This document shows, one piece after another, positions 1-64,000 of a stretch of DNA of 64,000 nt. Source of the DNA: Caldimonas tepidiphila (GTDB lineage: Bacteria; Pseudomonadota; Gammaproteobacteria; Burkholderiales; Burkholderiaceae_C); NCBI RefSeq assembly GCF_003569765.1, contig NZ_KZ983957.1, forward strand, positions 62,001-126,000, in the 5' to 3' direction. Below the pieces are notes generated by a model. That model did not search any database. It was not told the DNA's origin and saw nothing but the letters and a program-made list of their open reading frames with translations. The position numbers were made by a program, and so were the translations under genes. Numbering within the stretch: the stretch's first letter is position 1; each line of letters starts with the position of its first letter.

Positions 1-21
1 CGAGTCCTTCCTCCCCTGCCA
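1..21 (+). tRNA. 3' end of a tRNA, probably tRNA-Gln (partial)
   Basis: The first 21 bases read as the end of a tRNA: the rest of a T-loop (CGAGT), the 3' half of the T-stem (CCTTC), seven acceptor-stem bases (CTCCCCT), a G discriminator and CCA. The 5' part with the anticodon lies outside the window. A tRNA-Gln directly before prs is usual in Burkholderiales and a G discriminator suits glutamine, but the identity is inferred from synteny. Confidence 0.75.
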
Positions 22-163
22 AATCTTTTGAAAACCTCTGAACGGTGCGCCCGGGTGGCGCGTCTTCAGGGGTTTGCTGGTTTTTGGAGGGGCTCGCCCC
101 GGCGCTTTGCATCGGCGGGCCGCGGCCGTGTCGATGCGGCCGGTCGGGTCCGACGGAGTGAAG

Positions 164-1126
164 ATGCTGTCCGACACCGTTCTGTTCACCGGCAACGCCA
201 ATCCGGCGCTGGCCCGGGAAATCGCCAATCATCTGGGCGTCTCGCTCGGCCACGCCTCGGTGGGTCGCTTCTCCGACGGTGAAGTCACCGTCGAGATCCA
301 GCAGAACGTGCGCGGCCGCGAGGTCTTCGTCGTGCAGTCGACCTGCGCGCCGACCAACGACAACCTGATGGAGCTGTGCGTGATGGCCGACGCGCTCAAG
401 CGCGCCTCCGCCCAGCGCATCACCGCCGTGATGCCGTACTTCGGCTATGCGCGCCAGGACCGCCGCCCGCGCTCGACGCGTGTGCCGATCAGCGCCAAGG
501 TCGTCGCCAACATGATCGAGGTCGTCGGCGTCAACCGCGTGCTGACGATGGACCTGCACGCCGACCAGATCCAGGGTTTCTTCGACATCCCGGTCGACAA
601 CATCTACGCCTCTCCGGTGCTGCTGTCGGACCTGCAGGCCAAGCGCTACGACGACCTGGTGGTCGTGTCGCCGGACGTCGGCGGCGTGGTGCGCGCCCGT
701 GCGCTCGCCAAGCAGCTCGGCTGCGACCTGGCGATCATCGACAAGCGCCGCCCCAAGGCCAACGTCTCCGAGGTGATGCACATCATCGGCGAGATCGAGG
801 GCCGCAACTGCGTGATCATGGACGACATGATCGACACCGCGGGCACGCTGGTGAAGGCCGCCGAGGTGCTCAAGGAACGCGGCGCCAAGACTGTCTACGC
901 CTACTGCACGCACCCGGTGTTCTCCGGCCCGGCGATCGAGCGCATTGCGAACTCCGCGCTCGACGAGGTCGTGATCACCAACACCATCCCGCTCAACGAG
1001 ACGGCCAAGTCCTGCGGCAAGATCCGCCAGCTCTCGGTCGCCTTCCTGTTCGCCGAGACGATCCGCCGCATCTCGGACGGCGAATCGGTGACCTCGCTTT
1101 TCGCGGAACAGAACAACAACTTCTGA
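164..1126 (+). CDS. prs: ribose-phosphate pyrophosphokinase (PRPP synthetase)
   Basis: A cytosolic enzyme that makes PRPP from ribose 5-phosphate and ATP for purine, pyrimidine, histidine, tryptophan and NAD synthesis. The 320 residues match the usual bacterial length. Visible motifs are the catalytic flexible loop ([10 protein letters not shown], about 95-104), the [11 protein letters not shown] segment with His132, and the PRPP-binding loop [12 protein letters not shown] at 217-228. An in-frame start exists at 74, but the ATG at 164 gives the family N-terminus ([10 protein letters not shown]) and has GGAGTG just upstream. It lies between a tRNA and rplY and is followed by a rho-independent terminator. 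Confidence 0.97.
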
Positions 1127-1138
1127 TCCGCCGCACCA

Positions 1139-1167
1139 GGCCGCGCCGCATCGGGCGCGGCCTTTTT
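1139..1167 (+). terminator. rho-independent terminator after prs
   Basis: A perfect 9-bp GC stem (GGCCGCGCC / GGCGCGGCC) with a 6-base loop is followed directly by TTTTT. It sits between the prs stop and the rplY start, so rplY may depend on read-through or its own promoter. Confidence 0.8.
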
Positions 1168-1206
1168 CATGCGTCTGGTCGCGGACGCATCCAACTGGAG
1201 AGATGA

Positions 1207-1827
1207 ATGAAATTCGTCGCATTTGAGCGCCAACTGCAGGGGACCGGAGCGAGCCGCCGCCTGCGCACTGCTGGCAAGGTCCCGGGCATCGTCTACGGTG
1301 CCGGTGACGCGAAGACGATCGAGCTCGATCACAACGCGCTGTTCCACGCCATGAAGAAGGAAGCCTTCCATTCTTCCGTGCTGGAGATGGAACTGGCCGG
1401 CCAGACCGAGAAGGTCGTGCTGCGCGACTACCAGATGCACGCCTTCAAGCCGCTGGTGCTGCACGTGGACTTCCAGCGCGTCGACGAGACGACCCGCCTG
1501 AAGAAGAAGGTGCCGCTGCACTTCGTCAACGAAGCCGAGTCGCCGGCCGTCAAGACCGACAAGTGCACGATCAGCCACGTCGTCACCGTGCTCGAGATCG
1601 AGTGCCTGGCCGCCAAGCTGCCCGAGTTCCTGACCGTCGACCTCGGCAACGTGGTCCAGGGCCAGTCGATCCACGTCAACGACCTCAAGCTCGACCCGAG
1701 CATCAAGGTGCTGACGCACGGCAAGCCGAACCCGGTGATCGCGACCGTGGTCGCCCCGGTGGTCGAGGAGATCGTCGTCGCCGCCGCGCCGGCCGCTCCC
1801 GCCAAGGGCAAGGGCAAGAAGAAGTAA
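1207..1827 (+). CDS. rplY: 50S ribosomal protein bL25, long (CTC/general stress) form
   Basis: A ribosomal protein that binds 5S rRNA in the large subunit. The 206 residues are the long form: an N-terminal RNA-binding domain (about 1-92, beginning [10 protein letters not shown]) followed by a beta-rich CTC-type domain, then an Ala/Pro stretch and a basic KGKGKKK tail. The start follows a GGAGAG ribosome binding site. It sits between prs and pth, the usual order in this bacterial group. Confidence 0.96.
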
Positions 1828-1865
1828 TCTTCTGCCGAGCCCGCGGCGCCTTGCGCCGCGCTCCG

Positions 1866-1890
1866 AAGGCCCCGCCCCGGCGGGGCCTTT
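1866..1890 (+). terminator. rho-independent terminator after rplY
   Basis: An 11-bp stem (AAGGCCCCGCC / GGCGGGGCCTT) with a 2-base loop ends in TTT. A smaller GC hairpin (about 1842-1860) precedes it. Pth therefore probably has its own promoter. Confidence 0.75.
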
Positions 1891-1931
1891 GCATTTGCGC
1901 CGGCGCAGTTTCGCGTGCACGACGGCGCGCC

Positions 1932-1937
1932 GATAAT
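1932..1937 (+). promoter_or_regulatory. candidate -10 element upstream of pth
   Basis: GATAAT (5 of 6 matches to TATAAT) lies 11 bases before the pth start, after the rplY terminator. A GGAG ribosome binding site lies between it and the ATG. No convincing -35 is visible, so this is a candidate only. Confidence 0.4.
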
Positions 1938-1948
1938 CGGAGTCCATC

Positions 1949-2614
1949 ATGATTCGACTGCTGGTGGGCCTGGGCAATCCCGGGCCGGAATACGAGGCCA
2001 CCCGGCACAACGCCGGCTTCTGGTGGATCGACGCGGTGGCGCGCAAGCTCGGCGCGCACCTGTCGGCCGACCGCAGCTACCACGGGCTGGTCGCGCGCGT
2101 GAACCGGCCGCTGCCCGGCGTCGAGCACCCGGTCTGGCTGCTCGAGCCGCAGACCTACATGAACCTGTCGGGCAAGTCGGTCGCGGCGCTGGCGCGCTTC
2201 TTCAAGATCGCGCCGGAGGAGATCCTCGTCGCGCACGACGAGCTCGACCTGCCTCCCGGGCAGATGAAGATGAAGCAGGGCGGCGGCCACGCGGGCCACA
2301 ACGGCCTCAAGGACATCCAGGCGCAGCTCGGCTCGCCGAACTACTGGCGGCTGCGCATCGGCATCGGCCACCCCGGCGTGAAGGCCGAGGTGCCGGACTA
2401 CGTGCTGCGCAAGCCGGCGCCCGAGCACCGCGAGGCGCTCGAGACCAGCATCGCGCGTTCGCTGCCCGCGGTGGAGCACCTGCTGCGCGGCGAGATGGAG
2501 CGCGCCACGCTGCTGGTGCATGCGCGCCCGGCACGCCCCAAGCCTCCGAAGCCGCCCAAGCCGGCCGGCACGCCGGCGACCCCCGCGGCTCCGCAGGACG
2601 GCGCGGCGGAATGA
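1949..2614 (+). CDS. pth: peptidyl-tRNA hydrolase with C-terminal extension
   Basis: Cleaves peptidyl-tRNA released from stalled ribosomes so that tRNA can be reused. Family motifs are clear: GLGNPGPEY with Asn10, the catalytic His20 (TRHNAGF), TYMNLSG, and the HDELDLP segment with the catalytic Asp. At 221 residues it is longer than typical Pth (about 190). The excess is a Pro/Lys/Ala-rich tail from about residue 193 (repeats of PKPPKP), with no recognised function. Its stop overlaps the region just before the next gene's start, suggesting co-transcription. Confidence 0.96.
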
Positions 2615-2615
2615 C

Positions 2616-3074
2616 ATGGACATCCGCCGCCTGCCGCCCGCCCTCCGCACCGCAGTGCGGTTCGCGCTGGGTGCGGCCGTGGCGGGGGTGATGCCGGCAG
2701 TCCCCGGCGAGGCGAGGGCGCAGGAGGCCGTCTACCGCTGCGGTCCCGACGGCCGCAGCTATTCGCAGACGCCGTGCGAGGGCGGCCGCCGTGTCGAGGT
2801 CGGCGATCCGCGCTCGCCGCAGCAGCAGGTCGAGGCCGAGGCGCAGCGGCGGCAACTGCTCGAGCAGGCGCGGGCGCTGCCCGAGCGCGCACCCGAGGCG
2901 CCGCGCGGCGCCGGCCTCATCCACACGCGCCGGCCGCCCGAGGCGGCTCCGGCCAAGGCGCGCGCCTCCGGCCCGAAGAAGCCGCCGGCGGCGGGCGAGC
3001 CGAAGGCCGTCGCCCCGGCGCCCGAGGACGCGGCCTCGATCCGCAAGAAGAAAAGGCGCCGCAGCGGCGCCTGA
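2616..3074 (+). CDS. DUF4124 domain exported protein
   Basis: A 152-residue protein starting 1 base after the pth stop, so probably translated together with it. Residues 1-35 look like a signal peptide ending near ARA-QE. A DUF4124-type segment follows, with the VYRCGPDGRSYSQTPC pattern (cysteines 42 and 54). The remainder is charged, Ala/Pro-rich and ends in a basic KKKRRR run. DUF4124 proteins are common envelope proteins of proteobacteria with no established role. The start at 2616 was chosen because longer in-frame starts run through pth and lack the signal peptide. Confidence 0.8.
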   Translation: MDIRRLPPALRTAVRFALGAAVAGVMPAVPGEARAQEAVYRCGPDGRSYSQTPCEGGRRVEVGDPRSPQQQVEAEAQRRQLLEQARALPERAPEAPRGAGLIHTRRPPEAAPAKARASGPKKPPAAGEPKAVAPAPEDAASIRKKKRRRSGA

Positions 3075-3095
3075 GCAGGGGAGAGGGCGGGGCGG

Positions 3096-3881
<786 letters not shown>

Positions 3882-3885
<4 letters not shown>

Positions 3886-4511
3886 GCGGGGCTCCTCGGG
3901 GCGACGGAATCGGCCGCGGCGCGGCGGAACAGGTGGTAGTGGACGCTGCCGGCGCTGCCGTGGCGGTGCGGCAGCAGCGACAGCGCGGCGAGCTGCGCCT
4001 CGTCGTCGAGGCGGCGGTCGGCCTCCAGGTAGAGCAGGCCGCCGTCGACGAGCAGCGGCGCGGCGGCGGCGAGCGCCGCGTCGAAGACGCCTGCATCGAA
4101 GGGCGGGTCGAGCAGCACCAGCTCGAAGCGCGCGGGCGCGGCGCGCTGCATCCAGCGCAGCGCGTCGGTGGACAGGACCTGCACCGCGTCGGCCGACAGC
4201 CGCGCCTTGACCGATTCGAGCCCGGCGCGCAGCGTCGCGTCGCGCTCGATCATCAGCACCTCGGCGGCACCGCGCGAGGCGGCCTCGAAGCCGAGCGCGC
4301 CGGTGCCGGCGAAGGCGTCGAGGCAGCGCCAGCCCTCCAGGTCCTGGCCCAGCCAGTTGAAGAGCGTCTCGCGCACGCGGTCCATCGTCGGGCGCAGCCC
4401 GGGGCGATCGGCCACCGGCAGCTTCGTGCGCTTCCATTGCCCGGCGATGATGCGCACCTCGCGCGGCGGCGGAGACGAGGCGGGGCGGCGGGGGGCGGGG
4501 CGGCTCGGCAT
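3882..4511 (-). CDS. rsmD: 16S rRNA (guanine966-N2)-methyltransferase
   Basis: Methylates G966 of 16S rRNA during 30S assembly. The protein has 209 residues. The SAM-binding motif [15 protein letters not shown] is at 63-77 and the catalytic DPPF at 135-138. Residues 1-17 are a Pro/Arg-rich extension, so the true start could be slightly further in. It overlaps coaD by 4 bases and is divergent from ftsY, the standard arrangement in this group. A TAGAAT -10 candidate lies 24 bases upstream. Confidence 0.95.
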
Positions 4512-4535
4512 GGCGGGTGGGGCGGCAAAGCGCGG

Positions 4536-4541
4536 ATTCTA
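4536..4541 (-). promoter_or_regulatory. candidate -10 (TAGAAT) for rsmD-coaD
   Basis: On the minus strand CCTAGAATCC lies 24 bases upstream of the rsmD ATG. TAGAAT matches the sigma-70 -10 consensus at 5 of 6 positions. The same CTAGAAT string recurs before several other genes in this window. No clear -35 is seen. Confidence 0.45.
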
Positions 4542-4609
4542 GGCGCGCGCTCCATGCGGGCGATTCCGGGCATGCGCCGCCGCGCCCGGGAGTCGGCGGC
4601 GACACGACC

Positions 4610-4615
4610 TAGAAT
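4610..4615 (+). promoter_or_regulatory. candidate -10 (TAGAAT) for ftsY
   Basis: CCTAGAATCG sits 23 bases upstream of the ftsY ATG in the rsmD/ftsY divergent gap, forming a mirror pair with the rsmD element about 70 bases away. No strong -35 hexamer is apparent. Confidence 0.45.
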
Positions 4616-4638
4616 CGACCGTCATCCAGGCGCGATCC

Positions 4639-5856
4639 ATGTTCAGCTTCTTCCGCAAAAAAACCCCGTCTCCCGCCCCCGAAACCCCCGACGCCGCACC
4701 GGACGAGGCCGCCGCACCCGCTGCAGCGCCCGCGACGGACGTGCCGCCGGCCCCGGCCGACGAGGGCGGCGGCCGCTCGCTGTTCGGCTTCTTCCGCCGC
4801 GGCAAGGGCGCGGCGCCCGAGGCTCCCGTGCCCGAGGAAGCGCCCGAGCTGCCCGAGGCGCCGCCCGCGCCCGCAGTGGCCGAGCCTCTGCTGCCGCAGG
4901 CCGCGGAGGCCGCGCAGGAGGTCGAGGAGCTCGAGGAGCCGGTCGAGACCGAGGCCGAGCGCCAGTCCTGGCTGCACCGGCTGCGCCAGGGCCTGCGCCG
5001 CACCGGCAGCGGCATCGCGCAGGTCTTCACCGGCACGCAGATCGACGAGGAGTTGTACGAGGAGCTCGAGGCGGCGCTGCTGATGGCTGACACGGGCGTC
5101 AAGGCCACCGAGTTCCTGCTCGAGGACCTGCGCCGCCGCGTTAAGGAGACGAGGACCACCGACCCGGCGGCGGTGAAGGCGCTGCTCGCCGACGCGGTGG
5201 CCGACCTGCTCGCGCCGCTCGAGAAGCCGCTCGCGATCGGCCGCCACCTGCCGACCGTGATGATGGTCGTGGGCGTCAACGGCGCCGGCAAGACCACCAG
5301 CATCGGCAAGCTCACGCGCCACCTCGCCGACGCGCGCGCGAAGGTGCTGCTGGCTGCGGCCGACACCTTTCGCGCCGCCGCGCGCGAGCAGCTCGCGGTG
5401 TGGGCGGGGCGCAACCAGGTCGAGATCGTCAGCCAAGAGGGGGGCGACCCGGCCGCGGTCACCTTCGACGCGGTGTCCGCGGGCCGTGCGCGCGGCTGCC
5501 ATGTCGTGATCGCCGACACCGCCGGGCGCCTGCCGACGCAGCTGCACCTGATGGAGGAGCTGCGCAAGATCCGCCGCGTGATCGCGAAGGCCGATGCCTC
5601 CGCGCCGCACGAGGTGCTGCTGGTGGTCGACGGCAACACCGGCCAGAACGCGCTGGCGCAGGTCAAGGCCTTCGACGACGCGCTGCAGCTCACCGGGCTG
5701 ATCGTCACCAAGCTCGATGGCACCGCCAAGGGCGGCGTGCTGGCGGCGATCGCGCGCGAGCGCCCGGTGCCGGTGTACTTCATCGGTGTCGGCGAGAAGC
5801 TCGAGGACCTGCAGACCTTCAAGGCGCGCGAGTTCGCGCAGGCGCTGCTGTCCTGA
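4639..5856 (+). CDS. ftsY: signal recognition particle receptor FtsY
   Basis: The membrane-associated GTPase that docks SRP-ribosome complexes at the Sec translocon. Residues 1 to about 115 are an acidic, Ala/Pro-rich A domain with two FxFFRK/R-type basic-aromatic patches that may bind lipid. The N domain follows, then the GTPase: P-loop GVNGAGKTT (212-220), DTAGR (293-297) and TKLDG (357-361). Length is 405 aa, normal for proteobacterial FtsY. It is convergent with ffh, the gene for its SRP partner, and divergent from rsmD. Confidence 0.97.
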   Translation: MFSFFRKKTPSPAPETPDAAPDEAAAPAAAPATDVPPAPADEGGGRSLFGFFRRGKGAAPEAPVPEEAPELPEAPPAPAVAEPLLPQAAEAAQEVEELEEPVETEAERQSWLHRLRQGLRRTGSGIAQVFTGTQIDEELYEELEAALLMADTGVKATEFLLEDLRRRVKETRTTDPAAVKALLADAVADLLAPLEKPLAIGRHLPTVMMVVGVNGAGKTTSIGKLTRHLADARAKVLLAAADTFRAAAREQLAVWAGRNQVEIVSQEGGDPAAVTFDAVSAGRARGCHVVIADTAGRLPTQLHLMEELRKIRRVIAKADASAPHEVLLVVDGNTGQNALAQVKAFDDALQLTGLIVTKLDGTAKGGVLAAIARERPVPVYFIGVGEKLEDLQTFKAREFAQALLS

Positions 5857-5905
5857 GGACGCGCATGCGCGCCGGTGGCCGCCTGCTGCGATGGTAGGCG
5901 GCACG

Positions 5906-5928
5906 GCGCGGCGGCGTCTGCGCCGCGC
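5906..5928. terminator. GC hairpin between convergent ftsY and ffh
   Basis: An 8-bp stem (GCGCGGCG / CGCCGCGC) with a 7-base loop lies in the 112-base gap between the two stops. It has no T tract on either side, so it may only help Rho-dependent or bidirectional ending. Confidence 0.3.
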
Positions 5929-5968
5929 GCGTTGCAGAGGTAACGGTCGGTGGCGGGGCCGCGCCGCC

Positions 5969-7345
5969 TCAGCGCCGCGGCATGCCGGGCAGCCCGGGCA
6001 TGCCCTTGCCGCCGCCCATGCGCTTCATCATCTTCATCAGGCCGCCGCCCTTCATCTTCTTCATCATCCCCTGCATCTGCTCGAACTGGTTGAGCAGGCG
6101 GTTGACTTCCTGGACCTGCACGCCGGCGCCCGCGGCGATGCGGCGCTTGCGGCTGGCCTTGATGAGCTCGGGCTTGCGGCGCTCCAGCGGCGTCATGCTG
6201 TTGATGATGCCCTCCATGCGGCGCACGTCGCGCTCGGCGCGGTCCATGTCGGCCTGGCCGGCCTTGGCGGCCATCTCGGTGGGCAGCTTGTCGAGCAGGC
6301 CCGAGAGCCCGCCCATCTTCTTCATCTGCGACAGCTGCGACAGGAAGTCGTTGAGGTCGAAGCTCTCGCCGGACTTGACCTTGTCGGCGAGCTTCTGCGC
6401 GGCGTCGAGGTCCACGCCCTTCTGCACCTCCTCGACCAGCGCAACGATGTCGCCCATGCCGAGCACGCGCCCGGCATGGCGCTCGGCGTCGAACTCCTCG
6501 AGGCCGTCGATCTTCTCGGACACGCCCGCGAACTTGATCGGCGCGCCGGTGATCTGGCGCACCGACATCGCGGCGCCGCCGCGCGAGTCGCCGTCGAGCT
6601 TGGTCAGCACGATGCCCGTCAGCGGCAGCGCCTCCTTGAAGGCACGGGCGGTGTTGATCGCGTCCTGGCCCTGCATCGCATCGACCACGAACAGCGTCTC
6701 GACCGGCTTGAGCTCCTTGTGCAGCTCGGCGATCTCGCGCATCAGCGCCTCGTCGATCGCGAGGCGGCCGGCGGTGTCGACCAGCAGCACGTCGAAGTAG
6801 TGGCGCTTCGCGTGGTCGAGCGCCGCGCGCGCGATGTCCACCGGCTTGTCGCTCGGCTGCGACGGGAACCACTCGGCGCCGGCCTGCTTGGTGACGGTCT
6901 TGAGCTGCTCGATCGCGGCCGGGCGGTAGACGTCGGCCGAGACGGTCAGCACCTTCTTCTTGCGGCGCTCGCGCAGGTGCTTGGCGAGCTTGGCGGTGGT
7001 GGTGGTCTTGCCGGCGCCCTGCAGGCCCGTCATCAGCACCACGGCCGGCGGCTGCGCGGCGAGGTTGAGCCCCCCGCTGCCTTCGCCCATCGTCGCGGCG
7101 AGCTCCTTGTGCACCACGCCGACGAGGGCCTGGCCGGGGGACAGCGAGCCGACCACTTCCTGGCCGAGCGCTTTCTCCTTCACGCGCGCGATGAAGTCGC
7201 GCACCACGGGCAGCGCCACGTCGGCTTCGAGCAGCGCCATGCGCACCTCGCGCAGCATGTCCTGCACATTGCTTTCGGTGATGCGCGCCTGACCGCGCAT
7301 CTGCTTGACAAGCCGCGACAGGCGATCGGTGAGGGTGGAGGCCAT
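5969..7345 (-). CDS. ffh: signal recognition particle protein Ffh
   Basis: The SRP GTPase, which binds 4.5S RNA and signal peptides of nascent membrane proteins. The 458 residues comprise an N domain, a G domain with P-loop GLQGAGKTTTT starting at 107, and a C-terminal M domain ending in a methionine/glycine/lysine-rich tail (for example MMKKMKGGG) typical of the family. The ATG at 7345 gives the standard N-terminus MASTLTDRLS; an upstream in-frame codon at 7438 would add residues with no family match. There is no good Shine-Dalgarno sequence. Confidence 0.97.
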   Translation of the reverse strand: MASTLTDRLSRLVKQMRGQARITESNVQDMLREVRMALLEADVALPVVRDFIARVKEKALGQEVVGSLSPGQALVGVVHKELAATMGEGSGGLNLAAQPPAVVLMTGLQGAGKTTTTAKLAKHLRERRKKKVLTVSADVYRPAAIEQLKTVTKQAGAEWFPSQPSDKPVDIARAALDHAKRHYFDVLLVDTAGRLAIDEALMREIAELHKELKPVETLFVVDAMQGQDAINTARAFKEALPLTGIVLTKLDGDSRGGAAMSVRQITGAPIKFAGVSEKIDGLEEFDAERHAGRVLGMGDIVALVEEVQKGVDLDAAQKLADKVKSGESFDLNDFLSQLSQMKKMGGLSGLLDKLPTEMAAKAGQADMDRAERDVRRMEGIINSMTPLERRKPELIKASRKRRIAAGAGVQVQEVNRLLNQFEQMQGMMKKMKGGGLMKMMKRMGGGKGMPGLPGMPRR

Positions 7346-7395
7346 TGGAGGAGGGCAGCGCGCGAGAACCGCGGCCGCGAAAGTAAACTGTGCGG

Positions 7396-8235
7396 ATGAT
7401 TCTAGCTTCCGGGCTCTGGGGCACGGCCCTGCCGCCATCGATGCCCACCGTGGCGGCCAGCCTGGTGGCGCTGGCCGCCTATGCGGCCGCCGTGATGCGC
7501 AGCGACGCGGGCGCGCAGGCGCTGCGCTGGGCGCTGCTGGTCGGCTGGGCCGCGCACGGCCTGGCGATCGTCTTCGACACCGCGGGCATCGGCGTCGCCG
7601 CCGGCACGCGCTTCGGCTTCGCGCCGGCGCTGTCGGTCACGCTGTGGCTGGTGCTGGCGGTCTATGCGGTCGAGAGCCGCTTCGTGCCGCTGCCCGGCAT
7701 GCGGCGCGTGCTGGCGGGCTGCGGCGCCGCGGCGGTGCTGCTGATGCTGCTGTTCCCGGGCGAATTGCACCCGCATCGCGACGGCTCCGGCCTCGCGCCG
7801 CTGCACTGGTTCCTCGGCATCGCCTCCTACGGCCTGTTCGGCGCGGCGGTGCTGCACGCGGCGCTGCTGTCGAACGCCGAGCGGCAGATGCGGCTCAAGC
7901 GCGGCGCGGTGGCGCCCAAGCCGCTCGGCCTGCCGCTGCTGTCGCTCGAGAAGCTCACCTTCCGCTTCGTCGCCGCGGGCTTCGCGGTGCTGTCGGCGGC
8001 GCTGCTGTTCGGCTGGTGGTTCGCGTCGGCCTGGCGTTGGGACCACAAGACGGTGTTCTCGGTGCTCGGCTGGGGCGTGTTCGCCGCGCTGCTGATCGGG
8101 CGCCACGCCTTCGGCTGGCGCGGCCGGCGCGCCACGCGCTGGCTCTACACCGGTGCGGCGCTGCTGCTGCTGGCCTACGTCGGCTCGCGCTTCGTGATCG
8201 AGGTGCTGCTGTCTCACCGCAGCGCCGCTGCCTGA
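7396..8235 (+). CDS. CcsA/YpjD-like cytochrome c assembly family membrane protein
   Basis: A 279-residue integral membrane protein with about eight hydrophobic segments, resembling the CcsA/HemX (YpjD, COG4137) group often annotated as cytochrome c assembly proteins. The His-Trp segment LHWFLGIASYG and the later WRWDHKT region fit a heme-handling fold, but a role in cytochrome maturation is inferred. Possible starts are GTG 7390, ATG 7396 and ATG 7441. ATG 7396 is preferred because a TAAACT -10-like sequence lies 6 bases before it. It is divergent from ffh, as in many Burkholderiales. Confidence 0.8.
   Translation: MILASGLWGTALPPSMPTVAASLVALAAYAAAVMRSDAGAQALRWALLVGWAAHGLAIVFDTAGIGVAAGTRFGFAPALSVTLWLVLAVYAVESRFVPLPGMRRVLAGCGAAAVLLMLLFPGELHPHRDGSGLAPLHWFLGIASYGLFGAAVLHAALLSNAERQMRLKRGAVAPKPLGLPLLSLEKLTFRFVAAGFAVLSAALLFGWWFASAWRWDHKTVFSVLGWGVFAALLIGRHAFGWRGRRATRWLYTGAALLLLAYVGSRFVIEVLLSHRSAAA
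7399..7404 (-). promoter_or_regulatory. candidate -10 (TAGAAT) for ffh
   Basis: GCTAGAATC on the minus strand lies 53 bases upstream of the ffh ATG. It overlaps the first codons of the divergent CcsA-like gene, so the two promoters would be nearly face to face. Confidence 0.4.
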
Positions 8236-8245
8236 GCAGGACGGC

Positions 8246-8485
8246 ATGACCAAGGTCCTGATCCTCCTCGCGGTGATTGCGCTGCTGTGGTGGCTGCTGC
8301 GGCCGCGCCCCGGCCGCGGCGGTGCCGACGCCGGGGCAGCGCCGCAAGCCCGGGACGCTTCGCCGCGGGAGATCGTCGCCTGCGCACGCTGCGGCGTGCA
8401 CGTGCCGCGCGACGAGGCGCTGCCCGGGCCGGCCGGCGAGCCCTACTGCTGCGAGGCGCACCGCGGCGCCGGGCCTCCCCGGTGA
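8246..8485 (+). CDS. small PP0621-type membrane protein with zinc-ribbon
   Basis: A 79-residue protein with one N-terminal transmembrane helix (about residues 3-19) and a short cytosolic C-terminus carrying CARCGVHVP and a CCEAH pair. This layout (CxxC then CC/H) suggests one bound metal ion. It resembles the uncharacterised PP0621 family. The stop overlaps the GTG start proposed for the PilS-like kinase, so the two are probably translated together, which hints at a link to that sensor. Function unknown. Confidence 0.8.
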   Translation: MTKVLILLAVIALLWWLLRPRPGRGGADAGAAPQARDASPREIVACARCGVHVPRDEALPGPAGEPYCCEAHRGAGPPR

Positions 8486-10314
8486 CGCCGCCGATGGGCT
8501 GGCGGAACTGGTGGCGCGCCCGGGACGCCTCCCGCACGGACGCGCGCCGCGCCGAGGAGGAGGCCTGGCCGAGCGCCTTCGGGGTGGGACGCGACACGCA
8601 GATCCTCGGCGGCGACTCGGGCCTCGCGGGCGCGGCCGCGCCCGACGGAGGCCTGCATCCCTCCTTCGCGCGGGTCCTCGGCGCCTTCCTGGCCGCGCGC
8701 GCCGCGGTCGGCGTGCTGCTGCTCGCCACGCAGGTGGCCGGCAAGGTCTTCGTCGACGGTCGGCCGGACTGGGTGCTGCTCGTGTGCATGGCGTATGCGG
8801 TGGCGACGGTGTCGGCCTGGATGCTGCCGTGGCTGCGCCGCATGCAGCCGACGCTGCCCCGGCTGAGGCGCGGGCAGTGGCTGGGCACGATCGGGCTGGA
8901 CCTGCTGACCTTCGGGGCGCTGCACCTGCTCGCCCCGCGCTCGGTGCTGAACTTCGTGCCGCTGCTGGTGCTGCCGGTGCTGATGGCCGGCGTGCTGACG
9001 CCGCGGCCCGCGGCGCTGGCGGTGACGGCCGCCGTCTCGCTGCTGCTGCTGGCGCAGTCCTGGGCGGAGGTGCTCGCCGGCGGCGAGCCGATGCTGCTGA
9101 TCACGCAGAGCGGCCTGGTCGGCAGCGGCTTCTTCGTCATCGCGCTGCTCGCCGGCGAGTTGGCTTCGCGCCTGGCGCGGCAGGAGCTCGCCGCGCGCGG
9201 CAGCCTGGAGCTGGCGCGCCAGCAGGCCCAGCTCAACCGGCTGGTGATCGAGGAGATGCAGGACGGCGTGCTGGTGGCCGACCGGCACGGCCGCGTGCGC
9301 GCCGCCAACCCGGCCGCGCGGCGCCTGATCCAAGCCGAGGGAAGCGCGCAGCCGGCACCCTTCCACCTGAAGTTCTCGGCGGTCTGGCTGCCGCTGTTCG
9401 AGGTCGTGCAGCAGGCCTTCGCGGCAGGGAGCTGGCCGCAGGAGGGGCGCCAGCTGGTGCTGCAGTTCGGCGAGGGCCGGGCCCGCAACCTGTGGGTGCG
9501 CATGCGCTTCACGCGGCCACAGGCCTCGCCGCGCCCGGAGGAGCTCTGCGTGATGTTCCTGCAGGACCTGCGCGACGTGCAGGCGCGGCTGCGGCAGGAG
9601 AAGCTCGCCGCGATGGGGCGCGTGTCGGCGGGCATCGCGCACGAGATCCGCAATCCGCTCGCGGCGATCGCGCAGGCCAACGAGCTGATGGCCGAGGACG
9701 CGGTGACCGCGTCGCAGCGCCAGCTCACGCAGATGGTGGCCGACAACGTCGAGCGGCTCAAGCGCATCGTCGACGACGTGATGGACGTCGCCTCGGGCCA
9801 GCATCCGCCGGCCGCCGTGGTGGACGCGACGGCGCTGGTCAGCGCGGTCTGCCGCGAATGGGCCGGGACCGCGCGGCTGCCGGCCGGCGCGGACGGGCCG
9901 CTGCGCCTGGATCTTCCCCCCGAGCCGCTCGGCGTCGTGTTCGAGCCCGATCACCTGCGCCGCGTGCTCGTGAACCTGCTCGACAACGCCTGCCGCCATG
10001 CGACGCGCACGCCCGGCTCGATCGAGCTGCGCATGCACGCGGAAGGGGCGGAGCTGGTCGAGCTGTGCGTTGCCAGCGACGGGCCGCCGATCCCGCCCGA
10101 CGTGGAAAATCACCTGTTCGAGCCTTTCTTCTCGACGCGCAGCCGCGGCACCGGACTCGGCCTGTATATTTGCAAGGAAATATGTACGCGCTACGGTGTC
10201 TCGATCGACTACCGGCTGCGCAGCTCGAAGCACCAGGCGCGCAACGAGTTCTTCCTGATCATGCGTCGCGAAGCCCTCCCGGCGCCCCATCCCAGTCCCG
10301 CTCCCGCTCCATGA
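8482..10314 (+). CDS. pilS: PilS-type membrane sensor histidine kinase
   Basis: The sensor half of a two-component system with the next gene. Roughly 610 residues: several N-terminal membrane helices (about 65-230), a PAS-like region, a HisKA domain with phospho-accepting His387 (AHEIRNP), and a HATPase with N box (LVNLLDNACRHA, near 497) and GTGLGLYICKE (near 556). PilS in Pseudomonas senses pilin levels and controls pilA through PilR; that role here is inferred. The start is uncertain: GTG 8482 overlaps the previous stop, ATG 8494 is also possible, and neither has a good ribosome binding site. Confidence 0.85.
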   Translation: MTPPMGWRNWWRARDASRTDARRAEEEAWPSAFGVGRDTQILGGDSGLAGAAAPDGGLHPSFARVLGAFLAARAAVGVLLLATQVAGKVFVDGRPDWVLLVCMAYAVATVSAWMLPWLRRMQPTLPRLRRGQWLGTIGLDLLTFGALHLLAPRSVLNFVPLLVLPVLMAGVLTPRPAALAVTAAVSLLLLAQSWAEVLAGGEPMLLITQSGLVGSGFFVIALLAGELASRLARQELAARGSLELARQQAQLNRLVIEEMQDGVLVADRHGRVRAANPAARRLIQAEGSAQPAPFHLKFSAVWLPLFEVVQQAFAAGSWPQEGRQLVLQFGEGRARNLWVRMRFTRPQASPRPEELCVMFLQDLRDVQARLRQEKLAAMGRVSAGIAHEIRNPLAAIAQANELMAEDAVTASQRQLTQMVADNVERLKRIVDDVMDVASGQHPPAAVVDATALVSAVCREWAGTARLPAGADGPLRLDLPPEPLGVVFEPDHLRRVLVNLLDNACRHATRTPGSIELRMHAEGAELVELCVASDGPPIPPDVENHLFEPFFSTRSRGTGLGLYICKEICTRYGVSIDYRLRSSKHQARNEFFLIMRREALPAPHPSPAPAP

Positions 10315-11861
10315 GTTCCGCCACCCCCTACAAACTGCTGGTGGTCGACGACGAACCCGACCTGCGCACGCTCTACGAGCTGACGCTGCTGCGCGAGGGC
10401 TACGACGTCGAGACCGCGGCGTCGGTGCAGGAGGCCTGGGCGCGGCTCGCCGAGCGCAGCTACAGCGCGGTGATCACCGACATGCGCCTGCCCGACGGCT
10501 CGGGCATGGACCTGCTGCGGCGGCTCGAGCAGGCCGGCCGCGGCGAGAAGGCGGTGGTCATCACCGCCTTCGGCTCGCCCGAGAACGCGGTCGAGGCGCT
10601 CAAGGCCGGCGCCTTCGACTACCTCACCAAGCCCGTGGACCTGAAGCAGTTCCGCGCCGTCGTGGCCTCGGCCACCGGTCGGCCGTCCCCGGCCTTGCGC
10701 TCGCCCTCGACGGGCGCAGCCGCGAGCTCGGCCGTGCCCGCGCCCGCGCTGGGTCGCCGGGCGGGCGGCGGCCGTGCGCCGGCGGCGGTGCTCGTCACCG
10801 GCGGCAGCGGCACGCTCGAGCGCATGGTCGGCACCTCCGCGCCGATGCGCCAGGTGCGCGAGCTGATCGAGAAGGTCGCGCGCAGCATGGCGCCGGTGCT
10901 CGTCAACGGCGAGTCCGGCACCGGCAAGGAGCTCGTCGCGCGCTCGATCCACGAGGTCAGCGCGCGGCGCGGCCAGCCCTTCATCGCCGTGAACTGCGGC
11001 GCGATCCCCGAGCACCTGCTCGAGGCCGAGTTCTTCGGCTACCGCAAGGGCGCCTTCACCGGCGCGCAGGAGGACCGCGAGGGCTTCTTCCAGGCCGCGC
11101 GCGGCGGCACGCTCTTCCTCGACGAGATCGGCGACCTGCCGCTGGCAATGCAGTCCAAGCTGCTGCGCGCGATCCAGGAGCGCGCGGTGCGGCAGGTGGG
11201 CGCGATCGGCGAGATGCCGGTGGACGTGCGGCTCGTGAGCGCGACGCACAAGGACCTCGCCAGCGAGGTGCAGCAGGGGCGCTTCCGCCAGGACCTGTAC
11301 TACCGGCTCAACGTGATCCAGATCCGCGTGCCCGCGCTGCGCGAGCGGCCCGGGGACCTGCCGGACATCTGCGACGGCTTGCTGCACCGCATCGCGCAGG
11401 ACGCCGGCGTGTGGCCGCCACCGCGCCTGACGCCCGCCGCGCTGGACCACCTCGGCCGCTATGCCTTCCCGGGCAACGTGCGCGAACTCGAGAACCTGCT
11501 GCACCGCGCCGTCGCGCTGTCGGGCAGCGAATGGATCGACGTGCCCGACCTCGGCCTGCCCGACGTGGCCTTCGCCGACTCCAACCTCGCCGAGCTCGAC
11601 GCCCCGGCACCGCTGTCGGCGGCGCGGGATGCAGCGGCGGCGGACCAGCCGCCTCTGCCGAGCGACCTGGCCGCCTATCTCGACAGCGTCGAGCGCGACA
11701 TCCTCGTGCGCGCGCTCGAGCAGCACCGCTTCAACCGCACCGCCGCCGGCGCCAGCCTCGGGCTGTCGCTGCGGCAGATGCGCTACCGCATGGCGCGGCT
11801 CGGCGTGCAGGTGGCCGAGCACGGCATCGACCTCGCGGCGCTGGAGGAGGGCGGCGCATGA
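10311..11861 (+). CDS. pilR: PilR-type sigma-54-dependent response regulator
   Basis: An NtrC-family activator of sigma-54 promoters, probably controlling type IV pilus genes. The 516 residues comprise a receiver domain (phospho-acceptor Asp57, Lys107 in YLTKP), an Ala/Gly-rich linker (about 120-165), an AAA+ domain with Walker A GESGTGKE (200-207), the sigma-54-contacting GAFTGA loop (247-252) and Walker B LFLDEIGD (268-275), and a Fis-type HTH at the C-terminus. The ATG overlaps the kinase stop (ATGA) and the stop overlaps ampD, so the three genes are coupled. Confidence 0.88.
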   Translation: MSSATPYKLLVVDDEPDLRTLYELTLLREGYDVETAASVQEAWARLAERSYSAVITDMRLPDGSGMDLLRRLEQAGRGEKAVVITAFGSPENAVEALKAGAFDYLTKPVDLKQFRAVVASATGRPSPALRSPSTGAAASSAVPAPALGRRAGGGRAPAAVLVTGGSGTLERMVGTSAPMRQVRELIEKVARSMAPVLVNGESGTGKELVARSIHEVSARRGQPFIAVNCGAIPEHLLEAEFFGYRKGAFTGAQEDREGFFQAARGGTLFLDEIGDLPLAMQSKLLRAIQERAVRQVGAIGEMPVDVRLVSATHKDLASEVQQGRFRQDLYYRLNVIQIRVPALRERPGDLPDICDGLLHRIAQDAGVWPPPRLTPAALDHLGRYAFPGNVRELENLLHRAVALSGSEWIDVPDLGLPDVAFADSNLAELDAPAPLSAARDAAAADQPPLPSDLAAYLDSVERDILVRALEQHRFNRTAAGASLGLSLRQMRYRMARLGVQVAEHGIDLAALEEGGA

Positions 11862-12463
11862 GCGCTCCCCACGAGGGGGCGCCGCCACCGGGTGGTGGCG
11901 ACTGGGACGCAGGCTGGCTGCGTGCGGCCCGCCGCCGTCCCTCGCCGAACTTCGGCCCGCGGCCTGCGGACGCCGTCGTCGATCTCGCGCTGATCCATTC
12001 GATCAGCCTGCCGCCGGGGCAGTACGGCGGGCCCGGGATCGAGCAGCTTTTCACGAACCGGCTCGACTGGGACGCGCATCCCTACTTCCGGCAGATCCGC
12101 GGCCTCGAGGTTTCGGCACACTTCGTGATCCGCCGCGACGGCGAGCTGCTGCAGTTCGTGTCGTGCGACGAGCGCGCCTGGCACGCCGGCCGCTCGAGCC
12201 TGCGCGGTCGCGACAACTGCAACGACTACTCGATCGGCATCGAGCTCGAGGGCCTCGAGGACACGCCCTTCGAGGCCGCGCAGTACGCGGCGCTCGCGCG
12301 GCTGCTGCAGGCGCTCGCGCAGCGCTACCCGGTCTCCCTGGTCGCCGGGCACGAGCATGTCGCGCCCGGGCGCAAGCGCGATCCTGGCGCCGCCTTCGAC
12401 TGGCCGGGCCTGTGCCGCGCCGTCGGCTGGCCCGCCGAGCGCTTCTTCCCGCTCGCTCCCTGA
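11858..12463 (+). CDS. ampD: 1,6-anhydro-N-acetylmuramyl-L-alanine amidase AmpD
   Basis: A cytosolic zinc amidase that removes the peptide from anhydro-muropeptides during murein recycling; its loss derepresses AmpC-type beta-lactamases where an AmpR system exists. The protein has 201 residues. Zinc ligands by alignment to the family are His47 (LIHSIS), His165 and Asp175 (GHEHVAPGRKRDPG), with Glu129 in SIGIELEG the likely catalytic acid. It starts within the pilR stop (ATGA). Mpl, another recycling enzyme, is encoded about 22 kb away in this window. Confidence 0.95.
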   Translation: MSAPHEGAPPPGGGDWDAGWLRAARRRPSPNFGPRPADAVVDLALIHSISLPPGQYGGPGIEQLFTNRLDWDAHPYFRQIRGLEVSAHFVIRRDGELLQFVSCDERAWHAGRSSLRGRDNCNDYSIGIELEGLEDTPFEAAQYAALARLLQALAQRYPVSLVAGHEHVAPGRKRDPGAAFDWPGLCRAVGWPAERFFPLAP

Positions 12464-12551
12464 GTCGCGCCAGGACTCTCCCGCGGCCGTGCGCCCGGAG
12501 GATCCCGTGCCTGGGCTGTCCTGCCCGAAAGCCGGGTTTTCGTCAACACTG

Positions 12552-12567
12552 ACGCTATACCTGGGGT
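12552..12567 (+). promoter_or_regulatory. upstream NrdR box (weaker)
   Basis: ACGCTATACCTGGGGT matches the published NrdR-box consensus (acaCwAtATaTwGtgt) at about 11 of 16 positions. It lies exactly 32 bases, centre to centre, from the stronger box. Paired boxes about three helical turns apart are the hallmark of NrdR operators. Confidence 0.65.
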
Positions 12568-12568
12568 C

Positions 12569-12597
12569 TTGAGCAGGCCCGGGACACTAGATATAGT
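12569..12597 (+). promoter_or_regulatory. nrdA sigma-70 promoter
   Basis: TTGAGC (-35, 4 of 6) and TATAGT (-10, 5 of 6) with a 17-base spacer. The -10 lies inside the downstream NrdR box, so bound NrdR would block RNA polymerase. Confidence 0.65.
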
Positions 12598-12599
12598 GT
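12584..12599 (+). promoter_or_regulatory. downstream NrdR box (strong)
   Basis: ACACTAGATATAGTGT is a near-perfect palindrome matching the NrdR-box consensus. NrdR is the ATP/dATP-sensing zinc-ribbon repressor of ribonucleotide reductase genes; its gene is not in this window. Confidence 0.85.
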
Positions 12600-12834
12600 C
12601 TCGTCGTGGTATTCTCGCGCCCCCGCCACCCGGTGGGAGCGACGCCGGCACCGCCTTCCAGGCTGCCGCCGCGCCCGCCGGTGCCGTCCGCGCCCCACCC
12701 CAGCCCGTCCCGAGCGGCCGGCTGCAGTCGGGTCGGCCGCGGTCCCGGGACACCACACCGTCCGGCCTGCGCAGCGCCCCGAAGGCGCGCGCCTGCCGTC
12801 CGCCTTCCAGCGTTCATCGCATACAGGGGAATCC

Positions 12835-15741
<2,907 letters not shown>

Positions 15742-15751
15742 TGCGCTGAAA

Positions 15752-15793
15752 GTCCGGCGCGCTGCGATGCCTTTGCAGCGCATCGCGCCGGAC
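15752..15793 (+). repeat. inverted repeat in the nrdA-nrdB gap
   Basis: GTCCGGCGCG and CGCGCCGGAC form a perfect 10-bp stem enclosing 22 bases that can pair further in part. It lies 10 bases after the nrdA stop and has no T tract. It may slow Rho or protect the nrdA mRNA end. Confidence 0.5.
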
Positions 15794-15916
15794 CCGCGGC
15801 GCATCGCCATTTCCTTTTCAGGATGCGCACCATTCGAGGCCCGCAGGCAGGGTATCGCCGCGACATCGCGGCCGCCTGCGGCCAATAAACGCTTGGTGTT
15901 TGCACCCTGTCGCTCT

Positions 15917-15922
15917 GATAAT
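15917..15922 (+). promoter_or_regulatory. candidate -10 of an nrdB promoter
   Basis: GATAAT within CTGATAATTC lies 22 bases before the nrdB ATG. A weak -35 (TTGGTG, 15893-15898) is 18 bases upstream. This would let nrdB be made separately from nrdA. I see no NrdR box here. Confidence 0.4.
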
Positions 15923-15944
15923 TCGCCTCTACAGGAAGTCCACC

Positions 15945-17135
15945 ATGTTGGTTTGGGAAGAAGAACAGTCCTCGACACCTCCCCCGTTCAGCCCCGCGTC
16001 GAGCTCCGCCGGACAGGCACGTTCCGCCGTCCCCGCATCCCAGCCTTCCGCTCCGATTCCCTCCGCTTCCGATTCGACCGCTGCCGCCCATCGCGCCAGC
16101 ATGCATGCGGCGAGCGAGCGTCGCGTGAACGCCGCCGACAAGCGCATCATCAACGGCCAGACCGACGTCAACCAGCTCGTCCCGTTCAAGTACAAGTGGG
16201 CCTGGGAGAAATACCTCGCCACCTGCGCGAACCACTGGATGCCGCAGGAGGTGAACATGTCGCGCGACATCGCGACCTGGAAGGACCCGAACGGCCTCTC
16301 CGATGACGAGCGCCGCATCATCAAGCGCAATCTCGGCTTCTTCGTGACCGCCGATTCGCTCGCGGCCAACAACATCGTGCTCGGCACCTACCGCCACATC
16401 ACCGCGCCCGAATGCCGCCAGTTCCTGCTGCGCCAGGCCTTCGAGGAGGCGATCCACACGCACGCCTACCAGTACATCGTCGAGTCGCTCGGCCTCGACG
16501 AGAGCGAGATCTTCAACGCCTATCATGAGGTGGCGTCGATCCGCGACAAGGATGAGTTCCTGATCCCGTTCATCGACGCGATCATGGACCCGAACTTCAA
16601 TACCGGCACGCTCGAGAACGACCAGACGCTGCTCAAGAGCCTGATCGTGTTCGCCTGCCTGATGGAGGGCCTGTTCTTCTACGTCGGCTTCACGCAGATC
16701 CTCGCGCTCGGCCGCCAGAACAAGATGACGGGCGCGGCCGAGCAGTACCAGTACATCCTGCGCGACGAGTCGATGCACTGCAATTTCGGCATCGACCTGA
16801 TCAACCAGATCAAGCTCGAGAACCCGCAGCTGTGGACGCCGGCATTCAAGGCGGAGATCAAGGCGCTGTTCCTGAAGGCGGTCGAGCTCGAATACCGCTA
16901 CGCCGAGGACACGATGCCGCGCGGCGTGCTGGGCCTGAATGCCTCGATGTTCAAGGGCTACCTGCGCTACATCGCTAACCGTCGCGCGACGCAGATCGGC
17001 CTGGAGGAGTTGTTCCCGAACGAGGAAAACCCCTTCCCGTGGATGAGCGAAATGATCGACCTGAAGAAGGAGCGCAATTTCTTCGAGACGCGCGTGATCG
17101 AGTACCAGTCCGGCGGCGCGCTGTCCTGGGATTGA
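15945..17135 (+). CDS. nrdB: class Ia ribonucleoside-diphosphate reductase, beta subunit
   Basis: Carries the di-iron/tyrosyl radical cofactor for NrdA. The 396 residues begin with a low-complexity Ser/Pro/Ala stretch (about 7-58) before the ferritin-like fold. Ligand residues are Glu168 and His171, and the radical tyrosine equivalent Tyr175 is kept (EAIHTHAY), so this is the tyrosyl-radical type rather than a Tyr-less one. A second ligand pair is in DESMHCNFG. The start at 15945 has AGGAAG upstream; the open frame extends to 15900 without a ribosome binding site. Confidence 0.97.
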
Positions 17136-17212
17136 CGCGTTGCGGATGGGCGCACTCCAGGTCTTGAACGAGAGCATCCGATCGACCCGCCACGAGCGGC
17201 CGCGCAGGGCGC

Positions 17213-17238
17213 GGGCGCCGCGGCGGGCGCCCTTATTT
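17213..17238 (+). terminator. terminator after nrdB
   Basis: A 7-bp stem GGGCGCC / GGCGCCC with a 6-base loop is followed by TTATTT, about 80 bases beyond the nrdB stop and before the histone-like gene. Confidence 0.6.
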
Positions 17239-17340
17239 GCCGTACCGGCCGGTCCCATCCTGGCAGACCGTCCGGCGGTGAATCGCCGTGCCCCCCCGGG
17301 GGGTATGGCGCTCTTTGCCACTTGATCAAGGAGATTCGTC

Positions 17341-17997
17341 ATGGCAACTGCAAAGAAAGCGGCCGCAAAGAAGGCCCCCGCGAAGAAGGCGGCACCGGCC
17401 AAGAAGGCCACCGCGGCGAAGAAGGCCGCACCGGAGAAGACCGTGGCGGCGGCGCCGGTCGAGGCCGTCGCGGCACCGGCCAAGAAGGCTGCGGCGAAGA
17501 AGGCCGCTGCGAAGAAGTCGGCGGCGCCGGCCGTGGCCGAGAAGGCGGCCGCGCCGGCGAAGAAGGCGGCGGCGAAGAAGGCGGCCGTGAAGGCCGTGGC
17601 CGAGGCGCCCGCAGCGCCGGCGAAGAAGGCCGCGGCAAAGAAGGCACCGGCTGCGAAGAAGGCAGTTGCCGCGGCGGTCGAGGCCCCGGCGAAGAAGGCC
17701 GCGGCCAAGAAGGCGCCGGCCGCGAAGAAGGCAGTTGCCGAGGCGGTCGCGGCCCCGGCGAAGAAGGCGGCTGCGAAGAAGAGCGCCACCGCGGCGACGA
17801 AGACGGCCGCGAAGGCGGTGGTGGCCGACACCGCCGCGACGCCCACCAAGAAGGCGGCCGCGAAGAAGGCCCCTGCGGCGAAGAAGGCTCCCGCGGCGAA
17901 GAAGGCGGCGGCGAAGAAGAGCGCGGCCGCCCCGGCGGCGAAGACCACGCTGAGCCCGCAGGCCGCCTGGCCCTTCCCGACCGGCGCCAAGCCCTGA
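17341..17997 (+). CDS. histone H1-like, lysine/alanine-rich DNA-binding protein
   Basis: A 218-residue protein made almost wholly of Ala, Lys, Pro and Val. Repeats of KKAAAKK and KKAPAAKKA run from residue 4 to about 207, then a different, neutral end (TLSPQAAWPFPTGAKP). Such proteins resemble eukaryotic H1 tails and bacterial HctB/AlgP-like proteins that bind DNA non-specifically. An AAGGAG ribosome binding site precedes the ATG, and it has its own terminators on both sides. The conserved WPFPTG-type ending in Burkholderiales suggests a real gene rather than repeat noise. Regulatory targets are unknown. Confidence 0.85.
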   Translation: MATAKKAAAKKAPAKKAAPAKKATAAKKAAPEKTVAAAPVEAVAAPAKKAAAKKAAAKKSAAPAVAEKAAAPAKKAAAKKAAVKAVAEAPAAPAKKAAAKKAPAAKKAVAAAVEAPAKKAAAKKAPAAKKAVAEAVAAPAKKAAAKKSATAATKTAAKAVVADTAATPTKKAAAKKAPAAKKAPAAKKAAAKKSAAAPAAKTTLSPQAAWPFPTGAKP

Positions 17998-18019
17998 GCG
18001 GGACCTGGCTCGCGTCATG

Positions 18020-18042
18020 AACCCGGCTGCGGCCGGGTTTTT
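18020..18042 (+). terminator. rho-independent terminator after the histone-like gene
   Basis: AACCCGGC / GCCGGGTT stem of 8 bp with a TGCG loop runs into a T tract (five T's counting the paired end). The reverse strand could serve the opposing kinase gene only weakly. Confidence 0.8.
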
Positions 18043-18078
18043 CGTTCCGGCCGCGCGCGGCAGCGGCCGGCGAGGGCC

Positions 18079-18987
18079 TCAGCCGAGGCCCAGCGCGGCG
18101 CGGTCGATGCGATGGTTCTGCGGGCCGGCGCAGGCGATCTTGAGCGCGCCGACCTTGTTGCCGAGCTCGGCGCAGCGCGCGAGCTCCCAGCCGCGCTCGA
18201 GGCCGTAGAGCAGCGCGCCGCGAAAGGCGTCGCCGCAGCCGGTCGGGTCCACGACGGCCGCGGCCTCGACGCCGGGCACGTGCGTGCGCCCGCCCTGCAC
18301 CCAGACCTCGCAGCCCTGCGCGCCGAGCGTCACGACGATGCCCCTCAGGTGCGAGCGCGACAGCTCCTCGAGGCTCGAGCCGGTGCGTTCGCACAGCAGC
18401 CGCGCCTCGTAATCGTTGACCGCGACCCAGCTCGCCTGCTCGATGAAGCGGCGCAGCTCGGCGCCGTCGAACATCGGCAGGCCCTGGCCCGGGTCGAACA
18501 CGAAGGGGATGCCGAGCGCGGCCATCTGTGCGGCGTGCTGCAGCATCGCGTCACGGCCGTCGGGCGCGACGATGCCGAGCGCGAGGCCGGGCTTCGCGAC
18601 CACCGCCGTCTCGTGCGCGCACTGCATGGCGCCGGGATGGAAGGCGGTGATCTGGTTGTTGTCCCGGTCCGTCGTGATGATCGCCTGCGCGGTGTAGCTG
18701 TCGGCGACCGTGCGCACGAACTCGGTGGACACGCCCCAGTCCTGCAGCCGCGCGAGGTAGTCGGCGCCGTCGCTGCCGAGCGCCGCCATCACGAGCGGCT
18801 CGCCGCCGAGCTGATGCAGCGTGTAGGCGATGTTGCCGGCGCAGCCGCCGAACTCGCGGCGCAGCGTCGGCACCAGGAAGGACACGTTCAGGATGTGGAT
18901 CTGCTCGGGCAGGATCTGGTCGGCGAAGCGGCCGGGGAAGGTCGTGATGGTGTCGAAGGCGAGCGAGCCGCAGATCAGCGCAGACAT
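18079..18987 (-). CDS. PfkB-family kinase, adenosine/ribokinase-like
   Basis: A 302-residue cytosolic carbohydrate kinase of the PfkB superfamily. Substrate-side glycines lie in EFGGCAGNIAY (45-55), and the C-terminal signature DPTGCGDAF starts at 247 with Asp253 the catalytic base. The N-terminus (ICGSLAFDTI) resembles bacterial adenosine kinases more than ribokinase, but the substrate cannot be fixed from sequence. It is the last gene of a minus-strand run after the DUF3426 protein, with an 18-base gap. Confidence 0.85.
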   Translation of the reverse strand: MSALICGSLAFDTITTFPGRFADQILPEQIHILNVSFLVPTLRREFGGCAGNIAYTLHQLGGEPLVMAALGSDGADYLARLQDWGVSTEFVRTVADSYTAQAIITTDRDNNQITAFHPGAMQCAHETAVVAKPGLALGIVAPDGRDAMLQHAAQMAALGIPFVFDPGQGLPMFDGAELRRFIEQASWVAVNDYEARLLCERTGSSLEELSRSHLRGIVVTLGAQGCEVWVQGGRTHVPGVEAAAVVDPTGCGDAFRGALLYGLERGWELARCAELGNKVGALKIACAGPQNHRIDRAALGLG

Positions 18988-19005
18988 GGCCGTTTCTTTC
19001 GTGGT

Positions 19006-20418
19006 TCAGGGGTAGAAGGTCTCGACCGTGTAGCCGGCCAGGCGCCGCCCGGGCGTGTCGATCTCGATGGAGAGCGCGATTTGCGCGCGCGGCGCGATGC
19101 GGGTCTCGTCGCTGCCGAAGTCCGCGGGGCGCAGCACGCGGCGGGCCACGACCTGCCCCGAGGTGTCGGTCAGCGTCAGCTCGAAGGCCGGCAGCGCGAG
19201 CGTCGCGTCGCTGCGGTTGCGCAGCAGCAGGCTCAGGCGGTAGCCCGAGCCGCCCGGCGCGGCGTCGGCCAGCGCGCTGTGGTCGAGCACCACGTCGTCG
19301 ATGCGCCGCAGCGGCCCGAGCTCGCAGCCGCTCAGGCGGCACCAGCCCTCGAGCCAGGGCCGCATCGCGGGGACCTCGGCGGCCAGCACCTCGCGCTGCT
19401 GCACGAGGACCTGCAGCGCCAGCAGCAGGAGCAGCACGCCGGCGAGCGCCGCCATCGCGGCGCGCACCGCCGGCCGCTTCAGGCGCTCCTCGCGCCGGGC
19501 CTGTTTCAGGAAGCCCGGCTGGGCCGCCTCCTCGCTCTCGAGCGAGGCCGGCAGGCTCGGCCGTGCCTCGGACACGGGCTCTGCTGCCGCCGCCGCAGCC
19601 TCTGCCGGGGCCGCGGCAGCGGTGGCGACGGCCAGCTGCGCCGCAGTCGGGGAGTCGTCGCTGGCGGCGCCTGCGGGCTCGAAGTCGCTCTCGCCCAGCG
19701 TGCTGCTGAAGCGCGCATCGCTGAATTCCGGGCCGGCGGAGGCCGGCTCGCCGGGAGCCGGCCAGGCCGCGTCGGCGTCCTGGTCCTCGAAGAAGCGCGA
19801 ATCGAGCACGTCGGCGCTGGTGGCCGCGTCGTCGTCGTCCGACGGGGCCGCCAGCAGGCGGGCCGGGCGCAGCAGGCTGGCATCGTCGCGCCGCGGCGTC
19901 TCGACCGAGGAGGGCGCCGCTGCGGCACCTGGCGGTCGCGGTGCCGCGAGCGGCGGGTCCTTGGGCAGAACGGATGCGGACGGGGAGGCGGCCGGCGGCG
20001 GCACGCCGAGCCCAGTCGCCGCCTGCGAGGCGCGGGGCGCGAGCGGCGCCACGGGGCCGATCTCGTCGAAGGGGACCGTGTCCGCGTCCTCGTCGTGTGG
20101 CGTGGCGGCCGGCGCAGGGGGCGGTTCCGAAGGCGGTGCGGGGGGCTCGGGCGGCGCCGCAACGGCTGCCCGGGCTTGCTGCGCGCTGCCCGCCGCTGCC
20201 GCGGCGGGCGGGGGCGGTGCGGCCTCACCCGTGCCGGCATCGGCTCCGCCGCCCGGCGCCGAGGGCGTGTCCTGGGGATCGAACTCGAACAGGCTGTCGA
20301 GCGCGCAGAACACCTCGCCGCATCGTCCGCAGCGCACCCAGCCCTCCGAGACCTTCAACTGGTCTCGCACCACGCGGAAGGTGGTGCCGCACGAAGGACA
20401 GGAGGTGGCGAAGCTCAT
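19006..20418 (-). CDS. zinc-ribbon (MJ0042-type) and DUF3426 membrane protein
   Basis: A 470-residue protein of unknown role. The N-terminus is a zinc ribbon (cysteines 7, 10, 30 and 33: CPSCGTTF and CGRCGEVF). A long Ala/Pro/acidic low-complexity region follows (about 45-310), then one membrane helix (about 322-345), and a C-terminal DUF3426 domain with a beta-rich, probably periplasmic segment. The start at 20418 places the zinc ribbon at the N-terminus; the frame is open 14 codons further. It lies between prmA and the kinase, as commonly seen in Burkholderiales. Confidence 0.85.
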   Translation of the reverse strand: MSFATSCPSCGTTFRVVRDQLKVSEGWVRCGRCGEVFCALDSLFEFDPQDTPSAPGGGADAGTGEAAPPPPAAAAAGSAQQARAAVAAPPEPPAPPSEPPPAPAATPHDEDADTVPFDEIGPVAPLAPRASQAATGLGVPPPAASPSASVLPKDPPLAAPRPPGAAAAPSSVETPRRDDASLLRPARLLAAPSDDDDAATSADVLDSRFFEDQDADAAWPAPGEPASAGPEFSDARFSSTLGESDFEPAGAASDDSPTAAQLAVATAAAAPAEAAAAAAEPVSEARPSLPASLESEEAAQPGFLKQARREERLKRPAVRAAMAALAGVLLLLLALQVLVQQREVLAAEVPAMRPWLEGWCRLSGCELGPLRRIDDVVLDHSALADAAPGGSGYRLSLLLRNRSDATLALPAFELTLTDTSGQVVARRVLRPADFGSDETRIAPRAQIALSIEIDTPGRRLAGYTVETFYP

Positions 20419-20505
20419 GGGGGCGACAGTATGCAGGAGACATGCCGTAACGACACGCACTCCTGCGGGCTGGGACGGAGCCCGCGCCGCCGGGCGGCGC
20501 GGGGT

Positions 20506-21411
20506 TCAGGTCGCGGCGGGGAAGCGCGCGGTCATCAGGATCCAGCCCTCCTGCTCGTCGCTCACCTCGAGCGCGCACCAGGGGGCGTAGGCGGCCTTCA
20601 GCTCCTCGGCCTGGCGTGCGAGGATGCCGGCGAGCACCAGGTGGCCGCCGGGCGCGACGTGGCCGGCGAGCAGCGGCGCGAGCAGCTTCAGCGGCGTGGC
20701 GAGGATGTTGGCGAGCACGAGCCCGTACCGTCCGCCCGCCAGCTCGGGCAGGCCGGCGCGCAGCTCGACGCCGTTCTCCCGCGCGTTGTTGCGAGTCGCC
20801 TCCACCGCGGCCGGATCGATGTCCACCGCGTCGATCTCGCGCGCGCCGTGCAGGCCGGCGCCGATCGCGAGGATCCCCGAGCCGCAGCCGTAGTCGAGCA
20901 CGCGGCCCCAGTCGGCCGCGAACCGCGGCGCCTGCTGCGCGGTCCAGCGCAGGCACATGCGCGTGGTCGGGTGCGTGCCGGTGCCGAAGGCCAGGCCCGG
21001 GTCGAGCCGGATCACCCGCTGCGCCGCGTCGGGCGGCTTGTGCCAGCTCGGCACGATCCAGAACTCGGGCGTGATCTCCACCGGCGCGAACTGCGACTGG
21101 GTCAGGCGCACCCAGTCCTGCTCGTCGACCTGCTGGATCGCGACGAGGTGGATGTCCTCGGACCAGTCCTGGGCCATCAGCATCGTGGCGGCCTCGGTCG
21201 CCTGCGCCTCGTTCTCGAACAGCGCCTTGAGCGTCGAGCGCTGCCAGCCGGGGCGCGGCGCGGGCAGGCCCGGCTCGCCGAACAGGGCCTGCTCGGCGTC
21301 GGTGTCGGCGTCGGCGTCCTCGACCGAGACCGACAGCGCGTCGAGCTCCATCAGCGCGTCGGAGACGGTCTCGACCTGATCCTCCGCCGCCATCAACACC
21401 AGTTCGTGCAT
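20506..21411 (-). CDS. prmA: ribosomal protein L11 methyltransferase
   Basis: Trimethylates ribosomal protein uL11. The 301 residues comprise an N-terminal L11-binding domain and a SAM-dependent methyltransferase with motif VLDYGCGSGILAIG from 171, preceded by the family's GTGTHPTT segment (143-150). LANILATP contains the Asn-Ile motif. Its ATG overlaps the accC stop by one base (TGATG), so it is co-translated with the acetyl-CoA carboxylase genes, an arrangement frequent in proteobacteria. Confidence 0.96.
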   Translation of the reverse strand: MHELVLMAAEDQVETVSDALMELDALSVSVEDADADTDAEQALFGEPGLPAPRPGWQRSTLKALFENEAQATEAATMLMAQDWSEDIHLVAIQQVDEQDWVRLTQSQFAPVEITPEFWIVPSWHKPPDAAQRVIRLDPGLAFGTGTHPTTRMCLRWTAQQAPRFAADWGRVLDYGCGSGILAIGAGLHGAREIDAVDIDPAAVEATRNNARENGVELRAGLPELAGGRYGLVLANILATPLKLLAPLLAGHVAPGGHLVLAGILARQAEELKAAYAPWCALEVSDEQEGWILMTARFPAAT

Positions 21412-22760
21412 CAACGCTTGTGCTGGGCGAGCCAGCCCTCCAGGTAGTGGATGCTGGTGCCGCCCTCGATGAACTTGGCGTCCACCATCAGCTCGCGGTG
21501 CAGCGGGATGTTGGTGTGGATGCCCTCGACCAGCGTCTCCGACAGGGCAATTCCCATGCGCGCCAGCGCCTGCTCGCGGGTGTCGCCGTGCACGATGATC
21601 TTGCCGATCATCGAGTCGTAGTTCGGCGGCACGAAGTAGTTGGTGTAGATGTGGCTGTCCACGCGCACGCCGGGGCCGCCCGGCGCGTGCCACATCGTGA
21701 TGCGGCCCGGGCTCGGGACGAACTTGTAGGGGTCCTCGGCGTTGATGCGGCACTCGATCGCGTGGCCGCGCATCACCACCTGGCGCTGCGAGAAGGGCAG
21801 CTTCTCGCCGGCGGCGACGCGGATCTGCATCTGCACGATGTCGATGCCCGTGACGAGCTCCGTCACCGGGTGCTCGACCTGCACACGGGTGTTCATCTCG
21901 ATGAAGTAGAACTCGCCGTTCTCGTACAGGAACTCGAAGGTGCCGGCGCCCCGGTAGCCGATGCGCTTGCAGGCGGCGGCGCAGCGCTCGCCGATCTTCT
22001 CGATGATGCGGCGCGGGATGCCGGGCGCGGGTGCTTCCTCGATGATCTTCTGGTGGCGGCGCTGCATCGAGCAGTCGCGCTCGCCCAGGTACACGGCGTT
22101 GCGGTGCTGGTCGGCGAGCACCTGGATCTCGACATGGCGCGGGTTCTCGAGGAACTTCTCCATGTACACCGCCGGGTTGCCGAAGGCCGCGCCCGCTTCC
22201 GCGCGCGTCGTCTGCACCGCGTTGATCAGCGCGGCCTCGGTGTGCACCACGCGCATGCCGCGCCCGCCGCCGCCGCCGGCGGCCTTGATGATGACGGGGT
22301 AGCCGACCTGGCGCGCGATGCGCACGATCTCCTTCGGGTCCTCGGGCAGCGCCCCTTCGGAGCCCGGCACGCAGGGCACGCCCGCCTTGATCATCGCCTG
22401 CTTGGCGGAGACCTTGTCGCCCATGATCCGGATCGACTCGGGCGTCGGGCCGATGAAGGTGAAGCCCGACTGCTCCACGCGCTCGGCGAAGTCGGCGTTC
22501 TCGGACAGGAAGCCGTAGCCCGGATGGATGGCCTCGGCGTCGGTGACTTCCGCCGCCGAGATGATGGCGGGCATGTGCAGGTAGCTCTGCGCGGACGGCG
22601 CCGGGCCGATGCAGACCGCCTCGTCGGCGAGCTTGACGTATTTCGCGTCGCGGTCGGCCTCGGAATAGACGACGACCGACTTGACGCCGAGTTCGCGGCA
22701 GGCGCGCTGGATCCGCAGGGCGATCTCCCCGCGGTTCGCAATCAGGATCTTCTTGAACAT
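21411..22760 (-). CDS. accC: acetyl-CoA carboxylase, biotin carboxylase subunit
   Basis: Carboxylates the biotin on AccB using bicarbonate and ATP, the first half-reaction of malonyl-CoA synthesis. The 449 residues match the family: N-terminal ANRGEIA, ATP-grasp with Lys159 and the glycine-rich loop [10 protein letters not shown] (160-169), and the [14 protein letters not shown] active-site segment. It follows accB after a 97-base gap containing two strong hairpins, and overlaps prmA. Confidence 0.97.
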
Positions 22761-22775
22761 GGGTCTCGGCTCAAT

Positions 22776-22807
22776 CGCCCGGCCGGCACGAAGCAGCCGG
22801 CCGGGCG
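22776..22807 (-). repeat. 12-bp hairpin in the accB-accC gap
   Basis: CGCCCGGCCGGC and GCCGGCCGGGCG form a perfect 12-bp stem with an 8-base loop, about 15 bases before the accC start. There is no T run after it. It could modulate accC translation or read-through from accB. Confidence 0.6.
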
Positions 22808-22831
22808 CCAGGAGAGGGGGGGGGCGGGAGT

Positions 22832-22852
22832 CGGGGCCCGACGCGGGCCCCG
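22832..22852 (-). repeat. 9-bp hairpin just after accB
   Basis: CGGGGCCCG and CGGGCCCCG pair perfectly around a 3-base ACG loop, 5 bases after the accB stop (minus strand). It resembles a terminator stem without the T tract. Confidence 0.55.
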
Positions 22853-22857
22853 GCGAC

Positions 22858-23325
22858 TTACTCGATGATGAACAGCGGCTGGCCGTACTCGACCGCCTGG
22901 CCGTTCTCGCACAGGATGCGCGTGACGGTGCCCGACTTGTCGGCCTCGATCTCGTTCATGATCTTCATCGCCTCGATGATGCAGATCGCTTCGCCTTCCT
23001 TGATCGTCGAGCCGACCTCGACGAAGGGCTTGGCGCCGGGGCTGGAGGAGCGGTAGAAGGTGCCGACCATCGGCGACTTGACCTGGTGGCCGCTCGGGGC
23101 CGGGGCGGGCGCGGCGGGCGCCGGTGCGGCGACGGGCGCGGCCGCCGGAGCCGCCGGCGCGGGCGCCGCGGCGCTCACCACCGGCGCGGGCGCCGCGACG
23201 GCCGGGCTTGCCGAGCCGTCGGACTTGACGATGCGCACCTTGCCGTCAGCCTCGGTGATCTCCAGTTCCGAGATGTTGGACTCGGACACCAGGTCGATCA
23301 GGGTCTTCAGCTTGCGTAGGTCCAT
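22858..23325 (-). CDS. accB: acetyl-CoA carboxylase biotin carboxyl carrier protein
   Basis: Carries biotin between the carboxylase and transferase sites of acetyl-CoA carboxylase. The 155 residues comprise an N-terminal domain ([10 protein letters not shown]), a flexible Ala/Pro linker (about 39-78) and a biotinyl domain with the acceptor Lys121 in EAMKIM. The eight-residue 'thumb' region of proteobacterial BCCP appears to be present between about 93 and 101. It is the first gene of accB-accC-prmA. Confidence 0.97.
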
Positions 23326-23769
23326 GGCGTTCTCCAGCTTGGGGTCTTGTTCGGGGCGGTCGCGTGCAGTTCGCCGCGCGATGCACGGCTTCGCGGGAAG
23401 GGGGAGGTCAGAGCAGCGGCGGCGGCAGGCCCATCACGACATGCAGGGGCGGCCGGCACAGCAGGCTCCGACGCGGCGGGGCCGGCGGGGGAGGGGACGC
23501 TTTCATCGACCTTCCTGGATGCGTGGGACACTGCGGCGGGGATGCGCCGCTACTTCCGGCATGATGGGGTCAACTGGGTCGAACTGCGAGGAACCGGTCC
23601 TGTTTTCACCGCAAGCGGGCGTCTGGGGCATCCTGGATGCGCCTGTGCCCGAAGCAGGAAAGCGGACAGGCGGACGCGCCCGACGGGGCCCCGATCTGTG
23701 CCGAAGGCCGAACTTTACGCGCAAATCGAGACAAAAACCAGAAATTGTTTCCAGGGCGGCTGAGACGGC
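23326..23769 (-). promoter_or_regulatory. 444-base leader/promoter region upstream of accB
   Basis: No convincing gene on either strand; open frames here lack family-like composition. At about 23706-23752 there is a notably AT-richer patch, with TAAAGT (minus strand, 23717-23712) as a -10 candidate. If used, the accB mRNA would have a leader of nearly 390 bases, as is known for the E. coli accBC operon. The aroQ gene that often precedes accB in proteobacteria is absent. Confidence 0.45.
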
Positions 23770-24288
23770 TCAATCCCTCGCCTCGGCCCAGCGGCTCAGC
23801 TCCTCGAAGCTCGTCTGGCCGAGCCGGCGTTCGCGCACGCGCCCGTCGGGGCCGAGCAGCACGGTGAAGGGCAGCGCTCCCGCACTGTTGCCGAGGCCGC
23901 GGGACAGCTCGGTGCCGCCGAGGCCGGCGAGGGCCACCGGGAAGCTGACCCGGGTCTGCTGCAGGAAACCGCGCACCGCCTCGGCACGGTCGATGGCGAG
24001 GCCGAGCACCTGCCAGCCCTGCTCGCGACGGGACTGGTAGAAGCGCTCGATCTCGGGCAGCTCCTTGACGCAGGGCGGGCACCAGGTGGCCCAGAAATTG
24101 ATCACGAGCGGGCGCCCGCGCAGCGTCTCCATCGCCAGCGGGTCGCCTTGCGGCGTCTCGAAGCGCTGCGCCCAGAAGTCCGCCGGAACCGCGCCGGCCG
24201 AGGGGCGGCGCTGCCACCATGCGAAGCCGGCGCCGGCCGCACCCGCCGCGGCGGCGACGCCGGCCGCCAGCCAGGCCCGGCGCTTCAT
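23770..24288 (-). CDS. TlpA-family thioredoxin-like protein
   Basis: A 172-residue exported disulfide oxidoreductase. An N-terminal signal anchor (about 4-25, after MKRR) places the domain in the periplasm. The active site WCPPC (Cys70, Cys73) lies in INFWATWCPPCVKELP, typical of TlpA/ResA/DsbE reductants. It overlaps the upstream gene by ATGA. No cytochrome c maturation cluster is next to it, so the partner is unknown. Confidence 0.9.
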   Translation of the reverse strand: MKRRAWLAAGVAAAAGAAGAGFAWWQRRPSAGAVPADFWAQRFETPQGDPLAMETLRGRPLVINFWATWCPPCVKELPEIERFYQSRREQGWQVLGLAIDRAEAVRGFLQQTRVSFPVALAGLGGTELSRGLGNSAGALPFTVLLGPDGRVRERRLGQTSFEELSRWAEARD

Positions 24289-24875
24289 GCCGACTCCATC
24301 AGCGCGCGCAGCGCCCGCGCGTCGCCGCGCTCGGTGCGGCCCTGCGCATCGCGGCGCAGCGCGCCGCGCAGGTCGTCGCGGTCGTAGACGGTCAGGTGCA
24401 GCAGCACGGTCTCGCCGAGCTCGGGGCAGGGGCAGGACAGGCTCAGCACGTCGACCGTCTGGCCGCGAAAGCCGGTGGTGCTGCCGACCTCGTAGGGGAT
24501 GTTGCGGTTGATCAGCGTCAGCTCGGCCGACTTCGGGTCGTCGCAGAACAGGTTGATCCAGATGTCGTTGCGCCGCGTCGCGGTGCCGCTCCAGACGGCG
24601 CCGCTCAGGTGGGGCTGGAACTCGGCCAGCCGCTCCATCCAGCGCAGCGCCAGCGCGCGCAGTGCCGCCAGCTCCGCGGGCTGCGTGTCGGCGCAGAAGA
24701 TGTCGAGATAGGCGCGCACTTCCTGCTCGAGCAGCGCGTTGTCCGGCAACTCGGCCGGCATCACGCTGTGGCGCGCGACCATCTTGGCGGCGCGGCGCTT
24801 GGCAGGACCCCATTCCATGCCGTCCTCGACGATCAGTCGGGCGGCGGCGGCGGCGATTTCGGCGGTCAGGGACAT
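24285..24875 (-). CDS. conserved protein of unknown function coupled to the TlpA-like gene
   Basis: A 196-residue, probably cytosolic protein that I do not assign to a characterised family. It has no signal peptide or membrane segment. The N-terminal half is helical; the middle holds GTATRRNDIWINLF and a Cys-Pro-Cys (SCPCPELGE); the C-terminus has charged repeats (RRDAQGRTERGDARALR). The stop overlaps the TlpA-like start by ATGA. A TAGAAT -10 candidate ends 7 bases before its ATG, implying a very short leader. Confidence 0.75.
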   Translation of the reverse strand: MSLTAEIAAAAARLIVEDGMEWGPAKRRAAKMVARHSVMPAELPDNALLEQEVRAYLDIFCADTQPAELAALRALALRWMERLAEFQPHLSGAVWSGTATRRNDIWINLFCDDPKSAELTLINRNIPYEVGSTTGFRGQTVDVLSLSCPCPELGETVLLHLTVYDRDDLRGALRRDAQGRTERGDARALRALMESA

Positions 24876-24882
24876 GGCGCCG

Positions 24883-24888
24883 ATTCTA
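24883..24888 (-). promoter_or_regulatory. candidate -10 (TAGAAT) very close to a start codon
   Basis: CCTAGAATCGGCGCC precedes the ATG at 24875 with 7 bases between the -10 and the start, so transcription would begin at or next to the ATG (leaderless or nearly so). Confidence 0.5.
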
Positions 24889-24968
24889 GGAGGGCCACCG
24901 CCGGCGTGCGGGAGCCGCCGTCCAACCCGGGGACGGCAATGCGGGCAACCGGGCCGCCCCCGCTCCGC

Positions 24969-25706
24969 TCAGGGCAGCTCGACGGCGCCCATGCGCGAGA
25001 CGACCACCTGCGCGCGGCCGCTGACGTAGGCGGAGTTGGGGCGACGCTCGAAGCGCTTGGGCGCCGGCAGCATCACGGCCAGGCGCGCCGCCTGGTAGGG
25101 CGAGAGCTGCGTCGCGCCGATGCGGAAGTAGTGCCGGGCGGCGGCCTCGGCGCCGAACACGCCCTCGCCCCACTCGACGTGATTGAGGTAGATCTCGAGG
25201 ATGCGCTCCTTGGACAGCAGCGCCTCCAGCATCAGCGTGATCAGGAACTCCTGTCCCTTGCGCAGCAGGTTGCGCTCGCCGGAGAGGAAGAGGTTCTTCG
25301 CGAGCTGCTGCGTGATCGTGGAGCCGCCGACCACCTTCGGGGGCCTCGCGTTGCCGGAGGTGCGCCGCGCCTGCACGCGCTGCTCGGCGCGCTGGTTGCG
25401 CTCCCAGGCCTTCTCGATCGCCTCCCACTCGACGCCGCTGTGCTCGGCGAAGCCGGCGTCCTCGGCGGCGATCACCGCACGCTTGAGGTGCGGCGAGATC
25501 TGCGCGTAGGGCACCCACTGCTGGCGCCACGGCAGCTCGCCCTTCTCCCGCAGGATGCGCACCGCCTCCGAGCGCTGGAAGGCGGTGGACTGCGGGTCGA
25601 TCCAGGCCATCGACGCGACGCGCAAGAGGAAATAGAGCTGCAGCGCGACGACGCCCAGCACGCACAGGCCGAGCACGCGCAGCAGCATGGAGGCCAGCCC
25701 CATCAT
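24969..25706 (-). CDS. mtgA: monofunctional biosynthetic peptidoglycan transglycosylase
   Basis: Polymerises glycan strands from lipid II at the inner membrane. The 245 residues comprise an N-terminal membrane anchor (about 7-29) and a GT51 domain. The catalytic Glu82 lies in AAEDAGFAEHSG, followed by GGSTITQQLAKNLF (127-140) and the second glutamate in ERILEIYLN (171). There is no transpeptidase domain, which separates it from class A PBPs. The start could be either of two adjacent ATGs or the third at 25688. It is downstream of aroE with a 15-base gap. Confidence 0.95.
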   Translation of the reverse strand: MMGLASMLLRVLGLCVLGVVALQLYFLLRVASMAWIDPQSTAFQRSEAVRILREKGELPWRQQWVPYAQISPHLKRAVIAAEDAGFAEHSGVEWEAIEKAWERNQRAEQRVQARRTSGNARPPKVVGGSTITQQLAKNLFLSGERNLLRKGQEFLITLMLEALLSKERILEIYLNHVEWGEGVFGAEAAARHYFRIGATQLSPYQAARLAVMLPAPKRFERRPNSAYVSGRAQVVVSRMGAVELP

Positions 25707-25721
25707 GCCGGCGCCGTCCGC

Positions 25722-26543
25722 TCAGGCGCCGCGCAGCGCCGCGAGCACCGGCGCGGTGTCCGGGCGCACGCCGCGCCACAGCGCGAAGGACTCGGCCGCC
25801 TGCTCGACCAGCATGCCCAGGCCGTCGCGACCCTGCGCGCCGTGCTCGGCGGCCCACTGCAGAAAGCCGACCGCGGCCGGGCCGTACATCAGGTCCACCG
25901 CGAGCGCGCCGCGCGCCAGCACCCGCCCGGACACCGGCACGCCCGCACCCTGCAGGCTTGCGGCGGTGCCGTTGACGACGAGGTCGAAGCCCTCGCCGCA
26001 GCCGTCGAGCGTCGCCGCGTCGAGCGCGACGCCGCAGCGCTGCGCCAGCGCCGCGTGGCGCTGCACCAGCGCCTGCGCGCGCTCGGCGCTGCGGTTGCTC
26101 ACGACCACCCGGCGCAGCCCCGCCTCGATCAGCGGCCCGAGCGCGCCGGCCGCCGCACCGCCGGCGCCGATCAGCAGCAGCGAGCGGCCCGCGAGGTCGA
26201 AGCCGGCGTTGTGGCGCAGGTCGCGCACGAGGCCCGCCCCGTCGGTGTTGTCCGCGAGCCAGCCGTCGGCATCGAAGCGCAGCGTGTTGGCGGCCTGCGC
26301 CAGCGTCGCGCGCGGCGTGGCGCGGGCCGCGGCCGCGAAGGCCTCGAACTTGAACGGCACCGTGACGTTGCAGCCTTTCGCGCCCCCGGCGGCGAACTCG
26401 CGCAGCGTCGGCGCGAAGGCGTCGAGCGGCACCAGCAGCCGCGTGTACTCGAGGGCCTGTCCGGTCTGCTCCGCGAAGCGGGCGTGGATACAGGGGGACT
26501 TGCTGTGTTCGACCGGGTTGCCGGCCACCGCGTAGCGATCCAT
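25722..26543 (-). CDS. aroE: shikimate dehydrogenase
   Basis: Reduces 3-dehydroshikimate to shikimate with NADPH in aromatic amino acid synthesis. From the ATG at 26543 it has 273 residues. Motifs are SKSP (14-17), the catalytic Lys65 in NVTVPFK, Asn86 and Asp101 (NTDG) for substrate binding, and GAGGA (126-130) for NADPH. A GTG three codons upstream (26552) is also possible; the ATG was chosen for its conventional start and a GAG about 9 bases before it. It lies in a tonB-like–aroE–mtgA run. Confidence 0.96.
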
Positions 26544-26559
26544 GCGCGTCACTCGGGGT

Positions 26560-27426
26560 TCACTGGGGGTTGAGTAGGCGGGTTTCCATGCCGTCCTCGC
26601 GCGTGAAGCGGAAGCGCGAGACGACGACGATCTGGTCGGCGTTCGCCCGCATCGGGGGCGTGAAGTTGCCGAAGGGGGCGGCGGCGCGCACGATCGCCTC
26701 GGCGCGGCGGTCGAGCTGCGGCGACGCGGAGGGCTGCACGACCTCGGTCGCGACCAGCCGGCCCCGCGCGTCGATCGTCAGCACCATCGTCAGCTCGCCG
26801 TAGAGCTTCTGGCCCTGGTGCTCGGGGAAGCTCTGCGTGCCGCGGGTCTCGATGCGGCGGCGCAGCTGCTCGTAGTAGACCGCGTAGACCTCCTCGCGCG
26901 TGTTCGGCGCCACCCACTTGCGCCGCGGGCGCGCGTTCTCCTCGTTGATGCGCTTCTCGATCTCGGCCAGCAGCTTCATCAGCTGGCGCCGCCGCTCCTC
27001 CTCGGCCTGCTGCTGAGGGCTGCGCTCGCCCTGGGGCGTCGGCGGCGGCAGCGCGGCGAGCTCGCGCTTGATCTGCGCGAGCAGCTGGCTCTGCTGCTCC
27101 TGCATCGCCTGGATCTGGCGGCGCGCCTCCTCGGTGTCGTCGCCGAGGTCGGTGAAGGCCGAGGGCGGCAGCGGCGAGGTGGCGCGACCGCGCTCGGCCT
27201 GCCCGCCGCCGGCGAGGTTGAGCTGCGCGATCGCCTGGGCCTGCTCGGGCCTTTCCTTGGAGCGCGCGTTGACCAGCACCACCTCGAGCGGCGTGTCCTG
27301 GAACACGCGGTCGAAGCGCTCCGGGTCGACGAAGCGCACGCTCAGCAGCACGGCGTGCAGCCCGAGCGAGACGAGCAGCGCCCAGTGCATCGCGTCGAGC
27401 TTCTGGGGCAGGAACTTGCGCAGCAT
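26560..27426 (-). CDS. TonB-family energy-transducing protein
   Basis: A 288-residue protein with one N-terminal membrane helix (about 13-31), a long charged periplasmic coiled-coil-like region rich in Gln/Glu/Arg (about 95-165), and a C-terminal TonB-like domain (about 180-280, [13 protein letters not shown] and [14 protein letters not shown]). No exbB or exbD neighbour is seen, so whether it powers an outer-membrane receptor is open. TolA-like use is an alternative, given the helical middle region. Confidence 0.82.
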
Positions 27427-27448
27427 GGCAGCGGTGGAGCAGAAAGGG

Positions 27449-29506
27449 TCAGGGCGCGGGCGGGGCGGCAGGCGCCTCGGCGGGCTCCGCGTCGTCGAGC
27501 TCGATCGCCAGCGACAGCGGGCCGGCGCTCGCCTCCTCCAGCTCCTCGACCTCCTCGTCGGCGAGCGCCAGCGGCTCGGCCGCCGCGCTCTCGTCGAGGC
27601 GCTCGATCACGGTGGCGTGCACGTCGAGCGTCAGCTCGTCGATGCCGCCCAGGCGCACCTTCACGCGGGCGTTGCGCGCCAGCGGCTCGGCGCCGGCGGC
27701 GCGGAACACCAGCGGCAGGCTCTCGGCGCGCACCAGCCCGTCCTTCATCACGCTCGCGTTGAGCTCGGTGATGCCGTTCTGGTGCAGGTAGCGCAGCGTC
27801 CAGTAGCGCTCCATGCCGTGCTGGAAGTCGCCGTAGGCGCCGTAGGCCGCGTCGAAGCCCGAGATCACCGAGAACAGCGCGGCGTCCTTCGGCTTGAAGG
27901 GCGCGGCCAGCGCCGCGGTGCGGCCGTGGCGCGCGCAGGCGATGATCTGCCACTGGTTGACGAGGTCGACGTAGCGGCGCAGCGGCGAGGTGGCCCAGGT
28001 GTACTGCTTGACGCCCATGCCGGCGTGCGGCGCCGGCTTGGTGCTCATGCGCACCTTGATGCCCGGCGCGAGGCTGGCCTGGCTGCGGTAGATGCCCGGC
28101 ACGCCGAGCTCGGCGAGCCAGCCGCCCCAGCTGCTGTTGGCGAGGATCATCGCCTCGGCGACGATCAGGTCCAGCGGCTCGCCGCGCCGGCGCGTGCTGA
28201 TCTGCACCGTCTCGGCGCCGCTCGGCTCGGACGCGTTGTCCGGGCCGTTGCCGATCAGGCGGAAGTTGTAGTCGGGCCGGTTGAAGTTCTCGGGCTTGCC
28301 GCGCGCGATCTCGCGCTGGGCCTTGAGCGCCTGCGCGAGCCGGAAGCAGAAGGCGAGCTCGGTCGCGAACGGGTAGTCGGCCGGCGCCTCGCCGGCGAGG
28401 CTCGCCGCGGTGACGATGCCGTCGAGCCGGTCGTGGCGCAGGTTCGCGGCGATCGGCACGCGCTCGAGCTTCGTCTCGCTGGCGCGGACCTCGAGCGTCG
28501 CCTCGTCGATCGTGAAGTAGATCGACACCGCCGGGCAGTCGCGGCCTTCCTGCAGCGTGTAGCTCTGCACCACATCGTCGGGCAGCATCGTGAGCTTGTA
28601 GCCCGGCATGTAGACGGTGGACCAGCGGTTGCGCGCCACCTGGTCGAGCGGCGAGTCGGGCGTGATCGCGAGGCCGGGCGCGGCGATGTGCACGCCGAAG
28701 GTCACGGTGCCGCTGCCGAGCCCCTGCACGGAGAGCGCGTCGTCGATCTCGGTGGTCTGCGAGTCGTCGATGCTGAAGGCCTGCGCCGCGGACAGCGGCA
28801 GCTCGTCGGTGATCTGCGGCGCGGCCAGCGGCGGGAAGCCCGTGCCCTTGGGGAAGTGCTCGAACAGGAAGCGGCGCCAGTGGAACTGGTAGGGGCTGTC
28901 GATCGCCTTCGCGCGCGTCAGCAGCTCCAGCGGCGCGAGGTGCGCGCGCCGGGCGGCCTCGACCACCGCCTTGTATTCCAGGGCGTTCTTGTCGGGCTTG
29001 AACAGGATGCGGTAGAGCTGCTCGCGCACCGGCAGCGGGCAGGTGCCGGCCGCGAGCTCGTCGGCCCAGGCATCGACCTGCGCCTGCTGCTGCTTCTTGC
29101 GCTCGATCGCCAGCAGCGCCGCCTTGACGATCTCCTCGGGCGCCTTCCTGAAGCGGCCCTTGCCGGCGCGGCGGAAGTAGTGCGGCGCGTCGAACAGGCG
29201 CAGCAGCGCCGCGGCCTGCTGCACGCTGCCGGCGCTGGCGTTGAAATAGTCGCGCGCGAAGTCGGCGAAGCCGAACTCGTCCTCCGGGGCGAATTCCCAG
29301 GCGAGGTCGAGATCGATCTCTGCGGCGAGCGACTGCGCCTGCGCGAGCAGCTCGGCCGGCGCGGGCTTGTCGAACTTCAGCAGCACATTGGCGGACTTGA
29401 CCTTGACGCGCTTGCCGGATTCCAGCTCGATCTGCGCCGAGGTGTCGGCTTCGGACATCACGCGGCCGGCGAGGAACTTCCCGGCGTCTTCGAAGAGGGC
29501 AAACAT
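27449..29506 (-). CDS. RNB-domain exoribonuclease (RNase II/R superfamily)
   Basis: A probable 3'-5' exoribonuclease of 685 residues. The central RNB domain carries the metal-binding cluster FSIDDSQTTEIDDAL with Asp247, Asp255 and Asp256. The position equivalent to Asp207 of E. coli RNase II is Glu253 here. No typical tandem cold-shock domains or basic S1 tail are obvious; the C-terminus is acidic (LADEEVEELEE). The start at 29506 gives MFALFEDAGK. An upstream in-frame start at 29557 adds only a basic stretch with no family support. Confidence 0.88.
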   Translation of the reverse strand: MFALFEDAGKFLAGRVMSEADTSAQIELESGKRVKVKSANVLLKFDKPAPAELLAQAQSLAAEIDLDLAWEFAPEDEFGFADFARDYFNASAGSVQQAAALLRLFDAPHYFRRAGKGRFRKAPEEIVKAALLAIERKKQQQAQVDAWADELAAGTCPLPVREQLYRILFKPDKNALEYKAVVEAARRAHLAPLELLTRAKAIDSPYQFHWRRFLFEHFPKGTGFPPLAAPQITDELPLSAAQAFSIDDSQTTEIDDALSVQGLGSGTVTFGVHIAAPGLAITPDSPLDQVARNRWSTVYMPGYKLTMLPDDVVQSYTLQEGRDCPAVSIYFTIDEATLEVRASETKLERVPIAANLRHDRLDGIVTAASLAGEAPADYPFATELAFCFRLAQALKAQREIARGKPENFNRPDYNFRLIGNGPDNASEPSGAETVQISTRRRGEPLDLIVAEAMILANSSWGGWLAELGVPGIYRSQASLAPGIKVRMSTKPAPHAGMGVKQYTWATSPLRRYVDLVNQWQIIACARHGRTAALAAPFKPKDAALFSVISGFDAAYGAYGDFQHGMERYWTLRYLHQNGITELNASVMKDGLVRAESLPLVFRAAGAEPLARNARVKVRLGGIDELTLDVHATVIERLDESAAAEPLALADEEVEELEEASAGPLSLAIELDDAEPAEAPAAPPAP

Positions 29507-29624
29507 GGGGCGCGATTGTCGCCGATCCCCGCGCCGGGCCGGATGGCCCTTTGACACGGAGATGACGAGCAGCAGTGCCCCCGCGCGCTCGCGGGTCCCC
29601 GCGCCGCCGCCGCGCGGCCCGCGT

Positions 29625-30365
29625 TCAGACCGTCATGCCGCCCGCGACCTCGATCACCGCACCGTTGACGTAGGAGGCCTCGTCGGAGGCGAGGAAGGCG
29701 TAGACGCTGGCGATCTCCTCGGGCAGGCCGAGGCGGCGCAGCGGCACCTTCTCGCGCATCTGCTCGATCACCTTGTCGGGAATGGTGGAAAGGATCGGTG
29801 TCTCGATGAAGCCGGGGGCGACCGCATTGACGCGCACCCCCTTGGGGCCGAGCTCGCGGCTCCAGGTCTTCGTGAAGCCGATCACGCCGAACTTGCTCGC
29901 GGCGTAGTTGGTCTGGCCGAAGTTGCCGTAGATGCCGACCACCGAGCTCGCGTTGAGGATCACGCCCGAGCCCTGCGCGCACATCGTGTCGGCCACCGCC
30001 TGCGCGCAGTGGAACACCGCGCGCAGGTTCACGTCGATCACGGCGTCGAACTGCTCCTCGGTCATCTTCTGCAGCCGCGCGTCGCGCGTGATGCCGGCGT
30101 TGTTGACCAGCACGTCGATGCGGCCGTACTGCTCGCGCACCGCGGCGACCATCGCGTCGACCTGCGCGCGCTGCGTCACGTCGAGCGCGAAGCCGAGCGC
30201 CTCGGCGCCGAGCTCGCGGCACTGCGCGACCGCCGCGTCCACCGCGTCCTGCTTCAGGTCGCAGACGACGACGATCGCGCCTTCGCGGGCGAACTTCAGC
30301 ACGGTGGCCAGCCCGATGCCCTGGGCGGCGCCGGTGACGATGGAGACCTTGTTCTTCAGGCGCAT
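29625..30365 (-). CDS. FabG-like short-chain dehydrogenase/reductase
   Basis: A 246-residue NAD(P)H-dependent oxidoreductase. The Rossmann motif TGAAQGIG is at 11-18, NNAG at 88-91, and the catalytic triad Ser141, Tyr154 and Lys158 (YAASK). The closest recognisable types are 3-oxoacyl-ACP and acetoacetyl-CoA reductases; the second would fit polyhydroxyalkanoate-forming Burkholderiales, but no PHA genes are next to it. It is 11 bases downstream of the YqiA-like gene. Confidence 0.85.
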
Positions 30366-30376
30366 GCGGAAATCCT

Positions 30377-30976
30377 TCAGCGGTGAGGGAGTTGCAGGAA
30401 GCCGAACATCTCGTCGAGGTGCGCGTCGAAGTCGCTGAGCGCGTGGTCGCCGCCCTCGAGCAGCCTGATGCGCGCGCCCTGGCAGCGCGCGTGCATCTCG
30501 CGCCAGTCCAGCACCTCGTCGCCCTTCGCGATCACCGCGAAGTAGCGCTCGGGCCGGGTCAGCGCGCCGGGGTCGAGCGCGCGCAGCTCGTCGACGTACT
30601 CCGGCCGGAAATAGAAACGCTCGTCGGAATGCCAGGCGGTCTGCTCGCCGATGTGGCGCGCGAGGTCGCGCGCCGGGTGCACCGCGGGGTTGAGCAGCGC
30701 GGCGCGCCAGCCGAGCCGCTCGGCCACCACGCAGGCGTAGAAGCCGCCGAGCGAGCTGCCGATCACGGCGCTGCGCTCGCCGGGCCACTGCGCCACCGCC
30801 TCGAACACCTCGGCCATCGCCCGGGCGGGCGAGGGCGGCAGCTGCGGGCAGTGCCAGGCGAGCGCGTGGCCGGCCTGCTGCAGCGCCTGCACGCGCGCGG
30901 CCACCTTCTGCGCCTTCATCGAGCGGGGGGAGGAGCGGAAACCGTGCAGGTAGAGCAGGTGGGTGGTGGTCGTCAT
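30377..30976 (-). CDS. YqiA-family esterase
   Basis: A 199-residue alpha/beta-hydrolase of the YqiA group (esterase activity shown in E. coli, physiological substrate unknown). The oxyanion region [10 protein letters not shown] is near the N-terminus, the nucleophile Ser75 lies in GSSLGG, and a late Asp (AKGDEVL) and His (GGDHALSDF) complete the triad. An alternative start at 30991 would add five residues. No signal peptide, so cytosolic. Confidence 0.85.
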
Positions 30977-31102
30977 GTCGCGGCGCAGCATCGGGATCGG
31001 GGGCAGTCTAGCCGGCGCGCCCCTCCTGTCGATCCCGTGCCGGAAGCAAACATTGGTCACGGTGCGGGAAGGCACGCATATGCGGGGTTGGCGCTCGCTT
31101 CC

Positions 31103-31108
31103 TATACT
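31103..31108 (+). promoter_or_regulatory. candidate -10 (TATACT) for the metalloprotease gene
   Basis: TATACT (5 of 6) lies 54 bases before the GTG start in the divergent gap with the esterase gene. I cannot see a matching -35 at normal spacing. Confidence 0.4.
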
Positions 31109-31162
31109 GCGCGCGCTTTTTCAGGAAGCGTGCCCGCCCCCCAGAACCGAGGATTCCGTTTC

Positions 31163-33871
31163 GTGAGCGACTGTTTCGTGCTTCGGCCGCCGCCCCTGCT
31201 GGCGCTGTCCCTGGCCCTGCTCGCCGGCTGTGCCAGCCTGCCTCCCGAGCCCGCCGCCACGGCCGTCGTCGTGGCGCAGACCGCGTCCGGCGGCGCGACG
31301 CCGCTGGCGAGCGCGCTGTCCCTGCCGCAGCCTGCCACGCCCGCCGGCACGCGCGGCTTCGACGACGTGGTGCGCGGCGCGGTGCGCAGCGAGGGCTTCC
31401 TGCCGCTGTGGCGGCGCGACGACCGGCTGTGGATCGAGATTCCCGAGGAGATGTTCGAGCGGCCCTTCCTGCTCGCCGCCAACGTCTCGCACTCGGTCGG
31501 CGAGCGCGGGCTCTACGGCAGCCAGATGGGGCCGAGCTGGGTCGCGAGCTTCCGCCGCGTCGGCAGCCAGGTGCAGCTGCTCGCGCGCAACATGGCCTGG
31601 CGCGCCGAGGGCGACCTGCCCTCGCAGCGCGCCGTCGAGCAGGCCTTCTCCGACAGCCTGCTCGCATCGGGGCCGATGGCGAGCGCGCCGCACCCGCAGC
31701 GCAAGTCGGTGCTGGTTGACGCGGCGATGCTGCTCGCGGACCTGCCCGGCTACGGCGCCTCGCTCGAGCGCGCCTACCGGCTGCCCTACCTGGTGGACCG
31801 CGCCAACTCCTTCTTCGAGCGCGGCAACGCGACCGCCGACATGAGCACGCTGTCGGTGCGGCTGCACTTCAGCACGCCGCGCCTGCCGGTGGCGCCGGGC
31901 GGGGCGCCGCCGCCCTCGACGCTGCCCGACGGCCGCAGCCTCTTCGTCGGCCTCGTCTACAGCTTCGCGCGCTTGCCCGAGACGCCGATGCGCCCGCGCC
32001 GCGCCGACCCGCGCCTCGGCCACTTCACCGACGCCTTCACCGACCTCGGCGGCCAGGCGCGCGCCAACCCGCGCGTGCACCACGTCAAGCGCTGGCGCCT
32101 CGAGAAGAAGGAGCCGGACGCGGCGCTGTCCGAGCCGAAGCAGCCGATCCAGTTCTGGCTCGACCGCAACATCCCCGAGCGCTACCGCGCCGCCGTGACG
32201 GCGGGGGTGCTGGAGTGGAACAAGGCCTTCGAGCGCATCGGCTTCCGCGACGCGATCGTGGTGCAGCAGCAGCCCGACGACGCCGACTGGGACACGCTCG
32301 ACAGCCGCCACGCGTCGATCCGCTGGTTCGTCGGCGCGGACGTCGGCTTCGCGATCGGGCCCTCGCATTCCGATCCGCGCAGCGGCGAGATCCTCGACGC
32401 CGACATCGGCATGAGCGACGTGTTCGCGCGCGGCGCGCGCCGCTTCATCGTCGAGGACGCCGGGCTGAACTCCGAGCAGCGCCTCGCGCAGCTGATGGGG
32501 CAGGCGCATGCGCAGGGACAGGCGCAGGCCCGCGGCGAGCCAGCGGCGCAGTGCCACTACGCGATGGAGGCGGCCTCCGAGATGCACTTCGCGCTCGACA
32601 TGCTGGAGTCGCGCGGCGACATCGCGGCCGACAGCCCGCAGGCCGAGGCGGTGGTGCAGGCGGCGATCAAGGACACGATCATGCACGAGGTCGGCCACGC
32701 GCTCGGGCTCAAGCACAACTTCAAGGCCTCGACCACCGTGCCGCGCGAGCGGCTGCAGGATGCGGCCTGGACTGCCGAGCACGGCATCTCCGGCTCGGTG
32801 ATGGACTACAACGCCTTCAACCTCGCCGCCTCGGGCGAGCGCCAGGGCCAGTTCAGCAACACCACGCTCGGCCCCTACGACTACTGGGCGATCGAGTACG
32901 CCTACCGGCCGCTCGATGCGGCCAGCGAGGCGGCGGAGCTCGCGCGCATCGCCGCGCGCAGCAGCGAGCCGCAGCTCGCCTACGCCGACGACCACGACGC
33001 AGGCGGCTTCGGCGGCATCGAGGGCTTCGACCCGCTGGCCAACCGATTCGACCTCGGCGACGACCCGCTCGCGTGGTTCAGGAAGCGGCTGACGCTGTCG
33101 CAGGAGATGTGGCAGCGCGAGCAGCAGCGGCTGCCGCAGGCGAGCGACGAGGCGACGCGCCAGCGCCGCGTGATGCTGTCGGGCTTCCGCCAGCTCGCGC
33201 GCTCGGCCGAGCTGGTCAGCAAGTACGTCGGCGGCATGGAGCAGGTGCGCTCGGTGCCGGGCGCGGCGGCGCGCCCGGTCTACACGCCGCTGCCGGCCGA
33301 GCGCCAGCGCGAGGCGCTGCAGTTCCTCACGCGCGGCCTGTTCGGCACCGAGAGCTTCCGCTTCCGGCCCGAGTTCGTCGCGCGGTTGTCGCCGGACTTC
33401 CTCGACCGCGGCGCGGCCGGGCCGGTGAGCGTGCCGCAGGCGGTGCTGTCGGTGCAGTCCACCGTGCTCGACCGCCTGATGAGCCCGGGCACCGCGACGC
33501 GGGTGCTGGAGCTGCCGAACTACGCGCCGCAGCAGCAGGGCCGCGGCGCGCGCGCGCCGCTGACGCTGCACGAGGTCTACGGCTCGGTGCAGGACGCGGT
33601 GTGGAGCGAGCTGCCGCGCGGCACCGCGATCGACCCGCTGCGCCGCAACCTGCAGCGCGAGCACCTCAGGCGCGTGCAGGCGCAGCTCACCGGCGGCGCG
33701 GCGATGCCGCCCGACGCGCTGAGCCTGACGCGGCTGCACGCCACTGCGCTGCGCGAGCGGCTCAAGCGCGCATCGGCGAACGCGCGGCTGCCGGTGGAGA
33801 CGCGCGCGCACCTGCTCGACAGCCTCAACACGCTCGAGCAGGCGCTCAAGGCCTCGATGCTGCGCGGCTGA
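31163..33871 (+). CDS. lipoprotein zinc-dependent metalloprotease (DUF5117/DUF4953 type)
   Basis: A large (902 aa) probable outer-membrane lipoprotein protease. The signal peptide ends in a lipobox LLAGC with Cys23. A beta-rich DUF5117-type half is followed by the metzincin-like site HEVGHALGLKH (His508, Glu509, His512, His518) and a long helical C-terminus. Such proteins are widespread in Bacteroidetes and some Betaproteobacteria, with no established substrate. The start is a GTG with GAGGA 9 bases before it; no in-frame ATG gives a signal peptide. It is convergent with a DUF454 gene. Confidence 0.85.
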   Translation: MSDCFVLRPPPLLALSLALLAGCASLPPEPAATAVVVAQTASGGATPLASALSLPQPATPAGTRGFDDVVRGAVRSEGFLPLWRRDDRLWIEIPEEMFERPFLLAANVSHSVGERGLYGSQMGPSWVASFRRVGSQVQLLARNMAWRAEGDLPSQRAVEQAFSDSLLASGPMASAPHPQRKSVLVDAAMLLADLPGYGASLERAYRLPYLVDRANSFFERGNATADMSTLSVRLHFSTPRLPVAPGGAPPPSTLPDGRSLFVGLVYSFARLPETPMRPRRADPRLGHFTDAFTDLGGQARANPRVHHVKRWRLEKKEPDAALSEPKQPIQFWLDRNIPERYRAAVTAGVLEWNKAFERIGFRDAIVVQQQPDDADWDTLDSRHASIRWFVGADVGFAIGPSHSDPRSGEILDADIGMSDVFARGARRFIVEDAGLNSEQRLAQLMGQAHAQGQAQARGEPAAQCHYAMEAASEMHFALDMLESRGDIAADSPQAEAVVQAAIKDTIMHEVGHALGLKHNFKASTTVPRERLQDAAWTAEHGISGSVMDYNAFNLAASGERQGQFSNTTLGPYDYWAIEYAYRPLDAASEAAELARIAARSSEPQLAYADDHDAGGFGGIEGFDPLANRFDLGDDPLAWFRKRLTLSQEMWQREQQRLPQASDEATRQRRVMLSGFRQLARSAELVSKYVGGMEQVRSVPGAAARPVYTPLPAERQREALQFLTRGLFGTESFRFRPEFVARLSPDFLDRGAAGPVSVPQAVLSVQSTVLDRLMSPGTATRVLELPNYAPQQQGRGARAPLTLHEVYGSVQDAVWSELPRGTAIDPLRRNLQREHLRRVQAQLTGGAAMPPDALSLTRLHATALRERLKRASANARLPVETRAHLLDSLNTLEQALKASMLRG

Positions 33872-33893
33872 GCCGCCGCTGCCGGGACGCGCT

Positions 33894-34244
33894 TCAGTCC
33901 GGCCGCGTCCACAACCAGGCGCCGACCGCGAGGCCGATCGCGGCCGGCAGGTAGCGCCAGGGCTCGGGCAGCAGCCACAGCCCGCCGGCGGCGCTGAGCA
34001 GCAGCAGCGCCGTCGCCAGCCGCTTGGCGTGGCGCGGCACCGCGCCGCGCTCGCGCCAGGCCCGGATCTGCGGGCCGTATCGCGGGTGCGCGAGCAGCCG
34101 CGCCTCCCACTCGGGGTTGGCGCGGCCGAAGCACCAGGCGGCGAGGATCAGGAAGGGCGTGGTCGGCAGCAGCGGCAGGAAGGCGCCGATCGCGCCGAGC
34201 ACCACCGCCAGGCCGCCGAAGAGCAGGTAGAGCCTGCGCTTCAC
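33894..34244 (-). CDS. DUF454 (YbaN-like) small membrane protein
   Basis: A 116-residue inner-membrane protein with three hydrophobic segments. The family motif FLPLLPTTPFLILAAWCF is at about 23-40 and is characteristic of DUF454. The GTG start overlaps the mpl stop (GTGA), so it is co-translated with Mpl, but no functional tie is known. Role unknown. Confidence 0.88.
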   Translation of the reverse strand: MKRRLYLLFGGLAVVLGAIGAFLPLLPTTPFLILAAWCFGRANPEWEARLLAHPRYGPQIRAWRERGAVPRHAKRLATALLLLSAAGGLWLLPEPWRYLPAAIGLAVGAWLWTRPD

Positions 34245-35620
34245 GGCGCGCTTCCGGCCTCCCGGGGCGCGGCGGCGAGCGCCGCCAGCAGCTTGTCGTG
34301 CACGCCGCCGAAGCCGCCGTTGCTCATGCACAGCACGCGGTCGCCGGGGCGCGCGGCCGCGACCACCCGCTCGACCAGCGTCGCGATGTCGCCGCAGACC
34401 ACCGCGCGCGCGCCCATCGGCGCGAGCGCCTCGGCCGCGTCCCAGCCGAGACCGCCGTCGTGGCAGAAGGCGAGCTCGGCGTCCTCGAGCGACCAGGGCA
34501 GCTGCGCCTTCATCGTGCCGAGCTTCATCGTGTTCGAGCGCGGCTCGAACACCGCGAGGATGCGTGCCCCGTCGGGCAGCGTGCGGCGCAGCCCGTCGAT
34601 CGTGGTGCGGATCGCGGTCGGGTGGTGCGCGAAGTCGTCGTAGACGAGGATGCCCGCGGCCTCGCCGCGCAGCTCGAGCCGGCGCTTCACGCTCTCGAAG
34701 CGAGCCAGCGCCTCGGCTGCGGCCTGCGGCGCGACGCCCAGGTGGTCCGCGGCCGCGATCGCCGCGAGCGCGTTGAGCTGATTGTGCTCGCCGAGCAGCG
34801 GCCACTCGACGCGCGCGACCTTCTCCCCGCCGCGCCGCACGTCGAAGGCCGAGGGCTCGCCCTCGGCGCTCCAGCCGCCGGCCACGCCGAAGCGCTCGAT
34901 GCCGCTCCAGCAGCCGCGCGCGAGCACGCGCTGCAGGCTCTCCTCGCGGCCGTTGACCACCAGCCGCCCGCGCCCCGGCACGGTGCGCACGAGGTGGTGG
35001 AACTGGCGCTCGATCGCCGCGAGGTCGTCGAAGATGTCGGCGTGGTCGAACTCGAGGTTGTTGAGCACCGCGGTGCGCGGCCGGTAGTGCACGAACTTGC
35101 TGCGCTTGTCGAAGAAGGCGGTGTCGTACTCGTCGGCCTCGATCACGAAGGGCGCGCCGGGCGCGGCGTCGCCGAGCCGGGCCGAGATGCCGAAGTTCTG
35201 CGGCACGCCGCCGACGAGGAAGCCGGGCTGCAGGCCCGCGTGCTCGAGCACCCAGGCGAGCATCGAGGTGGTGGTGGTCTTGCCGTGGGTGCCCGCGACA
35301 GCGAGCACGTGCCGGCCCTGCAGCACGTTCTCGGCCAGCCACTGCGGGCCACTGGTGTAGGGCAGGCCCGCGTCGAGGATCGCTTCCATCAGCGGGTTGC
35401 CGCGGCTGACGACGTTGCCGACGACGAAGACGTCGGGGCGCAGCCCGAGCTGCGAGGCGTCCCAGCCCTCGATCAGCTCGATGCCGAGCCGGCGCAGCTG
35501 GTCGCTCATCGGCGGGTAGACGCCGGCGTCGCAGCCGGTCACGCGGTGGCCCGCCTCGCGGGCCAGGGCTGCGATTCCCCCCATGAAGGTGCCGCAGATG
35601 CCGAGGATGTGGATATGCAT
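34241..35620 (-). CDS. mpl: UDP-MurNAc:L-alanyl-gamma-D-glutamyl-meso-DAP ligase
   Basis: Rejoins the recycled murein tripeptide to UDP-MurNAc. The 459 residues have MurC-like architecture: N-terminal Rossmann start MHIHILGICGTFMGG, ATP loop GTHGKTTT (110-117), a central ligase domain and a C-terminal Mur ligase domain. The N-terminus 'HIHILGICGTFMGG' separates Mpl from MurC. The start at 35620 follows a TAGAAT -10 by only 8 bases; an in-frame ATG at 35650 lies upstream of that promoter and is rejected. Functionally linked to AmpD in the same window. Confidence 0.95.
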   Translation of the reverse strand: MHIHILGICGTFMGGIAALAREAGHRVTGCDAGVYPPMSDQLRRLGIELIEGWDASQLGLRPDVFVVGNVVSRGNPLMEAILDAGLPYTSGPQWLAENVLQGRHVLAVAGTHGKTTTTSMLAWVLEHAGLQPGFLVGGVPQNFGISARLGDAAPGAPFVIEADEYDTAFFDKRSKFVHYRPRTAVLNNLEFDHADIFDDLAAIERQFHHLVRTVPGRGRLVVNGREESLQRVLARGCWSGIERFGVAGGWSAEGEPSAFDVRRGGEKVARVEWPLLGEHNQLNALAAIAAADHLGVAPQAAAEALARFESVKRRLELRGEAAGILVYDDFAHHPTAIRTTIDGLRRTLPDGARILAVFEPRSNTMKLGTMKAQLPWSLEDAELAFCHDGGLGWDAAEALAPMGARAVVCGDIATLVERVVAAARPGDRVLCMSNGGFGGVHDKLLAALAAAPREAGSAP

Positions 35621-35628
35621 GGCCCGGG

Positions 35629-35634
35629 ATTCTA
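35629..35634 (-). promoter_or_regulatory. candidate -10 (TAGAAT) very close to the mpl start
   Basis: CCTAGAATCCCGGGCC on the minus strand ends 8 bases before the mpl ATG. Transcription would start at or a few bases before the ATG, and no ribosome binding site fits in between. Confidence 0.5.
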
Positions 35635-35679
35635 GGAGCGGGGGCGGCACGGCGGCGGCGCCGCTGCTAGCGTGAGGGC

Positions 35680-36132
35680 ATGCAGACCTCCCCGCCGCCG
35701 CTCGACCTGCCTGCGCTCGCCTGGATCGGCGCCCATCCTTGGGCCTATCCGGCGCTCGAGGCGCTGCATATCGTCGGCATCGGCGTGCTGCTCGGCAGCC
35801 TGCTGATGTTCGAGCTGCGCCTCTGGGGCCTCGGGCGCGAGCTGCCGCTCGCCGCGCTGGCGCGGCTCGCGCTGCCGGTGTCGCTGGCCGGCTTCGCGCT
35901 CGCCGCGGCGGCCGGGCTGCTGATGTTCGCGAGCCAGCCGTCCGAGCTGGTCGCGAACCGCTACTTCGTCTGGAAGATGGGCCTGCTCTTCATCGCGGGC
36001 TGCAACGCGGCGGCCTTCCATGCCCGCGGCGGGCTCGCGCGGCCCGACGGCTGGGCGCGCGCGCAGACCGCGCTGTCGCTGGGGCTATGGATCGCCGTCA
36101 TCATCTGCGGACGCTGGATTGCCTACGCCTGA
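35680..36132 (+). CDS. DUF6644-like four-helix membrane protein
   Basis: A 150-residue inner-membrane protein with about four transmembrane helices (near 25-45, 60-82, 95-112 and 128-147). Conserved His/Trp/Arg residues (ALHIVGIG, FVWKMGLLF) resemble small cytochrome-b-like or DUF6644 proteins, but no heme role is proven. The next gene follows after 17 bases with a strong ribosome binding site, so the two form a unit. Function unknown. Confidence 0.75.
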   Translation: MQTSPPPLDLPALAWIGAHPWAYPALEALHIVGIGVLLGSLLMFELRLWGLGRELPLAALARLALPVSLAGFALAAAAGLLMFASQPSELVANRYFVWKMGLLFIAGCNAAAFHARGGLARPDGWARAQTALSLGLWIAVIICGRWIAYA

Positions 36133-36149
36133 GTCCCAAGGAGCCGAGC

Positions 36150-36623
36150 ATGCAACGCCGCCACCTGCTGATCGCCGCCGCCGGCACCGGCCTCTTCGCG
36201 CGCCTCGCGCAGGCGCACCACGGCTGGAGCAACTTCGACGAGACGCAGCCGGTCTACCTGGAAGGGCGGGCCGCGCAGGTCCGCTGGCGCAATCCGCACG
36301 CCGAGATCCTGCTGGAGCTCGAGCCGCAGCTCGCGCTGCCGCCCGACCTCGCGCGGCGGCCGCTGCCGCCGCAGGCCGCGCCGGTGGACGGCCCGGCGCT
36401 GCTCGCGCGCGCCGCGCTGCCGCAGCGGCCCGACCGGCGCTGGACAGTGGAACTCGCGCCGCTGACGCGCCTGGGTGCCTGGGGCCTCGGGGAGATCGCA
36501 CCGGGCGCCGAGCTCTCGGTGGTCGGCTTCGTGCAGAAGCAGCCCCAGGGGGAGGCGCGGCTGCGCGCGGAATACCTCTTCGTCGGCGGCAAGGCCTACG
36601 GGCTGCGCTCGGCGCCGGCCTGA
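36150..36623 (+). CDS. DUF6152-family exported protein
   Basis: A 157-residue protein with an N-terminal signal peptide (MQRRHLLIAAAGTG, cleavage near AQA) whose Arg-Arg could suit the Tat route, although it lacks a full twin-arginine motif. The mature part begins HHGWSNFDETQPVYLEG, the DUF6152 hallmark, and looks all-beta like an OB fold. It is preceded by AAGGAG. The pair with the DUF6644-like membrane protein is known in other proteobacteria. No function is established. Confidence 0.8.
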   Translation: MQRRHLLIAAAGTGLFARLAQAHHGWSNFDETQPVYLEGRAAQVRWRNPHAEILLELEPQLALPPDLARRPLPPQAAPVDGPALLARAALPQRPDRRWTVELAPLTRLGAWGLGEIAPGAELSVVGFVQKQPQGEARLRAEYLFVGGKAYGLRSAPA

Positions 36624-36629
36624 ATGAAG

Positions 36630-36657
36630 CGCCGCGGGCCGCAGGCCGGCCGCGGCG
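36630..36657. terminator. hairpin between convergent DUF6152 gene and hemL
   Basis: CGCCGCGG / CCGCGGCG form an 8-bp stem with further internal GGCC pairing. It sits in the 47-base gap between two stops and could act in both directions, but there is no T tract. Confidence 0.35.
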
Positions 36658-36670
36658 GGAGAGGCTCTTG

Positions 36671-37975
36671 TCAGCCGGCGCGCAGCGCCTCGCGTGCCGC
36701 GTCGACGGTCGCGGCGAGGTCGGCGTCGCTGTGCGCGGCGCTGACGAAGCCGGCCTCGTACAGCGCCGGCGCGAGATAGACGCCGCGCTCGAGCATGCCG
36801 TGGAAGAAGCGGTTGAAGCGCTCGCGGTCGGTCGCCATCACGGTCGCGTAGTTCTGCGGCAGCGACTCGGCGAGGAAGAAGCCGAACATGCCGCCCTCGC
36901 AGTCCACAGCGAGCGGCACGCCCGCGTCGCGCGCCGCGCCGGCCAGGCCGTCGACGAGCAGGCGCGTCTTGCGCGACAGCTCCTCGAAGAAGCCGGGCTT
37001 CTGCAGCTCGCGCAGCGTCGCGAGGCCGCAGGCGGTGGCCACCGGGTTGCCCGACAGGGTGCCTGCCTGGTAGACCGCGCCGACCGGCGCGAGATGCTGC
37101 ATCACCGCGCGCGGGCCGCCGAAGGCCGCCAGCGGCATGCCGCCGCCGATCACCTTGCCGAACACGCTCAGGTCGGGCCGGAAGCCGGGGATCGCGGCCG
37201 CGTAGAGGCCCTGCGCGCTCGCCAGCCCCACGCGGAAGCCCGTCATCACCTCGTCGAACACCAGCAGCGCACCGTGCTCGGTGCACAGCTCGCGCAGCCG
37301 CCGCATGAAGGGCAGGCTCGCGCGCACGAAGTTCATGTTGCCGGCAATCGGCTCGATCATCACGCAGGCGAGGTCGCTGCCGTGCAGCGCGAAGGCCTCC
37401 TCGAGCTGCTCGACGTTGTTGTACTCGAGCACCAGCGTGTGCTGCACCACCTCGGGCGGCACGCCGGCGCTGGTCGGGTTGCCGAAGGTCGCGAGCCCGG
37501 AGCCGGCCTTCACGAGCAGCGCGTCGGCGTGGCCGTGGTAGCAGCCCTCGAACTTGATCAGCATCGGCCGGCCCGTGGCGCCGCGCGCGAGGCGGATCGC
37601 GCTCATCGCGGCCTCGGTGCCCGAGCTCACCAGGCGAACCTGCTCCATCGACGGCACGAGCTTCAGGATCTCCTCGGCGAGCTCGACCTCGCGCTCGGTC
37701 GGTGCGCCGAAGGACAGCCCGTCGGCGGCGGCCCTGCACACCGCCTCCAGCACCGCCGGATGGCCGTGGCCGAGGATCATCGGCCCCCAGGAGCCGATGT
37801 AGTCGATGTAGCGCCGGCCGTCGGCGTCGTACAGGTAGGCGCCCTCGGCGCGCGAGATGAAGCGGGGCGTGCCGCCGACGGCGCGGAAGGCGCGCACCGG
37901 CGAGTTGACGCCGCCGGGGATGACGCGCTGCGCGCGCTCGAACAGCGCCGCGCTCTGGATCGGATCAGTGGACAT
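36671..37975 (-). CDS. hemL: glutamate-1-semialdehyde 2,1-aminomutase
   Basis: A PLP enzyme making 5-aminolevulinate for heme and other tetrapyrroles. The 434 residues match the family. The N-terminus [12 protein letters not shown], the DEVMTGFR segment, and the PLP lysine Lys274 in [10 protein letters not shown] are present. Its start overlaps the end of thiD by 11 bases, so the two are probably translated from one message. Confidence 0.97.
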
Positions 37976-38888
37976 GTCGGGGATCGGACGGAGGCTGGGA
38001 TTCGGGGCCGGGTTCCTCTGCGCCTTCCTCGCCCTCGGGCGGCTGGGCCCAGAAGAAGCGGTCGGGCACCACGGAGCCCATGCCGGGGCGGAAGCCGGCG
38101 TCGAGCGACTGGTCCAGGAAGGTCAGCGCCTCGGCGACCGCCTCGTGCAGCTCGGCGCCGTTGGCGAGCATCGACGCGAGCGCCGCCGACAGCGTGTCGC
38201 CCGCGCCGACGAAGCTGGTGTCGAAGCGCTCGAACTTCTCGCCGAGGATCGGACCCTCGGGCGAGGCGAGCACGTTGTCGATGAACTGGTCGGGCAGCTG
38301 CACGCCGGTCACGAGCACGAAGCGCGTGCCGTGCTCGGCCGCGGCCACCGCGATCTCGCGCGGCGAGGCGGGACGGTCGGCCTCCCAGTCGGGCAGCAGC
38401 GCATTGGTCAGCGTCGCCTGGTTGCCCACCAGCACCGCGGTCTGCGGCAGCACCAGCTCGCGCCAGGCCTCCAGGTAGGACTCGAGCGCGTCCTCCTCCA
38501 TCCACGACAGCGTGCCGAGGTAGCTCACCAGCGGCACGTCGGGGTAGTCGCTCAGCACCTCGGCCACGGCGCTGACGCCCTCGGCGCTGCCGAGGAAGCC
38601 GACCTTCCAGGCCAAGATCGAGGTGTCCTCCAGGATGCCGCGGGCCTGCTCGACCACCGCGTCGTCATCGATCGGGCTGTGGTCGAAGACCTCCGCGGTG
38701 TCGCGCAGCATCACCGCGGTGACCACCGGCAGCGCATGCGCGCCCATGGCCGAGATCGTCGCGACATCACCGCCGAGGCCGCCCGCGCCGCTGGGGTCGT
38801 TGGCGTTGAAGCTCATCACGCAGGGCGGTCCGACGTCTTCGTCGAGGTTCGGGTCGTCGGATTCGGGCGATCGGGGGTCTTGAGTCAT
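37965..38888 (-). CDS. thiD: hydroxymethylpyrimidine/phosphomethylpyrimidine kinase
   Basis: Phosphorylates the pyrimidine precursor of thiamine. The 307 residues include an acidic N-terminal extension (1-22) and an acidic C-terminal tail (about 283-303, [10 protein letters not shown]) beyond the usual core of about 260. The substrate loop reads [14 protein letters not shown] where the family has SDPSGGAG(I/V)QAD, so it is a divergent form. The [10 protein letters not shown] anion hole is intact. Divergent from the rubredoxin gene and upstream of hemL, the usual Burkholderiales order. Confidence 0.88.
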
Positions 38889-38971
38889 GCATGGCGCCCG
38901 CGAGGGCGTTGAGAAGGTCTGCGGAGGCGCAAAGATTACGTGAAGAATCGACAGTAAGCTGGCGTCCTCGC

Positions 38972-39001
38972 TTAACTTTGCTTACGTGCTACCGCTACAA
39001 T
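38972..39001 (+). promoter_or_regulatory. candidate promoter of the rubredoxin-pilGHIJ-chpA cluster
   Basis: TTAACT (38972-38977) and TACAAT (38996-39001, 5 of 6) with an 18-base spacer lie 32 bases before the rubredoxin GTG, in a locally AT-rich gap between divergent genes. Confidence 0.5.
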
Positions 39002-39033
39002 CTTTTCGGTCATTGTAGTGAAGCCGATACATC

Positions 39034-39207
39034 GTGAGCGAACCTCGAACCTGGATGTGCCTTATCTGTGGATGGATCTATGACGAGGCCGCCGGGGATC
39101 CGGAGCACGGCATCGCTCCCGGCACCGCGTGGGCTGACGTCCCGATGAACTGGACCTGCCCGGAATGCGGTGCTCGCAAGGAAGACTTCGAGATGGTGCA
39201 GATCTGA
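39034..39207 (+). CDS. rubredoxin (57 aa, GTG start)
   Basis: A small iron-sulfur-free electron carrier with one Fe held by four cysteines: Cys9 and Cys12 (CLICG), Cys42 and Cys45 (CPECG). The DPEHGIAPGTAW middle is typical. The gene is short and begins with GTG, so simple ORF searches can miss it; the only in-frame ATG would delete the first knuckle. It lies 34 bases upstream of pilG, an arrangement common in Betaproteobacteria. Partner unknown. Confidence 0.93.
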   Translation: MSEPRTWMCLICGWIYDEAAGDPEHGIAPGTAWADVPMNWTCPECGARKEDFEMVQI

Positions 39208-39241
39208 GCACCGCACCACCTGTCACTGAGGAGAGGGCTGA

Positions 39242-39664
39242 GTGAGCGAAACTGCAACGCAAATGACAGCACGCGCCGTGCCCGAAGGGGCCACTGCCAT
39301 CAAGGTGCTGGTCATCGACGACAGCAACACGATTCGCCGCAGCGCCGAGATCTTCCTCAAGCAGGGTGGCTACCAGGTGGTGCTGGCCGAAGACGGCTTC
39401 GATGCACTGGCCAAGGTCAACGACCATGAGCCGCACCTCATCTTCTGCGACATCCTGATGCCGCGTCTCGACGGCTATCAGACCTGCGCCATCATCAAGC
39501 GCAACCCCCGTTTCGCGTCCGTGCCCGTGATCATGCTGTCCTCCAAGGACGGCCTGTTCGACAAGGCGCGCGGCCGCATGGTGGGTTCGCAGGACTATCT
39601 CACCAAGCCGTTCACGAAGGACCAGTTGCTGCAGGCCGTGCAGCAGCACGGGCGCGGCGGCTGA
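39242..39664 (+). CDS. pilG: PilG-type single-domain response regulator
   Basis: A CheY-like protein of the Pil-Chp system that promotes type IV pilus extension in Pseudomonas. The 140 residues have an N-terminal extension (about 1-20), then receiver-domain acidic pair Asp26/Asp27, phospho-acceptor Asp70 (IFCDILMP) and lysine in YLTKPF. GTG 39242 has GGAGAGGG before it; ATG 39263 is possible. First of the chemosensory genes. Confidence 0.92.
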   Translation: MSETATQMTARAVPEGATAIKVLVIDDSNTIRRSAEIFLKQGGYQVVLAEDGFDALAKVNDHEPHLIFCDILMPRLDGYQTCAIIKRNPRFASVPVIMLSSKDGLFDKARGRMVGSQDYLTKPFTKDQLLQAVQQHGRGG

Positions 39665-39781
39665 GGGTTCTCGCCGGTGCGTCGCGGCGGCTTGCGGTGA
39701 AGCGCCGCAGACGCCCCGATCTGTCTGTCAGCGCCGGCCCCCGCGGGCGGCTGCGATGAATAAGGGAAAAGGAAGCTCACC

Positions 39782-40147
39782 ATGCCAGTCAAAAAGATCC
39801 TGCTGGTCGACGATTCGAAGACCGAGCTGCACTACCTCTCCGAGCTGCTCGTCAAGAAGGGCTACGCGGTGCGCACCGCCGAGAACGGCGAGGAGGCGCA
39901 CAAGCGTCTGGCCGAGGACAAGCCCGATCTGATCCTGATGGATGTCGTGATGCCGGGCCAGAACGGTTTCCAGCTCACGCGCTCCATCACCCGCGACCCG
40001 AACTTCGCCGACGTGCCGGTGATCATGTGCACCAGCAAGAACCAGGAGACCGACCGGGTCTGGGGCATGCGCCAGGGTGCGCGCGACTACGTCGTCAAGC
40101 CGGTCGACCCCGACGAACTGTTCGCCAAGATCAAGGCGTTTGACTGA
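39782..40147 (+). CDS. pilH: PilH-type single-domain response regulator
   Basis: The second CheY-like protein of the Pil-Chp pathway, opposing PilG and acting on the retraction side in Pseudomonas. The 121 residues are little more than the receiver domain, with Asp10/Asp11, phospho-acceptor Asp54 (ILMDVVMPG) and YVVKPVD. It follows pilG after a 117-base gap and a GGAAGC site. Confidence 0.93.
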   Translation: MPVKKILLVDDSKTELHYLSELLVKKGYAVRTAENGEEAHKRLAEDKPDLILMDVVMPGQNGFQLTRSITRDPNFADVPVIMCTSKNQETDRVWGMRQGARDYVVKPVDPDELFAKIKAFD

Positions 40148-40233
40148 CGCGCGGCCCTGCTCGCGTCCGCTGCGCAGGCCTTCAGGGAGGGGCGGGCGCG
40201 GCATGTCGAAGGCCCAGCACACAGGCGGAATGA

Positions 40234-40770
40234 ATGGCAAACAAAGAAGCGCTGCGTGATCTGCAGACCCGGCTCGCCGAGCGGATGCGGGAGGCTCGCA
40301 CCGAGCACCGCGCCGCGACCTGGCTGGCGGTGGAGTCGGCCGGCGTCGGCTTCCTGCTGCCGCTGGTCGAGGCCGGAGAGATCTTTCCGCTCGGTGTCGT
40401 GCTGCCGGTGCCCCACACCGCCGCCTGGTTCGTGGGCGTCGCCAATCTGCGCGGCGGGCTGCACGGTGTCGTGGACCTCGCTGGCTTCCTCGGCCTGCGC
40501 AGGGCCCCGGTTTCCGGCGCACCGGAGGGCGCGAGGGAGCAGACCCGCGTCGTGGCGTTCGGCGCGGCACTCGAGACCAACTGCGCGCTGCTGTTCGAGC
40601 GGCTGTCCGGGCTTCGCGGCCGCGAGCAGATGACGGCCTTGCCCCGCGGCGCCCAGGCCTTGCCGGCCTTCGTGGGCGGCCAGTACCGCGACGAGGCGGG
40701 GCGCGTGTGGCTGGAACTGAACCTGGCCGCCCTGGCCGGTGACGAGGCTTTTCTGAAAATCATGGTTTAG
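40234..40770 (+). CDS. pilI: PilI-type CheW adaptor
   Basis: A cytosolic scaffold linking the receptor PilJ to the kinase. The 178 residues have a CheW-like domain with [25 protein letters not shown] in the middle, the adaptor hallmark. Position between pilH and pilJ matches the Pil-Chp order. A few bases upstream lies a GGCGGA/GCGGAATG site; no alternate start is needed. Confidence 0.9.
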
Positions 40771-40856
40771 TCAGGGGCTGTCCTTCAGCGCGTCTTGCGC
40801 AGGCCGACACGGTCCCATCAAAAGCAAACGACCGACATAACAGGAACGAGGGAAGC

Positions 40857-43169
40857 ATGAGCATGTTGAACCGGATGAAGGCTTGGGGCCGCAAGCCGAA
40901 GGGCGACCAGGACGATGGCGCGCGCGACGATTCGCTCATGCTCAGGGAGTCCGCGCGCGGCGGCGCGGGCAAGTCCTCGCCGGGAGGCGCCTCGCAGGAT
41001 TACGGCGCCGACACCTCGATCATCTCGGAGGTCGCGCCGTCGGAGCTCGCCACCGAGGCCTTCGACACGCAGACGCCGATCGAGCGCATCGCCCGCCAGG
41101 GCGCCCGCACCAAGCTGCCGCTGATCGGACGCATGCCGGTGAGCCAGCAGCAGCGCGCACTCGCCGGCCTGGCCTCCGTCGGCCTCGTCGGCCTCGTCAC
41201 GGTCGCGCTGGTCTCGCAGAACAGCGCCAACGTCGCCGCGGCGCAGGTCGGCGCCACCGGCCAGTCGCTGATGCAGTCGCAGCGCCTCGCGAAGTCGGTG
41301 TCGCAGGCGCTCGTCGGCAGTCCGCAGGCCTTCCCCGAGGTGGAGGAAAGCGGCGAGGTGCTGGCCCGCGACGTGCGGGCGCTCGCCCAGGGCAACAAGC
41401 AACTCGGGATCGATCCCGCCGGGGGGGCGGTGCAGGAGTTGCTGCGCCCGCTGCTGCCGCTCGTCGACCAGGCCGAGAAGAACGCGGCCACCGTGCTGGG
41501 CCAGCAGAAGATCCTGACCCAGGTGGGCGAGGCGCTGCGCAGCATCAACCGCCAGTCGTCCGAGCTGCTCGAGGTGGCGGAGACCATCGTGTCGCTGAAG
41601 CTGCAGCGCAACGCGTCCGCCGCCGAGATCTCGGCCGCCGGCCAGCTGGTGATGCTGACACAGCGCATCGGCAAGTCGGCCAACGAGTTCCTGACGATGG
41701 AGGGCGTGAGCCCCGAGGCGGTGTTCCTGCTCGGCAAGGACCTGAACTCCTTCCGCGAGATCGGCGAGGGCCTGCTGGAGGGCAATGCCGAACTGCGCCT
41801 GCCCGCGGCCCGGGACGAGCAGACGCGCGAGCGCCTGGAAACGCTGCTCAAGCTCTACGACGAGACCCGCAACCAGGCCAGCGCCATCCTCGGCAACCTG
41901 CAGGGTCTGGTTTCCGCACGCGAGGCCCATTCGGCCATCATCGCCGACAGCGAGCCGTTGCGCGTCGGGTTGGCGCGCGTGCAGGAGAGCCTGGCGGAGA
42001 AGGCCGGCTTCGGCCTGCTGAACCTGCTCGGCCTGCTGGGCTCCGGCACGCTCGCGCTGCTGGGCATCGCCGGCCTGGGCTACGTCTACGTGCAGGACCA
42101 GCGCCAGCGCGCGATGCTCGCCGAGCACCAGCGACTCGAGGCCGAGCGCATGGAGCAGGAGGCCAAGCGCGTCAACGACGCCAACCAGGCGGCGATTCTG
42201 CGGCTGATGAACGAGCTGCAGATGGTGGCCGAGGGCGACCTGACGCAGCAGGCGACCGTGACCGAGGACATCACCGGCGCCATCGCCGACTCGGTGAACT
42301 ACACGGTGGAGGAGCTGCGCTCGCTGGTGGCGCAGGTGCAGGGCACGGTGGCGCGCGTGACCGAGACCACGCAGCAGGTGGAAGCGACGTCCACCGAGCT
42401 GCTGGCGGCCTCCACGCAGCAGCTGCGCGAGATCCACGACACCGGCGAGTCGGTGCTGCGCATGGCGAGCCGAATCAACGAGGTGTCTGCCCAGGCCCAG
42501 CAGTCGGCCCAGGTGGCACGGCAGTCGCTGCAGGCCGCCGAGTCGGGTCTCGTCGCGGTGCAGAACGCCATCGGCGGCATGAACTCGATCCGCGACCAGA
42601 TCCAGGACACGTCCAAGCGGATCAAGCGCCTCGGCGAATCGTCGCAGGAGATCGGCGAAATCACCGAACTGATCTCGGACATCACCGAGCAGACCAACGT
42701 GCTGGCGCTCAACGCCGCCATCCAGGCGGCCTCCGCCGGCGAAGCAGGCCGCGGCTTCTCGGTGGTGGCCGAGGAAGTGCAGCGCCTCGCGGAACGCTCG
42801 GCGGACGCGACGCGCCAGATCGCGGCACTGGTGAAGACGATCCAGACCGACACGCAGGACGCGGTGGCCGCCATGGAGCGCTCCACGCAGGGCGTGGTCG
42901 AGGGCGCGAAGCTCTCCGACGCGGCCGGCACCGCGCTGGGCGAGATCGACCGCGTGTCGCGCCAGCTCGCCGACCTGATCGCGCAGATTTCCGACCAGGC
43001 GCTGCGCGAAGCCGAATCCGCCAACGTCGTGGCCGGCAACATCCAGCACATCTTCGCAGTGACCGAGCAGACCGGCGAGGGCACCCGCTCCACCGCGCAA
43101 CTGGTGCGTGAGCTCTCCAAGAGCGCGGAAGAACTGAAGCAGTCGGTCTCCCGGTTCACCATCAGCTGA
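40857..43169 (+). CDS. pilJ: PilJ-type methyl-accepting chemotaxis receptor
   Basis: The membrane receptor of the Pil-Chp system. The 770 residues have an unusually long cytosolic N-terminus (about 1-98, Arg/Ser/Ala rich), a first membrane helix (about 100-119), a periplasmic PilJ-type sensor region rich in helix, a second helix (about 384-407), HAMP, and a signalling domain. The tip hairpin is clear ([19 protein letters not shown] and [11 protein letters not shown]). It senses surface contact in Pseudomonas, probably via pili; that role here is inferred. Confidence 0.93.
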
Positions 43170-43392
43170 CGCGCGTGGAATTCCCCGCCTGCGTGGCCCG
43201 ATGCGCCGAAGCGGATCCTGCCGCACGAGGAATGCGGCCGGAGCCGCGAGCGGGCTCGGGCCGCACCGTGTTTTTCCGCAGCTTTCGAGCGATATGGCGC
43301 ATGAGTCGCTGACAGTGACGCTCGGATGGCGGGCTTGCGGCCCGCGCCGGGCCGCCTGAGAACCAACAGATACCCACACCCTGGGGCTTGGC

Positions 43393-46300
43393 ATGGACAG
43401 CAATCGCGACACCCCACCGCATGACGACCTCAGCGCCCTGGCGTGGGTCCAGGAAGAGCTGCGCAAGTCGCTCGAAGCGTCGAACAAGGCGCTGCACCGT
43501 TTCCTGAAGGAGGCCGAAAGTGCCGGCGCCTCCGATGTCGATGACGTCGATCCGGCCATCCTGCGCGGCGCACGCCAGCAGCTTCACCAGAGCGCGGGTG
43601 CCCTCGAGCTGGTCGGGCTGAGCGCCGCCGCGCACCTGCTGCGGGCCGTCGAGGCGGCCGTGCAGCGCTTCGTGCTCAAGCCTCACAAGCTCGACCGCGC
43701 CGCAGTGGAGGTGCTCGAGCGGGCCGCCTTCGCGCTGATGGACTACCTCGCCCGCCTGCTCGCAGGCCGCAAGGTCTCGCCCGTGGCGCTGTTCCCGCAG
43801 TACAGCGCGGTGCAGAAGCTCGCCGGGGCGGAGCGCGTGCATCCCGCCGACCTGTGGAGCTTCGACTGGCGCTGGATCGAGCTGCCGGCCGAGCCCGGCA
43901 TCGCGGCGCGCGCCGCGGACGCCGCCGCGCGCAACGAGATGGAGCGGCTGCTGCTGACGATGATGCGGCAGCCGGCCGCGGTGGCTGTGGTGGCCGCGCG
44001 CATGAGCGAGCTGTGCGCCGGCCTCGGCGCGCAGGCTCCGACATTGCAGACGCGCAGCTTCTGGCGCCTGGCGGCCGCCTTCTTCCAGGGCCAGGCGCTG
44101 GGCCTGCTGCCCAACGACGTCTACACCAAGCGCGTCGCCTCGCGCGTGCTGGCGCAGTTCGGCCAGCTCGGCCGCGGCGAGTCGGAGGTCTCGGACCGCC
44201 TCGCGCAGGACCTGCTCTTCTTCTGCGCCCAGTGCGTGCCGTCGCAGTCCACGCCGGCGCCGCGTGTCGCCGCGGTGCGCCGCGCCTACGGGCTCGAGCA
44301 GGCCGTCCCGGTGAGCTACGAGGAGTCGCACCTCGGGCGTTTCGACCCGGCACTGCTGCTGCAGGCCCGCAAGCGGGTGGCGGCCGCCAAGGACTCTTGG
44401 TCGGCAGTGGCCGGCGGCGAGATGCACCGGCTGCACAGCCTCAACGAGCAGTTCAGCCTAGTGGGGGATTCCCTGCGCCGCATCTATCCCGGCGGGGAGG
44501 TGCTGGCCGAGGCGCTGCAGCAGGCCGTGGTGCAGACCGTCAATGCCCGGGGCGCGCTGAGCGCGCCGCTGGCGATGGAGGTCGCGACCAGCGTGCTCTA
44601 TCTCGAAGCCTCGCTGGAGGATGCGGACTTCGACGATCCGGCCCAGGTCTCGCGCACGACGCGGCTGGCCGAGCGCATCACCGCGGTGCGGCACGGGCAG
44701 AAGCCCGAGCCGCTCGAAGCCTGGATGGAGGACCTCTACCGCCGTGTCTCGGACCGCCAGACGATGGGCAGCGTGGTGCAGGAGCTGCGCGCTTCGCTGA
44801 GCGATGCCGAGGAGCACATCGACCAGTTCTTCCGCAAGCCCGAGGACGTCGCGGCGCTCGTCACGGTGCCGGCGCAGCTCGGCGCGATGCGCGGCGTGCT
44901 GTCGGTGCTCGGCCTGAAGCATGCGTCGCAGGCCGTGGTGCGCATGCGCGACGACGTCGATGCGCTCATCTCGGGCGGGTCCGGCGAGCCAGGCCCGGCA
45001 CGCGAGGCGATGTTCCACCGTCTCGCCGGCAACCTCAGCGCCCTCGGCTTCCTGATCGACATGGTCAGCGTCCAGCCGAACCTGGCCAAGAGCCTGTTCG
45101 TCTTCGACGAGGCGACCGGCGAGTTGCGCCCCCTGATGGGGCGTGCCGTCGAACATCCGCTGCCTGCCGCATCCTCCGGCGAGTCGCAGGCCCCCGCCGC
45201 GCCGGCTTTCGTGCCGCAAGCAGCGCAGCGGCCCGAAGCGCCGCCGGCCCTGGTGGCGGCGCTGGCGGTCGCACAGCAGCCCGCCGCGGCGCTGGCTGCC
45301 GAGGCGGCCGGCCTCCCGCCGGTCCCCGACGCTCCCCCGGTTGCAGCCGAGGGAGCGTCGGCCGCGGTGCCCACGGTGCCCGAGCCCATGCGCCCCGCTT
45401 CGCTGCCGGTAGGCCCGAGGGCGGAGGTGCCGGCGCCAGTCGCCGAGAAGCCCGCGGCCGCACCAGCCATGCCACATCCGGCCGTGGCGCCCGCGGTGCC
45501 AGCCGCGACGCCGGCTTCGGCTCCCGCCGCCCCGGTGGCTGCCGCGCCTGCCACGTTGCCGCCCGCGGTGAATCCCGCGCCCCTGCTGCCGCCCGCGCTG
45601 GTCGACGAGGAGGTGGACGCGGAGATGCGGGAGATCTTCCTCGAGGAGGCGGCGGAGGTGCTGGTCCAGGCCGGGGAGGGGCTCGACCAGCTGGCTGCCC
45701 ACCGCGGCGATGCCGACCAGCTCACCGTGGTCCGCCGCGCCTTCCACACGCTCAAGGGCAGCGCCCGCATGGTCGGCCTGAAGGACTTCGGTGAAGCCGG
45801 CTGGGCCTGCGAGCAGCTCTACAACCTCTGGCTGGCCGAGCAGCGCCCCGCGAGCAAGGATCTGCTGTCCCTGAGCCGCGAAGTGCTGGCCTACATGTCC
45901 GCCTGGGTGCAGGAAATCGCCGCCGGCACCCCCCCGACCCACCAGTCGCCCCCGGTGCGCGTGGCGGCCGATGCGCTGCGCCTCGAAGGCCGGGTGGTGC
46001 CGCTTGCCAGCATCGCGATTCCGCATGCCGAGGTCCAGCCGGCAGCGGCCGAACCGGTCGCCACCGTTCCCGAGGCTCCGGCCGTCGAAGAGTCGGCCCT
46101 CGAGCAGCCGGTCCTGCCGGCTGTGATCGACGCCGGGCCGGCCGAGCCGGTGCTCGCGGTGCCGGACGTGGCGCTGCCCCTGCCGAGCGAAGCCGGTGAA
46201 GGGATGCAGGACGTCGCGGCCCCGGCGATTCCCGCGACCGAGCCGGTCGTCGAGCTCTCGTTCGACGGCTTCGAACTCGAGGCCTCTTCGGCTGCCGAGG

Positions 46301-49300
46301 CGGCACCCGCGCCCCTCGATCTGCCGGAAGCGGCAGCGCAGCCCGCGACCGAGCCCGCGCCGCAGGCCTCCGCCACAGTGGAGGACCTCGCGCCCTCGTT
46401 CGACGCCCCAGTGTTCGCGCCGCAAGCCGTCGAGTCCCCGGAGATCCCGCCGGCCTCCGACGCGGCGGCCGATTTCCCGTTCGACGACTTCGACCTCGAG
46501 ATCGTCGCCGCCACGGAGGCCGTCGAGGCGCCCCTGCCGGAAGCGGCCACCCTCCTCGCGCCCGAGCCGGCGCCGGAGGCGGTCGGGCTGGCCGGCGAGG
46601 GCATGACGCCGACCGTCGAGCCGACTGAGCCGCCGGCCGTCGAGCCCGAAGCGGCCGTTGCGGACTCCGCGGTGTCCGGACTGCCGGCCGATTTGCCGTT
46701 CGAAGGCTTCGAGCTCGAGGTGGCCTCAGTCGTGGCCACCGTGGAGGAGCCGCCTGCGGTAGAGGCAGCTTCTTGCGTCCTGCCCGCCGCTGCCGAAGAG
46801 GGCCCGGTGCCGGCGGAGCAGGCCGACGCCTTCGACCCCGCCGACCTCGCGTCCCCGGTGACCGGGGAGGCCGAGGCGGTCGAGCTTCCTGCCCTGCAGG
46901 CGCCGTTCGATGCGGCGTTCGAGCTGCCGCCGCTCGAGGCCGAGCAAGGCGAGGGCGCCACACTGCCGGGCGAGGCTGCGGTCGAGTTCGTTGCCGATCT
47001 TTCCTCCGGCACGCCTGCTCCCGCGATCGCTACGGCCGAGGACGCGGTCGACGCGGCCCGGGTCGCCGAGTCCGCCGACACGTCTGCCTTGACGGTCGAG
47101 TTCTCGGCGCCGGATTTCGACCTGCTGTTCGGAACGGAGCCAGTGGCCGCCCCGGCGGCTCCGCAGCCCTCTGCGCAACAGGACGAAGCTGCGACCCTCC
47201 CGGCAGCGACCGCGATGGACGAGGCACCGGCCGCGTTCGCGCAGCGGACGGGCGACGCGGACGAGTCTGTCATCGGTGCGACGCCGGATGCCGTGCAGCC
47301 GGCCCTGCCGGAGCCCGGCGAGCCGGCCGAAGCGACTGCGGTCGCGGACCTCGGGGCGCTCGATTTCGAGTTCGAGATCCCGGCGCCGGGCGCCGAGCCG
47401 CCGTCCCATGACGCGGGTCGTATCGATTTCGATCTCGATTTCGGGCTTGCGGGTGCGGCAGCCGATGCCGCGGAATTCTCCACGCCCGCGCAGGGGGAGC
47501 CCGTGCCGGCCGAGTCGGTGTTGCCGCCGGAATTCGGCGTCTCCGATCTCGCCGCAGCTGCGGAGACGCTCCTGGCCGGGTTGGCGACGGAGCCGGCACA
47601 GGACGCGCTGCTCCCGGCCGAGCCGCAAGCGGTGTCCGCTGCGGCGGACGATCAGCCCGCTGCGCAGCCGGCGGCTGACCTCGCGGAGCCGGCCGGCGAC
47701 ATGCCGGACGCCGAGGCCGGTGCCTTCGCGGTCGAGGAGGAGCTCACGAGCAGCGACGACCTCGTCAAGGCCATCGGCCCGCTGCGGGTGGCGACGCCGC
47801 TGTTCAACATCTATCTCGCCGAGGCCGACGAGCTGTCGCTGCGACTGTGCGCCGAACTGGGCGAGTGGGCGGTGGAGCCGACCCAGCAGCCCAGCGAGCT
47901 CGCGATCGCCGCGGCCCACTCGCTTGCCGGCTGTTCCGCCACCGTGGGCTTCTCGGAACTGTCGCAGCTGGCGCGCCAGCTCGAGCATGCCCTGATGCGC
48001 ACGCAGACGATCGGCTTCGGCCTCCCGCAGGAAGCCTTGCTGTTCGGGGACGTGGCCGAGGAGATCCGCAGCCTGCTGCACCAGTTCGCCGCCGGCTTCC
48101 TCGGAAGCCCGCAGCCGCTGCTGCTCGAGCGCTTGGCTGCGCACGAACTGGATTCGGCGCAGCGCCTGGGCGAGGCGAACCGCAATCCCGCCGCGGCCGA
48201 CGAGCCGGAGATCGATCCGGCGGCCTTCGAGATGGAGCCGCTGCTCGGCGACGAGGCGCTGCTGCCCGCAGGCGTCGAGCCGGCGGCGTTTGCGGCATCC
48301 GGCGAGGACGACACGAGGAGCCCGGCGGCGCCGGCTTCAGAGGAGGCGATTCGTCCCGAGGAGCCCCAGGCGCTTCAGGAGCCGGCCGCGATGGAGGCGG
48401 TCGCCGCGCCGCCTGCCGACGAGGCCGACGCTGCGGAGCCTGTGCTTTTGCTGCCGGAATCCGGCGAGGTCGCGGCGCCGGCCGACGAGGCCGCCCCCGT
48501 GCCGCAGCCGGCCGCCGCGTCGCTGCGCGAGGACAGCGCGCTGGTCGAACTGATGCGCTCCGGCGTGACTTCGCTCGAGACGCTGGAGCCGCTGGCGCCG
48601 GTGACGCCGCGCACCGAGTCCGGGGTGCGGCGCCAGGACATCGACGACGATATCGATGCGGTCGACGCGGTCGATACCGACCTGTTCCCGATCTTCGAGG
48701 AGGAGGCCGAGGAACTGCTGCCCAAGCTGGCCGGCGAAATGCGCGAATGGCTGCAGCAGCCGGGCGAGCATGCGGTGGCCAATGCCTGCATGCGCACGCT
48801 GCACACCCTCAAGGGCGGTGCCCGCCTCGCCGGCGCGATGCGCTTGGGCGAGCTGGCCCACCGGCTCGAGACGAGCATCGAGCGCCTGATGGCGCGCGGC
48901 AACATCGTCTCCGCCGACGTGGAGGCGCTGCAGGCCAAGGTCGACGCGTTGGCGGCCACCTTCGAGGCCCTGCGCTCGATGGATGCGCAGGCCTATGCCG
49001 ACGCGGCGGCCCTGCTGCACGAGTCGGCTCAGCCCGCTGCGCCGCAGCCGGCCGCGATGCCGGTCGTGCCGGCCGGGTCCGTTGCGACCGAGATCGGCGC
49101 CGAGGCCGGTGCTCAGGCGCTGCTGCCTGCCGTCGAGTCCCTGCTGCCGATCGACTGGTCGCGCTTCACGCCGCATTCCGGGCTTGCGCGTGCCGCGGTC
49201 CCGCGCGGCACGTCGGGCGGCCAGACCCTGGTGCGGGTGCGCGCGCAGCTGCTCGACCGCCTCGTCGGCGAGGCGGGCGAGGTGAGCATCACGCGCGCGC

Positions 49301-51075
49301 GCCTGGAGGCGGAGCTCGGCAGCATCCGCAGCTCGGTGGTTGACCTGACCGACAACCTGGAGCGCCTGCGCCAGCAGCTGCGCGACATCGAGCTGCAGGC
49401 CGAGACCCAGATGGCCACCCGCATGGAGGCTGCCAAGGCCGAGGGCCACCAGTTCGATCCGCTCGAGTTCGACCGCTTCACGCGCTTCCAGGAAATCACG
49501 CGCATGATGGCCGAGTCGGTCAACGACGTGCACACCGTGCAGCGCACGCTGATGCGCACGCTGCAGACTGCCGAGGACGAGCTGGCCGCGCAGGCGCGGC
49601 TGACGCGCGACCTGCAGGACGACCTGCTGCGCACCCGCATGGTGGAGTTCGAGGGCATGTTCGAGCGCCTCTACCGCGTCGTGCGCCAGGCCGCCAAGGA
49701 GTCGGGCAAGCAGGTCCGGCTCGACATCGTCGGTGGCTCGATCGAGGTCGACCGCGGCGTCCTGGAGCGCATGACCGGTCCGTTCGAGCACCTGCTGCGC
49801 AACGCCGTGACGCACGGCATCGAGTCGCCCGAGCAGCGGGCGGCGGCGGGCAAGGACCCGATCGGCACCATCCTCATCTCGCTGCAGCAGGAGGGCAACG
49901 AGGTGATGGTGGAGTTCCGCGACGACGGGGCCGGCCTGAACCTGCAGCGCATCCGCGACAAGGCCGTCGCGTCCGGCAAGATCCACCCCGACGCCAGGCT
50001 CAGCGACGAGGAGACCGCGGCGCTGATCTTCCTGCCCGGCCTGACCACGGCCGAGACGGTGACCGAGCTGGCCGGGCGCGGCGTCGGCATGGACGTGGTG
50101 CGCTCGGAGGTCAACGCGATGGGCGGCCGCATCGAGACGGCGACCGCCGCCGGGCAGGGCACCCGCCTGCGCCTGGTGCTGCCGCTGACCACCGCGGTCA
50201 CCCAGGTGGTGATGCTGCGTTGCGGCGAGACGGTGGTCGGCGTGCCGGCGAGCCTGATCGAGATCGTGCGGCGCGGCCGCATTGAGGAGGTGGCGCACGC
50301 CCACGCGAGCGGCGTCTTCGCGGTCGGCGAGCAGTCGCTGCCGTTCTTCTGGCTCGGCGCGCTGCTGCAGTCCAGCGGCCACAGCAACGAGACGCCGGCG
50401 CGCACCGTGCCGGTCGTGATCGTGCGCAGCGCGAGCCAGCGGGTCGCACTGCATGTCGACGAGGTGCTCGGCCACCAGGAAGTGGTGGTGAAGAACCTCG
50501 GGCCGCAACTGTCGCGCCTGCCCGGCCTGGCCGGCATGACACTGCTCGCGTCCGGGGCGGTGGGTCTGATCTACAACCCGGTGGCGCTCGCCACGGTGTA
50601 CGGCAGGACGGCGCGCGAGCTGACGCTGCAGGCCCAGGCCGCGGGCGCACAGGCCGCCACGCCGAGTGCCCGCGAGGCTGCCGAGGCCGAGGCCGTCGTG
50701 CCGCTGGTGCTGGTGGTGGACGACTCGCTGACCGTGCGCCGCGTCACGCAGCGCCTGCTGGTGCGCGAGGGCTACCGCGTCGCGCTGGCCAAGGACGGCC
50801 TCGAGGCGCTGGAGCGGCTGGCGGAGGAGCGCCCGGCCGTGGTGCTCAGCGACATCGAGATGCCGCGCATGGACGGCTTCGATCTGGTGCGCAACATGCG
50901 CGCCGACGCGGGGCTGGCGCACCTGCCGGTTATCATGATCACTTCGCGGATCGCGCAGAAGCACCGCGACTATGCGGCCGAACTCGGCGTCGACCACTAC
51001 CTCGGCAAGCCTTACAGCGAGGAGGAGTTGTTGGGATTGATTGCGCAGTACTGCCGTGAGCAGCAACTCGTCTGA
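43393..51075 (+). CDS. chpA: ChpA/PilL-type hybrid chemosensory histidine kinase, 2560 aa
   Basis: The CheA-like kinase of the Pil-Chp pathway. Three Hpt domains have candidate phospho-accepting histidines: His785 (FHTLKGSARMVG), His1509 (AHSLAGCSATVG, degenerate) and His1804 (LHTLKGGARLAG). The dimerisation helix pair starts near 1950, the HATPase spans about 2120-2260 (GRGVGMDVV), then a CheW-like domain and a C-terminal receiver with Asp2487. Between about 860 and 1440 is an acidic, Ala/Pro-rich linker with a repeated FxxFxLE motif. The first 620 residues include helical degenerate Hpt-like domains. A 223-base gap with a small hairpin precedes it. Confidence 0.93.
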   Translation: MDSNRDTPPHDDLSALAWVQEELRKSLEASNKALHRFLKEAESAGASDVDDVDPAILRGARQQLHQSAGALELVGLSAAAHLLRAVEAAVQRFVLKPHKLDRAAVEVLERAAFALMDYLARLLAGRKVSPVALFPQYSAVQKLAGAERVHPADLWSFDWRWIELPAEPGIAARAADAAARNEMERLLLTMMRQPAAVAVVAARMSELCAGLGAQAPTLQTRSFWRLAAAFFQGQALGLLPNDVYTKRVASRVLAQFGQLGRGESEVSDRLAQDLLFFCAQCVPSQSTPAPRVAAVRRAYGLEQAVPVSYEESHLGRFDPALLLQARKRVAAAKDSWSAVAGGEMHRLHSLNEQFSLVGDSLRRIYPGGEVLAEALQQAVVQTVNARGALSAPLAMEVATSVLYLEASLEDADFDDPAQVSRTTRLAERITAVRHGQKPEPLEAWMEDLYRRVSDRQTMGSVVQELRASLSDAEEHIDQFFRKPEDVAALVTVPAQLGAMRGVLSVLGLKHASQAVVRMRDDVDALISGGSGEPGPAREAMFHRLAGNLSALGFLIDMVSVQPNLAKSLFVFDEATGELRPLMGRAVEHPLPAASSGESQAPAAPAFVPQAAQRPEAPPALVAALAVAQQPAAALAAEAAGLPPVPDAPPVAAEGASAAVPTVPEPMRPASLPVGPRAEVPAPVAEKPAAAPAMPHPAVAPAVPAATPASAPAAPVAAAPATLPPAVNPAPLLPPALVDEEVDAEMREIFLEEAAEVLVQAGEGLDQLAAHRGDADQLTVVRRAFHTLKGSARMVGLKDFGEAGWACEQLYNLWLAEQRPASKDLLSLSREVLAYMSAWVQEIAAGTPPTHQSPPVRVAADALRLEGRVVPLASIAIPHAEVQPAAAEPVATVPEAPAVEESALEQPVLPAVIDAGPAEPVLAVPDVALPLPSEAGEGMQDVAAPAIPATEPVVELSFDGFELEASSAAEAAPAPLDLPEAAAQPATEPAPQASATVEDLAPSFDAPVFAPQAVESPEIPPASDAAADFPFDDFDLEIVAATEAVEAPLPEAATLLAPEPAPEAVGLAGEGMTPTVEPTEPPAVEPEAAVADSAVSGLPADLPFEGFELEVASVVATVEEPPAVEAASCVLPAAAEEGPVPAEQADAFDPADLASPVTGEAEAVELPALQAPFDAAFELPPLEAEQGEGATLPGEAAVEFVADLSSGTPAPAIATAEDAVDAARVAESADTSALTVEFSAPDFDLLFGTEPVAAPAAPQPSAQQDEAATLPAATAMDEAPAAFAQRTGDADESVIGATPDAVQPALPEPGEPAEATAVADLGALDFEFEIPAPGAEPPSHDAGRIDFDLDFGLAGAAADAAEFSTPAQGEPVPAESVLPPEFGVSDLAAAAETLLAGLATEPAQDALLPAEPQAVSAAADDQPAAQPAADLAEPAGDMPDAEAGAFAVEEELTSSDDLVKAIGPLRVATPLFNIYLAEADELSLRLCAELGEWAVEPTQQPSELAIAAAHSLAGCSATVGFSELSQLARQLEHALMRTQTIGFGLPQEALLFGDVAEEIRSLLHQFAAGFLGSPQPLLLERLAAHELDSAQRLGEANRNPAAADEPEIDPAAFEMEPLLGDEALLPAGVEPAAFAASGEDDTRSPAAPASEEAIRPEEPQALQEPAAMEAVAAPPADEADAAEPVLLLPESGEVAAPADEAAPVPQPAAASLREDSALVELMRSGVTSLETLEPLAPVTPRTESGVRRQDIDDDIDAVDAVDTDLFPIFEEEAEELLPKLAGEMREWLQQPGEHAVANACMRTLHTLKGGARLAGAMRLGELAHRLETSIERLMARGNIVSADVEALQAKVDALAATFEALRSMDAQAYADAAALLHESAQPAAPQPAAMPVVPAGSVATEIGAEAGAQALLPAVESLLPIDWSRFTPHSGLARAAVPRGTSGGQTLVRVRAQLLDRLVGEAGEVSITRARLEAELGSIRSSVVDLTDNLERLRQQLRDIELQAETQMATRMEAAKAEGHQFDPLEFDRFTRFQEITRMMAESVNDVHTVQRTLMRTLQTAEDELAAQARLTRDLQDDLLRTRMVEFEGMFERLYRVVRQAAKESGKQVRLDIVGGSIEVDRGVLERMTGPFEHLLRNAVTHGIESPEQRAAAGKDPIGTILISLQQEGNEVMVEFRDDGAGLNLQRIRDKAVASGKIHPDARLSDEETAALIFLPGLTTAETVTELAGRGVGMDVVRSEVNAMGGRIETATAAGQGTRLRLVLPLTTAVTQVVMLRCGETVVGVPASLIEIVRRGRIEEVAHAHASGVFAVGEQSLPFFWLGALLQSSGHSNETPARTVPVVIVRSASQRVALHVDEVLGHQEVVVKNLGPQLSRLPGLAGMTLLASGAVGLIYNPVALATVYGRTARELTLQAQAAGAQAATPSAREAAEAEAVVPLVLVVDDSLTVRRVTQRLLVREGYRVALAKDGLEALERLAEERPAVVLSDIEMPRMDGFDLVRNMRADAGLAHLPVIMITSRIAQKHRDYAAELGVDHYLGKPYSEEELLGLIAQYCREQQLV

Positions 51076-52192
51076 GCCGTCCCGCAAGGACGAGGGGGGC
51101 AGCGACGCCCCCCGTGACGTCCCGGGTGCCGCAGCGGGCGCCGGGGCCGGCCAGCGGCCGCTGGAGCATGTGGCCGCGCTGACCGGCAACCGCGACCGCG
51201 AACTGCTCGACGTCACGCTCGTGACGGCGCTGATGGACCTGTTGCACTGCCGCTGCGTGAGCGCCTGCCGCCTGGTGGGCGACGCGCACGGGCAGCGCTG
51301 GCAGACGCGGGCCGCGCTGGAGGCCGGCGACCTCGCGCCCCTGTCCGACCCCCCCTGGCTGGAGCTCGACGAGCTGCCGCCGGCGCAGCAGCACCCGCTG
51401 CGGCTGGACTGCGTGCAGCGCGCCGCGGTGGTGCGGGAGGCGCAGCCGCACGGGGCGCTGACGCTGTTCCCGCTGCCCGGCGAGGGCGGGGCGGGCGGCG
51501 TGATCGAGGTCGCTTCGGCGGCGGCGCTCGGCGAGGAGACCGAGCGGCTCGTCGCCAGCATCCTGCGCATCTACCGCAACTTCGAGAGCCTGCTCGACTA
51601 CAGCGAGCGCGACACGCTGACGGGGCTGCTGAACCGCAAGAGCTTCGACGAGACCTTCCTGAAGTTCGTCGCCGCGCCCCGGCCGGCAGCGTCGTTGCCG
51701 CGCGGCGACGGCGAACGCCGCGACGCCGAGCAGGCAGCGCGCCGCTGGCTCGGCGTGGTCGACATCGATCATTTCAAGTCGGTCAACGACCGCTTCGGCC
51801 ACCTGATCGGCGACGAGGTGCTGCTGCTCGTCGCGCGACTGCTGCGCAGCACCTTCCGCTTCCAGGACCGGCTCTACCGCTTCGGCGGCGAGGAATTCGT
51901 GATCCTGCTGCACTGCGCCGACGAAGCCGAGGCGCTGTCGGCCTTCGAGCGCCTGCGCGGCAACATCGAGGGCTTCCGCTTCCCGCAGGTCGGCAGCGTC
52001 ACGGTGAGCGTCGGCTTCGCGGAGGCGAGGCCGGGCGACACGCCGGCGCTGGCCTTCCAGCGCGCCGACGAGGCGCTCTATCACGCCAAGCAGACCGGGC
52101 GCAACCGCGTCTGCAGCCATGCGGCGCTGCTGGCCAGCGGCGCGCTCGCGCCGCCGAGCGCACCGCAGACCGGCAGCATCGACCTGTTCTGA
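51056..52192 (+). CDS. GGDEF diguanylate cyclase overlapping chpA
   Basis: Probably makes cyclic di-GMP. The 378 residues have an N-terminal GAF-like or unassigned domain (about 30-165), a helical linker, then a GGDEF domain with an intact GGEEF (277-281). An RxxD inhibitory site (Arg268, Asp271) is exactly five residues before it, so product feedback is likely. The GTG start lies 20 bases before the chpA stop, so translation is probably coupled to the kinase. A TTG at 51041 is the other option. No membrane segment. Confidence 0.88.
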   Translation: MSSNSSEPSRKDEGGSDAPRDVPGAAAGAGAGQRPLEHVAALTGNRDRELLDVTLVTALMDLLHCRCVSACRLVGDAHGQRWQTRAALEAGDLAPLSDPPWLELDELPPAQQHPLRLDCVQRAAVVREAQPHGALTLFPLPGEGGAGGVIEVASAAALGEETERLVASILRIYRNFESLLDYSERDTLTGLLNRKSFDETFLKFVAAPRPAASLPRGDGERRDAEQAARRWLGVVDIDHFKSVNDRFGHLIGDEVLLLVARLLRSTFRFQDRLYRFGGEEFVILLHCADEAEALSAFERLRGNIEGFRFPQVGSVTVSVGFAEARPGDTPALAFQRADEALYHAKQTGRNRVCSHAALLASGALAPPSAPQTGSIDLF

Positions 52193-52213
52193 GGCAGCGG
52201 GGCCGCACCGGCC

Positions 52214-55200
52214 TCACAGCCGGTGCAGCGCGACCTCCCGCTCGTGGAAGGAGGCGGCCGCGAGCTCGTGCAGGTGGCGGTGGTGCGTGAACAGCAGCAC
52301 CTGCGCATGGGCCGAGAAGGCCAGCAGCGCGCGCAGGATCTGCTGCGCGCGCTCGTCGTCCGAGGTCATCAGCACGTCGTCGAGCACCAGAGGCATCGCG
52401 AAGCGGCCGGCCGCGCCGTGATCCGAGCGCACCGCCTGGGCCGCCAGCCGCAGCGCGAGGTAGAGCTGGTCGGCGGTGCCCTCGCTCATCGCGTCGAGCG
52501 CGACGCGGCGGCCGTCCTCGCGCTCGGCCAGCAGCACCGGCCCCTGCTCGCGCTCGTCGACCACCAGCCGCGTGTAGCGGCCGGCCGTCATCTGCTCGAA
52601 GTAGCGCGAGGCCTCGCCGAGCATCGGGCCCTGCGCGCGCTCGCGGAAGCGCCGCTGCGCCTCGTGCAGCAGCGCGCCGGCGAGTTTCAGCCGCGCCCAG
52701 GGCCGCACCGCCGAGCGCAGCCGTGCCGCGGCGAGCTCCAGAGCCTCGCGCTGCGCGGCGGCTTCGCCCGAGCCGTCCACTGCGTCGAGCGCCGCGCGCG
52801 CCTCGCGCTCGCGCCCGGCAGCGGCCTTCAACGCCGCTTCCTGCCGCTCGATCGCCTCCAGGCATTGCGCGCGCTGCTGCTCCAGCGCCGCCACGTCGAG
52901 GCCGGCGAGGCGCCGCGCCAGTTCCTCGCGCGGCTGGTCCGACGCGAGCGCGATCTGCCGTCGCAAGCGCTCCAGCTCGTCCCCTGCCTGCGCCTTGCGT
53001 TGCGCGCGCGCCTGCACCGCGGCGAGCCCGTCGCGCGCGACACCACCGGCGGCCTCGCACAGCGCGGCGAGCGTCGCTTCCTGCTGCGCGGCGAGCGTCT
53101 CGGCGCGCGCGAGCGCCGAGCGTGCCGACTCGCGGTCCTGCATGCTCAGCGCGCGCTGCTGCGCCGCGGCGCGGGCGGCGGCGAGCCGCTGCGCGAGCCG
53201 GTCGGCGAAGGCGCCGACATGCGGGGGCGGCGCCTCGCCGAGCAGGCCGGCGAGGTCGGCGGCCATCGCGCCGAGCGCCTCGGCCTGCGCCTGCAGCGCG
53301 TCGCGGCGCACGCGACGCGACGCGGTCTCGTCGTGCAGCGCCGCGAGCGCCATCAGCTCCTGCGCCCGCGCCTGCACCGCCGCGGCGCTGCTGCCCGCGG
53401 GCAGCAGCAGCCGCGCGTGCCAGCGCGACAGCGCCTCCAGCGGCTCGCGGCGCCGCGCCTCGAGCTCGGCGATCGCCTTTGCGCCGGCCTCGCGTTCACG
53501 GCGCAGCCGGCGCTGCTCGGCGTCGAAGGCTGCGCTGCGCGACTCCTGCTCGCGCAACGCGCGGGCCTGCTCCGCGCCGCGCGCCAGCAGAGCCGGCCAG
53601 GGCGTCTGCGGCGAGGGCGCCTCGCCTGGGAGCACCGCGCACAGTGCCTCGCGCGCCTGCCGGGCGGCCTCGTGCAGCTCGTGCTCGGCCTGCCCGGCCT
53701 CGGCGAGCTGCTGCGCGAGCTCGCGCGCCGCGTCGCAGCGCGCCTGCCACTGCCGCAGCGCCTGCGGCGCGAGCGCCGGCAGCGCGTGCTCGCGCAGCAG
53801 CCGCTGCCAGTCCTCGTCACGGGCCCGCGCACGGGCGGCGTTCTCGTCGAGCTGCGCGGCGATCCCGGCGAGGCGCGCGCCCATCTGCTCGATGCGCACG
53901 CCGCATTCCTCGACCTTCGCGGCGCGCTCGGCGTCGCGCTGCAGCAGGTCGGCCTGCCGGTCGGCCTCGGCCATCGCCGCCTCGAAGGCCGCCGGCAGCG
54001 GCAGGCCGGCGGCCCAGCATGCCACCCGGTCCCGCAGCCCGGCGGACGCATCCTCGGGGCCACCCACCTGCTTCACGAGCTGCCAGCCCTCGTCGCGACG
54101 GCGTCGCGCGTCGCGCAGGCTCGCGGCGGTGGCGACCTCGCCGCCCGCCTGCAGCGTGCGCAGGCGCAGCTGCTGCGCCGCCTCGTCGCGGCGCAGGTTG
54201 AGCTGCTCGTCCTCGAGCGTGCGGCGCGCCTGCGCGAGCGTCTCGGCGGCACGGTCGGCCGCGTCGATCTGCGCGTCGAGCAGCGGGCGCACGCCTGCGA
54301 GCGCGGCGGGCTCGCCGAGGCCCAGGTCGTGCAGCGCGCGCCGCAGCCGCTCGGCGAGCTGCTCGCGGCGCTGCTGCGCGGCGGCCTGGCGTGCCGGCAG
54401 CTCGCCGAGCGCGCGGGCGGCGGCGAGCGCCTCGTCGAGCCGCGGCAGCCGCTGCGGCTCGGGCGGCATCGGCCGCGCGGCCTCGTCGGCCCGCAGCTCG
54501 GCGTCGAGCCGCGCCTGCTGCTCGCGCAGCAGCTGCAGCCGCGCGTCGAGCTGCGCGAGCGCGTCGAGCTGCTGCTGCAGCGCGGCCTCGTCGGCGCGCG
54601 AGGGCGCGGCCGCCAGCAGCAGCTGCGGCGCCGTGCCCGGCGCGATGCGGGCGGCGCGCAGCGCGAAGTCGTCCTGCGCATGCGCGAGCGCGGCCTGCAG
54701 CTGCTGCAGCTCGGCGCGGCCCTGCTCGACCTGCTCGCGCATCGCGAGCAGCCGCTCGACCATCGCGGCGAGCTCGAGCACGCGGTCCTCCACCGTCAGC
54801 GCATCGAGCACTGCCTGCGCCGCCTGCAGCTGCCCGGCGGCGAGGCGCGCGTCGGACTGCGCGCGGGCGAGCGCGTCCTCGGCGCGCTCGCGCTGCCCGC
54901 ACGCGTCGGGCGGCAGGTCCGGCGCGTCGGCGAGCGCCGCGCAGTCGGCCTCGCGCAGCGCCAGCTCGCGCAGCAGCGGCGCGACGGTGCGCAGCTCGCC
55001 CAGCCCGGCAAGCCGCTGGCGCAGCGCGGCCAGCGCCTGCTCGGACTGCGCCAGCTCCTCGCCCGCCAGCTCGTGCGCGCGCTGCAGCTGCTTCCATTGC
55101 GCGGGCTTGGTCAGCGCGGCGCGGCAGGCCTGGCGCGCGTCCTCGATCTGGCGCCGCGCCTCGTTGATCGCCGCGGTGCTGGCGCGCGGGCTGTAGAACC

Positions 55201-55735
55201 GCTTCGCCTCGGCCTCGATCGACTCCAGCAGCGCGTTGACGCCCTGCGCGCCGGCGCTGGCGGCGAACAGCGCCGCGCCGAGCTCGCCGCGGCCGGCGAT
55301 CAGCTCGCGCCCGCCCTGGCGCAGTCGCGCGTGGTCGAGGCCGAACATCGCCTCGAACTCGGCGCGCGACAGCCGCCCCGTGAGCGCCGCCTCGTCGTCG
55401 GGCGACACGCGCCCGCCGCCGAGCGCCTCGCCGCTCTCGGGACAGCAGCGCGACAGCGTGTCGAGGCGGCCCTTGTGCCGCATCAGCCCGAGCAGCCGGC
55501 CGTCGCCGCCGACGAAGGCGCCTCCGACGCGCATGCGCTCGTAGGGGTGGACGAAGCTGTCGGCGCTGCGCATCGGGATGCCGAAGCGCAGGTCGCCCAT
55601 CGCGCGCAGCGCCGAGGACTTGCCGGCCTCGTTGGGGCCGTAGACCAGGTGCAGGCCGGCAGGCGAGGCCGAGAGGTCGAGCACGCGCTCGGTGAAGGGG
55701 CCGAAGGCCTTCAGGAACAGCCGCACGAGCTTCAT
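52214..55735 (-). CDS. YhaN/SbcC-like AAA ATPase
   Basis: An SMC-type ATPase of 1173 residues. Walker A GPNEAGKSS begins at 33 in the N-terminus; the C-terminus holds an SEGTADQLYLALRLA signature and Walker B LVLDDV near 1117-1121. Between them are long Ala/Arg/Gln-rich coiled coils. No CxxC zinc hook like that of SbcC/Rad50 is visible, which points to the Bacillus YhaN type. Its ATG overlaps the partner nuclease's stop (ATGA). Likely processes DNA ends. Confidence 0.88.
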   Translation of the reverse strand: MKLVRLFLKAFGPFTERVLDLSASPAGLHLVYGPNEAGKSSALRAMGDLRFGIPMRSADSFVHPYERMRVGGAFVGGDGRLLGLMRHKGRLDTLSRCCPESGEALGGGRVSPDDEAALTGRLSRAEFEAMFGLDHARLRQGGRELIAGRGELGAALFAASAGAQGVNALLESIEAEAKRFYSPRASTAAINEARRQIEDARQACRAALTKPAQWKQLQRAHELAGEELAQSEQALAALRQRLAGLGELRTVAPLLRELALREADCAALADAPDLPPDACGQRERAEDALARAQSDARLAAGQLQAAQAVLDALTVEDRVLELAAMVERLLAMREQVEQGRAELQQLQAALAHAQDDFALRAARIAPGTAPQLLLAAAPSRADEAALQQQLDALAQLDARLQLLREQQARLDAELRADEAARPMPPEPQRLPRLDEALAAARALGELPARQAAAQQRREQLAERLRRALHDLGLGEPAALAGVRPLLDAQIDAADRAAETLAQARRTLEDEQLNLRRDEAAQQLRLRTLQAGGEVATAASLRDARRRRDEGWQLVKQVGGPEDASAGLRDRVACWAAGLPLPAAFEAAMAEADRQADLLQRDAERAAKVEECGVRIEQMGARLAGIAAQLDENAARARARDEDWQRLLREHALPALAPQALRQWQARCDAARELAQQLAEAGQAEHELHEAARQAREALCAVLPGEAPSPQTPWPALLARGAEQARALREQESRSAAFDAEQRRLRREREAGAKAIAELEARRREPLEALSRWHARLLLPAGSSAAAVQARAQELMALAALHDETASRRVRRDALQAQAEALGAMAADLAGLLGEAPPPHVGAFADRLAQRLAAARAAAQQRALSMQDRESARSALARAETLAAQQEATLAALCEAAGGVARDGLAAVQARAQRKAQAGDELERLRRQIALASDQPREELARRLAGLDVAALEQQRAQCLEAIERQEAALKAAAGREREARAALDAVDGSGEAAAQREALELAAARLRSAVRPWARLKLAGALLHEAQRRFRERAQGPMLGEASRYFEQMTAGRYTRLVVDEREQGPVLLAEREDGRRVALDAMSEGTADQLYLALRLAAQAVRSDHGAAGRFAMPLVLDDVLMTSDDERAQQILRALLAFSAHAQVLLFTHHRHLHELAAASFHEREVALHRL

Positions 55736-57012
55736 GCGCGCTCCTCCGTGCCGGCCAGGCGCGCGAGCACGGTGGCCTCGGCGTCGAGCAGCAGCGCGCG
55801 CAGCGCGGCGGCGTCGTCCAGGTCCGGGATCAGCCCGTCGCCGCCGTCCGCGCGCACCTCGGGCGGCAGGGTCTGCAGCAGCTCGCCGAGCGCCTGCCGC
55901 GCCCAGCCGGGCAGGGCCTGCGGGTCGGCGCAGAGCTCGTCGACCAGCCGGGCCAGCTCGCCGATCGCGTCGTCGCGCGCGGCCGCCGCCTGCCGGTCGA
56001 GCGGTGCATGCAGCTCCGCGTGGACGCGCTCGAGCCAGATCTCGGCCTCGCCCAGGTCCTGCGCCGCCGCCTGCGCCGCCGCCTCCAGCGTGCCGGGCGA
56101 GCGGGCCTCGAGCGTCTTCAATGGTGTTGCGCCGCGCAGGTTCAGCCGCACCGCGTGCAGCCGGTCCGGCGCCGTGGCGTGCAGCCGCGCCAGCGCGTCG
56201 CCCGCCGCGGCCTGGAAGGCGGCGAGCGAGTCGATGCCGTCGAGCGCGAGCTCGAGCTGCGTCCAGCGCACCACGTCGAGCGGCACGAACTCGGCCGAGA
56301 CGCGGCCGTCGGCGCCGACGCTCACCAGCTCGCAGCCCTTCGGGCCGCACTCGTTGGCGTGGCGCCCCTGCAGGTTGCCGGGGAAGACGATGCGCGGCTG
56401 CTCGCACACCACCTGGCGCGCGTGCACGTGGCCGAGCGCCCAGTAGTCGTAGCCCTTGGCCTGCAGGGCCGCGAGGCTGGTGGGCGCGTAGGTGTCGTGC
56501 GCGGGCGAGCCGGCGAGGCTGGTATGCAGCACGCCGATGTTGAAGAGGCCCGCGACCGCCGCCGGGTAGTGCGGCACCAGGTCCTCGGGCACCTCGCGCT
56601 CGGGGAAGCTGCGCCCATGCAGCGCGACGCCGAGCGCGGGCAGCAGCAGGGTCTGCGCGCTGCGGCTGGAGAAGACCTGCACATGCTCCGGCAGCTCGAG
56701 CTGGCGGCTGATGACGCCCTGCGCGTCGTGGTTGCCGTGCGCGATGAAGACGCGCACGCCGCCGCGGCCGAGCCGCACCATCTGCTCGCGGAAGAACAGC
56801 CCGGTGTGGAAGTCCTGCCAGTCGCGGTCGTAGATGTCGCCCGCGAGCACGACGAAGGCGACGCGCTCGGCGAGCGCCAGCTCGACCAGGCGCTCGAGCG
56901 CGCGGCGCGTCGCGCCGCGCAGCCGCTCGGCCGGCGCGCCCTCGTAGCGGGCGAGGCCGCGCAGCGGGCTGTCGAGGTGCAGGTCGGCGGCGTGCAGGAA
57001 GCGCAGGGTCAT
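55732..57012 (-). CDS. YhaO/SbcD-like metallophosphoesterase, DNA repair nuclease
   Basis: The nuclease partner of the AAA ATPase. The 426 residues have a metallophosphoesterase domain with HAADLH (Asp10, His12), GDIYDRD (Asp59), GNHD (94-96) and GHVHAR, consistent with two-metal catalysis. The C-terminal part (about 270-420) is helical and probably binds the ATPase coiled coil. It is divergent from a WYL-type regulator. Bacillus YhaO and YhaN are poorly understood, so the role in repair is inferred. Confidence 0.9.
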   Translation of the reverse strand: MTLRFLHAADLHLDSPLRGLARYEGAPAERLRGATRRALERLVELALAERVAFVVLAGDIYDRDWQDFHTGLFFREQMVRLGRGGVRVFIAHGNHDAQGVISRQLELPEHVQVFSSRSAQTLLLPALGVALHGRSFPEREVPEDLVPHYPAAVAGLFNIGVLHTSLAGSPAHDTYAPTSLAALQAKGYDYWALGHVHARQVVCEQPRIVFPGNLQGRHANECGPKGCELVSVGADGRVSAEFVPLDVVRWTQLELALDGIDSLAAFQAAAGDALARLHATAPDRLHAVRLNLRGATPLKTLEARSPGTLEAAAQAAAQDLGEAEIWLERVHAELHAPLDRQAAAARDDAIGELARLVDELCADPQALPGWARQALGELLQTLPPEVRADGGDGLIPDLDDAAALRALLLDAEATVLARLAGTEERA

Positions 57013-57098
57013 CGGTCGGCTCGGCGGGCGGAGGGCAGGGCGGTCGAGGGATGGCAGTATGTGCGAAATGGACTGTCCGACATCACGGGGGTGAAAGC

Positions 57099-57788
57099 TT
57101 GTCGCGCGCCGAACGCCTGCTGGAGCTGGTGCAACTGCTGCGCCGCCACCGCCGACCGGTGAGCGGCGCGGCGCTCGCCGCGGAGCTCGGCATCAGCCTG
57201 CGAACGCTCTACCGCGACATCGCGAGCCTGCAGGCGCAAGGCGCCGCGATCGACGGCGAGCCGGGCATCGGCTACCTGCTGCGCCCGGGCTTCATGCTGC
57301 CGCCGCTGATGTTCTCCGAGGACGAGATCGAGGCGCTGGTGCTCGGCTCGCGCTGGGTGGCCGAGCGCGCGGACGACCGGCTCGGCCACGCAGCGCGCAA
57401 CGCGCTCGCGAAGATCGCGGCGGTGCTGCCGCCGGACCTGCGCGAGTCGCTGGACGCGTCGGCGCTGCTGGTCGGGCCCGGCGAGCAGCCGCTGCCCGGG
57501 CAGGTCGAGCTGTCGCTGCTGCGCGAGGCGATCCGCGCCGAGCGCAAGCTCGCGCTTCGCTACCTCGACCTGAAGGGCGCCGAGACGCAGCGCACGGTCT
57601 GGCCCTTCGCGCTCGGCTACTTCGAGCGCGTGCGGGTGCTCGTCGCCTGGTGCGAGACGCGGCAGGACTTCCGCCATTTCCGCGCCGACCGGCTGCGCGA
57701 GGCGACGCGGCTGGAGGCGCGCTACCCGCAGCGGCGCCAGGCGCTGCTGCGGCGCTGGCGCGAGCGGCAGGGCATCGCGGAGCGATAG
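57099..57788 (+). CDS. YafY-family HTH/WYL-type transcriptional regulator
   Basis: A 229-residue DNA-binding protein with an N-terminal HTH (about 19-42, LAAELGISLRTLYRDIASL) and a C-terminal WYL-like ligand-sensing region. The TTG at 57099 gives the family's usual start (M)SRAERLLEL and has GGGGGTGA just upstream; an in-frame ATG at 57051 adds 16 residues without homology. TGTCCGACA at 57074-57082, near the start, may be an operator. It faces away from the SbcCD-like pair and is followed by VOC and EVE genes. Confidence 0.88.
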   Translation: MSRAERLLELVQLLRRHRRPVSGAALAAELGISLRTLYRDIASLQAQGAAIDGEPGIGYLLRPGFMLPPLMFSEDEIEALVLGSRWVAERADDRLGHAARNALAKIAAVLPPDLRESLDASALLVGPGEQPLPGQVELSLLREAIRAERKLALRYLDLKGAETQRTVWPFALGYFERVRVLVAWCETRQDFRHFRADRLREATRLEARYPQRRQALLRRWRERQGIAER

Positions 57789-57805
57789 GCCGGCATGCAT
57801 GCTGC

Positions 57806-57827
57806 TGACAGGAATTGACAGTGGCAG
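57806..57827 (+). repeat. TGACAG direct repeats, candidate operator
   Basis: TGACAG occurs at 57806-57811 and 57816-57821, one helical turn apart, and TGGCAG follows at 57822-57827. The second copy also contains a perfect TTGACA -35 hexamer (57815-57820). The repeats lie just after the WYL regulator and before the VOC-EVE genes. Confidence 0.55.
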
Positions 57828-57834
57828 TTCTTAC

Positions 57835-57929
57835 TCTCGGTGTCACCGGGCCGCAGTGACGCACCGCAGCCGCCCCGAGACAGGGCGATTCGGCGTATGA
57901 GCCGGCCGGGCAACTTTCTGACACCGAGA
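57835..57929. repeat. spaced 11-bp inverted repeat before the VOC gene
   Basis: TCTCGGTGTCA (57835-57845) and TGACACCGAGA (57919-57929) are perfect inverted copies with 73 bases between. Each contains the GTGTCA/TGACAC half-site also seen in the TGACAG repeats. They could bind a looping regulator or form a large RNA stem before the gene at 57946. Confidence 0.6.
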
Positions 57930-57945
57930 ACGGAGAACCAACGCC

Positions 57946-58317
57946 ATGTCCACGCCCAGCTTCATCCTCCTCTACGTCGCCAGCCCCGAGGCCAGCGCCG
58001 CCTTCTACGCCGGGCTGCTCGGCCGCGCGCCCATCGAGGCCTCGCCCACCTTCGCGATGTTCGCGCTCGACAAGGGGCTGATGCTCGGTCTGTGGGAGCG
58101 GCGCGGCGTCGAGCCCGCGGCCACTGCCGCTCCGGGCGGCAGCGAGCTGGCATGGCCGGTGGCGGATGACGCGGCCGTCGAGGCCCTGCATGCCGCCTGG
58201 CGGCAGCGCGGCCTGCCGATCGCGCAGGCGCCGACGCGCATGGACTTCGGCCTCACCTTCGTCGCGCTCGACCCGGACGGCCACCGCCTGCGCGTCTTCG
58301 CGCCGGAGGGGCAATGA
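57946..58317 (+). CDS. VOC (glyoxalase-like) superfamily protein
   Basis: A 123-residue cytosolic protein with the VOC fold (beta-alpha-beta-beta-beta twice): [22 protein letters not shown] at the N-terminus and [16 protein letters not shown] at the C-terminus. Such short VOC proteins include drug-binding and antibiotic-resistance proteins as well as unknowns. It starts after a GGAG and overlaps the next gene by ATGA. The upstream WYL gene is its likely regulator. Substrate unknown. Confidence 0.85.
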
Positions 58318-58754
58318 GCCGCGGCTGGATCGCGGTGGCCTGCGCCGAGCATGTCCGGCTCGGGCGCGAGGGCGGCTTCATGCAGGTCTGCCACGGCAAG
58401 GCGGCGCCGCTGCGGCGCCTGCGGCCGGGCGACCGGGTGGCCTACTACTCGCCGACCGAGCGCTTCGGCGGCGGCGAGCGGCTGCAGGCCTTCACGGCGC
58501 TCGGCGTCGTGAGCGAGGGCGAGCCCTATCTCTTCGACATGGGAGGGGGCTTCCGGCCGTTCCGGCGCGACGTCGGCTGGCTGCCGTCGCACGCCGCGCC
58601 GATCCGGCCGCTGCTCGCGGAGCTCGAGTGGACCGCGGGGCAGCCGAACTGGGGCGCCCGGCTGCGCTACGGCCTGTTCCCGGTCAGCGGGCACGACATG
58701 GAGCGGATCGCGCAGGCGATGCAGGCGCCTCAGCCCTTCTTCACGCTCTCGTAG
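58314..58754 (+). CDS. EVE-domain protein
   Basis: A 146-residue protein with an EVE domain ([15 protein letters not shown] at the start and [14 protein letters not shown] in the core), a PUA-like fold that binds modified bases in nucleic acids. EVE proteins frequently sit in stress and defence contexts, but solitary copies also occur in chromosomes. It overlaps the VOC gene at its start and overlaps the convergent photolyase gene by 25 bases at its end. Confidence 0.85.
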
Positions 58755-60205
58755 CGCAGCAGCGTCTTCTGCCGTGCCGCGTCGTGGTCGACGATCGGCG
58801 CCGGGTAGTCCTCGCCGGGCGTGAAGCCGGTGCCGGCGAGGTCGACCGGGCGCGCCTTCCACGGCGCGTGCACGAACTCGTCCGGCAGCGCGGCGAGCTC
58901 GGGCAGGTAGCGGCGGATGAACCTGCCGTGCGGGTCGAACTTCTGGCTCTGGGTCACGGGGTTGAAGATGCGGAACCAGGGCTGCGCGTCGCAGCCGGTG
59001 GAGGCGGCCCACTGCCAGCCGCCGTTGTTTGCGGCGAGGTCGTGGTCGTTGAGCTTTTCCGCGAAGTAGCGCTCGCCGCGGCGCCAGTCGATGCCGAGGT
59101 CCTTGCACAGGAAGCTGGCGGTGACCATGCGCAGCCGGTTGTGCATGTAGCCGGTCTGGTTGAGCTGGCGCATCCCGGCGTCCACGAGCGGGTAGCCGGT
59201 GCGGCCGGCGCACCAGGCGGCGAACAGCACGTCGGCGTGCTTGCCGTGCTCCCACTTGATCGCGTCGTACTCGGGCCTGAACGCATGCGTGACGACCCGC
59301 GGGTGGTGGTGCAGCAACTGCTGGTAGAACTCGCGCCAGATCAGCTCGTCGAGCCAGACCGCGGCCCCGCGCGAGCCGGCCCGCGCGCGCTCGAGCGCCT
59401 CGCGCGCGAGCTGGCGCGGCGAGACCGTGCCGAAGCGCAGGTGCACCGACAGGTAGCTCGGGCCCTTCACCGCGGGGAAGTCGCGCGTCTCGTGGTAGTG
59501 GTCGATGCGCTCGAGGAAGTCCGCGAACATCGCCTGCGCGCCGCTCTCGCCCGGCGCGAGCCGCAGCTCGTGCAGGTTGGTGGGCTCGAAGCCGAGCTCG
59601 GCGAGCGTCGGCACGCCGCGGGCGAAGCCGGCGGGCAGGGGGGCGAGCGCGGCGGCATGGCGCTCCACCGGCCACTCGGCGAGCCGCGCCTCGTCCACCT
59701 GCCGCAGCCAGTTGTTGCGGTAGGGCGTGAAGACGCTGTAGGGCAGCCCGGTGCCGGTGAGCACCTCGTCGCCCTCGAACACCACCTGGTCCTTCGTGGT
59801 GTGGAAGGCGATGCCGGCGTCGGCCAGCGCGCCGAGCACGCGCGCGTCGCGCGCCTTGGCGGCCGGCTCGTAGTCGTGCGCGGCGAACACCGCCTGCACG
59901 TGCAGGCGGTCGGCGAGCGCCGGCAGCGCCTGCGTCGCCGCGCCGTGCAGCACGATCAGGCCGACGTCCGCGTGCCCGTGGCGCAGCCCGAGCGCGGCGA
60001 GCTCCGCGTCGAGCGCGAGCAGGCTGTCGCGGATGAACTCGACGCGCCGGTCGGCGCGCGGCAGCGGCTCGAGGATCTCGGTGTCGAAGACGAAGGCGCA
60101 CCAGACCCGGCGCGACTGGTGCAGCGCGTGGTGCAGCGCGGCGTTGTCGCGCACCCGCAGGTCGCGGCGCAACCAGACCAGCGCCGCGTCGAAAGTTTTG
60201 TCCAT
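58730..60205 (-). CDS. phrB: deoxyribodipyrimidine photolyase
   Basis: Repairs cyclobutane pyrimidine dimers using blue light. The 491 residues have an N-terminal antenna-binding Rossmann domain ([16 protein letters not shown]) and a C-terminal FAD domain with [37 protein letters not shown] and [24 protein letters not shown], all typical of class I CPD photolyases. The 3' end overlaps the EVE gene by 25 bases. Confidence 0.95.
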
Positions 60206-60275
60206 GACCCCGAGTGTGGCCCAGGAACCCGCGCCGCGTCAGGGACGGGGGAGCCCCGCGGCGGGGCGGCTGCAC

Positions 60276-60281
60276 TAGAAT
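60276..60281 (+). promoter_or_regulatory. candidate -10 (TAGAAT) very close to the yqgE start
   Basis: ACTAGAATCCGCCC ends 6 bases before the yqgE ATG, again too close for a leader with a ribosome binding site. A GC hairpin lies just upstream (about 60251-60269). Confidence 0.5.
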
Positions 60282-60287
60282 CCGCCC

Positions 60288-60875
60288 ATGTCCGGCCGCG
60301 CCTCCGCCATCGACCTCACGAACCAGTTCCTGATCGCCATGCCCGGCATGTCCGAGGACATGTTCGCGGGCGCGGTGATCTACCTCTGCGAGCACTCGCC
60401 CCAGGGCGCGCTCGGTCTCGTGATCAACAAGCCGATCGACCTCAAGCTCGCCAACCTGTTCGAGAAGGTCGACCTCGCGCTCGACCGGCCCGAGCTGGCC
60501 GAGGCGCCGGTCTACTTCGGCGGCCCGGTGCAGACCGAGCGCGGCTTCGTGCTGCACGAGCCGCTCGGCGGCGAGGGCGACGAGGGCTACGGCTCCTCGC
60601 TCACGGTGCCCGGCGGCCTGCAGATGACCACCAGCAAGGACGTGCTGGAGGCGCTGTCGCTCGGCGCCGGCCCCAAGAAGGTGCTGGTCACGCTCGGCTA
60701 CAGCGGCTGGGGCGCCGGCCAGCTCGAGGAGGAGCTCGGGCGCAACGGCTGGCTCAGCGTCAAGGCCGATCCCGCGATCATCTTCGACACGCCGGTCGAG
60801 CAGCGCTACACGCGCGCGCTGGCGCTGCTCGGCATCGACCCCGGCATGCTGACCCAGGAGGCCGGGCACGCATGA
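60288..60875 (+). CDS. yqgE: YqgE/AlgH family (UPF0301) protein
   Basis: A 195-residue cytosolic protein of the DUF179 family, named AlgH in Pseudomonas; its role is unsettled. Motifs [30 protein letters not shown] and [15 protein letters not shown] are intact. It is the first gene of yqgE–ruvX–pyrR–pyrB–pyrC', as in many proteobacteria. Confidence 0.94.
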
Positions 60876-60951
60876 GCGCTTCCGCACGGCCGCTCCGAAG
60901 GAAGCGTGCCGTCCCTCGCGGAGGGACCGCGCGCGGCGCGAGGGTGCGTCG

Positions 60952-61380
60952 ATGAGCGACGCGCCGCCCCCGGCCCCCTCGACACCGCACCAGACCTTCC
61001 TCGCTTTCGACTACGGCCTCAAGCGGGTCGGCGCGGCCGCGGGCAACTCGTTCACGCGCTCGGCCACCCCGCTGCGCACCATCGCCGCCGAGGGCGACGC
61101 GCGCTTCGCGGCGATCGCCCGGCTGATCCAGGAGTGGCGCCCCGACGCGCTGGTGATCGGCGTGCCCTTCCATCCGGACGGCGCCGCGCACGACAACACC
61201 GCGCGCGCGCGCCGCTTCGGCCGCCAGCTGCAGGGGCGCTTCGGCCTGCCGGTGCACGAGGTCGACGAGCGCTACACCACCACCGAGGCGCTCGCCGCCG
61301 GTGCACGCGATGCCGACGCGGCCGCGGCCTGCCTGATCCTGGAACAGTTCTTCCGCGACCATTTCAAGGAGACCCGATGA
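60952..61380 (+). CDS. ruvX: RuvX/YqgF Holliday-junction resolvase-like protein
   Basis: A 142-residue RNase H-fold protein. The family motifs are [11 protein letters not shown] near residue 17, [10 protein letters not shown] and [10 protein letters not shown]. In E. coli the protein is linked to rRNA 5' end processing as well as Holliday-junction resolution, and it is essential in many bacteria. A 76-base gap follows yqgE; its stop overlaps pyrR (ATGA). Confidence 0.94.
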
Positions 61381-61883
61381 GCACGCTGCACCTCGACGCC
61401 GAAGCGCTGTACACCGAACTCGCCGCCGGTGTGCGCGCGCTGCTGCGCCCCGACGCGGCGCTGGTGGGCGTGTGGTCCGGCGGCGCGTGGCTCGCGGAGC
61501 GGCTGCAGCGCGAGCTGGGCCTGCCCGGCGAGCACGGCGTGATCTCGAGCGCGCTGCACCGCGACGACTTCGGCCAGCGCGGCATGAGCGCCGGCGCCGA
61601 CCACACGCGGCTGCCCTTCGAGGTCGAGGGCCGCCACATCCTGCTGATCGACGACGTGCTCTACACCGGCCGCACCACGCGCGCGGTGATCAACGAGCTG
61701 TTCGACTTCGGCCGCCCGGCGAGCGTGACGCTGGCAGTGCTGGTCGACCGCGGCGGGCGCGAGCTGCCGATCCAGCCGGCCTTCTCCGCCGCGCGCATCC
61801 ACGTGCCGGCCGGGCAGCGCCTGTCGCTCGCGCGCAGCGACGCCGGCCGCTTCACTTTCGACATCAAGACCATCGCGCTGTGA
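61377..61883 (+). CDS. pyrR: PyrR-type uracil phosphoribosyltransferase/regulator
   Basis: A 168-residue protein with a PRPP-binding loop [14 protein letters not shown] (88-101). PyrR in Gram-positive bacteria binds pyr mRNA and also has uracil phosphoribosyltransferase activity. In Betaproteobacteria its RNA-binding role is less certain; no obvious attenuator with a PyrR-binding loop is seen in the 36 bases before pyrB. It overlaps ruvX by 4 bases. Confidence 0.9.
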
Positions 61884-61919
61884 GGCCCCCGAGGGGCCCG
61901 GCGCGGTGAAGAGGACGCG

Positions 61920-62882
61920 ATGCTCTACAAACGCAATCCCCAGCTCAACCGGCACGGTGAACTGATCCACCTGCTGTCCATCGAGGGCCTGCCGCGCGCG
62001 GTGATCCACCAGATCCTGGACACCGCCGAGACCTTCCTGAGCGTCAACGACCGCGAGGTCAAGAAGGTTCCCCTGCTGCGGGGAAAAAGCGTGTTCAACC
62101 TGTTCTTCGAGAACAGCACGCGCACGCGCACCACCTTCGAGATCGCCGCCAAGCGCCTCTCGGCCGACGTGCTCAACCTCGACATCGCGAAGTCGAGCGC
62201 CTCCAAGGGCGAGAGCCTGCTCGACACGATCGCGAACCTCTCGGCGATGCACGCCGACATGTTCGTCGTGCGCCACAGCGAGAGCGGCGCGCCGTATCTC
62301 ATCGCCCAGCACTGCGCGCCGCACGTGCATGTCGTGAACGCCGGCGACGGCCGCCACGCGCACCCGACGCAGGGGCTGCTCGACATGTACACGATCCGCC
62401 ACTACAAGCGCGACTTCACCAACCTCACGGTGGCGGTGGTCGGCGACATCGTGCACTCGCGCGTCGCGCGCTCGGACATCCACGCGCTCACGACGCTCGG
62501 CGTGCCCGAGATCCGCGCGGTGGGCCCGAAGACGCTGGTGCCGGGCGATCTGCGCGAGATGGGCGTGCGCGTGTGCCACGACATGGCCGAGGGCATCCGC
62601 GACGCGGACGTCATCATCATGCTGCGACTGCAGAACGAGCGCATGAACGGCGCCATGCTGCCGAGCGCGGGCGAGTTCTTCAAGAGCTTCGGCCTGACCG
62701 AGCAGAAGCTCGCGCTCGCGAAACCCGACGCGATCGTGATGCACCCGGGCCCGATCAACCGCGGCGTCGAGATCGACTCGTCCGTCGCCGACGGGCGCCA
62801 GAGCGTGATCCTGCCGCAGGTGACCTTCGGCATCGCGGTGCGCATGGCGGTGATGTCCATCCTGGCCGGCAACGAGGCCTGA
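61920..62882 (+). CDS. pyrB: aspartate carbamoyltransferase, catalytic subunit
   Basis: Joins carbamoyl phosphate and aspartate in pyrimidine synthesis. The 320 residues match the class associated with pyrC' partners. The carbamoyl phosphate motif STRTRTTF (66-73), SKGES (about 95-99) and [11 protein letters not shown] are present. No separate pyrI regulatory subunit is seen, in line with the ATCase-DHOase complexes of pseudomonads and burkholderias. Confidence 0.96.
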
Positions 62883-62901
62883 GCAAGAGGCCCCAAGCGA
62901 G

Positions 62902-64000
62902 ATGAAGATCCTGATCCAGAACGGCCGGCTGATCGACCCGGCCACCCACACCGACCGCGCCGCCGACGTCGCGATCGCCGCCGGCCGCATCGTCTCGATC
63001 GGCAGCGTCAGCCCCGACTTCAACCCCGACCGCACGATCGACGCCTCGGGCCTCGTCGTGGCCCCCGGCCTGGTGGACCTCGCCGCGCGGCTGCGCGAGC
63101 CGGGCCACGAGCACGAGGGCACGCTCGAGAGCGAGATGGCCGCGGCGGTCGCCGGCGGCGTCACGAGCCTGGTGTGCCCGCCCGACACCGACCCGGTGCT
63201 CGACGAGCCGGGGCTCGTGGAGATGCTCAAGTTCCGCGCGCGCAACCTGAACCAGTCGCGCCTGTACCCGCTCGGGGCGCTGACGCGCCAGCTCGCCGGC
63301 GAGGCGCTCACCGAGATGGCCGAGCTCACCGAGGCCGGCTGCGTCGGCTTCTCGCAGGCCGACGTGCCGGTGACGAACACGCAGGTGCTGATGCGCGCGA
63401 TGCAGTACGCGGCGACCTTCGGCTACACCGTCTGGCTTCGGCCCAACGATGCCCACCTCGGTCGCGGCGTCGCGGCCAGCGGCGCGATGGCCACGCGCCT
63501 CGGGCTGTCGGGCGTGCCGGTGCTCGCCGAGACGATCGCGCTGCACACGATCTTCGAGCTGATGCGCTCGACCGGCGCGCGCGTGCACCTGTGCCGCCTG
63601 AGCAGCGCCGCGGGCGTGGAGCTGCTGCGCCGCGCCAAGGCCGAGGGGCTGCCGGTGACGGCCGACGTCAGCATCAACTCGCTGCACCTGACCGACGTCG
63701 ACATCGGCTACTTCAATTCCGACATGCGGCTCACGCCGCCGCTGCGCCAGCAGCGCGACCGCGACGCGCTGCGCGCGGCGCTCGCCGACGGCACGATCGA
63801 CGCGCTGGTCAGCGACCACACGCCGGTCGACGACGACGAGAAGACGCTGCCCTTCGGCGAGGCCGAGCCGGGCGCGACGGGCCTGGAGCTGCTGCTGAGC
63901 CTGGCGCTGAAGTGGGGCGAGGAGCAGCAGGGCGCCGGGCTGATGCGGGCGCTGGCCTGCGTCACGCACGAGCCGGTGCGCGTGATGGGCGAGGCGCTCG
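62902..64000 (+). CDS. dihydroorotase-like protein PyrC' (metal site lost, cut by window end)
   Basis: The first 366 residues of a dihydroorotase-family protein. Normal type I enzymes have DLHVHLREPG; here it is DLAARLREPG (Ala61, Arg63 instead of the two histidines). The later His of the HVSTA-type motif is Arg232 (CRLSSAAG) and the HHL segment is replaced (VSINSL, 256-261), while Asp305-His306 (SDHTP) remains. It is therefore probably a non-catalytic partner that completes PyrB, as the PyrC' protein of Pseudomonas. It follows pyrB after 19 bases. Confidence 0.92.
   Translation, partial: MKILIQNGRLIDPATHTDRAADVAIAAGRIVSIGSVSPDFNPDRTIDASGLVVAPGLVDLAARLREPGHEHEGTLESEMAAAVAGGVTSLVCPPDTDPVLDEPGLVEMLKFRARNLNQSRLYPLGALTRQLAGEALTEMAELTEAGCVGFSQADVPVTNTQVLMRAMQYAATFGYTVWLRPNDAHLGRGVAASGAMATRLGLSGVPVLAETIALHTIFELMRSTGARVHLCRLSSAAGVELLRRAKAEGLPVTADVSINSLHLTDVDIGYFNSDMRLTPPLRQQRDRDALRAALADGTIDALVSDHTPVDDDEKTLPFGEAEPGATGLELLLSLALKWGEEQQGAGLMRALACVTHEPVRVMGEAL

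Follow-up and report, generated by a model that had tools for sequence, protein, structure and literature searches.

The closest described counterpart of the kinase considered here is ChpA of Pseudomonas aeruginosa, which likewise combines multiple Hpt domains, a CheA core and a terminal receiver, and is preceded by PilG/PilH-like receivers. One review (PMC12632253) gives it, in the available part, at least nine phosphotransfer domains, versus three Pfam Hpt stretches in the Caldimonas tepidiphila protein, and the latter further differs in bearing a 605-residue, predicted disordered linker with Phe motifs between its Hpt domains. The available sections of the literature state that the N-termini of ChpA and FimL are homologous, and that PilG is recruited by ChpA, which also recruits PilH, the latter independently of ChpA kinase activity (PMC10519157). 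Polar recruitment of PilB needs PilG, but the accessible portion of a 2024 review knows of no report that the two interact and gives the route from PilG to PilB at the leading pole as open (PMC11656802); the location of ChpA is given as unknown in the accessible portion of another (PMC12632253). In Xanthomonas campestris six PilG partners are named, including PilN, PilU and PilR, and PilB is not among them (PMC7029496).

Like the P2 domain of CheA, the linker is placed between a phosphotransfer domain and the kinase core, where it would raise the local concentration of a receiver; P2, however, is a folded domain, whereas none was detected in C. tepidiphila ChpA, where docking would instead rely on a short motif within a disordered region. 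The CheY-binding peptides of FliM and CheZ are short acidic-hydrophobic segments bound as helices by a CheY-type receiver. Unlike these helical peptides, the ChpA motif alternates, and a helix is modelled over one copy only. The acidic cytoplasmic repeats of HubP/FimV are also disordered and acidic, differ among closely related species in how long and how numerous they are according to the available text of PMC12918733, and in FimV include the motif; HubP/FimV is a membrane landmark, whereas the ChpA repeats reside in a kinase, are 73 residues long and comprise only three related units.

The window analysed here is a 64,000-nucleotide stretch of the C. tepidiphila contig NZ_KZ983957.1 (Table 1). 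The 2560-residue kinase proposed in the initial annotation is indeed encoded by one CDS, and the Hpt domains that it placed around the linker were recovered as three Pfam stretches, one of them at residues 744-833; Hpt-type His motifs at residues 785, 1509 and 1804 place one before the linker and two after it. We assign this protein to the ChpA class since Hpt, HATPase_c, CheW-like and receiver domains occur in a single chain; elsewhere in the draft genome, CheA-like matches reach at most 38% identity to it over the core. The same order of Hpt and kinase anchors is present in 131 other non-redundant ChpA sequences, from a sample covering 72 of 84 family loci and all 8 congeners with identical linkers collapsed and 15 rows dropped for missing or misordered anchors. 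A Pfam profile search up to E 1 found no P2 or CheY-binding match in the whole of ChpA or in residues 957-1350, and no match of any kind in the latter segment; HMMER overlooks many P2 domains, as stated in the available part of PMC10782961. Six Pfam families were matched in ChpA at this threshold, with neither LysM nor FimV among them.

Table 1. Features of the chpA region, in window coordinates (residue numbers refer to ChpA)
Feature	Position	Strand	Basis or content
PilG-like single receiver, pI 8.0, proposed ligand	39242..39661	+	gene order and sequence
PilH-like single receiver	39782..40144	+	gene order and sequence
chpA, type IV pilus class CheA kinase, 2560 aa	43393..51075	+	Hpt (3 stretches), HATPase_c, CheW, receiver
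N-terminal helical domain, residues ~1-600, FimL-like by published homology	43393..45192	+	PMC10519157 (available part)
Hpt domain preceding linker, residues 735-850, His785	45595..45942	+	Pfam, His motif
Acidic linker, predicted disordered, residues 851-1455, 605 aa, calculated charge ~-113	45943..47757	+	
Repeat unit U1, residues 942-1014, motif FDGFELE	46216..46434	+	
Repeat unit U2, residues 1015-1087, motif FDDFDLE	46435..46653	+	
Repeat unit U3, residues 1088-1160, motif FEGFELE	46654..46872	+	
FDAAFELP, residue 1172, motif-like, outside any repeat unit	46906..46929	+	
FDLLFG, residue 1242, motif-like, outside any repeat unit	47116..47133	+	
FEFEIP and IDFDLDFG, residues 1325-1353, orthologue-like stretch	47365..47451	+	
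Hpt-like domain 3' of linker, residues 1456-1600, His1509	47758..48192	+	
Second acidic linker without the motif (internal control), residues 1601-1755	48193..48657	+	
Hpt domain ahead of kinase core, residues 1756-1870, His1804	48658..49002	+	
Kinase core, CheW-like domain and receiver domain	49165..51039	+	Pfam

Structure models of ChpA residues 1-1190 and of a congener from linker to C-terminus both point to an intrinsically disordered linker: pLDDT stays under 50 along almost the whole of residues 879-1190 in the former and over the linker in the latter. The helix modelled over one motif copy, at residues 1104-1115 (pLDDT ~50), may reflect the Hpt region of other alignment rows having been aligned onto it.

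The seven motifs of the linker, spanning nucleotides 46261-47451, lie exactly where they had been noted (957 FDGFELEA, 1030 FDDFDLEI, 1103 FEGFELEV, 1172 FDAAFELP, 1242 FDLLFG, 1325 FEFEIP and 1346 FDLDFGLA), in a series that skips Phe 1003, 1008, 1147, 1199 and 1282. Self-comparison gave a best lag of 73 residues with a segment score of 95, against a highest value of 87 at any lag among 200 shuffles; once the motifs are masked the lag-73 score drops to 43. Alignment against shuffles gave z values of 7.7 for U1-U2, 3.9 for U2-U3 and 2.4 for U1-U3 (reached by 11 of 500 shuffles), and of -0.7 to 1.5 for pairs involving U4 or U5. On these alignments, residues 942-1160 are a diverged triplication of a 73-residue unit, with only U1, U2 and U3 related. 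The full motif F[DE]xF[DE]LE occurs three times in the linker, while 8 of 20,000 linker shuffles gave a single copy and none gave more; as a DNA pattern, F[DE]xF[DE]L occurs at five places in the whole draft genome, three of them in this linker, versus none for the reversed control. At the DNA level a 16-nt family has four members, 75-81% identical to the reference copy and spaced by 219, 219 and 219 nt. Identical residues at lag 73 share 20 of 35 codons versus 19.9 expected, so that either the duplication is ancient or selection accounts for the likeness; a recent DNA-level tandem duplication was rejected on this codon identity and the lack of a 219-nt array in TRF. A regular five-unit array was likewise rejected, as U4 and U5 do not align and the periodogram of all 24 linker Phe is ordinary at 66-77 (2345 of 5000 re-placements reach its value). 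The period of about 70 residues initially proposed for the linker is thus borne out by three copies but does not extend to the fourth and fifth motifs or to the Phe residues overall.

Among 132 orthologous linkers, that of C. tepidiphila is the longest (605 residues versus a median of 220 in the others; range 42 to 605). F[DE]xFx[LIFMV] is absent from the linkers of all 8 congeners, and among the 131 other linkers, congeners included, just one carries a single F[DE]xF[DE]L. This comparison does not sustain a conserved repeat array: the initial annotation had held that absence of the repeats from close relatives would speak against it, and for the array this is what we found. On the sequences sampled, the motif array is private to C. 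tepidiphila, i.e. a species-specific expansion. Under a looser pattern its linker has 9 sites and no other has more than 5. Residues 1310-1365 do resemble other linkers (median score 45 versus 34 when shuffled; top score 72 versus a shuffled maximum of 57), and FEFEIP with IDFDLDFG probably represents an ancestral motif pair.

The motif class is a different matter from the array. Across 129 orthologues, [DE]F[DE][LIVMF] is enriched about 9-fold in the Hpt2-Hpt3 linker (76 versus 7.8 expected) and present in 52 of them; F[DE]Φ is absent from 33 of the 129 family linkers. As related species do not provide independent linkers, the count was repeated with local shuffling on 58 one-per-genus linkers, giving 30 versus 4.7, with none of 300 shuffles reaching 30. 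Replacement of F by A or V in the pattern abolishes enrichment in this linker. The Hpt3-Hpt4 linker has a near Phe content (2.41 versus 2.90 per 100 in Hpt2-Hpt3) and yields 2 versus 2.2 in 108 sequences and 0 in 44, whereas the linker between the N-terminal domain and Hpt2 yields 5 versus 0.8, all within 2 of 119 sequences. Enrichment over composition in orthologous disordered segments is the property by which we class this pattern as a short linear motif. For the wider class, the count in ChpA linkers was 3 versus 1.1 in 20 sequences (20 of 77, picked by hand), which is no clear enrichment although FimV keeps the motif there; hence, ChpA docking would be at most a family trait.

The same pattern recurs in two other proteins of the pilus machinery. 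FimV, examined on prior knowledge, has 29 versus about 1 in its cytoplasmic part, with sites in 20 of the 22 family genomes sampled (20 chosen by hand, one locus from the search and C. tepidiphila itself, out of 55 genomes with a match), and 34 versus 3.8 in 15 of 20 genomes of the same-class outgroup (hand-picked from 110); its periplasmic linker has none. An A-for-F control in FimV is also above shuffles (22 versus 6.6, in 22 of 22); the excess probably stems from an EADVYL segment seen in C. tepidiphila FimV, in which case the tested segment is not purely disordered. PilB alone came from an unbiased scan, in which one DNA pattern hit 21 places in the whole genome (7 for the reversed control), 3 of them in ChpA. 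Its acidic linker carries [DE][FI][DE]F[DE] in 30 of 30 sequences (its own and 29 others, the best 30 of 54) and [DE]F[DE]Φ in 29; the site is aligned between orthologues, so these are not 30 independent events. The acidic linker printed for X. citri PilB has no Phe (PMC8389850). Together these occurrences suggest a docking code shared by the cell-pole pilus machinery. DUF3426 linkers (22 of 56, chosen as for FimV) gave F[DE][LF][DE] 7 versus 0.3 at first count, apparently due to an LFDLE-like stretch directly after the zinc ribbon; once the first 25 residues are trimmed, the counts are 4 versus 2.5 for F[DE]Φ, 2 versus 0.4 for [DE]F[DE]Φ (a count of 2 is reached by 39 of 300 local shuffles) and 4 versus 1.5 for a V-for-F control. 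Acidic composition as the sole explanation was rejected, since the Hpt3-Hpt4 linker shows no enrichment of the motif and DUF3426 linkers hardly any. Hence, of the earlier proposal that the linker holds docking motifs in disorder and not random low complexity, what stands is an enriched, linker-specific motif class common to FimV and PilB in predicted disorder; what falls is the five-position array.

We tentatively favor, at somewhat below an even chance, the view that the linker is a disordered tether with putative acidic-Phe docking motifs for a partner common to ChpA, FimV and PilB, most plausibly PilG. That the motif binds something, that the partner is shared and that it is PilG are steps that we infer. 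The alternating acidic-hydrophobic, Phe-centred motif, roughly [LIM]-[DE]-F-[DE]-[LFIV], would keep a common soluble partner, PilG or possibly PilH, close to the ChpA phosphotransfer domains, doing the job that falls to the folded P2 domain of a conventional CheA; FimV would retain that regulator at the pole, with PilB as its recipient. In C. tepidiphila the linker has grown, partly via duplication of the 73-residue unit, from the usual 0-2 sites to about seven, which would bring higher avidity or local concentration. The fuller version, a code [LIM][DE]F[DE][LFIV] in all three linkers that a single response regulator, PilG, recognizes and that species tune via the number of kinase sites, we regard as unlikely. 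If true, it would explain the hand-over of a regulator from kinase to pole to motor. The motif common to the three linkers makes the PilG-to-PilB question directly testable, and the species-specific expansion provides a natural copy-number experiment.

Several other explanations have to be set against docking of a shared regulator. The Phe motifs on an acidic chain could act as hydrophobic stickers without a single partner, whose weak multivalent contacts bring ChpA, FimV and PilB together in polar clusters; the acid/hydrophobe alternation is symmetric, with the reversed pattern equally enriched (25 versus 4.7), motif copy number and spacing drift among species, and HubP relatives have variable acidic repeats in the available part of PMC12918733. 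Confinement of the enrichment to one of two linkers of similar Phe content, and the single fixed site of PilB, however speak against this sticker model, which we consider rather unlikely. Were the linker instead a neutral entropic tether of drifting Ala/Pro/Glu sequence with repeats from chance duplication, congeners without the array, the wide range of linker lengths, unrelated U4 and U5, absence of global periodicity and codon identity at chance would all be expected; but the motif class exceeds both full and local shuffles and the Hpt3-Hpt4 linker, and the last two motifs fall within the orthologue-like stretch, making this unlikely.

Docking in cis, whereby the motifs would gate phosphotransfer by binding ChpA's own Hpt, receiver, CheW or FimL-like domain, would suit the position of the linker between Hpt domains, the presence of a receiver in the same chain and the basic CheW-like domain (pI 8.2). 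It is nonetheless quite improbable: the pI of the receiver, Hpt and N-terminal domains is acidic (4.6-5.9), the FimV and PilB motifs are left unexplained, and the low linker pLDDT of both models leaves no confident docking on ChpA's own domains, a weak negative as pLDDT only was used. We give as little credence to recognition of the motif as a client signal by the C-terminal TPR domain of FimV, with FimV's own copies acting in cis or between FimV molecules; the accessible text of PMC12918733 describes this domain as a client interface, but the HubP-PdeB client residues looked at in that of PMC9061725 are positively charged, whereas the ChpA motif is acidic.

With respect to the proposed PilG partner, a literature search found no known binding partner of the acidic-Phe motif among the results listed. 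The FimL-like domain has no second copy in the draft genome at E 0.001, and bridging of the P. aeruginosa FimV-FimL-PilG type may therefore be unavailable in that form. The neighborhood may be of the pilGHIJ type: two single receivers match the ChpA receiver, and PilI and PilJ are named by order and sequence. A basic PilG occurs in 60% of 80 loci and a basic PilH in 19% of 117, which makes electrostatic matching to the acidic linker a weak argument. In the genome scan, whose frames run from stop to stop and may not all be genes, PilB ranked sixth by a simple disorder score, behind the three ChpA sites, a 156-residue frame and an 817-residue frame that we take to be QueA-like.

ChpA begins with an N-terminal helical region; its other parts are three Hpt stretches recognised by Pfam, the CheA core, a receiver and a CheW-like domain, and no P2 domain was detected. 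The linker under study, rich in Ala, Pro, Glu and Asp, contains 24 Phe and neither Trp nor Tyr. It is predicted to be disordered, pLDDT falling below 50 across nearly all of residues 879-1190, where the modelled fragment ends; residues 957-1350 gave no Pfam match up to E 1.

Coordinates of the principal features and of the loci compared with them
Feature	Location	Strand	Description
ChpA, CheA-type kinase, type IV pilus class, 2560 residues	43393-51075	+	defined by domain content
ChpA linker, between first and second Hpt	residues 851-1455, nt 45943-47757	+	acidic, predicted disordered
PilG	39242-39661		basic (pI above 7) tally spans the window and loci L005-L164
PilB, window genome	G000:C1:296261-298018 (L173)		family PilB loci L253-L281
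FimV, window genome	G000:C9 (L170)		other FimV loci L189, L191-L210, L312-L331

Each motif position quoted for this linker in the initial annotation is exact. The period of about 70 residues proposed there holds for three 73-residue units, U1 to U3 (residues 942-1014, 1015-1087 and 1088-1160), but not for an array of five. Self-comparison of the linker peaks at a lag of 73, and alignments exceed shuffles for U1-U2, U2-U3 and, weakly, U1-U3, whereas no pairing that involves the fourth or fifth motif stretch does so. The motif F[DE]xF[DE]LE occurs three times, and 20,000 shuffles of the linker yield at most one copy. The Phe positions taken as a whole show no periodicity. These results indicate a 73-residue unit present in three diverged copies, together with four further motif-like sites.

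To place this arrangement among relatives we gathered linkers from all 8 congeners, 72 of 84 family loci and 80 named loci, and kept 131 other non-redundant sequences. At 605 residues the window linker is the longest (others 42-425, median 220). Judged by the test set in the initial annotation, the array is not conserved: its repeats are absent from the relatives, F[DE]xF[DE]L recurring in a single copy in just one of the 131. Most congener linkers have, as judged by eye, one LDIDFDLDLPGLE-like and one LDLSAFEGG-like site; the wider class of the latter, [LI][DE]L[DEGSA], is found in 93 of the 129 others but nowhere in the linker of the window. Residues 1310-1365 resemble other linkers beyond shuffles, and this likeness makes it probable that the final pair of motifs is ancestral and that the triplication at 942-1160 is new. 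The model of a congener ChpA has a short low-confidence helix within its linker (residues 43-49).

The array itself is a species-specific curiosity, and the interesting part is a motif common to several proteins. The earlier view that the linker motifs are more than random low complexity is borne out for the motif class, which is enriched over shuffles and specific to the Hpt2-Hpt3 linker. In the surroundings of Phe, the other linkers are enriched for Asp (-3, -1, +1 and +5), Ile/Leu/Phe (-2) and Leu/Phe (+2 and +4). The strict form, [DE]F[DE][LIVMF], was counted 76 times where 7.8 were expected and is present in 52 of 129 linkers; when each genus contributes a single genome and shuffling is local, the count is 30 against 4.7, reached in none of 300 shuffles. 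Substituting A or V for F abolishes this enrichment in the one-per-genus set, and the reversed pattern (25 against 4.7) shows that the motif is symmetric. Elsewhere in these proteins, the Hpt3-Hpt4 linker has no enrichment (2 against 2.2 in 108, and 0 in 44). In the N-terminal linker of ChpA the count is 5 against 0.8, all from 2 of 119 sequences, and ChpA of 20 same-class genomes, mostly of other families, shows no clear enrichment (3 against 1.1).

When the genome was scanned for a single degenerate DNA pattern, 21 places matched (reversed control, 7), three of them in ChpA and one in the acidic linker of PilB. All 30 family PilB sequences compared have a fixed [DE][FI][DE]F[DE] (DFEFD-type) motif in the acidic linker immediately ahead of the ATPase part, and in the window genome the site falls between the MshEN and ATPase matches. 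The cytoplasmic part of FimV from this genome contains LSFDLSE, LEFDLGG and LDFDMPA, and the cytoplasmic parts of other FimV proteins have the strict motif far above shuffles: it is present in 20 of the 22 in the family set, and in 15 of the 20 from outgroup genomes. This is the safer FimV count, because the looser F[DE]Φ also takes in recurring KGFELLA-like sites; the A-for-F control is likewise raised in FimV (22 against 6.6), probably through a conserved EADVYL-like segment. Acidic linkers of DUF3426 proteins are hardly enriched (2 against 0.4-0.7 in 22). The DUF3426 zinc-ribbon protein at 19021-19443 (-) has LF[ED][LF][ED] directly after its zinc ribbon, as do several relatives.

Both docking motifs in disordered regions and acidic repeats in HubP are kinds already known; the open-access papers searched yielded no description of this motif in ChpA, FimV or PilB. 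A motif common to these three is what a shared dock for PilG would be expected to look like, and in the window ChpA it could replace the undetected P2 domain. In P. aeruginosa, ChpA and FimL are reported to recruit PilG jointly to the pole, and ChpA to recruit PilH with no need for kinase activity (PMC10519157). PilG promotes polar recruitment of PilB, with no interaction reported (PMC11656802), and ChpA localisation is given as unknown in PMC12632253. A second FimL-like domain, of the kind at the ChpA N-terminus, was not found in the window's draft genome at E 0.001. Several observations count against PilG docking: the lack of clear enrichment in outgroup ChpA, weak charge matching, the absence of PilB from the X. 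campestris PilG partners (PMC7029496), and an X. citri PilB whose linker has no Phe (PMC8389850). Two structural models gave no confident docking on ChpA, which bears on cis docking only. The nearest rival to a shared PilG dock is that the Phe motifs act as hydrophobic stickers co-clustering ChpA, FimV and PilB at the pole. PilG is basic (pI above 7) at 60% of 80 loci and PilH at 19% of 117, tallies in which a genome may count twice.
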